From an uncultured Lachnospiraceae bacterium (GTDB lineage: Bacteria > Bacillota > Clostridia > Lachnospirales > Lachnospiraceae): a stretch of 42,383 bases of DNA. Shown here one piece after another: positions 1-42,383 of this stretch. Position numbers and translations under genes: made by a program. The DNA is taken from assembly GCA_947567595.1 (NCBI GenBank), contig CANOMQ010000036.1:1-42383 (forward strand). Reading direction: 5' to 3'. The notes beneath the pieces are model-generated. The model was not told the origin of the DNA. It worked only from the letters and a program-made list of their open reading frames with translations, and made no database searches. Position 1 is the stretch's first letter; every line of letters starts with the position of its first letter.

Positions 1-106
1 GGAAAAAATGGTTTTAGATGGACAGCCGCCCTCAAAAAAGTCCAAATTACATGGAAAATATGGACAACAGAGAACTCGCTAGACTCAAAAAAATGGGTTG
101 ATTTAA

Positions 107-148
107 CTCCTAAGCGATAGGTCGGACGTTCAAGTCGTCTCGGGGACG
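107..148 (+). other. 3' half of tRNA-Arg(CCT): integration-element attachment site
   Basis: Reading from an anticodon loop CTCCTAA (107-113), the sequence gives the 3' side of an anticodon stem (GCGAT), a 5-nt variable loop, a T arm (GGACG, loop TTCAAGT, CGTCT), the acceptor strand CGGGGAC and discriminator G148. The 5' half is missing: upstream bases cannot pair with GCGAT, and no GTCCCCG acceptor strand occurs nearby. A tRNA 3' half starting in the anticodon loop is what tyrosine-recombinase integration leaves at the far end of an element. I infer that DNA left of 107 belongs to an integrative element or prophage and DNA to the right is host. The intact tRNA-Arg should lie at the other end, outside the window. 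Confidence 0.7.
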
Positions 149-152
149 CTGG

Positions 153-205
153 AAAGCATTGAAAACGAAGGAGCTTATCCTTGGACTTTTCAATGCTTTT
201 TTTGC
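153..205 (+). terminator. Terminator behind the tRNA-Arg 3' half
   Basis: AAAGCATTGAAAA (153-165) pairs with TTTTCAATGCTTT, followed by a run of T, with a smaller AAGGA/TCCTT hairpin inside the loop. It lies 5 nt after the tRNA 3' end and is probably the native terminator of the tRNA-Arg gene. Confidence 0.7.
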
Positions 206-329
206 CTGAATGGGGAAAAGAATGTTCTGTAAAATTATACTAGCGGTATAATGACAAACGGATTGATTGGTGTTATAGTAATTATAGTAGAAAACAAAAA
301 GGACGGATAAGTCCGGAAAGGAAACGATT

Positions 330-473
330 ATGGCAACAGTTGATTTTGCCACGAATGGCTTCGCGTATTATCTGTATAGCAAACGTTATGAAGCGCTGTT
401 CAGTAAAGAAAAGGAACAGAGTTTTGTTAAGGTGCGCTCATGCAAGGTAAGGAAAAGGCGAAAAGCTGTGTGA
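330..473 (+). CDS. Small hypothetical protein, 47 aa
   Basis: ATG at 330 has a ribosome binding site (GGAAAGGA, 315-322) at good spacing. The product has an aromatic-rich N-terminus (FATNGFAYYLYSKRYEALF) and a very basic C-terminus. I do not recognise a family. It sits between the tRNA-Arg attachment site and tRNA-Lys, where short remnants are common, so it may be a real small gene or the truncated start of a longer one. Confidence 0.4.
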   Translation: MATVDFATNGFAYYLYSKRYEALFSKEKEQSFVKVRSCKVRKRRKAV

Positions 474-575
474 TGTCAGGGCAGGTCTTTTAGGGGTTGC
501 CGGGAAATGGTTATCGTTTTTGGTACTGCTTATCTTGGGATGGGAAGATTTTCGAGATGGGCGGTATTTTTTTAT

Positions 576-648
576 GCTCCATTAGCTCAGTTGGTAGAGC
601 ACTCGACTTTTAATCGAGGGGTCATGGGTTCGAGTCCCATATGGGGTA
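576..648 (+). tRNA. tRNA-Lys (TTT)
   Basis: A complete 73-nt cloverleaf: acceptor GCTCCAT/ATGGGGT, D arm GCTC-AGTTGGTAGA-GAGC, anticodon arm CTCGA-CTTTTAA-TCGAG with anticodon TTT, T arm ATGGG-TTCGAGT-CCCAT, discriminator A. The acceptor stem holds two G-U type pairs (first and third), slightly weak but compatible with function. No CCA is encoded. The XRE gene starts 44 nt downstream. Confidence 0.93.
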
Positions 649-691
649 TTTACCGCCTGATATGGAAGGTTTGATAGCAGGGGGTGAGATA

Positions 692-943
692 ATGAATTTG
701 CCAGTTATTGATATGGTTAAGACAGGTCAGAATATTAGCAGGCTGCGTAGGCAGGCGGGATTGTCGGTGAGGGATTTGCAGGACATTTTTGGGTTTGCGA
801 CACCACAGGCAATTTACAAGTGGCAGCAGGGGGTGGCTTTGCCGACGATTGACAATCTTGTGGCTTTGGCAGCAGTTTTGCAGGTGCGGCTGGATGATAT
901 TTTGGTTACGGATATGGCGGAGCAGATACAGCTTGGCGCGTGA
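692..943 (+). CDS. Small XRE-family helix-turn-helix protein
   Basis: An 83-aa single-domain DNA-binding protein. The helix-turn-helix runs from about residue 11 (GQNISRLRRQAGLSVRDLQDIFG) through the recognition helix PQAIYKWQQGVALPTIDNLVALA. No partner domain is present, so it is probably a small transcriptional regulator. The frame stays open into the tRNA-Lys gene; ATG 692 is chosen because it follows GGGGGTGAG (679-687) and starts just before the fold. No antitoxin partner gene is visible. Confidence 0.8.
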   Translation: MNLPVIDMVKTGQNISRLRRQAGLSVRDLQDIFGFATPQAIYKWQQGVALPTIDNLVALAAVLQVRLDDILVTDMAEQIQLGA

Positions 944-1001
944 AGGGAAGGTGGAGGAGAGAAGGAACAATAAGAACGCAGGCTGAAAATGTCTGTAGTA
1001 C

Positions 1002-1026
1002 GGACTCCTTAGTCTAAAGGTTAGGA
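1002..1026 (+). other. Possible 5' fragment of a tRNA gene
   Basis: GGACTCC followed by TTAGTCTAAAGGTTAGGA has the look of an acceptor strand plus D arm of a Glu/Gln/Gly-type tRNA. No anticodon arm or matching GGAGTCC strand follows; the sequence runs directly into the tRNA-Tyr gene. It could be a truncated tRNA left by recombination within the cluster, or chance similarity. Confidence 0.35.
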
Positions 1027-1028
1027 AT

Positions 1029-1164
1029 GGATGGGTATGCCTAGTGGTGAAGGCAGCGGATTGTAAATCCGTTACACAGAAACATCGCAGGTTCGAGGTC
1101 TACGTTCCGCTTCGGTCGGCGCAGGACAAACGTCCACTGGACGTTTTGCGCCCTGCCCCATCCA
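1029..1164 (+). tRNA. tRNA-Tyr (GTA) interrupted in the T loop
   Basis: Acceptor strands GGATGGG (1029-1035) and CCCATCC (1157-1163) with discriminator A1164 enclose a D arm (GCC...GGC), an anticodon arm GCGGA-TTGTAAA-TCCGT with anticodon GTA (1063-1065), a 14-nt variable region and a T stem GCAGG (1087-1091)/CCTGC (1152-1156). Between the strands of the T stem there should be a 7-nt loop. Instead there are TTCGAG plus about 54 extra bases (1098-1151). Removing them would give an ordinary tRNA. Either this copy is a pseudogene, or the RNA is processed in an unknown way. Confidence 0.7.
1098..1151 (+). repeat. Palindromic insertion inside tRNA-Tyr
   Basis: The inserted segment can fold into a long hairpin: GGCGCA, a 4-nt bulge, AAACGTCC, loop ACT, GGACGTTT, TGCGCC. 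It also contains a second GCAGG (1121-1125) that could compete with the tRNA T stem for CCTGC. The form is that of a REP- or MITE-like palindromic element. No other copy was seen in this window. Confidence 0.6.
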
Positions 1165-1170
1165 CTATAT

Positions 1171-1255
1171 GTTTGCGTGTCCGAGAGGTTTATGGTGCCA
1201 CTCTGCTAAGGTGGTGTGCGGTAACGCACCGAAGGTTCGAATCCTTCCGCAAACG
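1171..1255 (+). tRNA. tRNA-Ser (GCT)
   Basis: A class II tRNA with acceptor GTTTGCG (1171-1177)/CGCAAAC (1248-1254), anticodon loop CTGCTAA (anticodon GCT), a long variable arm with stem GGTGTGCG/CGCACC-type pairing, T arm GAAGG-TTCGAAT-CCTTC and discriminator G. It starts 6 nt after the interrupted tRNA-Tyr, so the two are probably co-transcribed. Confidence 0.93.
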
Positions 1256-1326
1256 CTCATAAAAATATGTGTAGCTTTTTAATAAGACATAACTTTTGTC
1301 AAGAAAAGATTTGAGAAAGTGCTCAC

Positions 1327-1368
1327 AAAAACAAAGACACTCTTAATACCGGAATGTCTTTGTTTTTT
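1327..1368. terminator. Bidirectional terminator
   Basis: AAACAAAGACA pairs with TGTCTTTGTTT around a 15-nt loop, with T runs on both sides. It separates the tRNA cluster from the cupin gene on the other strand and could serve both. Confidence 0.8.
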
Positions 1369-1389
1369 CATATAAGACAGCTTTTTCTT

Positions 1390-1740
1390 TTATAAAACCG
1401 CGTCCTCTTTTGTGTACTCTTCGAGAGAATTTGCCTTCACCTGTATGCACAGATAACTAATCGCGCTATCTTCAGCGGCGAAAAACTGGCGTTTTGCGGC
1501 GGGGGAAATGCGGATAAAATCTCCGGTATTGAGTGCAACAGTCTCCCCGTCAATGACAGCCTTACCGCTTCCGGAAAGAATGGCGTAGATTTCCTCGTTT
1601 TTCTTATGGGCATGGACAAAAGGCACGCTCGTGCCTGCTGGGAGATTATTGACGCTGATTTCCGCACCAGTCAGGCAGAGCTGGTCATGAAGCTCTGTTC
1701 TTGCTTCCGGCGTAACATTTACTTTGTTATAATTAGACAT
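1390..1740 (-). CDS. Small cupin-domain protein
   Basis: A 116-aa single cupin. The first metal-binding motif is visible as HAHKKNEEIYAILSG (about residues 44-58), with conserved H, H and E, and the second half includes GETVALNTGDFIRISP. Such proteins are small-molecule binding or isomerase-like and cannot be assigned a substrate from sequence. ATG 1740 is preceded by GGAGG. The promoter region contains an inverted repeat likely to be an operator. The Rrf2 regulator gene next upstream on the same strand is a candidate to control it. Confidence 0.85.
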   Translation of the reverse strand: MSNYNKVNVTPEARTELHDQLCLTGAEISVNNLPAGTSVPFVHAHKKNEEIYAILSGSGKAVIDGETVALNTGDFIRISPAAKRQFFAAEDSAISYLCIQVKANSLEEYTKEDAVL

Positions 1741-1761
1741 ATTTTTACCTCCAATTTCCCT

Positions 1762-1817
1762 GTTGTAATGTTGATTGATACAACTATATTTATATCATGG
1801 AATGGTTGTAATGTCAA
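1762..1817 (-). promoter_or_regulatory. Promoter and operator of the cupin gene
   Basis: On the minus strand a TTGACA -35 (1817-1812) and TATAAA -10 (1794-1789) are separated by 17 nt. Just downstream GTTGTA...TACAAC forms an inverted repeat (1762-1784 on the plus strand), and another TTACAAC lies between -35 and -10. This arrangement suggests repression of the cupin gene by a dimeric regulator. Confidence 0.6.
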
Positions 1818-1839
1818 TGGTTATATCGGAATTTTAATC

Positions 1840-1923
1840 GAGTAGAGAAGATTTATCTTCCCTACTCGTTGCACGCCCCGTGCGCCACTTTAGTGGCATA
1901 TTTCATCTGCACGGGGCTGTGCA
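1840..1923. repeat. Structured intergenic element, hairpin repeat copy 1
   Basis: Two hairpins: GAGTAG-A-GAAGAT/ATCTTC-C-CTACTC (1840-1867), then GCAC-GCCCCGTGC pairing with GCACGGGGC-GTGC (1871-1923) with CCACTTTAGTGG nested inside. The second resembles 19121-19175, sharing TTTAGTGG, ATATTT and the GCATAAAAA end. I read it as a dispersed hairpin repeat of the genome rather than a gene-specific signal. Confidence 0.5.
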
Positions 1924-1925
1924 TA

Positions 1926-1966
1926 AAAATATCCCACATTTCTTTTAAGGGAAATATGAGATGTTT
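1926..1966 (-). terminator. Terminator of the Rrf2 gene
   Basis: On the minus strand TCTCATATTTC pairs with GAAATGTGGGA and is followed by TATTTTTA. It lies directly after the Rrf2-family stop codon. Confidence 0.65.
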
Positions 1967-1970
1967 TTGT

Positions 1971-2408
1971 TTATACTAATGTAATCATTTTTTTACTGTC
2001 ATTCACAATATCCTGAATTGTTATGGATTTCATTTCCTGCTCCATTGCCTTTTGGATTTGCTCCAGTCGTACATCTAAAATGGAATGGATATTTTTTCCT
2101 ATCGGGCAGAGTGCGTTCGGATTTTCATGAAAATGGAACAGTCCGTCGTTTTCTACGCATTCGACCGCATTATAGATGTCAAACAGTGTGATTTCATTTA
2201 AAGGCTTTTCAATTGCCGTGCCGCCGCTGCCACGCGTGACGCTTACAATTCCGGCTTTTTTCAACTGCTGCAACAGCCTCCGTATGATAACGGGATTGAC
2301 GTTTACGCTGGACGCAAGGAAGTCACTGGTTACTTTATGGTCATTTTTAAATGTTTCGATACATACCAGTACATGGACGGCGATGGTAAATCTGCTTGAA
2401 ATCTGCAT
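1971..2408 (-). CDS. Rrf2-family transcriptional regulator
   Basis: A 145-aa winged-helix regulator. The N-terminal MQISSRFTIAVHVLVCIE and the recognition region DFLASSVNVNPVIIRRLLQQLKKAGIVSVTRGSGG are typical of the YwnA/YwgB branch of Rrf2. Only one cysteine lies in the effector region (ALCPIG), so the three-cysteine Fe-S pattern of IscR/NsrR is absent. Start ATG 2408 is preceded by GAGGTG; the upstream extension of the frame lacks a binding site. It may sense a metabolite or redox signal and control the neighbouring cupin gene. Confidence 0.85.
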   Translation of the reverse strand: MQISSRFTIAVHVLVCIETFKNDHKVTSDFLASSVNVNPVIIRRLLQQLKKAGIVSVTRGSGGTAIEKPLNEITLFDIYNAVECVENDGLFHFHENPNALCPIGKNIHSILDVRLEQIQKAMEQEMKSITIQDIVNDSKKMITLV

Positions 2409-2525
2409 AGGGCACCTCGTTTGGATTGTGTTTTTGGCATTCATTTTTCTATATAGAGTATAGCAGACATGAGCCGATTTCTCAATGCTGTTTTTGGGAA
2501 TTACGATTTTGGTGTCTGTCCATGG

Positions 2526-3130
2526 CTATACGGTTACTGCTTCGTCCTGAAGGCGAAGAAGCTCTGCCTCGGTCATGCCGGTAACCTCCATGATGTCGAT
2601 AATGTCAATATCGCGTTTTAACATTTTTCTAGCCATTTCCGTTCTCTCTTTTATGGAAGTTTCCCGTGCTTTTTGATTTCCATATTCGATTTTTTCTTTT
2701 TCATAGAGCAGTCCTAATTGTGTCATGTTAATTCTCCTCCTTATTTGGCTTAAATAGTCTCTGTTAATAAATTTATCACTTGCCACAATCACACCGGAAA
2801 GGGCGAAAATTCGCTGTTCTGTGTCTGCAATCTGCTCCGCCAGTCCCACGACTTTTCCAGCATTTCCTGTTTTCCTTCGGAGCCGGAAACGGTCAAGGGC
2901 AGGATAATCAGCTTCATCAGGTCATTATCATCGAGCGCTTTACCGGAGTGGATTTTCTGCAAAATCGCACGATATGCGGCTTCTCCGTCTATGTGGGACA
3001 AAGAAGCCTGCTCTGTCCGCAGTGTAAGGCATTTTGTCTCAAAGGTTGCTGCTGCGCTTTTTACATCACCTGTATAGATGACAATTAAGCGCAGGTCAAA
3101 ATTTGCGTCTTCCTTGTAGTATTTTTCCAT
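2526..3130 (-). pseudogene. Rpn-family nuclease/transposase-like gene, truncated and frameshifted
   Basis: Two overlapping frames together read like the middle and end of an Rpn (recombination-promoting nuclease, PD-(D/E)XK) protein. The first frame (3130 to about 2850) has NFDLRLIVIYTGDV and DLMKLIILPLTVSGSEGKQ. The second (about 2849 to 2526) continues with VVGLAEQIADTEQRIFALSG and MTQLGLLYEK. A single-base shift near 2850 breaks the frame. The N-terminal part with the nuclease core, roughly 110 residues, is absent. Two degraded relatives (27239-28346 and 42008-42229) and one intact member (21134-21970) lie in the same window. Confidence 0.75.
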
Positions 3131-3136
3131 TACGCC

Positions 3137-3340
3137 TTATAATCCGCGTGATGTTATGCACATACAGTTCGGCGTTTCGCAACAAATCGTATATGACTGA
3201 TGGTAGCTTCCATAAAATTTAATAGATACTTTTTTCCGGCATACAGGGCATACTTCTGGGAAAATATCATTGTCTTTATATGCCTTGCTCCAATCAATTC
3301 TATTATAATATTTACCATATTCATTTGCCATGTTTGACAT
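3137..3340 (-). CDS. Small cysteine-rich hypothetical protein
   Basis: A 67-aa protein with CPVC near the middle and CCETPNCMC near the end, a spacing that suggests one zinc ribbon. I do not recognise the family. ATG 3340 lies 20 nt after the stop of the upstream SUKH-like gene and has GAGGAGG about 13 nt before it. A longer reading to 3415 overlaps the neighbour by 56 nt. The two genes are probably co-transcribed, and a small zinc protein next to an immunity-type gene may be part of the same module. Confidence 0.55.
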   Translation of the reverse strand: MSNMANEYGKYYNRIDWSKAYKDNDIFPEVCPVCRKKVSIKFYGSYHQSYTICCETPNCMCITSRGL

Positions 3341-3359
3341 CTTTTTCTCATAGCCCTCC

Positions 3360-3926
3360 TCAACGGTCAAATAACGAGCCTGTGCCGCTATGGACGCTGC
3401 CGTCATTTTCTGCATACGACGAAATAAATCGAGGTTCGCGCTTTGCGCAGCGATAAAAGCGCATCAATATCTCCGTAACATCTGCCTTTAAATCTATTCC
3501 CAAACGGGACGCCAGCTCCTGCCGCGCTTCACACAAATCAAAGTCAGTATCCCTAGCGTCTTCCACATGCTCCTCAAAAACCTCTTTTGCGTACTCATCA
3601 AGCCATTCCCTGTCCTGATACTCGTCTTCATCTAAATAATCTTGCCAATAAGGACAATGAACCATAAACTCAAAAAAATCGGTCAGGTTATCCGCAATCC
3701 TCCCACATTCACCTTCACTTCCCCAATAACCGACAGAGCCGTCTTCCAGTAAAATATATTCACTCCCGGAGCCTGCCCTAGCAAAAGTCTTTCCTGAGAT
3801 ATTATAGGTCAAATGCCCATTTTCATCTTGAGGTTTCTGAAATTCCGCAAAAATTTCAATATCACAGACATCACAGAGTAAGTCTGACAAATCATTATCT
3901 TCACGCAGCATTTTAATAAAATCCAA
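3360..3926 (-). CDS. SUKH-like (SMI1/KNR4-type) putative immunity protein
   Basis: An acidic 188-aa protein. The core resembles the SMI1/KNR4 fold: a strand region around YILLEDGSVGYWGSEGECG, followed by DNLTDFFEFMVHCPYW and an acidic helix. The C-terminus is helical and ends YAENDGSVHSGTGSLF. In bacteria such proteins often protect against polymorphic toxins, but this assignment is tentative. Start: a strong GGAGGT (3937-3932) lies 6 nt before TTG 3926. ATG 4013, 29 codons upstream, has no binding site, so TTG is preferred. No toxin gene is adjacent. Confidence 0.55.
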   Translation of the reverse strand: MDFIKMLREDNDLSDLLCDVCDIEIFAEFQKPQDENGHLTYNISGKTFARAGSGSEYILLEDGSVGYWGSEGECGRIADNLTDFFEFMVHCPYWQDYLDEDEYQDREWLDEYAKEVFEEHVEDARDTDFDLCEARQELASRLGIDLKADVTEILMRFYRCAKREPRFISSYAENDGSVHSGTGSLFDR

Positions 3927-4193
3927 TAAATCGTACCTCCAATACAAAAAAGCAATTTTCTTTTTTCTATTATTTATTATAGCATTTAACCGCCGCTTTG
4001 TCAGTTGCGGCATAAAAAATGTAAAAAATTATTCCAAACTATCCATTCTTAAGACCAATGCAGAGCCATTCAATATAGATATTTGCTATTTTCTTATAAC
4101 AACGATAAACTAGATTTAAAACAAAGCCAAAGGCATCAGTATATGGCATAAATCAACCAATTACAAAATTCGCCTAAATGGGAGGGACAAAAA

Positions 4194-4850
4194 ATGACAA
4201 GGACAAAGCTTATCGGAAAGCAATTTGATGAGGAGCGCGCGCTGTACCATTTACAAAACGCGGACGTGACGGACTGCGTTTTTGCGGGAGCTGCCGACGG
4301 GGAGTCGGTGCTGAAGGAGTCGGCAGATGTGGCGCTTACGGGTTGCCGTTTTTCACTGCGCTAGGACAGCCGAAATGTGGTTCTGCACAATGTCAAAATG
4401 AAAGGAAAATATTCATTCCAGTACATGGAGCATTTGGAGATTACGGACTGTGAACTGGACACGAAGGACGCGTTTTGGCACAGCCGCAATGTGACTGTGA
4501 AGGACAGCATTGTCAAGGGCGAATATTTGGGGTGGTTTTCCGAAAACCTGACGCTGATAAACTGTAGGATTATCGGTACGCAGCCGTTGTGCTACTGCAA
4601 AAACCTAAGACTGATAAGCTGCACGATGGAGGACACGGATTTGGCTTTTGAATATTCCGACGTGGAGGCGGACGTGCGTGGTCATATTCTTTCCGCGAAA
4701 AATCCCAAATCCGGTCGGATTATTGCGGACAGCGTGGGCGAGGTCATCTGTGGCGATGCCGTGATGGAATGCACGGGCGAGGTTGTTCTGCGGGCAGATG
4801 GGAAGAAGGGGACAGCCTGCGTTCCCGGGCGGTTGAAGGGAATTGCATAA
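4194..4850 (+). pseudogene. DUF3737-family gene with internal deletion and in-frame stop
   Basis: ATG 4194 follows GGGAGGGAC and opens a DUF3737-type beta-helix protein (FDEERALYHLQNADV...FAGAADGESVLKES). After FSLR comes TAG (4362-4364), then the same frame continues with DSRNVVLHNVKMKGKYSFQY and the normal family C-terminus (DTKDAFWHS, GEYLGWFSE, IGTQPLCYCK, LSAKNPKSG). Intact members have about 60-70 more residues between FSLRY and this part. The deletion joined CGCTA to GGACAGC and created the stop at the joint. The downstream part might still be translated from an internal start such as ATG 4398, but a working protein is doubtful. Confidence 0.8.
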
Positions 4851-4852
4851 AA

Positions 4853-5128
4853 ATGCGGGATAAAGAAATGTTTAGCGGTTATCAGACAGAGGCGGAGCTT
4901 ATTCAGAATATGCTTGACGCCGGGTGTGCAGAAAACATCATAGACGGCGTTATATCCTGCCTTAAAAACGGGCAGACGAAAAAAGGGCTGAGCCTGTTAC
5001 AGGAACAGCGAGCCGTGCTGCTTGACGAAATTCACAGGAACCAGTCGTGTATCCGGTATTTAGATGAGGTGCTTTGCGAAATGCAGGCGGCATTCACAGG
5101 CTCGCGACATTTGCCTCCAAACGGCTGA
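4853..5128 (+). CDS. Small helical protein, MerR-effector-like tail
   Basis: A 91-aa mostly helical protein. The part GLSLLQEQRAVLLDEIHRNQSCIRYLDEVLCEM resembles the coiled-coil tail found in or beside MerR-type regulators, without a DNA-binding domain. A related protein is encoded at 6075-6311, across the LysR gene. It begins 2 nt after the degraded DUF3737 gene, so it was probably in its operon. Its last 12 codons overlap the end of the convergent LysR gene, and the terminal GSRHLPPNG looks unlike the rest, so the C-terminus may have been altered. Confidence 0.65.
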   Translation: MRDKEMFSGYQTEAELIQNMLDAGCAENIIDGVISCLKNGQTKKGLSLLQEQRAVLLDEIHRNQSCIRYLDEVLCEMQAAFTGSRHLPPNG

Positions 5129-5981
5129 TAAACAGCTTTGCGGCTTTGGAGAGCACCTGATATTTTTTCGTAAAAAGATAGACATCGGAGTACAGGGGCG
5201 GCGCGAGCGGGCGGAAGGTCAGCGGGTGGTTTCCGGCGGTGTTGATAAGCTCATCAATGCACAGCGCATAGCCAATCCCCGCCTCCACCATCAGTCCGGC
5301 GTTGTAAATCAGATTGTAGGTGGCAACGGTATGCGGATCAATCTTTGCGTCCGCCAGATAGGTCGCCATGCGGTGGCTGTTGAAGGTCTGATTGGGCATA
5401 ATCAGCGGAAAGTCCGCAAGCTCTGAAAACGAGAGGCTTTCCCGCGCGGCAAGGGGAGCATCCTTTCGCATAAGAATGCCCCACGCCTCATGCAGCGGAA
5501 GCTTTTTGCAGTCGTAACGGGGACTGATTTCCGGCTCAAGCAAAAAGCCCATATCCAAAAGCCCCTTGTCCAGCCGCTCGATAATGGCGTCCGCATTGCT
5601 ACTGAAAAAGTGGAAGCAAATGTCGGGATATTCCTCCTGAATCGACCGGATAAGCTGCATAATGGAAACCGTGGAGCGATACTCGCCGCAGCCGATATAG
5701 ACATCTCCGGTGATACTCTGCTCGTTTTCGCGAAATGCGCTCTCCGTCTTGTCCATCAGGGAAATAATTTCTTGGGCGCGGTTCCTAAGAAAAGCCCCCT
5801 CCTCGGTCAGCGTGACTTTTTTCCGACCACGCACCAAAAGCTGTTTGCCGAGGGCTTCCTCCAAGTCCATCATCTGCTTGGACAGCGTGGGCTGCGTGAT
5901 GTGAAGGTATTCGGCGGCTTTTGTGATACTCTGCTCCTGCGCAACGGCAAGAAAATACTGTAACAGACGGGTTTCAATCAT
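5094..5981 (-). CDS. LysR-family transcriptional regulator
   Basis: A full-length 295-aa LysR regulator. The N-terminal winged helix (LLQYFLAVAQEQSITKAAEYLHITQPTLSKQMMDLEEALG) is followed by a substrate-binding domain starting near residue 90 (GDVYIGCGEYRS). ATG 5981 is preceded by AAGGAG at 8 nt. It is divergent from 6075-6311 and, beyond it, the aldo/keto reductase gene, so it is likely to control one or both, as is usual for LysR regulators next to reductases. Confidence 0.92.
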   Translation of the reverse strand: MIETRLLQYFLAVAQEQSITKAAEYLHITQPTLSKQMMDLEEALGKQLLVRGRKKVTLTEEGAFLRNRAQEIISLMDKTESAFRENEQSITGDVYIGCGEYRSTVSIMQLIRSIQEEYPDICFHFFSSNADAIIERLDKGLLDMGFLLEPEISPRYDCKKLPLHEAWGILMRKDAPLAARESLSFSELADFPLIMPNQTFNSHRMATYLADAKIDPHTVATYNLIYNAGLMVEAGIGYALCIDELINTAGNHPLTFRPLAPPLYSDVYLFTKKYQVLSKAAKLFISRLEANVASL

Positions 5982-6074
5982 GTGGAACACTCCTTCTTTA
6001 TCATTATTGAAAGCTATCTAAATAGAGTTTACATAGTTTTATGCTATTTTGCAAGAAGGGAGGACTTATTTTAT

Positions 6075-6311
6075 ATGGAAGAAACAGCACAAATTTATCA
6101 GCGTCTGACAGCAGAAGGCGCGGATTTGGCGATTTTGGAGCAGTATGGATTTTATCAGAAAACCGGAAACCTGCGGGGGCAGTACGGACTGGTCTGTCGG
6201 TTTCGTCGGGAAAAAAATGAGGAGCTGCAGGCGCAGCGGGAACGGCTTGCCTGCTTGGATTACATGATTGCGAAGGTGGAGCGGGAATTTTTCGGGCGAA
6301 AGGAGGGATAA
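6075..6311 (+). CDS. Small helical protein next to LysR and reductase
   Basis: A 78-aa protein with a charged C-terminal helix (REKNEELQAQRERLACLDYMIAKVERE) similar in style to 4853-5128. Tails of this kind occur in MerR-family regulators; here there is no helix-turn-helix. GGGAGG lies 12 nt before ATG 6075. It reads toward the reductase gene, which has its own promoter. Role unknown. Confidence 0.65.
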   Translation: MEETAQIYQRLTAEGADLAILEQYGFYQKTGNLRGQYGLVCRFRREKNEELQAQRERLACLDYMIAKVEREFFGRKEG

Positions 6312-6327
6312 TCCGGCAGAGAGGACA

Positions 6328-6356
6328 TTGCGCAACGGGGCGCAGTTCTGTATAAT
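6328..6356 (+). promoter_or_regulatory. Promoter of the aldo/keto reductase gene
   Basis: TTGCGC (-35, 6328-6333) and TATAAT (-10, 6351-6356) are separated by exactly 17 nt, about 65 nt upstream of the reductase start. Confidence 0.6.
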
Positions 6357-6423
6357 GGCAGTAAGGCGTTAAGCTGATTTTTGGATTATGAAAACATTGG
6401 AGCAGCAGGAAAGGAGAGTACAT

Positions 6424-7557
6424 ATGATTTACAAAACATTTCAGGATTTGAAGTTATCGGGACTGGGGCTTGGCATGATGCGCCTTCCGGTATTAAACGG
6501 AAACGACGGCACGATTGACGAGACAGCCGCCGCCGGGCTGATTGATTATGCGTACCAAAACGGCGTAAATTATTTTGATACCGCATGGGGGTATCATAAC
6601 GGCAACTCGGAGCTGGTTGCGGGAAAATACCTTTCAAAATACCCACGGGAAAGCTATTACCTTGCAAGCAAATTTCCGGGCTATGACCTTTCCAATATGG
6701 GAAAAGTGGAGGAGATTTTTGAAAAACAGCTTGAGAAATGCCAGACAAATTATTTTGATTTTTACCTGTTCCACAATGTCTACGAGGGAAATGTTGACGA
6801 ATATCTTGATGAAAAATACGGCATTTTAAACTACCTTTTAAAGCAAAAAGCAGACGGGCGTATCCGTCACCTCGGCTTTTCGGCGCACGGTGATTTGGAA
6901 GTCATTCAGCGCTTTTTGGACGCGTACGGTCAGCACATGGAATTTTGCCAGCTACAGATTAACTATATGGACTGGCATTTTCAGAATGCGCAGAAGAAAG
7001 TTGAATTATTGCAAAAAGCCGGCATTCCGATTTGGGTGATGGAGCCGCTGCGGGGCGGAAAGCTTGCAACGGCTTCCGATAAAATGGCTGCGGCAATGAA
7101 AACGATGCGTCCCGACGAAACCGTTCCCGCAATGGCATTTCGTTTCCTGCAGAGCATTCCCGGCGTGACAATGATTTTATCGGGAATGTCCGACATGGAG
7201 CAGTTAAAGGCAAACCTTGCGACCTTTGAGACGGACGCGCCCTTAAGTGAGGCGGAATTTGACACGCTGGTGAAATGCTCTGACGAGGAAGTCAAAAAAG
7301 CGGGGCTTCCCTGTACGGCGTGCCATTACTGCACCAGTCATTGCCCGAAGGAGCTGCCGATACCGGAGCTGATTGCATTGTACAATGAGCATAAGATTTC
7401 AGGCGGCGGATTTATCGCGCCGATGGCGGTCGGCAAAATGCCAAAAGAAAAGCGTCCGGCAAGCTGTATCGGGTGCCGGGGCTGTGAGCAGGTTTGCCCG
7501 CAGCAGATTAAGATATCGGAGATGATGAAGGAATTTTCTTCGATGATTGGAATGTAG
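6424..7557 (+). CDS. Aldo/keto reductase with two C-terminal 4Fe-4S motifs
   Basis: A 377-aa oxidoreductase. Residues 1 to about 280 form the aldo/keto reductase barrel: GLGLGMMRLP at the start, VNYFDTAWGYHNGNSE with the catalytic Asp and Tyr, ASKFP with the catalytic Lys and FHNV. The C-terminal ferredoxin part carries CTACHYCTSHCP and CIGCRGCEQVCP, each able to hold a 4Fe-4S cluster. This type is common in anaerobes and is expected to reduce carbonyl compounds using electrons that can pass through the clusters; the substrate is not predictable. ATG 6424 has a GGAGAG site. The MGMT-family gene follows after 8 nt and is probably co-transcribed. Confidence 0.93.
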   Translation: MIYKTFQDLKLSGLGLGMMRLPVLNGNDGTIDETAAAGLIDYAYQNGVNYFDTAWGYHNGNSELVAGKYLSKYPRESYYLASKFPGYDLSNMGKVEEIFEKQLEKCQTNYFDFYLFHNVYEGNVDEYLDEKYGILNYLLKQKADGRIRHLGFSAHGDLEVIQRFLDAYGQHMEFCQLQINYMDWHFQNAQKKVELLQKAGIPIWVMEPLRGGKLATASDKMAAAMKTMRPDETVPAMAFRFLQSIPGVTMILSGMSDMEQLKANLATFETDAPLSEAEFDTLVKCSDEEVKKAGLPCTACHYCTSHCPKELPIPELIALYNEHKISGGGFIAPMAVGKMPKEKRPASCIGCRGCEQVCPQQIKISEMMKEFSSMIGM

Positions 7558-7565
7558 GGATAATT

Positions 7566-7883
7566 ATGGAACAGTCAGCGTTTGAAAAAATATATGAGGT
7601 CGTGAAGCAAATCCCATATGGTCAGGTGGCGACTTACGGTCAGGTGGCGGCGCTTGCAGGAAACAGGCGCTGGGCGCGGGTGGTCGGCTATGCGCTGCAC
7701 GTCAATCCCGAGCCGGACAACATTCCGTGCTACCGCGTGGTCAATAAGGAGGGACGGGTTTCGGACGCGTTCGCGTTCGGGGGCGGAAACCGTCAGGTAG
7801 AGCTGCTAAAGGCGGAGGGTGTGGAATTTGTGGACGGGCTTGTGGATATGGAACGGTACCAGTGGGAACGACCTGTTTATTGA
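7566..7883 (+). CDS. MGMT-family DNA alkylation repair protein
   Basis: A 105-aa protein that is only the C-terminal DNA-binding/active-site domain of O6-methylguanine-DNA methyltransferase. GQVATYGQVAALAG and the active-site box PCYRVV are present. The acceptor cysteine is kept, unlike alkyltransferase-like (ATL) proteins where it is Trp or Ala; the usual PCHRV histidine is Tyr here. Single-domain members often act in recognising alkylated guanine for other repair pathways, so transfer activity is uncertain. It lies 8 nt after the reductase gene. Confidence 0.85.
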   Translation: MEQSAFEKIYEVVKQIPYGQVATYGQVAALAGNRRWARVVGYALHVNPEPDNIPCYRVVNKEGRVSDAFAFGGGNRQVELLKAEGVEFVDGLVDMERYQWERPVY

Positions 7884-7890
7884 TGGAAAA

Positions 7891-7925
7891 AACCTCTACA
7901 CCGAACGGAAAACGGGGTAGAGGTT
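7891..7925 (+). terminator. Hairpin after the reductase/MGMT operon
   Basis: AACCTCTAC pairs with GTAGAGGTT (9 bp) shortly after the stop codon. The T run is weak, so termination may be partial. Confidence 0.5.
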
Positions 7926-7991
7926 ATAGGGTAAAATAATCCCTGTCGGGCAATTCAAGCCAAAAAGAGGTTGATTGGTTTTGCGAAATGG

Positions 7992-8020
7992 TTGTGGAAA
8001 CATAAAATTTATGTTATTCT
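7992..8020 (+). promoter_or_regulatory. Promoter-like region with perfect palindrome
   Basis: TTGTGG (-35, 7992-7997) and TATTCT (-10, 8015-8020) are separated by 17 nt. Filling the spacer is AACATAAA-A-TTTATGTT (7999-8015), a perfect 8-1-8 palindrome. A repressor bound there would block the promoter. Confidence 0.5.
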
Positions 8021-8033
8021 ATTTCATATATAC

Positions 8034-8092
8034 TGCAGACCGCCGGAATTTACAGTGATGCTTCCCAAAAAGTGCATGGCTGACGGTCTGCA
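8034..8092 (+). ncRNA. Structured leader upstream of the exonuclease gene
   Basis: TGCAGACCG (8034-8042) pairs perfectly with CGGTCTGCA (8084-8092) around a 41-nt internal region, directly after the promoter-like palindrome. The region has no convincing ORF, and the hairpin would lie in the 5' leader of the downstream gene. It does not match a riboswitch I know. It could be an uncharacterised leader or a small RNA. Confidence 0.4.
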
Positions 8093-8157
8093 TTCGGGTT
8101 GTATTGTAAATATAATGGGTGTGCAGTATAAATTACCGACGGGAATGGAAGATGCCA

Positions 8158-9111
8158 ATGAATTATATTATTTTGGACTTGGAATGGAATCAGGCTGATG
8201 ATTTAAAGACAAAGCTCGAAAGCGAACTGATGTTTGAAATCATAGAAATCGGAGCGATAAAATTAAATAGCGAGCTACAGGAAATCGGCAGGTTTCATGA
8301 GCTGATTAAGCCACAGGTCTTTAACCGCATGAATCAGGTGACAGGCGAGCTAATTCACATCAGCATGAAGGAGCTTCAGAACGGTCGCAATTTTGATGAG
8401 GTTGTACGGGATTTTCTAAGCTGGTGCGGCAGTGACTATATTTTCTGCACATGGGGAAGCCTTGATTTGACAGAGCTTCAAAAAAACATGGACTATTACA
8501 GGCTGCCAAGTCTGTCCCATAACCCGATGCGCTATTACGACGTGCAGAAGCTGTTCAGCATCGCATACGAGGACAAAAAGAAACGACGTACGCTCCAGTA
8601 TGCCGTTGAGTTTTTGAACATCAACGAGGAAGTGCCCTTCCACCGCGCAGACGCGGACGCCGTTTATACCGCGGAGATTTTTAAAAAGGCAGCAGCAGTC
8701 GAAGGTGTCCTCAACAACTATTCGTTTGATACATACCATCTGCCGCAGAACAAGGCAGAGGAAATCAATGCCGTGTTCGACGACTATGCAAAATACATTT
8801 CGCGCGAATTTATCAATAAGCTATCCGCGATGAGCGATAAGGACGTTGTTTCCACAAAATGCTTCCTGTGCGGGGCAAAAACGAGGAAAAAGGTACCGTG
8901 GTTTTCCAATAATGGCAGGAACTATTACGCCGTGATGGTCTGCCCAAAGCACGGGAATATCAAGGGAAAAATCCGCATGAAAAAGTCCGCGCAGGACAGG
9001 ATTTACGTGGTGAAAACCATGAAGCAAATCAATACGGAAGTCGTAGAAGACATCATTGCAAAACGCAATCAGCTTCGGGAAGGCAGACGGGAAAGAAGGC
9101 ACCGGTCGTAA
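8158..9111 (+). CDS. DEDDh 3'-5' exonuclease, KapD/ERI-1-like
   Basis: A 317-aa nuclease. The first acidic motif is DLEW in NYIILDLEWNQ, followed by a conserved Asp region (WGSLDLTELQ) and the HRADADAVYTA motif with the catalytic His and Asp. This is the DEDDh exonuclease superfamily, closest in style to KapD and ERI-1-type RNA exonucleases. The C-terminal ~100 residues contain CFLCGAKTRKK and CPKHG, a possible zinc-binding extension. ATG 8158 is chosen with GGAAG 6 nt upstream; ATG 8152 is an alternative. Its stop lies inside its terminator. Confidence 0.85.
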   Translation: MNYIILDLEWNQADDLKTKLESELMFEIIEIGAIKLNSELQEIGRFHELIKPQVFNRMNQVTGELIHISMKELQNGRNFDEVVRDFLSWCGSDYIFCTWGSLDLTELQKNMDYYRLPSLSHNPMRYYDVQKLFSIAYEDKKKRRTLQYAVEFLNINEEVPFHRADADAVYTAEIFKKAAAVEGVLNNYSFDTYHLPQNKAEEINAVFDDYAKYISREFINKLSAMSDKDVVSTKCFLCGAKTRKKVPWFSNNGRNYYAVMVCPKHGNIKGKIRMKKSAQDRIYVVKTMKQINTEVVEDIIAKRNQLREGRRERRHRS

Positions 9112-9139
9112 TGATACGATTGATGCCTTCCTTATTTTT
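9094..9139 (+). terminator. Terminator overlapping the exonuclease stop codon
   Basis: GAAGGCA pairs with TGCCTTC (9124-9130), followed by CTTATTTTTA. The left arm is inside the coding region. The convergent carboxypeptidase gene begins to end at 9138. Confidence 0.7.
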
Positions 9140-10739
9140 ACCGTCGCTTTTTATATGCCTTTCGTTTTTGCCGCTGGTGCCTGCGCTCCCGCATTCTGCG
9201 CCGGAAGGAGTGGAGTCGTTCCACGCGTCCCTCCTGCCTGCGCTTCCTCCTTCGCCGGTTGCTCTGTCCCTTTGGCGAAAAGTTGTAGCTTTTTAATATA
9301 GAGATAACAAATAACAGGACAATCGCAACCGCAGCCAAAATCACAATGCTGATAATAACGTTTTGCACATTGATAAAAATGACATTGCTGACATTGTTAG
9401 AAGCATCGCTTGTGCCTTGTGTGTCAGCCTGCGTGTTCTTTGTAATTTCCGCAATATCGGGAATGGTATTTTCCGGTGCAAATGTGAAATCCGTTTTGCC
9501 GGACTTGGAAAAAATAATTTTACAGCTTCCTACCGGAACTCCGGAATACGTGTAGTTAATCGTCGCAATTACGTCCTCGTTGCCCGGAATTGCCTGATTT
9601 TCATAGTCGAGTGAGGAAACGGTATCCGCGAAATCCGCCGTGTTTGGCAAAATCACATAGCTGTCCTCCTCCATCGACATCAGAGGCGTGGAGTCGCCAA
9701 ACAGGTCATTATCCGTGTCAAATAAATCACCCGTGATAATCTTGTAATTCGTCTCATTTTCACTGACCGATAACCGCTGGAAATTCTCAAAGCCGTACTG
9801 GAACAGCGCAATCGTATCCTCGAACTGATACGGCGTTTCCTCACAGAATATCACGCAGACAAGTTTCATGCCGTTTTTTTCCGCGCCGGAAACAAGCGTC
9901 TGCCTTGACTGGGAGACAAATCCGGTTTTACTGCCAAGAAGATAGCTGTACTCGTAAGGCTTTCCTTTATATAGCTGGTTTTTTGACGCCATCCACCGCT
10001 CGTCCTCATCGGTCGGATTTAGCCGGAAATGATACTGCGGCGTGGAGGACATTTTGCAGAGCAGCTCATTGTTAAAAAATTCACAGCCAATCAGCGCAAG
10101 GTCATAAGCAGTTGTGTAGTGGTTGTCGTCATACAAGCCGTTCGCATTTACAAAATGGGTATTCTGACAGCCAAGCTCCGCCGCTTTTTCATTCATAAAA
10201 TCCGCAAAGGCATCAATCGGCTTCTGATTTTCGTCTGTCAACTCAAGCTTTTGGGCAACATGTTCCCCAACGGCGCTTGCGACCTCGTTTGCGGACTGCA
10301 CAAGCACGCAGTAAAGCGCCTGCTCCATTGTCAGCGAATCGCCCTCGTCAACGCCGCCAAGCTTGGAGCCGTCGGTAGGCACATCATGTATGGAGTCGTA
10401 CGAAAAGGTGACGGTTTCGTCCATCGTGCAATTTTGCATCGCAAGCAGACACGTCAGTATTTTTGTGGTGCTGGCGGGGTAGTTTTTTTCATGGATATTT
10501 TTTTCGTATAATATCGTATGTGTATTCATCTCCATAAGAATGGCGGAACGCGCGCCAATTGCGGGGCCCTTTGGCCAGTTTTCGATGGCGTCGGTCTGTA
10601 CGGGCAGGGTTTTTTGCTCCTCCCGCTGCGCCTCGTAGTCCGGCTCGGCAGCGCAGACCGGAACCGCAGCGCTTGTCACAAGCAGCATTGCTGCGGTCAG
10701 GACGGAAATGAATGGGACAAATAATTTCATTGGTTTCAT
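9138..10739 (-). CDS. D-alanyl-D-alanine carboxypeptidase (serine PBP)
   Basis: A 533-aa peptidase S11 protein that trims the terminal D-Ala from peptidoglycan stem peptides at the outer membrane face. A signal peptide (LFVPFISVLTAAMLLVTSAAVPVCAA) is followed by all three active-site motifs: STTK, SAN and KTG (in LGSKTGFVS). After the catalytic domain come a beta-rich domain, a Thr/Asn-rich linker, one transmembrane helix (VIISIVILAAVAIVLLFVISIL) and a strongly basic Arg/Lys tail of about 50 residues inside the cell. The C-terminal helix replaces the usual amphipathic anchor. Start 10739 has AAGGA at good spacing. Confidence 0.93.
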   Translation of the reverse strand: MKPMKLFVPFISVLTAAMLLVTSAAVPVCAAEPDYEAQREEQKTLPVQTDAIENWPKGPAIGARSAILMEMNTHTILYEKNIHEKNYPASTTKILTCLLAMQNCTMDETVTFSYDSIHDVPTDGSKLGGVDEGDSLTMEQALYCVLVQSANEVASAVGEHVAQKLELTDENQKPIDAFADFMNEKAAELGCQNTHFVNANGLYDDNHYTTAYDLALIGCEFFNNELLCKMSSTPQYHFRLNPTDEDERWMASKNQLYKGKPYEYSYLLGSKTGFVSQSRQTLVSGAEKNGMKLVCVIFCEETPYQFEDTIALFQYGFENFQRLSVSENETNYKIITGDLFDTDNDLFGDSTPLMSMEEDSYVILPNTADFADTVSSLDYENQAIPGNEDVIATINYTYSGVPVGSCKIIFSKSGKTDFTFAPENTIPDIAEITKNTQADTQGTSDASNNVSNVIFINVQNVIISIVILAAVAIVLLFVISILKSYNFSPKGQSNRRRRKRRQEGRVERLHSFRRRMRERRHQRQKRKAYKKRR

Positions 10740-10863
10740 TTTAAAGGTTCCTTATGCTTTTTGATTTCTTGATGCATTATTAATTAGATTGTACACTATT
10801 TTGAAAAAAATGTAACTAAAAAACAAAGTGGTATTTTCCTTAAATTTATATAAAAAATTTTTA

Positions 10864-10892
10864 ATGACAAAAAATCATGTGGGGAGTAAAAT
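10864..10892 (+). promoter_or_regulatory. Promoter of trmB
   Basis: ATGACA (-35, 10864-10869) and TAAAAT (-10, 10887-10892) with a 17-nt spacer, about 30 nt upstream of the gene. Confidence 0.5.
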
Positions 10893-10925
10893 AGTGACAG
10901 GATTTCGCAGAAATGGAGGATAATG

Positions 10926-11564
10926 ATGAGACTTAGGAATGTAACAGGTTCAAGGGAACTGATAGCGGACAGCCGTTTTGTGGTGCACGAGCCGTTTGCG
11001 TGCAAGGGAAAATGGAACGGGATTTTTGGCAATGACCAGCCGATACACATTGAGATTGGCATGGGAAAAGGGCGGTTCATGATGGACATGGCAGCGGCAA
11101 ATCCAAACGTGAACTATATCGGAATTGAAAAATACTCCACGGTGCTTTTGCGCGCAATTCAGAAAATGGAAGAAAACGAGCTTCCCAATCTGCGCTTCAT
11201 CAGAATGGACGCGGAGGATATTTGTGAAGTTTTTGACAAAGGCGAGGTGGCAAAAATCTACCTGAATTTTTCCGACCCGTGGCCAAAGGACAGGCACGCA
11301 AAAAGACGCCTGCCCTCCAAGCAGTTTCTGGAGCGGTATGACACAATTCTTGCAAAGGACGGCAGAATTGAGTTCAAGACAGACAACATGGATTTGTTTG
11401 ATTTTGCCCTTTCACAGCTAGAGCCTGCGGGCTGGAGGCTTGAGGCAATGACAAGGGATTTGCACCATGATGAGAAGCTGCTTGCGGGAAATATCATGAC
11501 GGAATATGAGGAGAAATTTTCATCACTTGGCAATCCGATTTATAAATACATTATCTATCGGTAA
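10926..11564 (+). CDS. trmB: tRNA (guanine-N7-)-methyltransferase
   Basis: A 212-aa SAM-dependent enzyme that methylates G46 in the variable loop of tRNAs. The SAM-binding motif is HIEIGMGKGRFMMDMA, and the family signature NFSDPWPKDRHAKRRL is intact. The C-terminus has the usual TEYEEKF element. Two ATGs are adjacent; 10926 has GGAGG at the better spacing. Single-gene transcription unit by its own promoter, divergent from the carboxypeptidase. Confidence 0.96.
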   Translation: MRLRNVTGSRELIADSRFVVHEPFACKGKWNGIFGNDQPIHIEIGMGKGRFMMDMAAANPNVNYIGIEKYSTVLLRAIQKMEENELPNLRFIRMDAEDICEVFDKGEVAKIYLNFSDPWPKDRHAKRRLPSKQFLERYDTILAKDGRIEFKTDNMDLFDFALSQLEPAGWRLEAMTRDLHHDEKLLAGNIMTEYEEKFSSLGNPIYKYIIYR

Positions 11565-11603
11565 TGCATTCCTGCAGCTACGCATTCCTGCAGAAGCTTC
11601 CTA

Positions 11604-11921
11604 TTAAAAATAATATCTTTTAAATCGTTCTTCGATATTTTCCCGGAGCGTTATGCCCTCTAGGCGCTTGAAATCCGGGAATATCAGTCTTTTTTTATTG
11701 TCTCTTAAAAACCGGTACAAAAGCATATAACAGCCTTGTCGGTACAAAAAATCCAGTACAGACAGGAGCTGTGCTTTTGTCGCTTCATTGGGATTGAGAT
11801 AGTAGTAAAAATCTTCATCGCTTATATAATTACATAAATAAATATATTCTATAAACAGGGATTTGTCATAATCCACTGCTCCAAATGCTGACCATTTTTT
11901 GTATAATTCTTTCTTTGTCAT
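11604..11921 (-). CDS. Hypothetical helical protein
   Basis: A 105-aa protein rich in aromatic residues and Leu (FIEYIYLCNYISDEDFYYYLN; AQLLSVLDFLYRQGCYMLLYRFLRDNKK). I do not recognise a family. ATG 11921 is preceded by GGAGG at 8 nt; ATG 11936 overlaps that site. It converges on trmB and has no clear operon partner. Confidence 0.65.
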   Translation of the reverse strand: MTKKELYKKWSAFGAVDYDKSLFIEYIYLCNYISDEDFYYYLNPNEATKAQLLSVLDFLYRQGCYMLLYRFLRDNKKRLIFPDFKRLEGITLRENIEERFKRYYF

Positions 11922-12070
11922 GTCCATTTCCTCCATTTTGGCTTTGTCTGTTTACCTTTTACCTTCGAGAACTCGACATTGTTAATATCTTGATTATAGC
12001 TTTATACTTGACAATATACAAGGAGATTATTTTTTACAGTCGTACAAAAGTTGAGGATATACAATGAAAT

Positions 12071-12283
12071 ATGATAAGATATGATCCATTTTGGAAGACA
12101 TTGAAGAGAAAGCATATCAGTCAATATATGCTGACAGAATATTATGAAATTTCAAGCTCCACTCTTTCTAAAATGAAGCACAATCAAATCTGTAGTCTGC
12201 ATACAATCGACAGGCTTTGTGGTATTTTGGACTGCTCTATATATGATATTGTTGAATATTACAAGGAAGAAGATACGAAGTGA
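12071..12283 (+). CDS. Small XRE/Cro-family DNA-binding protein
   Basis: A 70-aa helix-turn-helix protein of the YozG/Cro-CI type: DPFWKTLKRKHISQYMLTEYYEISSSTLSKMKHNQ, then TIDRLCGILDCSIYDIVEY. The family is usually a compact regulator. The nearest binding site (GAGG) lies about 14 nt upstream, so translation may be weak, or may couple to a short ATG-opened peptide at 12064. Adjacent genes do not suggest a target. Confidence 0.75.
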   Translation: MIRYDPFWKTLKRKHISQYMLTEYYEISSSTLSKMKHNQICSLHTIDRLCGILDCSIYDIVEYYKEEDTK

Positions 12284-12336
12284 AGGGCTGTCCATGATTT
12301 TTCGTGCAATATATGATGTAGGTCTGCTAAGATGCT

Positions 12337-12386
12337 TTATTCCCGCAAGCAATGAGCCAAGTGAATGTATACAGACATTTGGCTTG
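12337..12386 (+). repeat. Dispersed repeat family 1, copy A
   Basis: TTATTCCCGCAAGCAATGAG, CCAAGTG and CAGACATTTGGCTTG occur in the same order as in three other copies (13523, 24925, 33985). The inner part can form an imperfect hairpin (AGCCAAGTG with CATTTGGCT). It lies downstream of the small XRE gene. Confidence 0.7.
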
Positions 12387-12424
12387 ACATCACGGATACA
12401 TTTGTGTGATGTACACGGTTCGGC

Positions 12425-12453
12425 TTGACAGACACGACCTGACGATATAGGAT
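12425..12453 (+). promoter_or_regulatory. Promoter in front of a gene remnant
   Basis: TTGACA (-35, 12425-12430) and TAGGAT (-10, 12448-12453) with a 17-nt spacer, followed by AAAAAAGGAG and an ATG at 12477. Confidence 0.45.
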
Positions 12454-12476
12454 AAAAGCAAAAAAGGAGAATTACC

Positions 12477-12634
12477 ATGTACAACCAAATCGAGGAGTGG
12501 CTAAACAATGTTTTAGAACAGGAAATCCCACCCGAAACCGCCGCCTGCTGCACGCCGATGTCCTGAAAGCATACGCCGGGGTAGGCGTCGGGTTTGTGGA
12601 CGGGGATATGGAAATTTTGTATGCCAAAGAATAG
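12477..12634 (+). pseudogene. Remnant of a small acidic protein gene, middle deleted
   Basis: After AAAAAAGGAG an ATG opens MYNQIEEWLNNVLEQEIPPE, then the frame is lost within a few codons. In the next frame ADVLKAYAGVGVGFVDGDMEILYAKE follows to a stop at 12632. I read these as the first and last parts of one protein of a conserved family of unknown function, with roughly 80-100 codons missing between them. The promoter and ribosome site remain. A 29-aa peptide could still be made. Confidence 0.6.
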
Positions 12635-12635
12635 C

Positions 12636-13499
12636 TTACGTTTTTTTGGCACAGACAATGGACATTTTGCGAATGCCCAAAGGAGCGGCAATCAGGTCGC
12701 ATTTTGCCATAAACAGAAAAAACAGATTACCACGGCTGCAATCCGATAAGCCTTCATAATTTCCCTGACCCTTGCACAGAACCGTATCCGCGTCTGCAAA
12801 GCACTTCTGAAATGCCTCGGACGTTCTATGCAAGACCGTGCCAAGAGAGCCGTCGCCATTGGAAACAATCTCCGCCGCCTCCCACATGCGGACTTCGTCG
12901 GCGTCCTCCAGCGTGACATCATTGACAATCGGCTCTCCCCGCACACCGTAAAATACCTTCAAATTCGGAAAATAGTCCTTCAATAGCAAAATAAAAAGCT
13001 TATCTAATACAATTTCACCGCAATTATCCCCCAAATACAATAACGTCCGGCTGTTTTGAATGGCATTAAATAATTCCTTGGAATGATTGACCGCAAGCTC
13101 CGTTTCCGAGATGTGGGACAGCAGTTCGGTAAAGACTGTTTCATCAAAGGTGTGCTTTGCGGCAAAATCAATCAGATTTCCGGCAATGGCAAGCTTTAAA
13201 GCATATTCCAGCGGATTATCGCTTTGACGGATAAGCGTATCAAGTCTGTCCGACATGGACAATACAAGCTGATTGTAGAAGCTCTTTATCTCTTTATAGG
13301 GATTATTCGTCCCCGTGACTGCTTCAACATGCTCCCACAATGCACCCATGATTTCAGGGTTGGTTTTTGCCATGTCACAGGTTTGCAGACAGTTCTCCGC
13401 AAGGGAGATTAACTGCCGTTCCTTTTCTGGATTTAAGTGCAAAAATGCGCTTATTTTTTTCATTTGCTTTCTGTCACATTCAAAGCATTCCAAATGCAT
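12636..13499 (-). CDS. DUF89/ARMT1-like protein
   Basis: A 287-aa protein of the DUF89 family, metal-dependent phosphatases thought to remove damaged or surplus sugar phosphates. The N-terminal helical part begins with CFECDRKQMKK (CxxC), and the catalytic region has LLYLGDNCGEIVLDKL with the DN..GE metal-binding motif, then GEPIVNDVT and LCKGQGNYEGL. All expected motifs are present. ATG 13499 has GAGGTG upstream. It converges on the remnant at 12477-12634 with 1 nt between them. Confidence 0.85.
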   Translation of the reverse strand: MHLECFECDRKQMKKISAFLHLNPEKERQLISLAENCLQTCDMAKTNPEIMGALWEHVEAVTGTNNPYKEIKSFYNQLVLSMSDRLDTLIRQSDNPLEYALKLAIAGNLIDFAAKHTFDETVFTELLSHISETELAVNHSKELFNAIQNSRTLLYLGDNCGEIVLDKLFILLLKDYFPNLKVFYGVRGEPIVNDVTLEDADEVRMWEAAEIVSNGDGSLGTVLHRTSEAFQKCFADADTVLCKGQGNYEGLSDCSRGNLFFLFMAKCDLIAAPLGIRKMSIVCAKKT

Positions 13500-13522
13500 A
13501 TTCCGACACCTCTGTTTATTTT

Positions 13523-13573
13523 ATATTTCTGCGAGTAATGAGCTAAGCGGCTGCTTGCAGATGTTTGACTGCA
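13523..13573 (+). repeat. Dispersed repeat family 1, copy B
   Basis: ATATTTCTGCGAGTAATGAG, CTAAGCGGCTGCTTGCAG and ATGTTTGACTGC align with the other copies. It lies just upstream of the DUF89 gene (on the other strand) and before the PadR promoter. Confidence 0.7.
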
Positions 13574-13628
13574 TTCATTTTAACATATTCATAGCAGATA
13601 AAACAGCAGAAAACATGAAAAATTTTTC

Positions 13629-13680
13629 TTGACATATATAGATTGCCGATATATACTTTGATATATAGATAATCTATATA
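13629..13680 (+). promoter_or_regulatory. PadR operon promoter and operator
   Basis: TTGACA (-35, 13629-13634) and TATACT (-10, 13652-13657) are 17 nt apart. Immediately downstream TATATAGAT-A-ATCTATATA (13662-13680) is a perfect 9-1-9 palindrome, and the half-site TATATAGAT recurs inside the promoter spacer (13635-13643), 27 nt away. This is a strong candidate for autoregulation by the PadR protein encoded next. Confidence 0.75.
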
Positions 13681-13721
13681 ATATGCAAAATAAATGATGC
13701 AAAAAGAAAGGAGATACCACT

Positions 13722-14048
13722 ATGGCAATCGACAAATCCTTAATTTCCGGCAGCACGTCCATGATGATTTTACGTCTTTTAGAAGAGAAGGACATGTACG
13801 GCTACGAGATGATTGAAACACTGGAAGCAAAATCAAAGAACGTATTTACCTTGAAAGCAGGAACCTTATACCCGCTTTTGCACTCACTAGAGGACAATGG
13901 CTATCTTACCGCCTACGAAAACGAGGTCAACGGAAAGGTACGCAAATACTACAGTATCACAAAAAGCGGGAAAAAGTACCTCAAGTCCAAAAAAGATGAG
14001 TGGAACACTTATCAGACTGCCGTATTGAACGTGCTCTGCATGTCGTAA
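13722..14048 (+). CDS. PadR-family transcriptional regulator
   Basis: A 108-aa winged-helix repressor: MMILRLLEEKDMYGYEMIETLEAKSKNVFTLKAGTLYPLLHSLEDNGYLTAYENEVNGKVRKYY is the family core, with a short C-terminal helix. Members of this size dimerise and often repress an adjacent membrane-protein operon. ATG 13722 has AAAGGAG. The SEDS-like gene starts 19 nt after its stop and is surely in the same operon. Confidence 0.93.
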   Translation: MAIDKSLISGSTSMMILRLLEEKDMYGYEMIETLEAKSKNVFTLKAGTLYPLLHSLEDNGYLTAYENEVNGKVRKYYSITKSGKKYLKSKKDEWNTYQTAVLNVLCMS

Positions 14049-14067
14049 GAAAGAGTGGAGGGCAGCT

Positions 14068-15354
14068 ATGAACATTGAAGAATACATCACCACACTTACG
14101 GAGCAAATCCGTTACAAAAAAGCAAGGCAGGAAGTCGCACAGGAGGTCAGGAACCATATTTTGGATCAGACGCAGGCATACGAGCAAGGCGGCATTGCGC
14201 ACGAAAAAGCCGTCGAAATGGCAGTCCTTGAAATGGGCAATCCGGTAGAGGCAGGCGTGGCGCTTGACAAAATCCATCGCCCGCAGTTTGACTGGCGGCT
14301 CTTTGCGATAACCGTTTTATTCAGCGCGGCAGGCGTTTTTATCATGTATGTCACAGGCGCGCTGGGCAGTGAATACAGTCAGCTCGCGCGACAGTGTGGC
14401 TTTGCCGCATTGGGCATTGCCATAATTGTCCTAATCTGCTTTGTTGACTATACCTTTATCGGAAAGTACCCGCTACAGCTTTATATTCTTATGACGGTCG
14501 TTTTTTTCATTTATCAGCAGACAGGGCGGCAGGTCAATGGATTGAGAGGTCCTGCGCTGCGCAGCCTTGTGTATCTCTATGTTCCGGTCTATGCCGGATT
14601 GTTATACAAATACCGTGGCAAGGGCATTCGCAAGCTTATCATACCATTTGCCTTTATCCTATTAACGGCGCTGCTTTCGCAGTCGTTAGGGGCAAGTCTG
14701 TATATTGGTTTGGGTATCGGCGCAATCTGCACATTTTTACTGTTGTACGCCATTTTGAAAGGCTGGTACCAAATCGGGGAGAAACGAATAACAGCGCCGG
14801 CGCTTGTGGCAGCCATTTTTGCCTCTGTGGTACTCCTTTTTGCTATCTATATTTTGTGCTTTGCGGCAGACTATCAGAAATTGCGCCTCATCGCGTTTCT
14901 CCAGCCGGAAGCATACAGGGACGCAAATTATCAGGTTTCGGCGACACTCCGTGCCATTAACGGCGCCCAAATTTTCGGCGAAAGCACAGAGGGTACGCTG
15001 ATAAAGGATTTTGTGCAGCAGGAAAATTTCCTTATTTTCGCGCAGGTTGTCGCAATGTATGGACTGATTGCGGGCGCGGCAGTCATCATCGCCTTCGGAA
15101 CGCTCACTTATTATGCGCTGCACATCGTAAGGCGCCAAAAAAACCAGCTCGGAATGATATTGTCCGCAGCGTGTTTCCTGCTCGTCCTGTTTAACTGCAC
15201 GACCGGGATTTTAATGAATTTCGGATTTATGCCAATGGGCAGCCTGCAATTCCCGTTTCTAAGCAGAGGCGGCGCCGGAACCGTTATGTATGCGGTGGTG
15301 ATCGGACTGCTGATGAGCTGCTGCCGCAACAATGTCCGCCATACGGTTGTGTGA
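14068..15354 (+). CDS. SEDS (FtsW/RodA-like) protein with permease-prefix domain
   Basis: A 428-aa membrane protein with two parts. Residues 1-75 are a soluble helical domain (TEQIRYKKARQEVAQEVRNHI...AVEMAVLEMGNPVEAG) like the permease-prefix domain often next to PadR regulators. From about residue 77 there are some ten membrane segments, and the last (GFMPMGSLQFPFLSRGGAGTVMYA) matches the end of FtsW/RodA/SpoVE lipid II polymerases. The loop that normally has the catalytic Asp (HTDFIFA) reads QQENFLIFA, with Asn320 aligning to that position. It could be an inactive or redirected relative. GGAGGG precedes ATG 14068. Confidence 0.75.
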   Translation: MNIEEYITTLTEQIRYKKARQEVAQEVRNHILDQTQAYEQGGIAHEKAVEMAVLEMGNPVEAGVALDKIHRPQFDWRLFAITVLFSAAGVFIMYVTGALGSEYSQLARQCGFAALGIAIIVLICFVDYTFIGKYPLQLYILMTVVFFIYQQTGRQVNGLRGPALRSLVYLYVPVYAGLLYKYRGKGIRKLIIPFAFILLTALLSQSLGASLYIGLGIGAICTFLLLYAILKGWYQIGEKRITAPALVAAIFASVVLLFAIYILCFAADYQKLRLIAFLQPEAYRDANYQVSATLRAINGAQIFGESTEGTLIKDFVQQENFLIFAQVVAMYGLIAGAAVIIAFGTLTYYALHIVRRQKNQLGMILSAACFLLVLFNCTTGILMNFGFMPMGSLQFPFLSRGGAGTVMYAVVIGLLMSCCRNNVRHTVV

Positions 15355-15652
15355 GGGCTGAAAATGTTTTGCAAAAGTTCAGTTATTATCACTCGAGGAA
15401 TTAAAGGAAATTGAAATGAGTGTTATGCAGCTAGCATAAGCAACCACGCCAACCTAATCCAATATAACAGCAACACTTGGGCATATAGAACCTCATGAAA
15501 TTCTATATGCCCCGCTTTCTGCCATAAAATAATACTTTTTGCAAGAAATTTGTGCAAAAACCGCTAAAATTGTTGCAATTTTTTGACAATTCTTATAAAA
15601 TAAAAGACAGGGGTTTTGCACAAAAGAAGCAACAATAAGCTACGGAAAGGGC
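15355..15652. other. Intergenic region before the chemoreceptor gene
   Basis: About 300 nt with a strong hairpin (15479-15513) and AT-rich sequence upstream of the chemoreceptor. TTGACA occurs at about 15595 but has no good -10 at 17 nt, and no sigma-D type GCCGATAA was found. I see no gene here. Confidence 0.5.
15479..15515 (+). terminator. Hairpin after the PadR/SEDS operon
   Basis: GGGCATATAGAA pairs with TTCTATATGCCC (12 bp) around an 11-nt loop. The T run downstream is short. It lies 125 nt after the operon end. Confidence 0.55.
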
Positions 15653-17452
15653 ATGGTTACAAAAATGGCAAAAGGAAAGAAAAGTTTAATCAGTTCCATA
15701 ATGGGAATTTGCGCCGCGGCATCAATCATCACGGCGGTTGGTATCGGAGGAAACTCAGTCATTTCCATCAAAACAATGTCAACATCTTCCTATAACAAAT
15801 ACGAGGACGCAGTGGACGGTGGTTACAATACCGAAATTAAGTCGCAGGTTCAGAGCACGATTTCCATATTGGAAAGTGAGCACGCAAAGGCACAGGCAGG
15901 CTTAAAGACAGAGGAGCAGGCAAAGGAGGACGCAAAAGAGATTGTCCGCGCAATGCGCTACAGGGACGACGGGAGCGGATATTTTTGGATTGACGACACC
16001 GATTATATCCTTATCATGCACCCGATTTTGCCCGAGCAGGAGGGAAACAACCGCTTCACGCTAGAGGATCAGAACGGCGTCATGATTATTCAGGAAATCA
16101 TGAAGGTCTGTCAAAGTGCGGATAAGGGCGGCTATAATCAGTTTTATTTCACAAAATCCGACGGTGTCACGGTCGCGCCAAAGATTGCGTATTCCGAGAT
16201 ATATGAGCCGTGGGGCTGGGTAATCTCGACCGGAAATTATATTGACGAGATGAATGTCGCCAAAGAGGAAGTGCGCGCGGAAATTGGCGCAGAATACCAA
16301 AATGCGCTGTTGCGGACAGACGTCGTATTCATAACCGTGATTTTATTTTCCCTTATCATCGCATATGCAGTCGGTAAGCGCATCGTCAATCCGTTAAAGA
16401 AAATCCAGCAGTTTGCGGAACGCCTTGCAGAGGGAAACCTTACCACGGACGTGGACGTAAAAAGCCGTACAGAGATTGGTCAGATGGTCAATTCGCTGCG
16501 GACTGCGCAGGATAACATGCGCGGGCTGTTACAGGGAATTACGGAGGTATCCAACGGCGTGAACAGCGCTTTGGGCAGCTTCGATTTGGCATTTAACAAT
16601 ATGAAGGAATCCATTTCGCAGGTATCTAGTGCGGTCGATGTTATTGCGCAGAACGTGACAAAGCAGGCGGCTTCAACGGACGAGGCGAACGACAATGTCA
16701 TGGTCATGGCTGACCAGATTGGTCAATCAGGCGCGGAAATTACAAGCCTTGACGGGAACGCTGCCGAGATGAACCGCATTAGCGAGCAGTCGATGGAAAC
16801 CTTGGGACGCCTGATTGCGGTCAACAACAAGACGCGCGAAAGCATTTCCGTGATGGCAGAGCAGACGGAAAACACGCATAAATCCGTTGAACAAATCCAT
16901 ATTGCGGCAAACCTGATTAATGAAATATCCGATCAGACAAGCCTTCTTGCACTGAACGCAAGCATTGAGGCAGCAAGAGCCGGAGAGGCAGGCAAGGGCT
17001 TTTCCGTTGTCGCGGACGAGATTGCAAAGCTTGCCAACCAATCCGCCGATTCCGTGGAGGAAATCAGCAAGACTGTGGACGAGCTGCAAAGCAATGCGGC
17101 AAAATCCGTCTCGGCAATGAAGGAAATAAACGAAGCAGTCGAGCTACAGGTAAATTCCCTGACAGAAACGCAGCACATCATGGAGATGTTACATCAGGAG
17201 TTAAAGAAGTGCTTTTCTTCCGTACAGTCAATTGATATGGTGACAAAGGAAATCGAGAACCAAAGGACAAGCGTCACGGAGTCCCTCACCATTTTGAACA
17301 ATCTCGCTCAGGATAACGCTTCCGTCGCACAGGAAACCTCGGCGATGTCGATAGAGCTTGCAAAGGTAGTGGACGACTCGGGTATGATTGTGGAAGATCT
17401 TGAGGGCAAGGTTGAGACGTTGATTGAAGATGTGAATAAGTTTACGATTTAG
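15653..17452 (+). CDS. Methyl-accepting chemotaxis protein with single Cache domain
   Basis: A 599-aa transmembrane receptor. TM1 is about residues 11-33; a periplasm-side sCache_2 domain follows ([25 protein letters not shown]...[17 protein letters not shown]); TM2 lies near 227-245; HAMP ([27 protein letters not shown]) precedes the signalling hairpin, whose tip [40 protein letters not shown] is nearly invariant in the family. The ligand is unknown; sCache_2 domains often bind small carboxylates. It implies a chemotaxis system elsewhere. ATG 15653 follows GGAAAGG; ATG 15665 is an alternative. Confidence 0.95.
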
Positions 17453-17500
17453 GCACGACAGAATATTTAGTTGGTTATATTGTGAAAAATAAATGAGGAA

Positions 17501-17545
17501 GGCGTTTCCATATCCCGGGGCAGGGGGAATGGGAACGTCTTTTTA
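17501..17545 (+). terminator. Terminator of the chemoreceptor gene
   Basis: GGCGTTTCCATATCCC pairs imperfectly with GGGGAATGGGAACGTC and is followed by TTTTT. Confidence 0.7.
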
Positions 17546-17577
17546 TGTCGGGAATAGGACTGTTTGTGCTATGTCAG

Positions 17578-17604
17578 TAAAATTTTCAGGTAAACTGGCG
17601 ATAA
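17578..17604 (+). promoter_or_regulatory. Sigma-D (sigma-28) type promoter
   Basis: TAAA (17578-17581), exactly 15 nt, then GGCGATAA (17597-17604). The flagellar sigma factor consensus is TAAA-N15-GCCGATAA, so this matches except for one base. It lies about 115 nt before the unknown protein at 17721, placing that gene in a motility regulon by inference. Confidence 0.6.
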
Positions 17605-17720
17605 AACAGATAGAATTTATTTTTAGGATAGAGGAGAGAAATTGGCGGCAGTAGGTTTTGACAGATAATCATAAACATATGTTTGCATTGCTAAAAAATA
17701 AAAAATGGGGGATTTCAACA

Positions 17721-18665
17721 ATGGGTATTAATGGAATAAGTCAGAGCTATGGTTATTGGGAAACGGCTGTAAATGATATGAAGGAAAAACGCCTGCTCCG
17801 GGAAGCAGCGCCGAAGGCAAAAAAGCAGCCTGTAACACTTGACATTTCTGATGAAGGAAAAAACAAGCTGCGGGAAATGGCAAGCAGCCTTGAGCCAAAA
17901 CCGGACGACATAAAGGCGCGGGAGCTGACCATACGGAATACAAATGAAGTCGCTTGGGAACATTATACAGCAATGCGGGAACGTAGCAGCCTCACTTTAA
18001 AGGACGGAAACTACAATGCTCAGGACGTCATGCAATCGATAATGGACACATACGAAGCGCGTTATCATGAAATTGTAAAGGCGCATGAAAACGGTGACCG
18101 TGAGGTTTCGTACGAGCTTACGGGGAAACAGTCTTTGACGCTTGACGAAGATTTAGCCGGATTGGACGAGGCTTTCAAAATGAGACTGGCAAATTTGGAA
18201 GGATATATTGCCTGCCAGCAGACAAATAAGGCATTTGCAAATCCGGACAGCGCATGGTATTTTCGCAGAAGCAGTCCCCAAGGTGAGGAGCAAGGCGTGT
18301 TTCAAAAAAGCACAATTGGAGCGTCCAAGCTATCGCGTAATAGGGAAGAAATTTTGGATAAGCTGCGGCATACCGTGATTCATACGGCGACAGAGTTTGG
18401 TGACATAAGGGCTGGACTTTTAAAAGCAGTCAGGGAAGAAAAAGGGGCGTATGATTACGCTGATATTGCAAATGCCTGTGAGCAAAGCTATGCACGGCTA
18501 TATGCTGAAATTGAGAAACGCTATGAAAACGGTGATGAGCAGTATTATGACTTAAGCGGGACGCCATTGACGAAGCAGGACGAGCTTGCGTGGCTGGAGA
18601 AGGAATATGAGAATGAGATTGCATGGCAGCAGGCGTGTAGGAAGGCAGCTAAATATACGTTGTAA
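17721..18665 (+). CDS. Unknown protein with duplicated module, sigma-D promoter
   Basis: A 314-aa soluble protein. The start (MGINGISQSYGYWE) and the VTLDISDEGKNKLREMASS segment resemble proteins seen near flagellar genes, but I cannot name the family. It contains two related modules of about 65 residues: SIMDTYEARYHEIVKAHENGDREVSYELTGKQSLTLDEDL and EQSYARLYAEIEKRYENGDEQYYDLSGTPLTKQDEL. ATG 17721 has GGGGGA at 8 nt; the 21-codon extension upstream lacks support. With the sigma-D-like promoter and the chemoreceptor next door, a motility-related role is plausible. Confidence 0.75.
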   Translation: MGINGISQSYGYWETAVNDMKEKRLLREAAPKAKKQPVTLDISDEGKNKLREMASSLEPKPDDIKARELTIRNTNEVAWEHYTAMRERSSLTLKDGNYNAQDVMQSIMDTYEARYHEIVKAHENGDREVSYELTGKQSLTLDEDLAGLDEAFKMRLANLEGYIACQQTNKAFANPDSAWYFRRSSPQGEEQGVFQKSTIGASKLSRNREEILDKLRHTVIHTATEFGDIRAGLLKAVREEKGAYDYADIANACEQSYARLYAEIEKRYENGDEQYYDLSGTPLTKQDELAWLEKEYENEIAWQQACRKAAKYTL

Positions 18666-18725
18666 ATGGTGAAGTAACATTATATAATCAAATAAAACTG
18701 AAATTTCAATAGGAGGCTTGAAAAT

Positions 18726-19118
18726 ATGAAGTTAAATGCAATTCATCATGTTGCGATTATTGTGTCTGATTATGAGGCGGCGAAGGATTTTTATGTTCAT
18801 AAGCTTGGCTTTGAGGTTATACGGGAGAATTACCGGGAACAGCGCAAGGATTGGAAGCTGGATTTAAAGGTCGGGGACGGGGCGGAGGCGATTGAGCTTG
18901 AAATTTTTGGAGAGCAAAATCCGCCAAAGCGTGTTAACCGACCGGAGGCTTGCGGGCTGCGTCATTTGGCGTTTCGGGTGGCGGATATTGAGGTGGCTGT
19001 CGCTGAATTGGAGCAGGTTGGAATTGCGTGTGAGCCGATTCGGTATGATGCGTATACGAATAATAGAATGACATTTTTCTTTGATCCGGACGGGCTTCCG
19101 TTGGAGCTGCATGAATAA
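18726..19118 (+). CDS. Glyoxalase/VOC family protein (GloA2/YaeR-like)
   Basis: A 130-aa two-module VOC protein. IHHVAIIVSDYEAAKDFYVHKLGFEV opens the first beta-alpha-beta unit; GLRHLAFRVADIEVAVAEL opens the second; the end is FFFDPDGLPLELHE. The four metal-binding positions (His, Glu, His, Glu) are in place. The subgroup is called SMU1112c/YaeR-like and is expected to be a lyase or isomerase, perhaps in methylglyoxal detoxification; the substrate is not proven. ATG 18726 has AGGAGG. Confidence 0.9.
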   Translation: MKLNAIHHVAIIVSDYEAAKDFYVHKLGFEVIRENYREQRKDWKLDLKVGDGAEAIELEIFGEQNPPKRVNRPEACGLRHLAFRVADIEVAVAELEQVGIACEPIRYDAYTNNRMTFFFDPDGLPLELHE

Positions 19119-19120
19119 AA

Positions 19121-19175
19121 CATGCGACGCGTGTATTGCTTTAGTGGTATATTTTGCTGAACGAGTCCACGCATA
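19121..19175 (+). repeat. Hairpin repeat, copy 2
   Basis: GCGTG...CACGC arms enclose TGCTTTAGTGGTATATTTTGCTG. The inner words TTTAGTGG, ATATTT and the trailing GCATAAAAA match the element at 1871-1929. It begins 3 nt after the glyoxalase-family stop codon. Confidence 0.5.
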
Positions 19176-19216
19176 AAAAAACGGTACACTTTTTGAAAAA
19201 ATGTATCGTTTTTTCT
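19176..19216. terminator. Bidirectional terminator
   Basis: ACGGTACA pairs with TGTATCGT with a run of A before and a run of T after. It can end both the glyoxalase-family gene and the convergent lipoprotein gene. Confidence 0.75.
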
Positions 19217-19226
19217 TTATCTTAAA

Positions 19227-19784
19227 TTACACAAACTGATAAATCACCACATGCTCCGCGTAGAAATCGTCGCCTTGATAGCTGCCTGTCAGAGTGACGG
19301 AGGATTGTTCCTTGATGTCGGAAAAAGCGCCCTGCTGTTTCTCGACATCTGCGTCACCGTTTACCCCGCCGTTTTTGACAGTCTGTATCTCGTAGGTTGT
19401 TTCCGCGGAAAAGTATACTGTGACCTTTTCGTCACTGTCATAAGCGTAGACTGCCACTTTATCATCTTCGACTGCAATTTTAGAGGCAACAATACTATTA
19501 TTCCCGATACTTTCAACAACACCCTCCCATTCTGTATCCTCTTTCATGCTCTCCTGTGCTTGACTAGGCTGATTGCTGTCAGCATTTGCCTGATTGGTAT
19601 TTCCATTTTTCTGACTGCTATCCGTTTCCTGCGCATTTGCGATATTGACACCATCTTCGGCATTTACAAAAGCGTCCTGCCCGGCATCATCGAACGCCAC
19701 CGTATCTGTTTCGGTGCTGGTACACCCTGCCGTTGTCAATAGTACGGCGGCGCAAAAAAAGACTGCTATTCTTTTGGCTTTCAT
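19227..19784 (-). CDS. Lipoprotein of unknown function
   Basis: A 185-aa secreted lipoprotein. The signal peptide MKAKRIAVFFCAAVLLTTAGC ends with a lipobox (TTAGC), so the Cys would be lipidated and the protein anchored outside the cell. A Gln/Asn/Ser-rich linker follows, then a C-terminal beta-rich domain (WEGVVESIGNNSIVASKIAVEDDKV...SVTLTGSYQGDDFYAEHVVIYQF) resembling small OB-like or DUF5666-like folds. ATG 19784 has GGAG; the longer reading upstream lacks a proper signal. No operon partner. Confidence 0.8.
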   Translation of the reverse strand: MKAKRIAVFFCAAVLLTTAGCTSTETDTVAFDDAGQDAFVNAEDGVNIANAQETDSSQKNGNTNQANADSNQPSQAQESMKEDTEWEGVVESIGNNSIVASKIAVEDDKVAVYAYDSDEKVTVYFSAETTYEIQTVKNGGVNGDADVEKQQGAFSDIKEQSSVTLTGSYQGDDFYAEHVVIYQFV

Positions 19785-19961
19785 TGTAATTATGATACTC
19801 CTTTCCCTATACGCAGCCCCGCACAAATAGCGCAGGTCTGACTGTTTTGTTGACAAATTTCTCCAAAAGAATACCATACTATTTTCTAAGTAATCTCTAA
19901 ACAACACTTTATTTTACTGCTGTAATATATTTTTTCCAATTCAGAAAAAACTCCTGCGTAC

Positions 19962-20465
19962 TTACAGACTTAATCGCATGATGTCATAAGAAATGTCGTT
20001 CCCGTTGATATGCATAAATCCGTCAAAGGTTCCAATTGTTTCAAACCCGAATTTTTTGTATAATGCAATCGCGCGTTCGTTATCACTTCTGACCTCCAAG
20101 GAAAGCACGCTTACGTTTGCCACTTCTTTTGCAAAACGAAGCAGCTCTTCCATGAAGCGGGAGCCGATGTGCTGTCCCCACATTGATTTTTTGACAGAAA
20201 TGCTGATTTCCGCCCTATGCGCCAAGCGCGGCTTGGGAAATCCCATAAATGAAGCAGTTCCGACGAGTTCACCGTCGCTGACTGCGACGAGGAAAAGCTG
20301 TTGATTAGAAGCGTTGATGGTTTCCAAAAAGGCTTGCTCCTGTTCGACGGTCACGGATAATCCCTCCGCGCCAAACGACAGATTGTCCGTTTCTGCCCCG
20401 ATGATTTTGCAGTATTCGATTATTTTTTCTGCGTCATGGATGGACGCTTTTCTGATTTCCGGCAT
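19962..20465 (-). CDS. GNAT-family N-acetyltransferase
   Basis: A 167-aa acetyltransferase. IRKASIHDAEKIIEYCK starts the fold, and AHRAEISISVKKSMWGQHIGSRFMEELLRFAK carries the acetyl-CoA site (Q-x-x-G-S). LSLEVRSDNERAIALYKKFGFE completes it. This matches the YhhY/RimI-like group acting on a protein or small amine. ATG 20465 follows AGGAGG. The leader holds a long hairpin. Confidence 0.92.
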   Translation of the reverse strand: MPEIRKASIHDAEKIIEYCKIIGAETDNLSFGAEGLSVTVEQEQAFLETINASNQQLFLVAVSDGELVGTASFMGFPKPRLAHRAEISISVKKSMWGQHIGSRFMEELLRFAKEVANVSVLSLEVRSDNERAIALYKKFGFETIGTFDGFMHINGNDISYDIMRLSL

Positions 20466-20487
20466 TTGTTTCCTCCTGTTTTTATGT

Positions 20488-20541
20488 ACAGGGGCGTTCA
20501 AATAAAGTGTGTCAGTCAGCAGGCTGACGAACGCCCTGTCT
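20488..20541 (-). promoter_or_regulatory. Hairpin in the GNAT leader
   Basis: On the minus strand ACAGGGCGTTC pairs with GAACGCCCCTGT (one bulge), with GTCAG/CTGAC nested inside. It ends 22 nt before the GNAT start codon. No T run follows, so it is not a terminator; it may regulate translation or stabilise the mRNA. Confidence 0.45.
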
Positions 20542-20602
20542 GATTTCGGATAAATGGATTTCTGTCAGATAACCCTTTCGTCTGTTTTGTATCATATTAT
20601 GA

Positions 20603-21091
20603 TTATAACACGATTTTGCTGTTTTTGTCCCTATATCGTTCCCTTATTTTCCGCATTTCTCTCCAAACATTATCACCATAATTGCTTACCAAAACGGAAA
20701 TCATGCCATTATTCGGATTATATTCCGAGAGAAAGCTTACGCCCGGATCACACCCTTGAAAATAAGCGAAATCCCTGCCCTTCGGATTATCAATAATCCA
20801 TACGCCATAGCCATAATACCCTTCCTCTGCGTCTTGACCGTCCCCGCTTTGTTTTCGTAGCATTTCCAAAGTATCTTCAAACGATAATTTTCCCTGTTCA
20901 ATCAACTGCAAAATTCCAACCGCGACAAATACTTTTCCCGCGAAGGCACTTGCGAATTTGGTGTCCAATGTATTTGGAATTTCATTTGGCAAATCGGCAT
21001 AGCCGCTTGCTTTTTCATATAAAATATTGCTGTTTTGGACAAGGTAGATAACACCTCGGAAGTTTTTATCCATTATTTTTTCGATGTTCAT
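20603..21091 (-). pseudogene. Beta-lactamase-like serine hydrolase, catalytic Ser lost and middle deleted
   Basis: A 162-codon open frame that starts like the class C beta-lactamase/esterase family (GVIYLVQNSNILYEKASGYADLPNEIPNTLDTKFASA). The nucleophile motif should be SxxK but reads FAGK, so the catalytic Ser is Phe. After LSFEDTLE the sequence jumps to YYGYGVWIIDNPKG...FQGCDPGVSFLSEYNP, which belongs near the C-terminus, so roughly 100-150 residues holding the YxN region are missing. The frame is intact, so protein may be made, but hydrolase activity is not expected. Confidence 0.7.
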
Positions 21092-21133
21092 TAAAGTATG
21101 CGGACGGTTTTAGCCCGTCAACGTTCTGCAAGC

Positions 21134-21970
21134 TCATTTTAATCTCTTTAGTGCTTCCTCATGATTAAGCTTATATTCTGTCATAAGCTCCTTTACGATT
21201 TCTTCGTCTGAATAATTATTTCTGCGTAAAAAGTTTATAAATCCTTGCATACCCTCTTCTTTGCCTGCCTCCTTGCCCTGCTCAAAAACATACTCGTCCT
21301 GCGCCTCACGGTCTCTTTTTGCCTTAAGCCGCTGCTCATGTTCATACCGCAATCTGTCCGTAAGGCTGATTTCCTTTAATTCCTTAATCGCTTCGATAAT
21401 TCCCTTATTTTTCGTCCCTGATTTTATCATATCCAAATCCTCCTCCGTTTTCGCGTTAAACAGACTATGCCACTCATCGAGCGGGCTTGGCTTCTCCTTG
21501 ACGGGGTTCTTTTTCAATTCTATGGTGTGTAGCTCTAATATATCGGTATACAGTTTCCCGCTTTCATCACGCAGCATATACACATTATGATACGCCTCCC
21601 GCTCATCCAAATTAAAATCCAGTATCGTTATTGCAATACATTTCTTCGCCTTCTTATATGCCTCCCCGCGCCTTAAATCCGCAGTAAACATTTTTGCAAG
21701 GTAAAAAACAGTCCGCTTTTCCCAAAATACCTGTGGTTTAAGCTGTATTTCAATATTAATTTTCGTATCATCATTCAGCGTCAGTTGTATATCCAAAATC
21801 CCTAACTTTTGTTTCTTATAACGTTTCCACAAAAACGGGTTCATTATCCGCACAGACAGTATTTCTTCTAATGGAATACGCAGGACATCACTGATAAAAT
21901 GTCTCCGCACAATCTCGTTTTCCATGACTTCTTTGATACAAAAATCGTACTTTAGTGATATTACTTTCAT
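21134..21970 (-). CDS. Rpn-family PD-(D/E)XK nuclease (intact)
   Basis: A 278-aa protein of the recombination-promoting nuclease/putative transposase family. The catalytic core is visible: GILDIQLTLNDDTKINIEIQLK with Asp, then the ExQ motif, preceded by KYDFCIKEVMENEIVRRHFISDVL and followed by YLAKMFTADLRRGEAYKKAKKCIAITILDF. The C-terminus (EQGKEAGKEEGMQGFINFLRRNNYSDEEIVKEL) is the usual helical tail. ATG 21970 has AAGGAG. It is the only complete member of its family here and differs from the degraded copies. Confidence 0.85.
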   Translation of the reverse strand: MKVISLKYDFCIKEVMENEIVRRHFISDVLRIPLEEILSVRIMNPFLWKRYKKQKLGILDIQLTLNDDTKINIEIQLKPQVFWEKRTVFYLAKMFTADLRRGEAYKKAKKCIAITILDFNLDEREAYHNVYMLRDESGKLYTDILELHTIELKKNPVKEKPSPLDEWHSLFNAKTEEDLDMIKSGTKNKGIIEAIKELKEISLTDRLRYEHEQRLKAKRDREAQDEYVFEQGKEAGKEEGMQGFINFLRRNNYSDEEIVKELMTEYKLNHEEALKRLK

Positions 21971-22301
21971 TATAGACGCTCCTTTTGTTTGTTTCAATTC
22001 GTTTTCCTTTAAAATTTTAAATTGTGTGAATTTTTTGGCGATTTGCCATGAATTATCAGGTCAGAAGACTTTGACCATTTCATAAAAAATTTACTTGTAC
22101 AATATATCACATGTTTTCTACACAGGCAAGGTGTTTTTTGACAAAAGCTTAATACAAAAGAGAAAAACAGGCGGGGGAATCAACGGCGGGCAAAGTCTGC
22201 TCACTTTGACCGCCGACTGGTTTGGCTATTCGCCTGTATTTGCCATTTACGTATTGTAATAACTTTCAAAGTTCGGGCTTTGCCCCAAAAGCAAAATAGT
22301 T
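21971..22301. other. Intergenic region with nested hairpins
   Basis: No gene seen. A nested structure spans 22167-22237: outer ACAGGCG/GCCTGT plus GAAT/ATTC, inner GGCGG..AAAGT/ACTTT..CCGCC. Downstream AACTTTCAAAGTT and GGGCTTTGCCC add smaller palindromes. It could be a palindromic repeat element or a terminator for one of the flanking genes, though no T run is obvious. Confidence 0.5.
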
Positions 22302-22811
22302 TTATTTTTTCTTCCGTGTTAGGAAAATCCCAATAACTGTCCCAATAAGCATAATCGGTGCTACTCTGACAAACAGCCATTCAAACGAATGAAATCCCAC
22401 TCCAAGAATAGCGGTTTCGGGGTCGCTATAATCCCAACCCAAGTAAGGACTCTCTAATTCCAGTAAGACCGCAAAAACAATTCCTATGATTACACATAAC
22501 AAAATAAGCAACCAATGAATAACCATTCTTCTCATGTTTTTCCTCTGTGCCAGCTGCAAGTTTATCACCTCCAGTTTTTCGGAAATAGCTTTTAAAGTAT
22601 CGACCTCCGTTTCAATAACCGTTTCCCCCAACAGCGTGCTTACAGGTGTCTCAAGCGCTTCTGATAAGGAGATTAACATATCAGAATCGGGAACGGACAA
22701 TCCTTGCTCCCATTTCGAAACGGTCTGCCGCACGATGTTGAGCTTGACAGCAAGTTCCTGCTGTGAAAGCCCCTTTGATTTTCTGATTACTTTAATATTT
22801 TCACCGAGCAT
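22302..22811 (-). CDS. Membrane-anchored XRE-family regulator
   Basis: A 169-aa protein. Residues 5-60 form a helix-turn-helix (IKVIRKSKGLSQQELAVKLNIVRQTVSKWEQGLSVPDSDMLISLSEAL). A coiled stretch follows, then two transmembrane segments (WLLILLCVIIGIVFAVLL and APIMLIGTVIGIFL). This domain layout is common in Firmicutes and suggests a regulator that responds to the membrane or to a membrane partner. ATG 22811 has AGGAGGG at good spacing. Confidence 0.88.
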   Translation of the reverse strand: MLGENIKVIRKSKGLSQQELAVKLNIVRQTVSKWEQGLSVPDSDMLISLSEALETPVSTLLGETVIETEVDTLKAISEKLEVINLQLAQRKNMRRMVIHWLLILLCVIIGIVFAVLLELESPYLGWDYSDPETAILGVGFHSFEWLFVRVAPIMLIGTVIGIFLTRKKK

Positions 22812-22894
22812 TCAAAATACCCTCCTTTCTTCGATTGTCACCCTTATTGTAAGTGAAACTGCCCCGTTGCCACAAGCAACGCATTTTAACATTC

Positions 22895-23166
22895 TCAGAA
22901 AAACGGCAAGCTTTCACTCAACCAACCCCCAATAAAATTCCATTTCCTTCTCCGAAGCTTCAAAATAAAAGAATATAACGCTTTCGCCGCGTCCAAATCC
23001 TTCTCCAGCGCACTCTGATTTTCCTCAATATCCATATCATCAAAAACCGCACAGTGGTTAAACTGATACAATAATTCCTCGTCCGTGATGGTCTTGATAA
23101 GTTCCCCACTCTCCGCCGAATATAATTTTTTTCCACTTTTACAAAAACAAATTGTAGTGTGGTCAA
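22895..23166 (-). pseudogene. ORF remnant without start codon
   Basis: A frame open from a stop at 23169-23167 to TGA 22895 reads ICFCKSGKKLYSAESGELIKTITDEELLYQFNHCAVFDDMD and goes on to FILKLRRRKWNFIGGW. Its amino-acid make-up looks like real coding sequence, but there is no start codon before the internal ATG in DDMD. I read it as the end of a lost gene; the family is unknown. Confidence 0.45.
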
Positions 23167-23180
23167 CCGCATGCTATAAT
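23152..23180 (+). promoter_or_regulatory. Promoter before a chimeric ORF
   Basis: TTGTAG (-35, 23152-23157) and TATAAT (-10, 23175-23180) with a 17-nt spacer, about 30 nt upstream of ATG 23211, which has ACGGAGG. Confidence 0.5.
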
Positions 23181-23210
23181 CAGGATAATCAAGCAAAAAC
23201 GGAGGTCACA

Positions 23211-23456
23211 ATGAAACCATTTCACGACAAACATTGTTTTGAAAAAATAAAGGGCGGTCTGTATGGGCTGCTGGTCGGCGTGGTGTTTGACGTGGGCATT
23301 CAGACGAGTGCGGCGCTGGTGCCCCGACGAGGGGGAAGTTTTGATTTTTTAGGTTCTTTTTGGAATTGCATGAGGAGGGATAACAGTGAAACGCTGCATT
23401 GTATTGACCGGTATAGTCACTTATTAACAGATAAAACAGAAAGACTTTTAAAATAG
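23211..23456 (+). pseudogene. 5' remnant of an ADP-ribosylglycohydrolase-like gene
   Basis: An 81-codon frame with promoter and ribosome site. The first ~23 residues (CFEKIKGGLYGLLVG) are the usual N-terminus of ADP-ribosylglycohydrolase-type proteins, which would continue GDALG. From there the sequence is unrelated, so the rest of the gene has been lost and the frame runs on into other DNA. Product, if made, should be inactive. Confidence 0.5.
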
Positions 23457-23461
23457 CTATA

Positions 23462-23743
23462 TTGGAGAAAAAAATTTATCCCCGTGCGGGCGATACACAA
23501 ACGGTTTTCGGACTTTCCTACTTGCTTTCCAATTATAATGACGGGCGCAGAAAAAATTTCTTTTGTGTGGCAGTCAATTTGTTGGAGCTTTCGGAGATAC
23601 AGGAAGCGATAAAGCAGATACAAGCCAATAAAGAATTGCCTTCACTGCCATTAAAGGAACAATGCCTGTATGTGACAGAAGTGTTTCAAAAGATTGCCGA
23701 CGGAAGGAATGTTAAATTGAAGCTTTTTAAGAAAAAGAAATAG
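23462..23743 (+). pseudogene. Hypothetical protein fragment, start unclear
   Basis: A 93-codon frame that can only start at TTG 23462, without a visible binding site. It reads like coding sequence (TQTVFGLSYLLSNYNDGRRKNFFCVAVNLLELSEIQEAIKQIQ) and ends in a Lys-rich tail. I do not recognise it. Position between two other fragments suggests the 3' end of a broken gene, although an intact small gene is possible. Confidence 0.4.
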
Positions 23744-23808
23744 TATTCCGTTTGTCGGGAACTTGCGGAAAGCACAAACAGGGATTTAGCGGAGGATATA
23801 AAAGTAAG

Positions 23809-24474
23809 ATGGTGAAAGCGATATTTATAGATTTTTATGGCACTATTGTTTATGAAGATGGTGAAGTGATTAAACAAATAGTGCAAAAGATATTTGATAC
23901 AGGAAAAGTAAATGATAAATCCGAAATAGATTCATACTGGTGGAATGAATTTCAAACAGCATTTATCTCTGCTTACGGAGAAAACTTTGAAACGCAGCGA
24001 AAACTGGAATACCAGTCATTGGATAAAACAATACAACATTTTAATTCATCTGCTGATGCAGAAATACTAAGTAACTTAATGTTTGAACATTGGGTAAAAC
24101 CCCCCATTTTTGAAGAGTCAAAACAATTTTTCAATAAATCCCCTGTGCCGATTTACATTGTATCTAATATTGATAGGAATGATATATTGCAGGCAATAGC
24201 GTTTCATAGATTAAAGCCTAATGGAGTGTTTACAAGTGAAGACGCAAAATCATATAAACCAAGAAAAGAATTATTTGAATTTGCATTGAAAAGTACAGGA
24301 TTGTCTGCTGAGCAGGTAGTGCATATTGGAGATTCTCTGAGCAGTGATGTGAAAGGAGCTTCGGCTGTTGGAATAAAGTCAATATGGATAAATCGAATTG
24401 GCAGAGAAGTCCCTCATGGGATTATTGCTGTTGAAAATTTATTACAAGTATATAATACAAAGCTATTTCAATAA
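23809..24474 (+). CDS. HAD-family hydrolase
   Basis: A 221-aa haloacid dehalogenase-type phosphatase. Motif I is FIDFYGTIV (nucleophile Asp; the usual second Asp is Tyr), motif II YIVSNID, the Lys of motif III is in SYKPRKELF, and motif IV is HIGDSLSSDVKGA. The residue two after the nucleophile is normally Asp in phosphatases, so the Tyr here may change or reduce activity. Base composition is distinctly more AT-rich than in neighbours, suggesting recent acquisition. ATG 23809 has GGAGG about 13 nt upstream. Confidence 0.85.
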   Translation: MVKAIFIDFYGTIVYEDGEVIKQIVQKIFDTGKVNDKSEIDSYWWNEFQTAFISAYGENFETQRKLEYQSLDKTIQHFNSSADAEILSNLMFEHWVKPPIFEESKQFFNKSPVPIYIVSNIDRNDILQAIAFHRLKPNGVFTSEDAKSYKPRKELFEFALKSTGLSAEQVVHIGDSLSSDVKGASAVGIKSIWINRIGREVPHGIIAVENLLQVYNTKLFQ

Positions 24475-24562
24475 ATCCGGATATATAGAACCGCGCGCAG
24501 CTATTTGTCTGCCACAGCACTTTAAAAAATGACAATTCTTATCATTAGAAAGGGTACAAAAA

Positions 24563-24979
24563 ATGGATATTTACCAATTTTGGAAAGACATACTGGCACA
24601 AAATGCAGATACAATCAGAACCTATTTTGATGAAAATGCGTACATCAACTGGCACTGCACAAATGAGCATTTCAATGTAGAGGAATTTCTGACTGCGAAC
24701 TGCGAATATCCCGGCAACTGGAATGGCGAGGTCGAACGGGTGGAAAAAACAGGCAGCCTGTTTGTGACCGTAACGCATGTATATTCCCAAAACCAAGAGT
24801 TGTCATTCCATGTGACATCATTCATTCAAACGGCTGACGATAAAATTACAGCAATTGACGAATACTGGGCTGACGACGGCGTTGCACCGAAATGGCGATT
24901 GGACAAACAAATTGGAACGGCAATCAGGCCAAATGTCTGCAACCAGCCACTTAACTCGTTGCCCGCAGGAATAAGATAA
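24563..24979 (+). CDS. SnoaL-like (NTF2 fold) protein, C-terminus from a repeat
   Basis: A 138-aa small protein of the SnoaL/NTF2-like fold: QFWKDILAQNADTIRTYFDENAYINWHCTNEHFNVEEFLTAN, then WNGEVERVEKTGSLFVTVTHVYS and DDKITAIDEYWADDGVAPKWRLD. Relatives usually end shortly after WRLDKKIG. Here the last ~16 residues (PNVCNQPLNSLPAGIR) are encoded by dispersed repeat copy C, so the repeat provides a new C-terminus and stop codon. Function unknown; the fold binds small molecules. ATG 24563 is preceded by AAAGG. Confidence 0.75.
   Translation: MDIYQFWKDILAQNADTIRTYFDENAYINWHCTNEHFNVEEFLTANCEYPGNWNGEVERVEKTGSLFVTVTHVYSQNQELSFHVTSFIQTADDKITAIDEYWADDGVAPKWRLDKQIGTAIRPNVCNQPLNSLPAGIR
24925..24976 (-). 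repeat. Dispersed repeat family 1, copy C (inside a gene end)
   Basis: Read on the minus strand: CTTATTCCTGCGGGCAACG, AGTTAAGTGGCTGGTTGCAG, ACATTTGGCCTG. It aligns with copies A, B and D but in the opposite orientation, and covers the last codons of the SnoaL-like gene. Confidence 0.75.
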
Positions 24980-25009
24980 AATTTCACAAAAAAACAGGAG
25001 GTCTGCACG

Positions 25010-25828
25010 ATGGAAACAATTGTTGTTGTATTAAATTCAAGGATTATGGAAAATCCGGACTTGGATATCCGCTATGCGCTGCCGGAATTGCTTGAGGCGT
25101 ACACGCAGGGGGAACTTTGTGATGACGGCTGCGATTACATCACCAACGAAGAGCTTGGCATATGGCTTTCGGCAAAATCGGCAAAAGACAGCTATCAAAA
25201 AGTGCTGGCATTTTTAGAGGAGCATTTGATTTACGGCAATCATCTGATTGAAACGGCTAAAGTCTACATATCCGACAAAGCGTCGGCAGACTTAAGCGAC
25301 TGCACCCTTATATACGACGGCTGCGAAACCTTACCGGACGAAGCAACGCGGGTGGCGAACCGGGCAAAGAAGTCAAGAACAATTGTCCTAAAAATTGCCG
25401 GACTTTTAACACAAGACAATCCCTCCATAAAAGAAACGCTTGCGGCAAATTTGCAGCCACTCATTGACATCACGGCACAGTGGCAATGCTGTGTCAGTCT
25501 GCTGACGGAGCGCAATTATTTGTGTTATTGCAATGCCAATTTTTACTTAAAAGACTTCTTGGAGCTGCTTACCGAAACGGAAGGCGTCGAGGCAAACGGG
25601 CTTTGTGTGGACGAGACGGCATTTGATGAAGAGGACGACCTGTACAACTGGTACGAGACACTGGACGAACAATGGCAGGACATGGGATTTTGCATGGCAA
25701 TTTTTGACGCGAAGGACGATGATAATGATGGTAATCTGATTTTTCCATATAAGGCAGATTTATTGGAGGAGTTATCTAATTTGGCAATGGAAATCGACGT
25801 GCGGATTGTCGCGTTGGAGGAATATTGA
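25010..25828 (+). CDS. Acidic protein, DUF6630-like C-terminus
   Basis: A very acidic 272-aa soluble protein. The C-terminal ~110 residues (FYLKDFLELLTETEGVEA...LYNWYETLDEQWQDMGFCMAIFDAKDDDNDGNLIFPYKADLLEELSNLAMEIDVRIVAL) resemble the DUF6630 type. The N-terminal half has no family I can name. Acidic stand-alone proteins like this often belong to immunity or stress clusters. Three genes in a row (25010, 25848, 26740) read in the same direction with short gaps and are likely an operon. ATG 25010 has AGGAGG. Confidence 0.6.
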   Translation: METIVVVLNSRIMENPDLDIRYALPELLEAYTQGELCDDGCDYITNEELGIWLSAKSAKDSYQKVLAFLEEHLIYGNHLIETAKVYISDKASADLSDCTLIYDGCETLPDEATRVANRAKKSRTIVLKIAGLLTQDNPSIKETLAANLQPLIDITAQWQCCVSLLTERNYLCYCNANFYLKDFLELLTETEGVEANGLCVDETAFDEEDDLYNWYETLDEQWQDMGFCMAIFDAKDDDNDGNLIFPYKADLLEELSNLAMEIDVRIVALEEY

Positions 25829-25847
25829 TTTGAAAGGAACAACGATA

Positions 25848-26702
25848 ATGCGATTAAAAGACAGCTTCAAAAACGAATTTGGCGAAATTGAGGGAACTGC
25901 TTTTTTCCCGTATTATAACGAAAACATCACTGTCATCTGCCGTGATGGCGTCGCCCCGGAATATGTGGAAAAATGCCTGCAATATTTGGAAGAGGTGGAC
26001 GAAACGCTCATGCTCCAAATCTGCAAATACGCCGAATATTTTCTAAAAGACAAACTGGAAACGACCTCCATCGGGGAAATCGGCGACGAGGAGGCGTTCA
26101 CGTATGAGAACCTGCTGGATTTGCAGCGGTACTTCCATTTTGGAATATTGTACATCGACGCGCCGCCCGAGCCCGTGGCGGAAACAGCGCAAACGCATGT
26201 TCTCAATCTGAGCGGCGGCTGCGACTGGTGGGAGGACGAAGGGCTGCAATGCTTGGTAAAAGACGGGGAAGTTATCTATTTGGGATATTTTAACAGGTTC
26301 AATATCTGGCATAGCTGTTACAGTGAAGATTACATCGGCAATTACGCGCTCTACGAAAAACGCGACGAGCTGCGTAAAAAGGCGGCGGAAAAAAGAGCAG
26401 ACACAGATACGGACACTTGGCGGATACAGCGTTTTACTCGCTACCGTGCATTCGCATTTTTCGCTGCGCGCAAGCTGGAAAACTTTGTTGACAAGGTGCT
26501 GGCGCTAAATGAAAACATGGACGAAAAGAGCGCGACGGTCTGTTTCGAGAACTCGTATCTGTATCAGCTCATGACAGAGTACCCAAAGCTGTTGGAGGAA
26601 AGCATGGATTTTTGGTATGAATGCTACCGCATTGAACAGGAGCAGGATATTGGGGAGCTTGTGCGCTATATTTGCGAAAACTGCGCGTGGGAGATGTTTT
26701 GA
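25848..26702 (+). CDS. DUF6985-like putative immunity-type protein
   Basis: A 284-aa protein. The N-terminal half, with DSFKNEFGEIEGTAFFPYYNENITVICRDG and HVLNLSGGCDWWEDEGLQCLVKDGEVIYLGYF, looks like the DUF6985 domain found in stand-alone bacterial proteins near toxin or immunity genes. The C-terminal part is helical. ATG 25848 is chosen with AAGGA upstream; an in-frame start at 25806 overlaps the previous gene. It follows the DUF6630-like gene by 19 nt. Confidence 0.6.
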   Translation: MRLKDSFKNEFGEIEGTAFFPYYNENITVICRDGVAPEYVEKCLQYLEEVDETLMLQICKYAEYFLKDKLETTSIGEIGDEEAFTYENLLDLQRYFHFGILYIDAPPEPVAETAQTHVLNLSGGCDWWEDEGLQCLVKDGEVIYLGYFNRFNIWHSCYSEDYIGNYALYEKRDELRKKAAEKRADTDTDTWRIQRFTRYRAFAFFAARKLENFVDKVLALNENMDEKSATVCFENSYLYQLMTEYPKLLEESMDFWYECYRIEQEQDIGELVRYICENCAWEMF

Positions 26703-26739
26703 TGCTGCTATTTTGGAACGAAATGGAGGATTTTTTAAG

Positions 26740-27159
26740 ATGATGGATTTACAGGATAAAAACAACTGCCCTACCCTTGCGGACATCAGCGGATATATCC
26801 GCAATCCAGTATTTATGCAACTATGCACGGAAATTAAGAACACGTACGACTGCACCGAAAAAATAGAATACAGCGTCTGCAGCATGGAAAAGGGCTGGAA
26901 CGTTAAATTTAAAAAGGCGGGGAAATCGCTATGTATAATCTACCCGAGAGAAGGGTATTTTACCGTTATGATTGTCGTCGCCGCAAAGCAGAAGCCGCAC
27001 GTTGAGGAACTCCTGCCAAGCTGCACAGCCGAGCTGCAAACCATTTTTCATGAAACACAGGAAGGGAACGGGCAGCGGTGGCTGATGATTGATTTGGAGG
27101 ATAAGGGCGGCTTGTATGATGACATTCTGCGCCTTATCAAAATCCGCAGAACCAGTTAA
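26740..27159 (+). CDS. DUF3788-family protein
   Basis: A 139-aa protein with the DUF3788 pattern: LADISGYIRNPVFMQLCTEI, YDCTEKIEYSVCSMEKGWNVKFKKAGKSLCIIYPREGYFTVMIVV and LMIDLEDKGGLYDDILRLIKIRR. The family fold (SRPBCC or YdhG-like) probably binds a small ligand; function unknown. ATG 26740 has GGAGG at 10 nt. It is the last gene of the three-gene run. Right after it lies a recombination scar. Confidence 0.8.
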   Translation: MMDLQDKNNCPTLADISGYIRNPVFMQLCTEIKNTYDCTEKIEYSVCSMEKGWNVKFKKAGKSLCIIYPREGYFTVMIVVAAKQKPHVEELLPSCTAELQTIFHETQEGNGQRWLMIDLEDKGGLYDDILRLIKIRRTS

Positions 27160-27178
27160 GGTCACGTTTGAACGGGGG

Positions 27179-27240
27179 CTACGGCTTTGGCAATTCCATT
27201 TCATCATTCATTTTCACAAATCCATATTTCTCATATAATA
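27179..27240 (-). pseudogene. C-terminal fragment of a GNAT gene
   Basis: On the minus strand YEKYGFVKMNDEMELPKP followed by a stop reads exactly like the last residues of a GNAT acetyltransferase (LYEKYGFV...). Upstream sequence turns at about 27240 into an Rpn-type frame on the opposite strand. It marks a join between two broken genes. Confidence 0.6.
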
Positions 27241-28096
27241 TACCGGGAAGGAAGAAATCCGCTTTTTCCCAAACGAACATTTTTTAGACCAACATGACGA
27301 GGCGGACAAGGAACGGATAACGGATACAAACTTTACCGTTTACGGGAAAGTGCCAAAGAAATACCATATTGAATGTGAAAGCAGCCTGCCGGACGGGAAA
27401 ATCACAATACGGCTTTTTGAATATGCACAAATCGCACTTGATGAAGGTGAAGTTACAGAAGAAACATTGACTGTTACATTTCCCAATACGGCGGTTTTGT
27501 ATCTTCGGACTTATAAAAAGACACCGGACAAAATGAAGTATGTGATTGTCACACCGGGCGGAACGGTTCAGTATGATGTGCCGATTATGAAAGTACAGGC
27601 GTATACACTGGACGATATTTTTGAAAAAGGTTTGCTTATATTAATTCCGTTTTACATTTTTTCACATGAGAAAAGTTTTCCGGAGTATAATAGTAATGAG
27701 CAGAAACTGGCGGAATTAAAGGCAGAGTATCAGAAAATTTTAGAGAGGCTTGACGAACTGGAGCAGCAGGACGTAATTGGGGCATTTGACAAGCGGACAA
27801 TTATAGAGCTATCCAGCGATGTAATTAAAGAGATTGCACAAAAGTACGAAAACGTGCAGAAAGGCGTAGGTGATATTATGGGCGGAGCACTGATTGAAAC
27901 AAGCGCTAGAACTATTTTAAATCAGGGTATAACTCAAGGAATAAATCAGGGCAGAAGTTTAGGCATTAGTGAAACGAAAAAGAAAACAGCTCTTAGAATG
28001 CTGAAAATGGAAAAGTATACAATTGAGGAAATTGCAGAATGTTCAGACCTCAGCGTGGAAGAAGTGGAGCAGCTCGTCGGACTTCAAACAGTTTAG
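27239..28096 (+). pseudogene. Rpn-family gene, N-terminus lost
   Basis: An open frame begins right after a stop at 27236-27238 and reads TGKEEIRFFPNEHFLDQHD, DTNFTVYGKVPKKYHIECE, ...IFEKGLLILIPFYIFSHEKSF, a standard middle part of a clostridial Rpn/PD-(D/E)XK protein. The first ~100 residues with the catalytic core are missing. GTG 27350 is the first possible start but has no binding site. The C-terminus (KKKTALRMLKMEKYTIEEIAECSDLSVEEVEQL) is complete and is duplicated at 28134-28346. Confidence 0.7.
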
Positions 28097-28133
28097 AATG
28101 CAAATTTTATATTGTACTCATAGAATAGGAGTA

Positions 28134-28346
28134 CGAAATGTGCAGAAAGGCGTAGGTGATATTATGGGCGGGGCATTGATTGAAACAAGCGCTAGAAGAT
28201 TAAAAAACGAAGCAGAAAATGAAACGAAAAAGAAAACAGCGCTTAGAATGCTGAAAATGGGAAAGTTGACAATTGAAGAAATTGCAGAATGCTCCGACCT
28301 CAGCGTGGAAGAAGTAACACAACTCGCCAAATTTCAACCCATGTAA
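28134..28346 (+). pseudogene. Diverged second copy of the Rpn C-terminus
   Basis: The segment repeats 27853-28092: NVQKGVGDIMGGALIETSAR is identical, then about 27 bases of a QG-rich linker are missing, and ETKKKTALRMLKMGKLTIEEIAECSDLSVEEVTQL follows. The two differ at scattered positions, so the duplication is not recent. It has no start of its own in a sensible place. Confidence 0.7.
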
Positions 28347-28383
28347 AATAGCAAAGCAACCAAAATCCTTTTATTACCACCTT

Positions 28384-28428
28384 AAAGCAGGGAAATAACT
28401 GACAATTCAGTTTCATTTCCCTGCTTTT
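28384..28428. terminator. Strong bidirectional terminator
   Basis: AAAGCAGGGAAAT pairs with ATTTCCCTGCTTTT (13 bp) around an 18-nt loop. It lies between the Rpn remnants and the convergent macrodomain gene. Confidence 0.8.
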
Positions 28429-28479
28429 ATCCGCTACACCAAAAAACCATCTAAAAAATCACCTTCCACCCAATATCCA

Positions 28480-29319
28480 TCAACCAATATATCCCCCTCC
28501 CAAAACCGCACGGTAAATCTCATAATCCTCCCGTTTAAACACATTAAAAACCACCTTCTCCACCCCCGTCTGCGCCCGCAGAAATTCCGTAACCGTCCGC
28601 ACCGCAATCTCCGTCGCCTCCGCGTTCGGAAAGTGAAACTCCCCCGTCGAAATACAGCAGAACGCCACCGACGAAATGCCATTTTCCAAACAACAGTTCA
28701 GCACACTCTCATAACAATTGCGCAAATCCTGACAATGCGACTCTTCCAATCCGCCATACACAATGGGGCCAACCGTATGGATAACGTAATCGCACGGAAG
28801 GTTATACGCCCTTGTGCATATGGCAGTTCCGGTCGGATCCTCGTACTGCTTCCCATAACGGATTTTCTTTTCATGCATAATCTGATGGCACTCCGCGCGT
28901 AGTTGCATACCCGCAGCGCTATGAATTGCATTGTCAATGCACCGATGGCACGGCACAAAGCACCCCAGCATCTGCGAATTGGCGGCGTTCACAATCGCGC
29001 CAGCTTTGAGCCGCGTAATATCCCCTTGCCACAGACACAGCTTATCGGCAAAAGGAACTGTGCTTCCAAACTGTTCTTTTATGGTCGGAATATCAGCCAA
29101 TGCAACAACGCCCTTTTGCGCAAGCTCCTCCTGCAAATAATGGTCTTGCGCCGCCAAAAGCGCCTCCGAGGTTTCCAGCGGCATACGGATATTCATCAGC
29201 GAACGGATTGCGTTTTTCTTCTCCGTCATGCTAAAACCATCTGTTTCCATGTTTTGATATTCGTCAAAATCATGCTTTAACTGCTCCAAAAAAATATCCG
29301 CATTGCTCGTTCCATTCAT
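28480..29319 (-). CDS. Protein-ADP-ribose hydrolase (zinc macrodomain type)
   Basis: A 279-aa macrodomain enzyme that removes ADP-ribose from proteins. An N-terminal helical part (~100 residues) precedes the macrodomain: LWQGDITRLKAGAIVNAANSQMLGCFVPCHRCIDNAIH with the zinc-ligand Cys/His group, YVIHTVGPIV, and CISTGEFHFPNAEATEIAVRTV lining the ADP-ribose site. This matches the SAV0325-like group, but its usual partners (sirtuin SirTM, GcvH-L, LplA2) are not here. Start 29319 has CAGGGA at 8 nt; upstream codons overlap the regulator. The HxlR gene ends 38 nt upstream, so they form one transcript. Confidence 0.9.
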   Translation of the reverse strand: MNGTSNADIFLEQLKHDFDEYQNMETDGFSMTEKKNAIRSLMNIRMPLETSEALLAAQDHYLQEELAQKGVVALADIPTIKEQFGSTVPFADKLCLWQGDITRLKAGAIVNAANSQMLGCFVPCHRCIDNAIHSAAGMQLRAECHQIMHEKKIRYGKQYEDPTGTAICTRAYNLPCDYVIHTVGPIVYGGLEESHCQDLRNCYESVLNCCLENGISSVAFCCISTGEFHFPNAEATEIAVRTVTEFLRAQTGVEKVVFNVFKREDYEIYRAVLGGGYIG

Positions 29320-29357
29320 AAAAATTCCCTGCCTTTCCAATTTCATCACAGTTACCG

Positions 29358-29723
29358 TCACCCGTTCTGCACCGTCGCGCGGCACGGCGGCGTAACGTCT
29401 AAGCTCTGCAGAAATTCCGTGCCCCAGTTGCACATCGCCTCCAAAACGGGAATGCTGCTTTTGCCAAATTCCGTAAGGGAATAGAGCGTCCGCGGCGGCT
29501 TTTCGGGCAGGACTTCCCGATAAATCATTCCGCAGTTCTCCAAATCGTGCAACTGCTGTGAAAGCATTTTGGGCGTTGCCTTTGGAATGAGCCGTTGCAG
29601 CTCCATGTAGTGCAGCGGTTTTTCCGTCAAATGCCATAAAATAAGCGGTTTGTATTTGCCCCCGATTAGGCTTAACGTTGCCTCGACGGGGCAGTTAAAC
29701 TGGGTTTTGTCATAGGTTATCAT
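29358..29723 (-). CDS. HxlR-family transcriptional regulator
   Basis: A 121-aa winged-helix regulator: CPVEATLSLIGGKYKPLILWHLTEKPLHYMELQRLIPKATPKMLSQQLHDLENCGMIYREVLPEKPPRTLYSLTEFGKS covers the family core. The single Cys near the N-terminus (NCPVE) is the residue used for redox or electrophile sensing in many relatives. It is divergent from a broken nitroreductase gene, its likely original target. ATG 29723 has GGAG at 8 nt. Confidence 0.93.
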   Translation of the reverse strand: MITYDKTQFNCPVEATLSLIGGKYKPLILWHLTEKPLHYMELQRLIPKATPKMLSQQLHDLENCGMIYREVLPEKPPRTLYSLTEFGKSSIPVLEAMCNWGTEFLQSLDVTPPCRATVQNG

Positions 29724-29736
29724 ACGTCAGCTCCTT

Positions 29737-29800
29737 TAAAACTTTCCATTTAGAACTTTTCCATTTAGAGCTTTTCCATTCGGAACTTCCCTTTTGGAAA
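29737..29800. repeat. Four tandem ~15-bp repeats in the HxlR promoter region
   Basis: AAACTTTCCATTTAG, AACTTTTCCATTTAG, AGCTTTTCCATTCGG and AACTTCCCTTTTGG follow one another without gaps, 15-70 nt upstream of the HxlR start codon. On the minus strand they read CTAAATGGAAAAGTT. They may be regulator binding sites or a repeat that expanded by slippage. Confidence 0.65.
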
Positions 29801-29909
29801 GTATCTACCTAAAAAGTGCATTCTTGTCAATTCCATGCACCATGATAAACTAAAAGTGTCACACAAAGAATTACGTTTAGTATACAACACAAAGAAAGGA
29901 TTGACTACT

Positions 29910-30226
29910 ATGGAATTTCTTGAACTTGCAAAAAGACGTTACTCGGCACGCAGCTATTCGGGCAAAAAGGTGGAGCCGGAAAAGCTGGACTACATTTTAC
30001 AGGCGGCGCACGTCGCCCCGACTGCGGCAAATCTTCAGCCGGTACATCTGATTGTCGTGCAGGAGGAAGATGGACTTGAAAAGTTTGGAAAGGGTGCAAA
30101 TATTTATGGCGCGCCGCTTGCGGTGATTGTCTTATCGGCTATTCCGACGAAACGCCCGCCAGTCCCGAGCGGCACGCGCAGACACGCATTCCGGTAAGTG
30201 CGCTGGTTTCTTATGAGACAATATAA
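29910..30226 (+). pseudogene. Nitroreductase gene with the middle deleted
   Basis: ATG 29910 (AAAGGA upstream) opens a nitroreductase: MEFLELAKRRYSARSYSGKKVEPEKL...AAHVAPTAANLQPVHLIVVQE with the FMN-binding R-Y-S-x-R pattern. After APLAVIVLS the frame changes, and in the next frame the proper family end follows: GYSDETPASPERHAQTRIPVSALVSYET and stop at 30224. About 70-80 residues between the two parts are gone. The read frame instead ends at 30197 with unrelated residues. The HxlR regulator across the promoter is still intact. Confidence 0.8.
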
Positions 30227-30242
30227 GCTGTAGCAGACAATG

Positions 30243-30625
30243 CTATTTATTAGAAAATGCAATCCGAACCAGTTCCTCGGGGGAAGCTCCTTCCATGATT
30301 TCGTCAAGCAGCTCGTCAGGCTCTGCATTGGGGAAATTTAATGCGAAAAACTCCCTGTAAAAATCCAGCCAGTAATCTGCCCGTATGGTATCGGGGAACT
30401 GTTCGGTTGCGATTGTCTCTTGGATATACTGCACAATGGATAAAAAATCCTCCTCGGAAATGGTTTCCGGTTTGGGGCTTTGATGTAAGCTTCTGCCTCC
30501 TTGAGCAGGGCTTCTATGATGGAACGGCTTTCCGGTTCGTGCATTTGGGACTGTATTTTTTCAATGATTTCCTTTAAATGGCTCTCGTCCGCGAGATTGC
30601 GGTGTGGCTTGAAACAGTCTTTCAT
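30243..30625 (-). pseudogene. Hypothetical protein gene with a one-base frameshift
   Basis: From ATG 30625 (AGGAGG upstream) the protein reads KDCFKPHRNLADESHLKEIIEKIQ...EAEAYIKAP. It then leaves frame, and the other frame continues sensibly with KPETISEEDFLSIVQYIQET through DYWLDFYREFFALNFPNAEPDELLDEIMEGASPEELVRIAF to the stop at 30243. The change falls in a run of four C (AAAGCCCCAAA on the minus strand); five C would restore one frame of 127 residues. It may be a sequencing error rather than real decay. Family unknown. Confidence 0.65.
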
Positions 30626-30728
30626 AACTGGCTTGTCCTCCTGTTTTGATATATCTTATAAAATGATTTTGCCCATGGCAATCCTCATTGCTGTATATGA
30701 AAACATCAGTTCGCACCTCCATCTATCT

Positions 30729-31163
30729 TTATCTTTTTTTGTACAAAATGATTTCAGGCTCGGCACCATTGCAGCCATATTCACACACAAGCAGATAATC
30801 ATCATCTGCAACAAGCCCGTAGCACCTGTCACTATTTGGTTTCTCAAGCTGATAACCAAGATAGATTTTGGAATTGTCAAGCAGTTTTATGCTTTCCCCG
30901 TTGGGGAGGGGATATTCCAAATTGACATATGCGCCGCATAACGAGCAGAGCGTTGTCACTGGAGGCATATCGGCAATCCCGAGCGCGTTAAACTCCTCAA
31001 TGAGTTGGTTTTTATACGCGGTAAAGCACTTTTCCCCGCCCATTTTAAAGCACTTCGCCGCAACACACTCGCCGCCCAAAGGACGACCGTCTGTTTCGGC
31101 ACAGCCCTTGCAGCCTTCCTTCCACTCGCACGTAGCGCAGTCAATTCCACAGATTGTTTTCAT
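30729..31163 (-). CDS. Cysteine-rich DUF3795-family protein
   Basis: A 144-aa protein. The N-terminus CGIDCATCEWKEGCKGCAETDGRPLGGECVAAKC has eight cysteines within 35 residues, the DUF3795 pattern, probably a zinc or Fe-S site. The second part (CSLCGAYVNLEYPLPNGESIKLLDNSKIYLGYQLE) is beta-rich. Function unknown. ATG 31163 has AGGAGG. Confidence 0.8.
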   Translation of the reverse strand: MKTICGIDCATCEWKEGCKGCAETDGRPLGGECVAAKCFKMGGEKCFTAYKNQLIEEFNALGIADMPPVTTLCSLCGAYVNLEYPLPNGESIKLLDNSKIYLGYQLEKPNSDRCYGLVADDDYLLVCEYGCNGAEPEIILYKKR

Positions 31164-31205
31164 TTGAAAGGTTCCTCCTTCCTGCTTTCATATATTCCAA
31201 ATCAT

Positions 31206-31541
31206 CTACAGCTTCTTTGCCTCAAGTCTCCTTAACAGTTCCTGCTTCATCATATCAGAATTGCATTGCTCGATAAGTGTTCGATACCGCTCAAGCTCTT
31301 CCGGTTTCAAAACACTTTCAATACAGTGTAAAAAAGTCCACTCGATACCGGACATATGGTCTGTTGGGCAGCACCGGATAAGAACCTCCGCCTCTTCCCA
31401 TGTTATCGGTTTTTGTATTAATTGAACCGCCTCAATCCTTTCGTCCCATATCCGAAATGCCTTTTTATCAAGAGGCTTTCCAGCTTCATATCCCTCTGGC
31501 GGTGCACCTAATTTCTGTATTTTCAATACGGATTTCTGCAT
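31206..31541 (-). CDS. Hypothetical protein
   Basis: A 111-aa protein (PPEGYEAGKPLDKKAFRIWDERIEAVQLIQKPITWEEAEVLIRCCPTDHMSGIEWTFLHCIESVL). I do not recognise a family. The style, with short acidic helices and a conserved-looking HMSGIEWTFLHCIES, recalls small immunity proteins. It starts 2 nt after the P-loop gene's stop, with GGAAGGGGGAA upstream, so the two are in one operon. Confidence 0.65.
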   Translation of the reverse strand: MQKSVLKIQKLGAPPEGYEAGKPLDKKAFRIWDERIEAVQLIQKPITWEEAEVLIRCCPTDHMSGIEWTFLHCIESVLKPEELERYRTLIEQCNSDMMKQELLRRLEAKKL

Positions 31542-31543
31542 TT

Positions 31544-32098
31544 TCAGTTCCCCCTTCCAGCTTTTACTTGTTCCAAATCACCTACAACTTCTTCATCAAC
31601 CCGATACTCCTCATCAATGAGAAGATAATTCACCTTGTACTTCCGGCACTGTTCCAGTATTTTGGCATTGTCATTCAGCACAGCCTCCATCGTGCAGTCC
31701 GTATCGTCCAATCTGCTTTCCACAACGTTTGCGTATTTTTTAATATCGCTAAAATGATGTGTAATATAGCTTTCACTCATAACCAAGCAATAATATGTAA
31801 TGTGCTTCAAATACTCCGGTTCAAAATCGTCCGACCATGTAAAAGGAATATAGCACCCCTCGACAATCAGATTTTGCGCATTCTCAATCGCCGTTTTTAT
31901 CATTTCACGCACAATCCGCCATAAATAATCCGTAAGCGCATTCCCATCACTAAGCGGAGTAAGCGACGTGTTCCCACTGCGGATAAGCCCCATCTTTAAA
32001 TGGTCTATAGACAGGTACGGATATTGATACTTTTCAAGTAATTTTTGCGCAAGCGCCGTCTTCCCTGTGTGGGACGCCCCCGTTATCAGAATAATCAT
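31544..32098 (-). CDS. P-loop nucleotide kinase-like protein
   Basis: A 184-aa ATP-binding protein. The Walker A motif is GASHTGKT near the start (MIILITGASHTGKTALAQKL), followed by DHLKMGLIRSG and a Walker B-like LIVEGCYIP. The layout fits small-molecule kinases such as the 2-phosphoglycerate kinase or adenylate-kinase-like groups; the substrate is unknown. AAGGAG precedes ATG 32098. Confidence 0.8.
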   Translation of the reverse strand: MIILITGASHTGKTALAQKLLEKYQYPYLSIDHLKMGLIRSGNTSLTPLSDGNALTDYLWRIVREMIKTAIENAQNLIVEGCYIPFTWSDDFEPEYLKHITYYCLVMSESYITHHFSDIKKYANVVESRLDDTDCTMEAVLNDNAKILEQCRKYKVNYLLIDEEYRVDEEVVGDLEQVKAGRGN

Positions 32099-32173
32099 TT
32101 CATGACTCCTTTGGCTCTACAAAATCCTCCATTCACAACACCGAAATACGTTTACATGACAGGTTGCAGAATA

Positions 32174-32794
32174 TTACTCATACAAAGCCTCCCAAGCTTC
32201 GGAACGCATTGCCTGAAAGCACATTTCAATCTGCTCCCTGTTATTTTTCTCTTCCGCAAGACAAGGCAAGTCGTCAATCCCGAAATAGTCGAACCCCGTC
32301 GTTTCAATATTGGGAACAAACGCGCCGCCAAGCAGCTCGCATTGCAAAAATATTTTACATACCTTATAAGCGTAAATGGGCAGATTATGTTTTTCCCTAT
32401 CCTGAACGGCGATTATCCGTTTCACCTTAACATCAAGCCCCGCCTCTTCCTTTACTTCTTTTACGATATTTTCTGCAACGGAAACATTCACGTCCACCCA
32501 GCCGCCCGGCAATGCCCACGTGCCGTTTGCTTCATGCACGAGCAGTATTTTCCCCTCATGAAAGATAGCCGCCCGTGTATCTATTTTTGGAGTTTGGTAG
32601 CCCACGTCGCTGCAAAATAAATCTTTTACCTTTTCAAACGGCAGCTCTGACTGATAGCTGACCATTTCTGCGGATATTTCCCGGATACGCTCATATCGTT
32701 CCAACTCATACGGGTCTTTACAATAAAATAATCCCGCCTGTGCAAGGCTTTGAAGCTCAACCGCCCATTGCAGCCATTTCTCGTTTTTCTCCAT
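32174..32794 (-). CDS. NUDIX hydrolase with N-terminal helical domain
   Basis: A 206-aa NUDIX protein. The first ~65 residues (WAVELQSLAQAGLFYCKDPYELERYERIREISAEM) are a helical domain typical of ADP-ribose pyrophosphatase-like members. The NUDIX box reads GGWVDVNVSVAENIVKEVKEEAGL: the metal-binding KEVKEEAG half is intact, whereas the first Glu of the classical box is Val, as in the GGWxDVN variants of this group. It probably hydrolyses a nucleoside diphosphate derivative. It follows the SMI1-like gene by 17 nt in the same direction. Confidence 0.9.
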   Translation of the reverse strand: MEKNEKWLQWAVELQSLAQAGLFYCKDPYELERYERIREISAEMVSYQSELPFEKVKDLFCSDVGYQTPKIDTRAAIFHEGKILLVHEANGTWALPGGWVDVNVSVAENIVKEVKEEAGLDVKVKRIIAVQDREKHNLPIYAYKVCKIFLQCELLGGAFVPNIETTGFDYFGIDDLPCLAEEKNNREQIEMCFQAMRSEAWEALYE

Positions 32795-32811
32795 AGCAAT
32801 CCCTCATTCCT

Positions 32812-33423
32812 TTAATCCCACTCCTCAACCGTCTCGTCCGTGATAAATTCATACTCATTTTCCATCAGCATTTGTAAATACGCGTCAAAGCTCTCCGCTA
32901 TCACAATCAGTTCGTCCGGGTCATGCAGAAAGCGCACAATCTGCCCCTTTTTGCCTTTTTCCGAGGGTGAAAAGTCAATGAAAAGCTGTGACGTCCCGCC
33001 GTTGTTCATGCAGTCGGAAAAGTGCAGCCAGCACAGGCTGTCAATGTCGTCGATAATGCCCTCGTCTACCGGAACATCGTCAAAATCGCGGTCAATCAGA
33101 TAGTCGCCCCACGACTGGAATTTGTCCTTGTTCTTAATCATCTGCTGCGCGGACAATAGGTAGTAGGGGTATTCCTCCACGTCAGAGCCTAAGAAATAAA
33201 ACGCAACCTTTTCGCCGCCGTATTCCCGCCAGTAAGTGCCGTCCACAAGCTCCAGCAATTGCAGCAGGCTTTCCGGAATGTCGGGATAAAGTGCCTGCAA
33301 TTTTTCCATATCCTCCTTACTTGCGCCGTGCATGACGTTTTCAAAATCGTCCCATTGCTCTTTTCCGCCGACTTCGTAGTACGCCTTTTTTAGTCCGTCT
33401 ACATATTTTTCTGCAATATTCAT
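32812..33423 (-). CDS. SMI1/KNR4 (SUKH) family putative immunity protein
   Basis: An acidic 203-aa protein. KLQALYPDIPESLLQLLELVDGTYW is the classical start of a SMI1/KNR4 domain, followed by LGSDVEEYPYYLLSAQQMI and CWLHFSDCMNNGGTSQLFIDFSPSEKGKKGQIVRFLHDPDELIVIAESFDAYLQMLM, the conserved middle and end. Such proteins are known as immunity factors against polymorphic toxins, but a stand-alone role is possible. ATG 33423 has GGAGGGA. Two such genes in a row suggest a cluster of immunity genes without a toxin. Confidence 0.85.
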   Translation of the reverse strand: MNIAEKYVDGLKKAYYEVGGKEQWDDFENVMHGASKEDMEKLQALYPDIPESLLQLLELVDGTYWREYGGEKVAFYFLGSDVEEYPYYLLSAQQMIKNKDKFQSWGDYLIDRDFDDVPVDEGIIDDIDSLCWLHFSDCMNNGGTSQLFIDFSPSEKGKKGQIVRFLHDPDELIVIAESFDAYLQMLMENEYEFITDETVEEWD

Positions 33424-33474
33424 TGAAAGTCCCTCCGTTGTTTTTTGATTTTCGTTATTGGTTTTCCCGCAGTG

Positions 33475-33963
33475 TCAAGCTGTTGCAAATAGCAATTTAC
33501 CGCTTACAATTTTTTCCATAAAATCCGAAAAGGAACCCGCCACAACCTCACATTCCTCAAATTCCGGCTCTGCTCCCCGCACAACAGAACCATCGTTCAT
33601 GGAAATGGCGTAATAAGAATAACCACCTTTTACGGACTGGATAATGGGAAGGTGGTTGTCCCAAAATGCTTGGATTTTACGCTCCCACTCGCTGTCCCCT
33701 TTTGCGCTTTCAAGGCTGAGCGTTTCCCATTCATTCCATTGGAACGCGCCTTCCTGCTGTGCTTCAAAGTCGACCGCGCACAAAAACCAAACGGTTTCCT
33801 CCGCGTTCATCATGCACTGCACGGTTTCGGCAAATTCCAGCCATTGCGTGGGGATATTTTTGTACCGAGTCGTGATTTCTTTTGGGAGTGTGTTGCTTTG
33901 GTTCTCGTAAAGTGCGACAGTCCAGCCGTTTTTTCTCATATGGTTTATAAATGCATTAATCAA
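33475..33963 (-). CDS. SMI1/KNR4-like protein
   Basis: A 162-aa protein with a SMI1/KNR4-type core: LPKEITTRYKNIPTQWLEFAETVQCMMNAEETVWFLCAVDFEAQQ, and SYYAISMNDGSVVRGAEPEFEECEVVAGSFSDFMEKIVSGKL at the end. It starts with TTG 33963 behind GGAGG at 9 nt; no ATG is suitable. It is transcribed toward the second SMI1-like gene 51 nt away. Confidence 0.75.
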   Translation of the reverse strand: MINAFINHMRKNGWTVALYENQSNTLPKEITTRYKNIPTQWLEFAETVQCMMNAEETVWFLCAVDFEAQQEGAFQWNEWETLSLESAKGDSEWERKIQAFWDNHLPIIQSVKGGYSYYAISMNDGSVVRGAEPEFEECEVVAGSFSDFMEKIVSGKLLFATA

Positions 33964-33984
33964 TTTTTGCTACCTCCATATCAT

Positions 33985-34036
33985 TTTATTCCTGCAAACA
34001 ATACGTTAAGTGGCTGTTTACAGACTTTTGTCTTTT
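33985..34036 (+). repeat. Dispersed repeat family 1, copy D
   Basis: TTTATTCCTGCAAACAATAC, GTTAAGTGGCTGTTTACAG and ACTTTTGTCTTTTG align with copies A-C. It lies just upstream of the SMI1-like gene on the opposite strand. Confidence 0.7.
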
Positions 34037-34181
34037 GTCGTGCCGCCGTCAGCAGCACGGTTTTTGCACTATGCCGTTCAAGGGGTTGGTGTGAAAAAAT
34101 AAATTTTTCACAAACGAACTTGTTCGCTTTGCAAATATTGTGCTAACTCCCAAATTCGCGGGCTGTTGGCAGCATGGAGGA

Positions 34182-34505
34182 TTAAAACGATATTTGGCAG
34201 ATAAGTACCAAAACCGCCTCAACCAAAAGCCGCACGATATGGTGCTGGATATGTACATTGCCCTGAAAAATCCCGTTCAAAAGCGCGCCGACGGAAATCG
34301 CCGCCATTCCGGCAATCAAAACTGCTATCTGCTTTTTTCGCCAAATTATGCCGCGTAGCACAAACGCCAAAATGAAAACGCACCCAAGAGCAATTATAAA
34401 ATTCGATATGCGGAATGCCTTTTCGTGGAACACCGCAAACAGCATGAGGCAGGCATACAGGGTAGAAAGTATTGCTCCGATAAGCTTGAGGACGCGATTT
34501 TTCAT
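34182..34505 (-). CDS. Small membrane protein
   Basis: A 107-aa hydrophobic protein with three or four transmembrane segments (LKLIGAILSTLYACLMLFAVF, FIIALGCVFILAFVLRGIIW, IAVLIAGMAAISVGALL, and a C-terminal LLVEAVLVLICQI). No recognised family or motif. ATG 34505 follows AAAAAAGGAG. It is divergent from the MarR-GNAT gene. Confidence 0.65.
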   Translation of the reverse strand: MKNRVLKLIGAILSTLYACLMLFAVFHEKAFRISNFIIALGCVFILAFVLRGIIWRKKQIAVLIAGMAAISVGALLNGIFQGNVHIQHHIVRLLVEAVLVLICQISF

Positions 34506-34678
34506 AAGTATGGCTCCTTTTTTGTAAACTTTTCTTTATTTTAACGGTTTCCCGTAGGTTCGTCAATATTTGCAGTCAGAACAGCGTGCAAAATTCTGGG
34601 CTGCTATGCATTCTCACGAACTTTGCAGCAAGTGAAAAGTTCTAGGCTAAACTGTTACCAAAATTCTCGCCGAACCGC

Positions 34679-34735
34679 ATGAGTTGACTTTATCAACACA
34701 ATACGCTACAATATAAGTTGATAAAGTCAACTCAT
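34679..34735 (+). promoter_or_regulatory. MarR promoter with two 19-bp operator arms
   Basis: ATGAGTTGACTTTATCAAC (34679-34697) and its exact inverse (34717-34735) flank a 19-nt spacer. The first arm contains the -35 TTGACT (34684-34689); TACAAT (34707-34712) is the -10, 17 nt later; the second arm covers the transcription start. Each arm is itself a partial palindrome (GTTGA...TCAAC). This looks like autorepression by the MarR domain encoded downstream. Confidence 0.85.
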
Positions 34736-34752
34736 ACAGAGGAGGAAAAACA

Positions 34753-35670
34753 TTGAATAACGATTTTATAAAAAGAGTACGACACTTCAACCGCTATTAC
34801 ACCATATGGTTAGAGGTAATGAACAAAGGCTATCTAGGCACAAGCTTTTCATGGACGGAATCGAGGGTGCTGTTTGAAATCTATAAGAACCGTGGTATCA
34901 ATGCCACGCAATTGTGTGAACACCTGAACATGGACAAAAGCTATGTAAGCAGAATACTTGCAAAGCTTGAGAAAAGCGGTTTTATAACAAGAAAGCGCAT
35001 TTCAGGGAGTAAAGGAATTAAGCAATTATATCTGACAAATGCAGGAAATAAGGAAGCTAGGCAGATTGACCAAAACGGTGATGAACAGATTGCGGAGAAG
35101 TTAAAAAATCTGAATACGGAGGATTGTAACAGGTTGTGCGAGGCAATGTCTTTGATTGAAACACTGCTGCGCAAAAATGAGGAAAGCGGAGCGGTAACGC
35201 TCGTTTTGGCATACCAGCACACGCAGGAAATCGCCGCACTATTTTCGGAATATACAACAATGTTAATTGCGCATGACTCTTCGTTTCAAGATTACCTTGC
35301 GCTTCAGCATTATGAGGAAGAAATAAAGCATTTGGAGGAAAAATACGGAGCGCCCTTTGGCAGGCTGTATTTGGCTTATTGCAACGGCGAACCCGCAGGC
35401 TGTATCGGGCTGAAAAAAATAGACGAAAAGAACTGCGAAATGAAACGCCTTTATGTAAGACCACAATTTCGGGAGCGCAAAATCGGAAAGTTACTGGTGC
35501 AGAAAATCATCGCTGACGCAAAAGAAATTGGTTATTCCCATATGCTGTTAGACACGCTTCCTTTTTTGGAAAAGGCGATTTATCTATATCAGTCATTCGG
35601 GTTTTACGAAACAGACTGCTACAACAATAGCCCGATGAACACATCTATTTATATGAGGCTGGATTTGTGA
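34753..35670 (+). CDS. MarR-GNAT fusion: regulator with acetyltransferase domain
   Basis: A 305-aa two-domain protein. Residues 1 to about 145 are a MarR winged helix (FSWTESRVLFEIYKNRGINATQLCEHLNMDKSYVSRILAKLEKSGFITRKRI). Residues ~150-305 are a GNAT domain with RLYVRPQFRERKIGKLLVQKIIADAKEIGYSHMLLDTL, including the acetyl-CoA loop RxxxIG. This fusion is a recognised architecture in Firmicutes; it may link sensing and acetylation of a small molecule such as an antibiotic. It starts with TTG 34753 behind GAGGAGG. The operator arrangement upstream suggests self-control. Confidence 0.92.
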   Translation: MNNDFIKRVRHFNRYYTIWLEVMNKGYLGTSFSWTESRVLFEIYKNRGINATQLCEHLNMDKSYVSRILAKLEKSGFITRKRISGSKGIKQLYLTNAGNKEARQIDQNGDEQIAEKLKNLNTEDCNRLCEAMSLIETLLRKNEESGAVTLVLAYQHTQEIAALFSEYTTMLIAHDSSFQDYLALQHYEEEIKHLEEKYGAPFGRLYLAYCNGEPAGCIGLKKIDEKNCEMKRLYVRPQFRERKIGKLLVQKIIADAKEIGYSHMLLDTLPFLEKAIYLYQSFGFYETDCYNNSPMNTSIYMRLDL

Positions 35671-35687
35671 TTTGTCCAGCCAAAACA

Positions 35688-35724
35688 GTCAACGGCAGGG
35701 CGAACATGTTTCCCCGCCGTTGGC
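35688..35724. other. Hairpin at convergent gene ends
   Basis: CAACGGC-A-GGG pairs with CCC-C-GCCGTTG right after the MarR-GNAT stop and within the last codons of the convergent lipoprotein gene. No T run follows, so it may protect 3' ends rather than terminate. Confidence 0.45.
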
Positions 35725-36924
35725 TGCAAAATTCTCATATGGAATGACAAACAGATAATCCCCCGCCGCTCCGCAATCAATGTCGTACCTCTCATAATGA
35801 ATACCTATTCCATCAGAACATACGAAAAAATGTGTTGGGTCATATAGGTTTGTCAAAAAGTCTCTTCTGTCTAAATAAAAGGTTTCTCTCCCAATTGCCT
35901 CCATGTACTTATACGCGGAACTGGTCAGCATTATGATGCATTCCTGTTCGGGCATTCCGAGAATATCCTCCAGCGAAAGTACCTCATCGCTAGTCCGGTC
36001 AAAAGTAACTGGCGACTGCGCAGTCCAGACCCGTATAACATAGTGCGGAACAGCGCCCTCACCGCATAGATATTCTGATGCCTGCAAGGCTTTTTTGCCC
36101 TGATACTCCGCGATACGCAAGTCGTAGAACCCGCGCACATTTCGACCAACCGTTTGGGGTGTGGCGGGTGGTTCTTTCCCGTCCATGTTTTCTGCGTGGA
36201 AGGAAATCTGCTCGTCAAAATAGGGGCAGTATGCGCTATAGCTGTTTTGCTCCGGATTTTGTATGATTTCGACCGCAAATCCGTCATCTTCCGCCATGTC
36301 GGACGGGAGGCGCATTTGCTCAATGGCATGATTTTTGTACTTAAAAATTGCCTTGTACATATCCCCTGTCGCACCGACGCCGGTTCCCTGTGCGCAGAAT
36401 ACAATTTCCGTATGCGTGTCATTGTCAATGTCCTCCCAAAACAGCCAGCAGTCCCCACGGTAAGGGCACCACTCGTCGCAGAACACGTAGGGGGTATCCT
36501 CGTTGAGATAGAACCAAAGCGCGCCGGAGCCGTAATCTTGCGGGTGCTGCGCGTCTGCCACCCTGATTAACATATCGGTCTGACCGTTGCTGTCTATGTC
36601 GGCAATGCAAAGCTCCGTGAGTGCCAAAGCACCATTCCGGAAACAGTTGTCGGTGCATAAAGCCTGCCAGCAGGTATCAATGGTCAAGGTGTCAATGTCC
36701 TGCGCCTGTGCCTTTTTGTAGAAGCCTTTTTTGTTCTTCTTTTGCTGCTCCATGCGGGTGGGGGCGGTTTCTTTTTTGGCGGTTTGAGGTGGCTGTGTGT
36801 ATGGCGGGAGCGGGGGTGAGAGTGGTTCCTCTTTTGATATGATAACTTGCGTTACTTTATTGTCGCTGTCTTTTTCAATATCTGCCGTACTTTGGCATGA
36901 TGTGAATGTCAGTGTAAATGCCAT
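35689..36924 (-). CDS. Calcium-loop lipoprotein with truncated signal peptide
   Basis: A 411-aa exported-type protein. EF-hand-like acidic loops (ADIDSNGQTDM and EDIDNDTHTEIV) indicate an FG-GAP/VCBS-like repeat domain; a Pro/Lys-rich linker (EEPLSPPLPPYTQPPQTAKKETAP) comes before it. The first residues are MAFTLTFTSCQS: the Cys fits a lipobox, but only nine residues precede it and none is basic, so the normal signal peptide start is missing. The frame has a stop six bases upstream of ATG 36924 and no ribosome site. An inverted repeat sits exactly here. The 5' end was probably cut off by insertion of the neighbouring segment. Confidence 0.6.
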   Translation of the reverse strand: MAFTLTFTSCQSTADIEKDSDNKVTQVIISKEEPLSPPLPPYTQPPQTAKKETAPTRMEQQKKNKKGFYKKAQAQDIDTLTIDTCWQALCTDNCFRNGALALTELCIADIDSNGQTDMLIRVADAQHPQDYGSGALWFYLNEDTPYVFCDEWCPYRGDCWLFWEDIDNDTHTEIVFCAQGTGVGATGDMYKAIFKYKNHAIEQMRLPSDMAEDDGFAVEIIQNPEQNSYSAYCPYFDEQISFHAENMDGKEPPATPQTVGRNVRGFYDLRIAEYQGKKALQASEYLCGEGAVPHYVIRVWTAQSPVTFDRTSDEVLSLEDILGMPEQECIIMLTSSAYKYMEAIGRETFYLDRRDFLTNLYDPTHFFVCSDGIGIHYERYDIDCGAAGDYLFVIPYENFAANGGETCSPCR

Positions 36925-36929
36925 GCATT

Positions 36930-36943
36930 ACTGGAATTTGTAC
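36930..36943 (+). repeat. Left arm of a 14-bp inverted repeat
   Basis: ACTGGAATTTGTAC, matched exactly in inverse at 37345-37358. Together the arms bracket the DUF4180 gene. This arm abuts the start codon of the truncated lipoprotein gene. Confidence 0.75.
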
Positions 36944-36950
36944 GATATTG

Positions 36951-37319
36951 TTATTGTGTTTCTGTCAACTTCTGAATTGCTTCTTCTTTGGTTGACACAA
37001 AGAAGAAGTCATTGCCATTATTGGACTCATAAATAAAATCTTTTAATGGTTTGCTTGTATACTGTGAGTAATTCCCGTAAATGGCAATTCTGACATGATA
37101 ATTGATAAACTTTTGAAGTATTTCTCCTGCCATGCCGCTGCTAAGGATAAAAAATTCCTCACATACTGCTGATTTACTGATTACTATATTTGTTGTACCT
37201 GTTTCATACTTAACAGTCATAGCCAAATCTAAAGCAGATTGCGTGTCAACAATCAGCTTTTCTTCACTGGAAATAACTGCAATATCTGTTCCGCTGTCTT
37301 TCAAGTGTTCAATATTCAT
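36951..37319 (-). CDS. DUF4180-family protein
   Basis: A 122-aa protein with the DUF4180 pattern: DIAVISSEEKLIVDTQSALDLAMTVKYETGTTNIVISKSAV, then CEEFFILSSGMAGEILQKFINYHVRIAIYGNYSQYTSKPLKDFIYESNNGNDFFFVSTKEEAIQKL. The family is thought to be STAS-like in shape; its function is unknown. ATG 37319 has AGGAGG. The gene is completely enclosed by the inverted repeats at 36930-36943 and 37345-37358, so it could move or flip as a unit. Confidence 0.85.
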   Translation of the reverse strand: MNIEHLKDSGTDIAVISSEEKLIVDTQSALDLAMTVKYETGTTNIVISKSAVCEEFFILSSGMAGEILQKFINYHVRIAIYGNYSQYTSKPLKDFIYESNNGNDFFFVSTKEEAIQKLTETQ

Positions 37320-37344
37320 AATATCCTCCTAACCTCATTTGCAG

Positions 37345-37358
37345 TACAAATTCCAGTT
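37345..37358 (-). repeat. Right arm of the 14-bp inverted repeat
   Basis: GTACAAATTCCAGT on the plus strand, the exact inverse of 36930-36943. Flanking bases also show weak similarity (TTAACTGG against TTACTGG), so the repeat may be a little longer and imperfect. It lies between the DUF4180 ribosome site and the upstream intergenic region. Confidence 0.75.
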
Positions 37359-37862
37359 AAGGCAATATTCTACTTGTAAAACAATAAATCGTCAAGCGGC
37401 ACATAGTTTAACACACGCAATAGCTTGACTTATAATGACACATCATGCGTTTTTGACTTCTCCTTTCTCTGTTCTGTCGGCGGTATTGTCTGCTCTATAC
37501 CCCACCCATGCGAAACATTCATACACCTTTCATACACCAGAACTGTCCCAATAGAGCGGTAATGCCTGTTTTGACACACTTTTTAAAACATATATCATTT
37601 ACCCCCCTTTACTTTTCAGAGCACATTTAAAAGCATACCTTATAAAAATAAAATGTCAGAGCATTTTCCATATATGCAAAAGATACATTGGAATGAAAGT
37701 TGAAACATTTGAAACATTGAAACATTTGAAACAGGCAGTCAACCGTCATCAATTCAGCTGTAACTTTTATAACCACAACGGACATATATAAATCCTTTTT
37801 GTCTTACTTTATCCCGATTTGTCAGCCTGTGCCAAAAGTTGAGCCAAAAGTTGAGCCTGTAC
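37359..37862. other. Intergenic region with short tandem repeats
   Basis: About 500 nt without a credible gene. It contains an exact 16-bp tandem repeat (TGAAACATTTGAAACA at 37701-37716 and 37718-37733) and an exact 12-bp one (GCCAAAAGTTGA at 37831-37842 and 37843-37854). The second lies just upstream of the queT promoter. TTGACT-type boxes occur at 37433 but with no clear gene to serve. Confidence 0.5.
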
Positions 37863-37890
37863 TTGACTTTTCCCAAAATCACTGTATAAT
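37863..37890 (+). promoter_or_regulatory. Promoter of queT
   Basis: TTGACT (-35, 37863-37868), 16-nt spacer, TATAAT (-10, 37885-37890). A hairpin with arms TTGGAAAA/TTTTTCCAA (within 37893-37932) would form at the very 5' end of the transcript. Confidence 0.75.
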
Positions 37891-37937
37891 AAAATGTTGG
37901 AAAAGCCCATAAAATCAAGGTTTTTCCAACATTACAA

Positions 37938-37980
37938 CGTGAGTTCGAGACCTTCCTCACGAAAAACAAAACTAAAGGAG
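37938..37980 (+). promoter_or_regulatory. preQ1-I riboswitch
   Basis: P1 stem CGTGAG (37938-37943)/CTCACG (37956-37961) encloses a 12-nt loop TTCGAGACCTTC, followed by an A-rich strand and AACTAAAGGAG. The size, the G-TTC loop start, the A-rich tail that folds back on the loop and the AACTAA-AGGAG end agree with the preQ1-I class, and the downstream gene is queT. Binding of preQ1 would draw AACTAAAGG into the pseudoknot and hide the ribosome site, lowering uptake when preQ1 is plentiful. Loop bases deviate from the common form, so a covariance search is needed to confirm. Confidence 0.7.
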
Positions 37981-37990
37981 AGAACTGAAT

Positions 37991-38527
37991 ATGAAAAACA
38001 AAAACGTAACCTTCATCACGCAGGCAGGCGCTATCGCCGCGCTGTACGTGGTACTGACACTGTTGGCAAACGCTTTGGGACTGGCAAACTATGCAATCCA
38101 AGTGCGGTTTTCGGAGGCGCTCACAATCCTCCCGTTCTTCACACCTGCCGCAATTCCCGGATTGTTCGTGGGCTGTCTGCTCAGCAACCTCATTACAGGC
38201 TGTGCGCCGATGGACGTTGTGTTCGGCTCGCTTGCGACACTCGCCGGAGCAATCGGAACGTATCAGCTTAGAAAGTACAAATGGCTTGCACCCGTGCCGC
38301 CAATCGTGGCAAACATCATCGTAGTGCCGCTGGTATTGGCGTATGTGTACCAGTTTGAGGGAAGCCTGATATTCTTTGCAATTACGGTAGCAATCGGCGA
38401 AATCATTTCATGTGGGGTATTTGGCATGATTTTGCTCAACGTGTTGAACAGATATGCAAGACAGATATTTCAGATACAAAATCAAAAACCTTCTAATAAT
38501 ATAATATATAAAAAATCCGCAGAATAG
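37991..38527 (+). CDS. queT: QueT-type queuosine precursor transporter
   Basis: A 178-aa integral membrane protein, the substrate-binding S-component of an ECF transporter for queuosine precursors. Five to six hydrophobic segments are visible, with the family words IQVRFSEALTILPFFTPAAIPGLFVGCLLSNLITGCAPMDVVFGSLATLAGAI. It needs the shared ECF energising module encoded elsewhere. The preQ1-like riboswitch directly upstream supports the substrate. The last ~20 residues (QNQKPSNNIIYKKSAE) are hydrophilic and cytoplasmic. Confidence 0.93.
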   Translation: MKNKNVTFITQAGAIAALYVVLTLLANALGLANYAIQVRFSEALTILPFFTPAAIPGLFVGCLLSNLITGCAPMDVVFGSLATLAGAIGTYQLRKYKWLAPVPPIVANIIVVPLVLAYVYQFEGSLIFFAITVAIGEIISCGVFGMILLNVLNRYARQIFQIQNQKPSNNIIYKKSAE

Positions 38528-38593
38528 CAGCCTCTTAACGAGAGAAACTGAAATCATATATTACTTTCCAAAGGCTGACTTACGATAAACAAA

Positions 38594-38636
38594 CCGATGG
38601 TGCAGATGAATTATAATCAAAGCCATCGGTTTTCTT
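38594..38636 (+). terminator. Terminator downstream of queT
   Basis: AAACCGATGG pairs with CCATCGGTTT and is followed by TCTTT. It ends the queT transcript before the next promoter. Confidence 0.75.
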
Positions 38637-38701
38637 TATCCAAATATTCAGGACACTTTCCACATAAATTTGCTTCTTCACCCTGCCACACCCAATAATG
38701 C

Positions 38702-38730
38702 TTGAAGTATTGAAAGTCCTTCTGTATAAT
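38702..38730 (+). promoter_or_regulatory. Promoter of the acyltransferase gene
   Basis: TTGAAG (38702-38707), 17 nt, TATAAT (38725-38730), ending 35 nt before the start codon. Confidence 0.65.
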
Positions 38731-38765
38731 GAGAAAAGAAAAACAAAATACTGGAGAACAAAACA

Positions 38766-39881
38766 ATGGATAAAATTTTTTCAAAAACCGAAATCAATAC
38801 AGGACGCCAAAGAGAATTTGATTACCTAAAGGGCATTTTCATGCTATTCATTTACCTCATTCACGCATTTCAGGCAACCGGTTCCGCGGAGGATACCCTT
38901 GCCCGCTGGATTTATATGTTTGCCACCATGTCCGGCGCGGCGATTTTCATTTTTGTAATGGGACTGGGAACGGTTTACGGCAGGCATACGACGCCGACGG
39001 ACTTTGCAAAAGGCGGCGTCCGCATGGTGATTTATCAATATTTGGATAACCTTGCGTATGTTGCCGCGCTGCTATTACCCTATCCTTTTGTTTCGGGACA
39101 ATTATCGGAAGCCGGTGTGGGAAACCTCAAGATGTTTGTGGTGAATTACTTACAATATATCAACATCTTTTTTATCACCGGAATTATTTACTTCGTGCTG
39201 GCATTGCTGAAAAAGCTACATATTAAAATCGTTTGGTATGCGCTGATTGGTGTGGTGGTCAGCATAGCGGCGCCGTTTATTTACGGGACACCCGTGAATA
39301 TACCAGTGGCCGGATACATCATGAAGCTTCTGATAGGGGAAGCGGATTTTGTTTCCTTCACGCCGCTCTTCTTCCTCTCCTATGCGCTGTTTGGCGTGTT
39401 CTTTGGCACAATCCTGCGGCATGTGAAGGATAAGGAGCAATTTTACAAAAAGCTGAGCATTCCCTGTGTTGCAATTGTTATTCTCTGGTGGGCAGCAGTG
39501 TTTATGAAATACGGTTCTGACACAACGGAACTGTGGACGGTGCTGAGTACCTCTTATTCAAGCCCGGGCTTTTTACATGTAGTGGCAAGCCTTGCGCACA
39601 TACTGCTTTTTGCTGCCGGCATTTTCTTCATCAATCAAATTTGCAGCAAGAAAAATGGGACGGACGTGCCGAAAAATCCTCTCGCAAAGCAGCTTTTGTA
39701 TTACAACACGCATATTTCAAAATATTATGCCATTCATGTACCAGTATATTTTGCGGCGTTCGCATTTCATAAATACGAAGGCTTTCAGAGCTACCAATGC
39801 TGGCTCCTCGCGCTATTGTCCATTGTCGTTACGGAGCTGATTGTCAGAGGGTATAACAGACTGTGTGAGAGAAAAGGCTAA
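38766..39881 (+). CDS. Membrane acyltransferase-like protein
   Basis: A 371-aa protein with about ten transmembrane segments. The start REFDYLKGIFMLFIYLIHAFQ fits the acyltransferase-3/DUF1624 group, where an N-terminal Arg/Asp and a His in the first helix take part in transfer of acyl groups to sugars or wall polymers. The rest is hydrophobic without other motifs. The substrate is unknown. ATG 38766 has GGAG. Confidence 0.75.
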   Translation: MDKIFSKTEINTGRQREFDYLKGIFMLFIYLIHAFQATGSAEDTLARWIYMFATMSGAAIFIFVMGLGTVYGRHTTPTDFAKGGVRMVIYQYLDNLAYVAALLLPYPFVSGQLSEAGVGNLKMFVVNYLQYINIFFITGIIYFVLALLKKLHIKIVWYALIGVVVSIAAPFIYGTPVNIPVAGYIMKLLIGEADFVSFTPLFFLSYALFGVFFGTILRHVKDKEQFYKKLSIPCVAIVILWWAAVFMKYGSDTTELWTVLSTSYSSPGFLHVVASLAHILLFAAGIFFINQICSKKNGTDVPKNPLAKQLLYYNTHISKYYAIHVPVYFAAFAFHKYEGFQSYQCWLLALLSIVVTELIVRGYNRLCERKG

Positions 39882-39883
39882 AT

Positions 39884-39953
39884 GCATTTCGTTCCTTTGC
39901 AGATGGCATTTCGTTCCCGTTTGGTTGATGATAAAGACACGCATTGCTATAAT
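39884..39953 (+). promoter_or_regulatory. Direct repeats plus promoter upstream of 40025
   Basis: GCATTTCGTTCC occurs at 39884-39895 and again at 39906-39917, 22 bp apart (two helical turns). Seven bases later comes TTGATG (-35, 39925-39930), then 17 nt and TATAAT (39948-39953). Pairs of ~9-bp direct repeats at 21-22 bp next to a weak -35 are the mark of LytTR-type response regulators such as AgrA. Confidence 0.6.
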
Positions 39954-40024
39954 GGAAACAGTTTTTATAAAAACAGGGTTAATAAAACCGAAAAAACGGC
40001 AATTGATACGAAAGGGTACGAAGT

Positions 40025-40639
40025 ATGAAAATTGAAGGAATTTTACCACAAACGGACAATACCATAAATGCATCACACAGCAATACAACATGCAGCAATG
40101 AATTTGACATTATGATGCAACAGCTCAATAAAGAAGCAACAATTGAGGAAATGCAGAAGGAGTTAGAGGAAAAATTCAACATTGACATTATTTTAACAGA
40201 GTATAGCTGCGAAAAAACGGACTCCGAAGCGGAAAACCACGATTTATCCATGCTAAAACAATATGATATAACCGGAGGACGCAACGTCATAATCTCCAAG
40301 AATACCCTCTTAAGAATGAAAACAGACAGCCGCTTCCGCCAAAAAGTATACAAATCAATTCAGGACATTCCTTGGCAAAGCAAAACGACAGGCGGCTGCG
40401 TCAAGGGGAATGGCGTGTTTATCCACGAAGACGGAACAGGCGGCTATTACTTGGAATTTGACTGGGGAGACGAAGAAGAGGATACAAAATCCGAGAAAGA
40501 AAAAACCGTATATTCTGACAATCCAAAAGAAGAAAATTTCAATACATTCCTGCCTGACGAACAAAACCACATGGAATTTCACACAGAAATCTATAACGCC
40601 CTAGCCGGAGCAGACTTCAAAGAAATGAGAAAAAGATAA
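40025..40639 (+). CDS. Hypothetical protein behind LytTR-like sites
   Basis: A 204-aa soluble acidic protein. The segment SRFRQKVYKSIQDIPWQSKTTGGCVKGNGVFIHEDGTGGYYLEFDWGDEEED looks conserved, and a family of unknown function in Lachnospiraceae seems likely, but I cannot name it. No signal peptide or membrane segment. The N-terminus MKIEGILPQ is reminiscent of 17721-18665 (MGINGIS). AAAGGGTACGAAGT lies before ATG 40025. The promoter features suggest control by an extracellular-signal response regulator. Confidence 0.65.
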   Translation: MKIEGILPQTDNTINASHSNTTCSNEFDIMMQQLNKEATIEEMQKELEEKFNIDIILTEYSCEKTDSEAENHDLSMLKQYDITGGRNVIISKNTLLRMKTDSRFRQKVYKSIQDIPWQSKTTGGCVKGNGVFIHEDGTGGYYLEFDWGDEEEDTKSEKEKTVYSDNPKEENFNTFLPDEQNHMEFHTEIYNALAGADFKEMRKR

Positions 40640-40656
40640 ACATTGGTTTACCGAGG

Positions 40657-40711
40657 TTGACAAAAATCCTAAATAAGACGTATAATTCCAACAAAGTCTT
40701 ACTTAGGATTT
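40657..40711 (+). promoter_or_regulatory. Promoter of the EcsC-family gene inside a long dyad
   Basis: TTGACA (-35, 40657-40662), 18 nt, TATAAT (-10, 40681-40686). AAATCCTAAATAAGAC (40664-40679) and its inverse with one mismatch, GTCTTACTTAGGATTT (40696-40711), flank the -10. Because the first arm lies upstream of the start of transcription, the dyad must act as DNA, i.e. as an operator. Confidence 0.7.
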
Positions 40712-40734
40712 TACTGTCAGGGAGGACAAATTTT

Positions 40735-41535
40735 ATGACAATAACGGGCTGGAACCGCAAAACACCTTTTCAAAAAGAATGGGAAGCGCTATGCAAAAGA
40801 GAAATGACCTTTTTGGAACGAAGGCGGCTCAAAAAAGAAACCGTGCTCAATCAGATGCTCGCCCAAAAAATTCCCGAGAAGCTTCAGCATACACTTGATT
40901 CTGCATTTGAGAAGGCTTTTCTGCTGATTTTTGAAAAAGGAACAGGTATTATTGAAAAAACATACCGCAAAGAGGATTTGAAAAATAAGCACAAGATAAA
41001 TCTTTACGCAGATGAGCTTTACCAAAATCGAAAATCCCTGCGCGTTTTTTCCAAAAATGCAGCGATGGCAGGCGTCAAAAATCAGGTCATTTCCGGTGCA
41101 GCAGGCATGGGAATGGGGTTTCTTGGAATTGGGATTCCTGACATTCCCGTTTTTACCGCGATGATTTTAAAGTGCATTTATGAAATTGCGCTGCATTACG
41201 GTTTTGAGTACGATTCGGACGCGGAAAAGTATTTTATTCTTTTGGTGATAGAAGGAGCCGTGTCCTACGGGGAGCACCTGATGGAGATTGACCAAAGGTT
41301 GGAGGATTTTATCCGCGCGCCGCGGCTTTTGCAGAACTATCAGCCAAGAGAGCAGATTGCCAAAACCAGTGGAATGCTTTCCAAGGAGCTGTTGTATATG
41401 AAGTTTTTACAGGGCATTCCGGTTGTCGGCGTTGTGGGCGGGGCGTATGACGTGATTTACATGAAGCAGATTTGCGCGTATGCCAAAATGAAGTATCAGA
41501 AACGCTTTTTATATACGTATAAAATACACGGTTGA
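40735..41535 (+). CDS. EcsC-family protein
   Basis: A 266-aa protein. The family core is in the second half: NAAMAGVKNQVISGAAGMGMGFLGIGIPDIPVFTAMILKCIYEIALHYGFEYDSDAEKYFILLVIEGAV, ending with FLQGIPVVGVVGGAYDVIYMKQICAYAKMKYQKRF. EcsC was named after the third gene of the Bacillus ecs ABC-transporter locus, and its role is unclear; glycine-rich stretches suggest membrane association. ATG 40735 has GGGAGG. A longer frame to 40657 covers the promoter and is not used. Confidence 0.88.
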   Translation: MTITGWNRKTPFQKEWEALCKREMTFLERRRLKKETVLNQMLAQKIPEKLQHTLDSAFEKAFLLIFEKGTGIIEKTYRKEDLKNKHKINLYADELYQNRKSLRVFSKNAAMAGVKNQVISGAAGMGMGFLGIGIPDIPVFTAMILKCIYEIALHYGFEYDSDAEKYFILLVIEGAVSYGEHLMEIDQRLEDFIRAPRLLQNYQPREQIAKTSGMLSKELLYMKFLQGIPVVGVVGGAYDVIYMKQICAYAKMKYQKRFLYTYKIHG

Positions 41536-41575
41536 AAACAGATAAGGAACGGTAGAAAAATAACAGGAGAACAGC

Positions 41576-41989
41576 ATGAACATTCTTATTATAGATGCAC
41601 AGGGCGGCGGAATTGGAAAACAGCTTGTTTCCGCGATAAAAAAGAATATGCCAACGGCGGTCATCACGGCAGTTGGGACAAACTCCGCGGCGACCGCGGC
41701 GATGATAAAAGCAGGTGCAGACAATGCGGCTACGGGGGAAAATGCCGTTGTTGTAAATAGTAGAAAGGCTGATGTGATTATCGGGCCAATCGGCATTGTG
41801 ATTGCAGATGCCCTTCTTGGTGAAATTACGCCGCTTATGGCAACCGCAGTTGCGCAAAGCCCGGCAAAGCGTATTCTCATTCCAATTAATCATTGTGATA
41901 ATATTGTCGTTGGGGTTGATGATTTGAGTATTGGAAAATTATTGCAAAATGTAATACAGGAATTGAACAAAATGCATTTACCTACATGA
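41576..41989 (+). CDS. DUF3842-family protein
   Basis: A 137-aa protein, the whole length of DUF3842: MNILIIDAQGGGIGKQLVSAIKK at the start, a Rossmann-like glycine-rich loop, then TAVGTNSAATAAMIKAGADNAATGENAVVVNSRKADVIIGPIGIVIADALLGEITP. This is a nucleotide-binding-like fold found mainly in Clostridia; the function is unknown. It begins 40 nt after the EcsC-family gene with AGGAG upstream, probably the same transcript. Confidence 0.93.
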   Translation: MNILIIDAQGGGIGKQLVSAIKKNMPTAVITAVGTNSAATAAMIKAGADNAATGENAVVVNSRKADVIIGPIGIVIADALLGEITPLMATAVAQSPAKRILIPINHCDNIVVGVDDLSIGKLLQNVIQELNKMHLPT

Positions 41990-42007
41990 AAGGAGCAATT
42001 ATACCAT

Positions 42008-42229
42008 ATGGGAGAGGCTGATATTCGAGTCAAAAATTTTATCAGGATAAATTCCGTATTTGCCCAATTATTTCGTGAGAGCGTTTTCAAAGGCAAAATG
42101 AAAATAGATCCTGATAAACTGAAAGAGCTTGACACTGTGAATCAGGAGACAGTTCGGCTTGAGGACGGGCAGCTTAAGGATTTAGAACGCTTAAGGGATA
42201 TACAAAAGATTACAATGCTGATGATATAA
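42008..42229 (+). pseudogene. N-terminal fragment of an Rpn-family gene
   Basis: A 73-codon frame with AAAGGAG before ATG 42008. ADIRVKNFIRINSVFAQLFRESVFKGKMKIDPDKLKELDTVNQETVRLEDG...LERLRDIQKITMLM reads like the first part of clostridial Rpn/PD-(D/E)XK proteins, in which VKNFI..N..FA.LF and the RLRD element precede the catalytic core. The frame stops where the core should begin. It could be expressed as a small protein but no nuclease activity is expected. Nothing gene-like follows to the window end. Confidence 0.6.
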
Positions 42230-42383
42230 GGAAGCTATAACAGGGATAAGCTTAAGACAGCCGTTGCAACACACCGCGAAACATGGTATGCTATAAGTGC
42301 AGCGAAAAAGGACAAAAGATATGTAGATTATATAGTGACTGCTCATTAACTAAAAAACCAATTAAATATTGAATTTTATAAGT

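Follow-up and report, generated by a model that had tools for sequence, protein, structure and literature searches.

The tRNA-Tyr(GTA) gene at positions 1029–1164 of the window (the whole 42,383-nucleotide stretch of DNA analysed here) is split in its T loop by 54 nt. We think it probable that the insert is a copy of a short (52–55 bp), non-coding, palindromic and dispersed Lachnospirales DNA element that moves as DNA and has a strong bias for the TTCRA of tRNA T loops, that it has landed between positions 59 and 61 of a dispensable tRNA gene, and that the resulting tRNA, most likely inactive or impaired, is not restored by splicing. Copies of this element form a family with a defined structure, an exact position in the T loop, empty sites in relatives, recurrent insertion, and members outside tRNA genes.

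A hairpin element splits a tRNA-Tyr gene

Aside from the insert, the cloverleaf of the tRNA-Tyr gene is intact, and every stem pairs: the acceptor stem (GGATGGG/CCCATCC) at 7/7 positions, the D stem (TGCCT/AGGCA) at 5/5, the anticodon stem at 5/5 (one of them G-U) around the loop TTGTAAA, and the T stem (GCAGG/CCTGC) at 5/5. The 5' part of the gene (1029..1097, forward strand) comprises the acceptor 5' strand, the D and anticodon arms, the T-stem 5' strand and TTCGAG (T-loop positions 54–59), and was assigned from its structure and from 90–92% identity to uninterrupted tRNA-Tyr genes of the same genus. The 3' part (1152..1164, forward strand), assigned by stem pairing, holds the T-stem 3' strand CCTGC, the acceptor 3' strand CCCATCC and the discriminator A. 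Between them, directly 3' of TTCGAG, lies the insert (1098..1151, forward strand), which occupies the place of tRNA position 60, a T in uninterrupted relatives that is absent here. Alignment, covariation and a covariance model define it as a GTCT-tagged palindromic element with a conserved GTCTACGTTCCGCTTCGGTC followed by the hairpin GCGCA..AACGTCC-ACT-GGACGTT..TGCGC. The observation that a hairpin element interrupts this gene is thus confirmed, as is the original prediction that the cloverleaf otherwise fits, with GCAGG and CCTGC separated by TTCGAG plus 54 nt. The hairpin of about 14 bp that it also described does fold on itself, not as a single 14-bp stem but as an outer stem of 4–5 bp (GCGCA/TGCGC) and an inner stem of 7–9 bp around CCACTGG.

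Genes interrupted in this way escape tRNA finders: neither ARAGORN nor Rfam detects the tRNA-Tyr gene, each calling only its neighbours, tRNA-Lys (575–649) and tRNA-Ser (1171–1256), and a permissive Rfam scan recovers its D and anticodon arms alone, at 24.9 bits against a cut-off of 29.

Empty sites in relatives and the accessory tRNA cluster

Some part of the window region is matched in 11 of 60 genomes, its own included. When an uninterrupted tRNA-Tyr gene was used as the query, 8 of 38 genomes of the genus matched, the window's own by its first 69 bases only and the other seven with an unbroken gene. The window gene differs from each of these seven relatives at 6 or 7 of the 69 positions, and no difference breaks a pair, since one D-stem change turns T-G into T-A and the others fall at unpaired positions. 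The interruption of tRNA-Tyr itself was found in the window's genome only.

As comparison of clusters across genomes shows, the gene is a member of an accessory and partly deleted tRNA cluster with the order Lys-HTH-Glu-Glu-His-Tyr-Ser, in which the members that carry the element vary between genomes. We call the cluster accessory because its type of tRNA-Tyr occurs in 8 of the 38 genus genomes and a separate, core tRNA-Tyr in 30 of the 38. The cluster opens in the window with an intact tRNA-Lys(TTT) (575..649, forward strand; ARAGORN, and Rfam at 71.8 bits), followed by a gene for a Cro/C1-type HTH protein (641..943, forward strand; Pfam HTH_3, E 3.5e-08), which is given from its first possible start and so overlaps the end of tRNA-Lys; its true start may be further in. 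A similar reading frame is seen by eye between tRNA-Lys and tRNA-Glu in two relatives (L035 and L037). Next comes a truncated 5' remnant of tRNA-Glu, 25 nt long (1002..1026, forward strand), which abuts tRNA-Tyr and was recognised by comparison with the cluster of genome G010, where two tRNA-Glu genes and a tRNA-His gene occupy this site. Relative to G010, both tRNA-Glu genes (save the remnant) and tRNA-His are therefore gone from the window. An intact tRNA-Ser(GCT) (1171..1256, forward strand; ARAGORN, and Rfam at 48.3 bits) closes the cluster.

The core tRNA-Tyr clusters with Phe, Met, Thr, Val and Asp in genomes G010 and G028. A search for another tRNA-Tyr, which had been proposed as a check, found this core gene in 30 of the 38 genus genomes and yielded none in the window's own incomplete assembly of 99 contigs. 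That absence is weak evidence, because tRNA-Phe, Asn, Asp and the ordinary tRNA-Ile are missing there too; the search scored 150 of 174 candidates and gave 33 tRNA matches, of which ARAGORN typed 31, one was cut by a contig end and one was an odd tRNA-like stretch. A locus of the same genome (G000 C32:13243) that we considered as a second interrupted tRNA was rejected. It holds two adjoining stretches that resemble tRNAs (L055, about 640–915), uncalled by ARAGORN and immediately ahead of a protein-coding gene; they may be tRNA-mimic RNAs, and the protein encoded after them resembles by eye the DUF2828 protein of L323. The latter locus (G070) also holds a small gene of the Cro/C1-type HTH kind (2744–3028) among tRNA genes near the DUF2828/DUF7788 gene (Pfam).

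Several tRNA genes elsewhere carry inserts of other kinds or at other places. Unrelated short hairpins sit between the D and anticodon stems of accessory tRNA-Lys in L036, L041 and L212, and in L041 and L212 the same gene also holds the T-loop element. Another unrelated short hairpin lies in the D arm of a tRNA typed as Cys by ARAGORN and as tRNA-His by eye (L040, 1407–1499). A weak copy of the element itself (30.1 bits) is found in the anticodon arm of an accessory tRNA-Ser of G028 (L223, 465–518), where tRNA-Lys of the same cluster is interrupted as well.

The element is a covarying palindrome

The element consists of a near-invariant GTCTNCGCTYCGCTYCGGTC and then a two-part hairpin with strong covariation. 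We delimited 101 copies among the 124 listed matches to a junction pattern (the remaining 23 were dropped because they lacked a clear hairpin), and 94 of these 101 copies, delimited with both hairpin arms, are 52–55 nt long. The alignment holds 47 rows, made up of the window copy and 46 of the 79 non-identical copies of 52–55 nt, with 33 of the 79 left out. Within it, the TCT of the GTCT tag is invariant and its G is present in at least 90% of rows, which had been picked with a pattern that itself holds RTCT. Paired bases fill 98.0% of the 705 alignment cells, a rate that partly follows from selecting copies with a hairpin and that none of 500 shuffles matched. Two-sided changes occur in 10 of the 15 pairs and in 91 cells, values again reached by 0 of 500 shuffles, and the number of pair types was reached by 5 of 500.

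The two main stems (12 pairs) are almost devoid of G-U, at 3 of 550 formed pairs with 14 cells unpaired; the acceptor stems of 160 tRNAs from these loci have G-U in 76 of 1087 formed pairs, with 33 unpaired. The short 5' helix of the element does hold G-U, one of its pairs being U-G in 19 of 47 rows, and across all 15 pairs together G-U makes up 22 of 691. Substitutions in the main stems exchange one Watson-Crick pair for another on both sides, with G-U nearly absent, a pattern that points to a palindrome kept as DNA, not RNA.

No Rfam family covers the element in the window, either at the gathering score or in a permissive scan; none covers it at the gathering score in 15 further loci, and a permissive scan of one locus with the element downstream of a tRNA gave weak matches only, far under their cut-offs. 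The window copy, itself one of the 47 rows from which covariance model R1 was built, scores 70.7 bits with that model. In L315 (501–628) and L208, by our reading, a second copy of the element sits inside the hairpin of the first.

The element recurs across the Lachnospirales

A 26-base pattern spanning the junction of T loop and element matches at least 119 stretches of public genomes, at least one of which (L108, Bryobacterales) lacks the element and matches by chance. The titles of the 119 listed stretches are mostly those of Lachnospiraceae or its genera, in places with several stretches per assembly. The pattern occurs in 5 of the 38 genus genomes (own included) and its reversed control in 0 of 38, so the interruption is no product of chance. 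Viral contigs gave 0 matches, on which count spread by viruses was rejected. Cultured strains carry the same T-loop interruption (strain COE1, L149, in tRNA-Glu; Acetatifactor muris DSM 23669, L180, in tRNA-Lys), and an eroded form of it is present in [Clostridium] aminophilum (L140).

The covariance model, for which a limited number of candidates was scored so that all totals are lower bounds, gave at least 12 matches in 10 of the 38 genus genomes, a count on which we rejected a high-copy repeat within the genus. Among 16 genomes chosen for holding the element, it found at least 1 to 27 matches per genome, and at least 17 in the complete genome of strain GAM79. Several dispersed copies per genome are thus present, as in miniature elements of the MITE type. 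An even draw across the order, under stricter filters, placed the element in at least 32 of 295 genomes and at least 21 of 130 genera.

T loops are a preferred but not exclusive site

Same-genus genomes hold the element at the identical T-loop position in tRNA-Glu(TTC) (G010 and G015) and tRNA-Lys(TTT) (G021 and G028), and more widely it is found there in tRNA-Glu(CTC) as well (L110, L112 and L151). The 124 listed matches were selected by a T-loop pattern and are non-independent, several coming from one genome or cluster. Among them, 24 split a gene that ARAGORN recognises as a tRNA once the site is emptied (Lys 9, Glu 9, Leu 2, Ser 2, Pro 1, Phe 1; by our reading the Phe case and one of the Ser cases are tRNA-Lys genes bearing a second insert), with examples in tRNA-Pro (L121), tRNA-Leu (L211), tRNA-Ser (L142) and tRNA-Lys (L365). 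A further 60 follow an intact tRNA at 40–130 nt, 23 neither split nor follow a tRNA, and 17 belong to neither class and have no measurable element. The idea in the original prediction that a palindromic element tolerating tRNA genes had inserted is well supported by these recurrent cases and by the empty sites in relatives; indeed, the search of related genomes that it proposed revealed a recurrent family with repeated insertion at the same T-loop position.

Loci found with the model across the order give a different measure of this preference. After one of 29 was dropped for lying too near its end, 7 of 28 loci were by our reading tRNA-associated, six with an ARAGORN tRNA within 400 nt and one by a copy of a tRNA 3' end, and 21 of 28 were not at tRNAs; among model-found copies of the genus, we read 7 of 12 as tRNA-associated. 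Since tRNA genes make up a tiny share of a genome, 7 of 28 is a strong bias, and the element is therefore a dispersed one with a tRNA bias and not an intron restricted to tRNAs. TTCRA stands directly left of the element at 14 of 58 sites (shuffled mean 0.26), a figure biased by the choice of genomes through a T-loop pattern, and in its place we use the model-found samples. A preference for T loops, as had been proposed from the site of the insertion, is accordingly supported, but exclusivity is not. Copies outside tRNA genes do exist, as a refutation of the proposal would have demanded, but the lack of target preference that should have gone with them was not found.

Other sites are varied. 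By our reading, a tRNA-Leu of G065 carries one copy in its T loop and a second, in inverted orientation, in its anticodon loop; a tRNA of GAM79 (L269) has a single copy, also in the anticodon loop. In seven loci (L116, L170, L174, L197, L206, L218 and L219), six of them from one assembly, the element lies within a conserved non-tRNA stretch and is followed, where a contig end does not cut the sequence, by ATGAATGAGGGATTTAGGGAG; this stretch could be part of a leader region or of a larger repeat. At L361 (G342), the element stands beside an apparent tRNA-Met 3' end copied in inverse orientation, in two tandem units.

Copies downstream of intact tRNAs are linked to tRNA 3' ends

The intact tRNA upstream of the 60 listed downstream matches is Gly(GCC) in 31, Leu in 24, and another in five, one of which (L213) is by our reading a split tRNA-Ala instead. 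The sequence 3' of the element matches the 3' end of the upstream tRNA in the 47 of these 60 cases that could be measured: over 12 nt, 25 are perfect, 14 have one mismatch and 8 have two or more, compared with averages of 5.1 mismatches for pairs of different isotype and 2.1 for the same isotype at another locus. For 35 of 41 cases the exact match ends no more than 2 nt from the end of the tRNA, and in three it runs 6, 8 and 30 nt further. An inverted T-loop/element start, matched over 10 nt with at most 2 mismatches, lies upstream in 14 of 47 cases, against 1 of 47 for shuffled spacers.

A copy of the 3' end is present downstream of 52 of the 227 distinct tRNAs in the loci we fetched and missing from 175, which shows linkage and not a rate because the loci were fetched for holding the element. 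The element was found in 50 of the 52 copies by script and in the other two by reading (one inverted, one a variant). Where the tRNA matters, we infer, insertion either goes together with a duplication of the tRNA 3' end or survives only alongside one. Duplicated 3' ends of the kind left at attachment sites are confined to this downstream class and do not accompany the window gene, and the T-loop copy starts 40–130 nt past the tRNA, too close for an integrase gene to lie between.

Probable movement as DNA in trans

The mechanism that best fits is that of a small palindrome of DNA mobilized in trans. The element would move as DNA, its strand probably folding into a hairpin on which some enzyme acts in trans, and the T loop may serve as its target because the sequence there is near-constant and lies at the tip of a hairpin. 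The hit in the window would have been tolerated because the tRNA cluster it struck is accessory and partly deleted. Comparison of filled and empty tRNA sites shows one base (position 60) replaced and no duplication, and at the tRNA sites we looked at, neither a target-site duplication nor a terminal repeat could be defined, the only repeat being the internal hairpin. Flanks of 58 sites, left after 27 of 85 copies were merged as near-identical, hold complementary runs of at least 7 in 12 cases, compared with 268 of 3306 mispaired controls (13 of 10000 permutations), but runs of at least 8 show no clear excess (3 of 58 against 112 of 3306); insertion at hairpin tips in general is thus weakly supported.

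Mobilization by a Y1/RAYT transposase, as in a REPtron, was rejected, since 0 of 19 Y1 loci (two of them overlapping) hold the element within the gene and up to 1.5 kb on each side. Y1 genes were detected in 9 of the 11 genomes examined, and no match to Y1 was obtained in two genomes rich in the element. Similarly, a larger element sharing the 5' end was set aside, as no recombinase was recognised by eye in the reading frames beside 8 truncated copies.

Fate of the interrupted tRNA

The product of the window gene is more likely inactive or impaired. A dead gene is plausible because the copy is accessory and its cluster has suffered deletions, although all of its stems are intact; intact stems together with 6–7 pair-preserving differences fit a gene that is not long dead, or is still used. 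It is tempting to speculate that the mobile palindrome uses T loops as a safe harbour, either as an extra arm at position 60 of a functional, unspliced tRNA or through an insertion that duplicates the 3' end and leaves an intact tRNA upstream. We regard this as unlikely on present evidence. If true in either form, mobile DNA would have a novel means of residing within essential RNA genes, and the former would add to bacteria a tRNA with an additional arm borne on its T loop.

That the window tRNA works unspliced is rather improbable when taken by itself. Here the hairpin would form an extra arm at the looped-out positions 59–60, pointing off the body of the tRNA and stacked on the T stem. Positions 59–60 are looped out of the T-loop fold of tRNAs, which is why tolerance of an insert is conceivable. 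The insert exactly replaces position 60, leaving TTCRA and all stems of the window gene intact; the 3' strand of the element directly abuts the 3' strand of the T stem; the empty site is still readable by ARAGORN as a tRNA in 24 listed pattern matches; and all pairs are kept despite the 6 or 7 positions at which the gene departs from each of the seven relatives. Against this, the unconstrained fold is predicted to be more stable (−54.9 kcal/mol) than the cloverleaf plus hairpin (−45.5 kcal/mol), many of the affected genes belong to the accessory cluster, and some interrupted tRNAs are eroding (the T stem of L140, by our reading) or carry a second hairpin insert (L041 and L212). An intact tRNA also stands just upstream in 60 of the 124 listed matches (Gly(GCC) in 31 and Leu in 24).

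Less probable again is that the insert is a scar, or the remnant of an attachment site, left by some larger integrative element with a use for the 3' ends of tRNAs. The 60 of 124 listed matches downstream of an intact tRNA favour it, as do the 3'-end copies, 39 of 47 of which have at most one mismatch in 12 nt (8 have more; different isotypes average 5.1), and the exact match that, like an att block, stops at most 2 nt from the tRNA end in 35 of 41. However, no integrase was recognised by eye among the reading frames beside 8 truncated copies, and copies of the element stand by themselves in T loops and at unrelated sites too.

Removal of the insert as an RNA intron, through splicing or RNase cuts that would give a spliced or nicked tRNA, is very improbable. 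T-loop introns exist in archaea, and the precise position and stable hairpin would suit one. Nevertheless, no group I or other Rfam intron family matches at the gathering score or at E<=10, 54 nt is too short for self-splicing, copies lie outside tRNA genes, and the main stems are almost without G-U, unlike a structure maintained at the RNA level. We therefore rejected a splicing intron, and the new mode of RNA processing that had been suggested at the outset has no support, given the copies outside tRNAs, the one that we read as inverted in an anticodon loop, and the DNA-like changes of the main stems. An assembly error in the metagenome bin, least probable of all, would suit a genome that is in 99 contigs and lacks some essential tRNAs, but junctions of the same kind occur in cultured-strain genomes and several independent assemblies, the tRNA-Tyr junction itself being in the window only.

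Comparison with known systems

These results delineate a compact repeat family with strong covariation, present in Lachnospiraceae and relatives, that splits tRNA genes repeatedly at one nucleotide and links a short palindrome to 3'-end copies beside intact tRNA-Gly and tRNA-Leu genes. These loci are natural test cases for whether a tRNA can bear an extra arm at position 60, and for how very small palindromes move with no transposase in sight. A description of the element was absent from the open-licence literature searched, and a T-loop insert is not mentioned in the available text of PMC7609411.

Several known systems share some of its features. Archaeal and eukaryotic tRNA introns and bacterial group I introns likewise lie inside tRNA genes, but the element matches no intron family, occurs outside tRNAs as well and evolves as a DNA-type palindrome, and a group I intron is far longer than 54 nt. 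MITEs are small, non-coding, dispersed and presumably moved in trans, and the element resembles them in each of these respects; it may differ in its ends, since at the tRNA sites compared neither terminal inverted repeats nor a target-site duplication could be defined, and no parent transposon was found. The palindromic elements of Rickettsia insert in genes of that genus and are tolerated there. Judged by description only, the present element is alike in being a palindromic repeat tolerated in genes, and is set apart by its frequent site, the tRNA T loop.

REP elements, as described in the available text of PMC3733652, fall into GTAG and CGTC superfamilies of 20–40 bp with an unpaired tetranucleotide tag at one end; some families are reported within other palindromes, and CGTC REPs are said to have no dedicated transposase. 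The element is similarly short, palindromic and dispersed with an unpaired tetranucleotide tag at one end, but is 52–55 bp long, not 20–40, and tagged GTCT instead of GTAG or CGTC (PMC3733652, same text). It further differs in the at most 27 copies seen per genome, its Lachnospirales hosts, its bias for tRNA T loops, and the lack of a RAYT/Y1 gene found beside it. Finally, integrative elements leave a partial copy of a tRNA 3' end beside the complete tRNA gene, according to the available portion of PMC9897764. A partial copy stands beside a complete tRNA here too, but some 100–200 nt away and not kilobases, and with a palindrome in its T loop.
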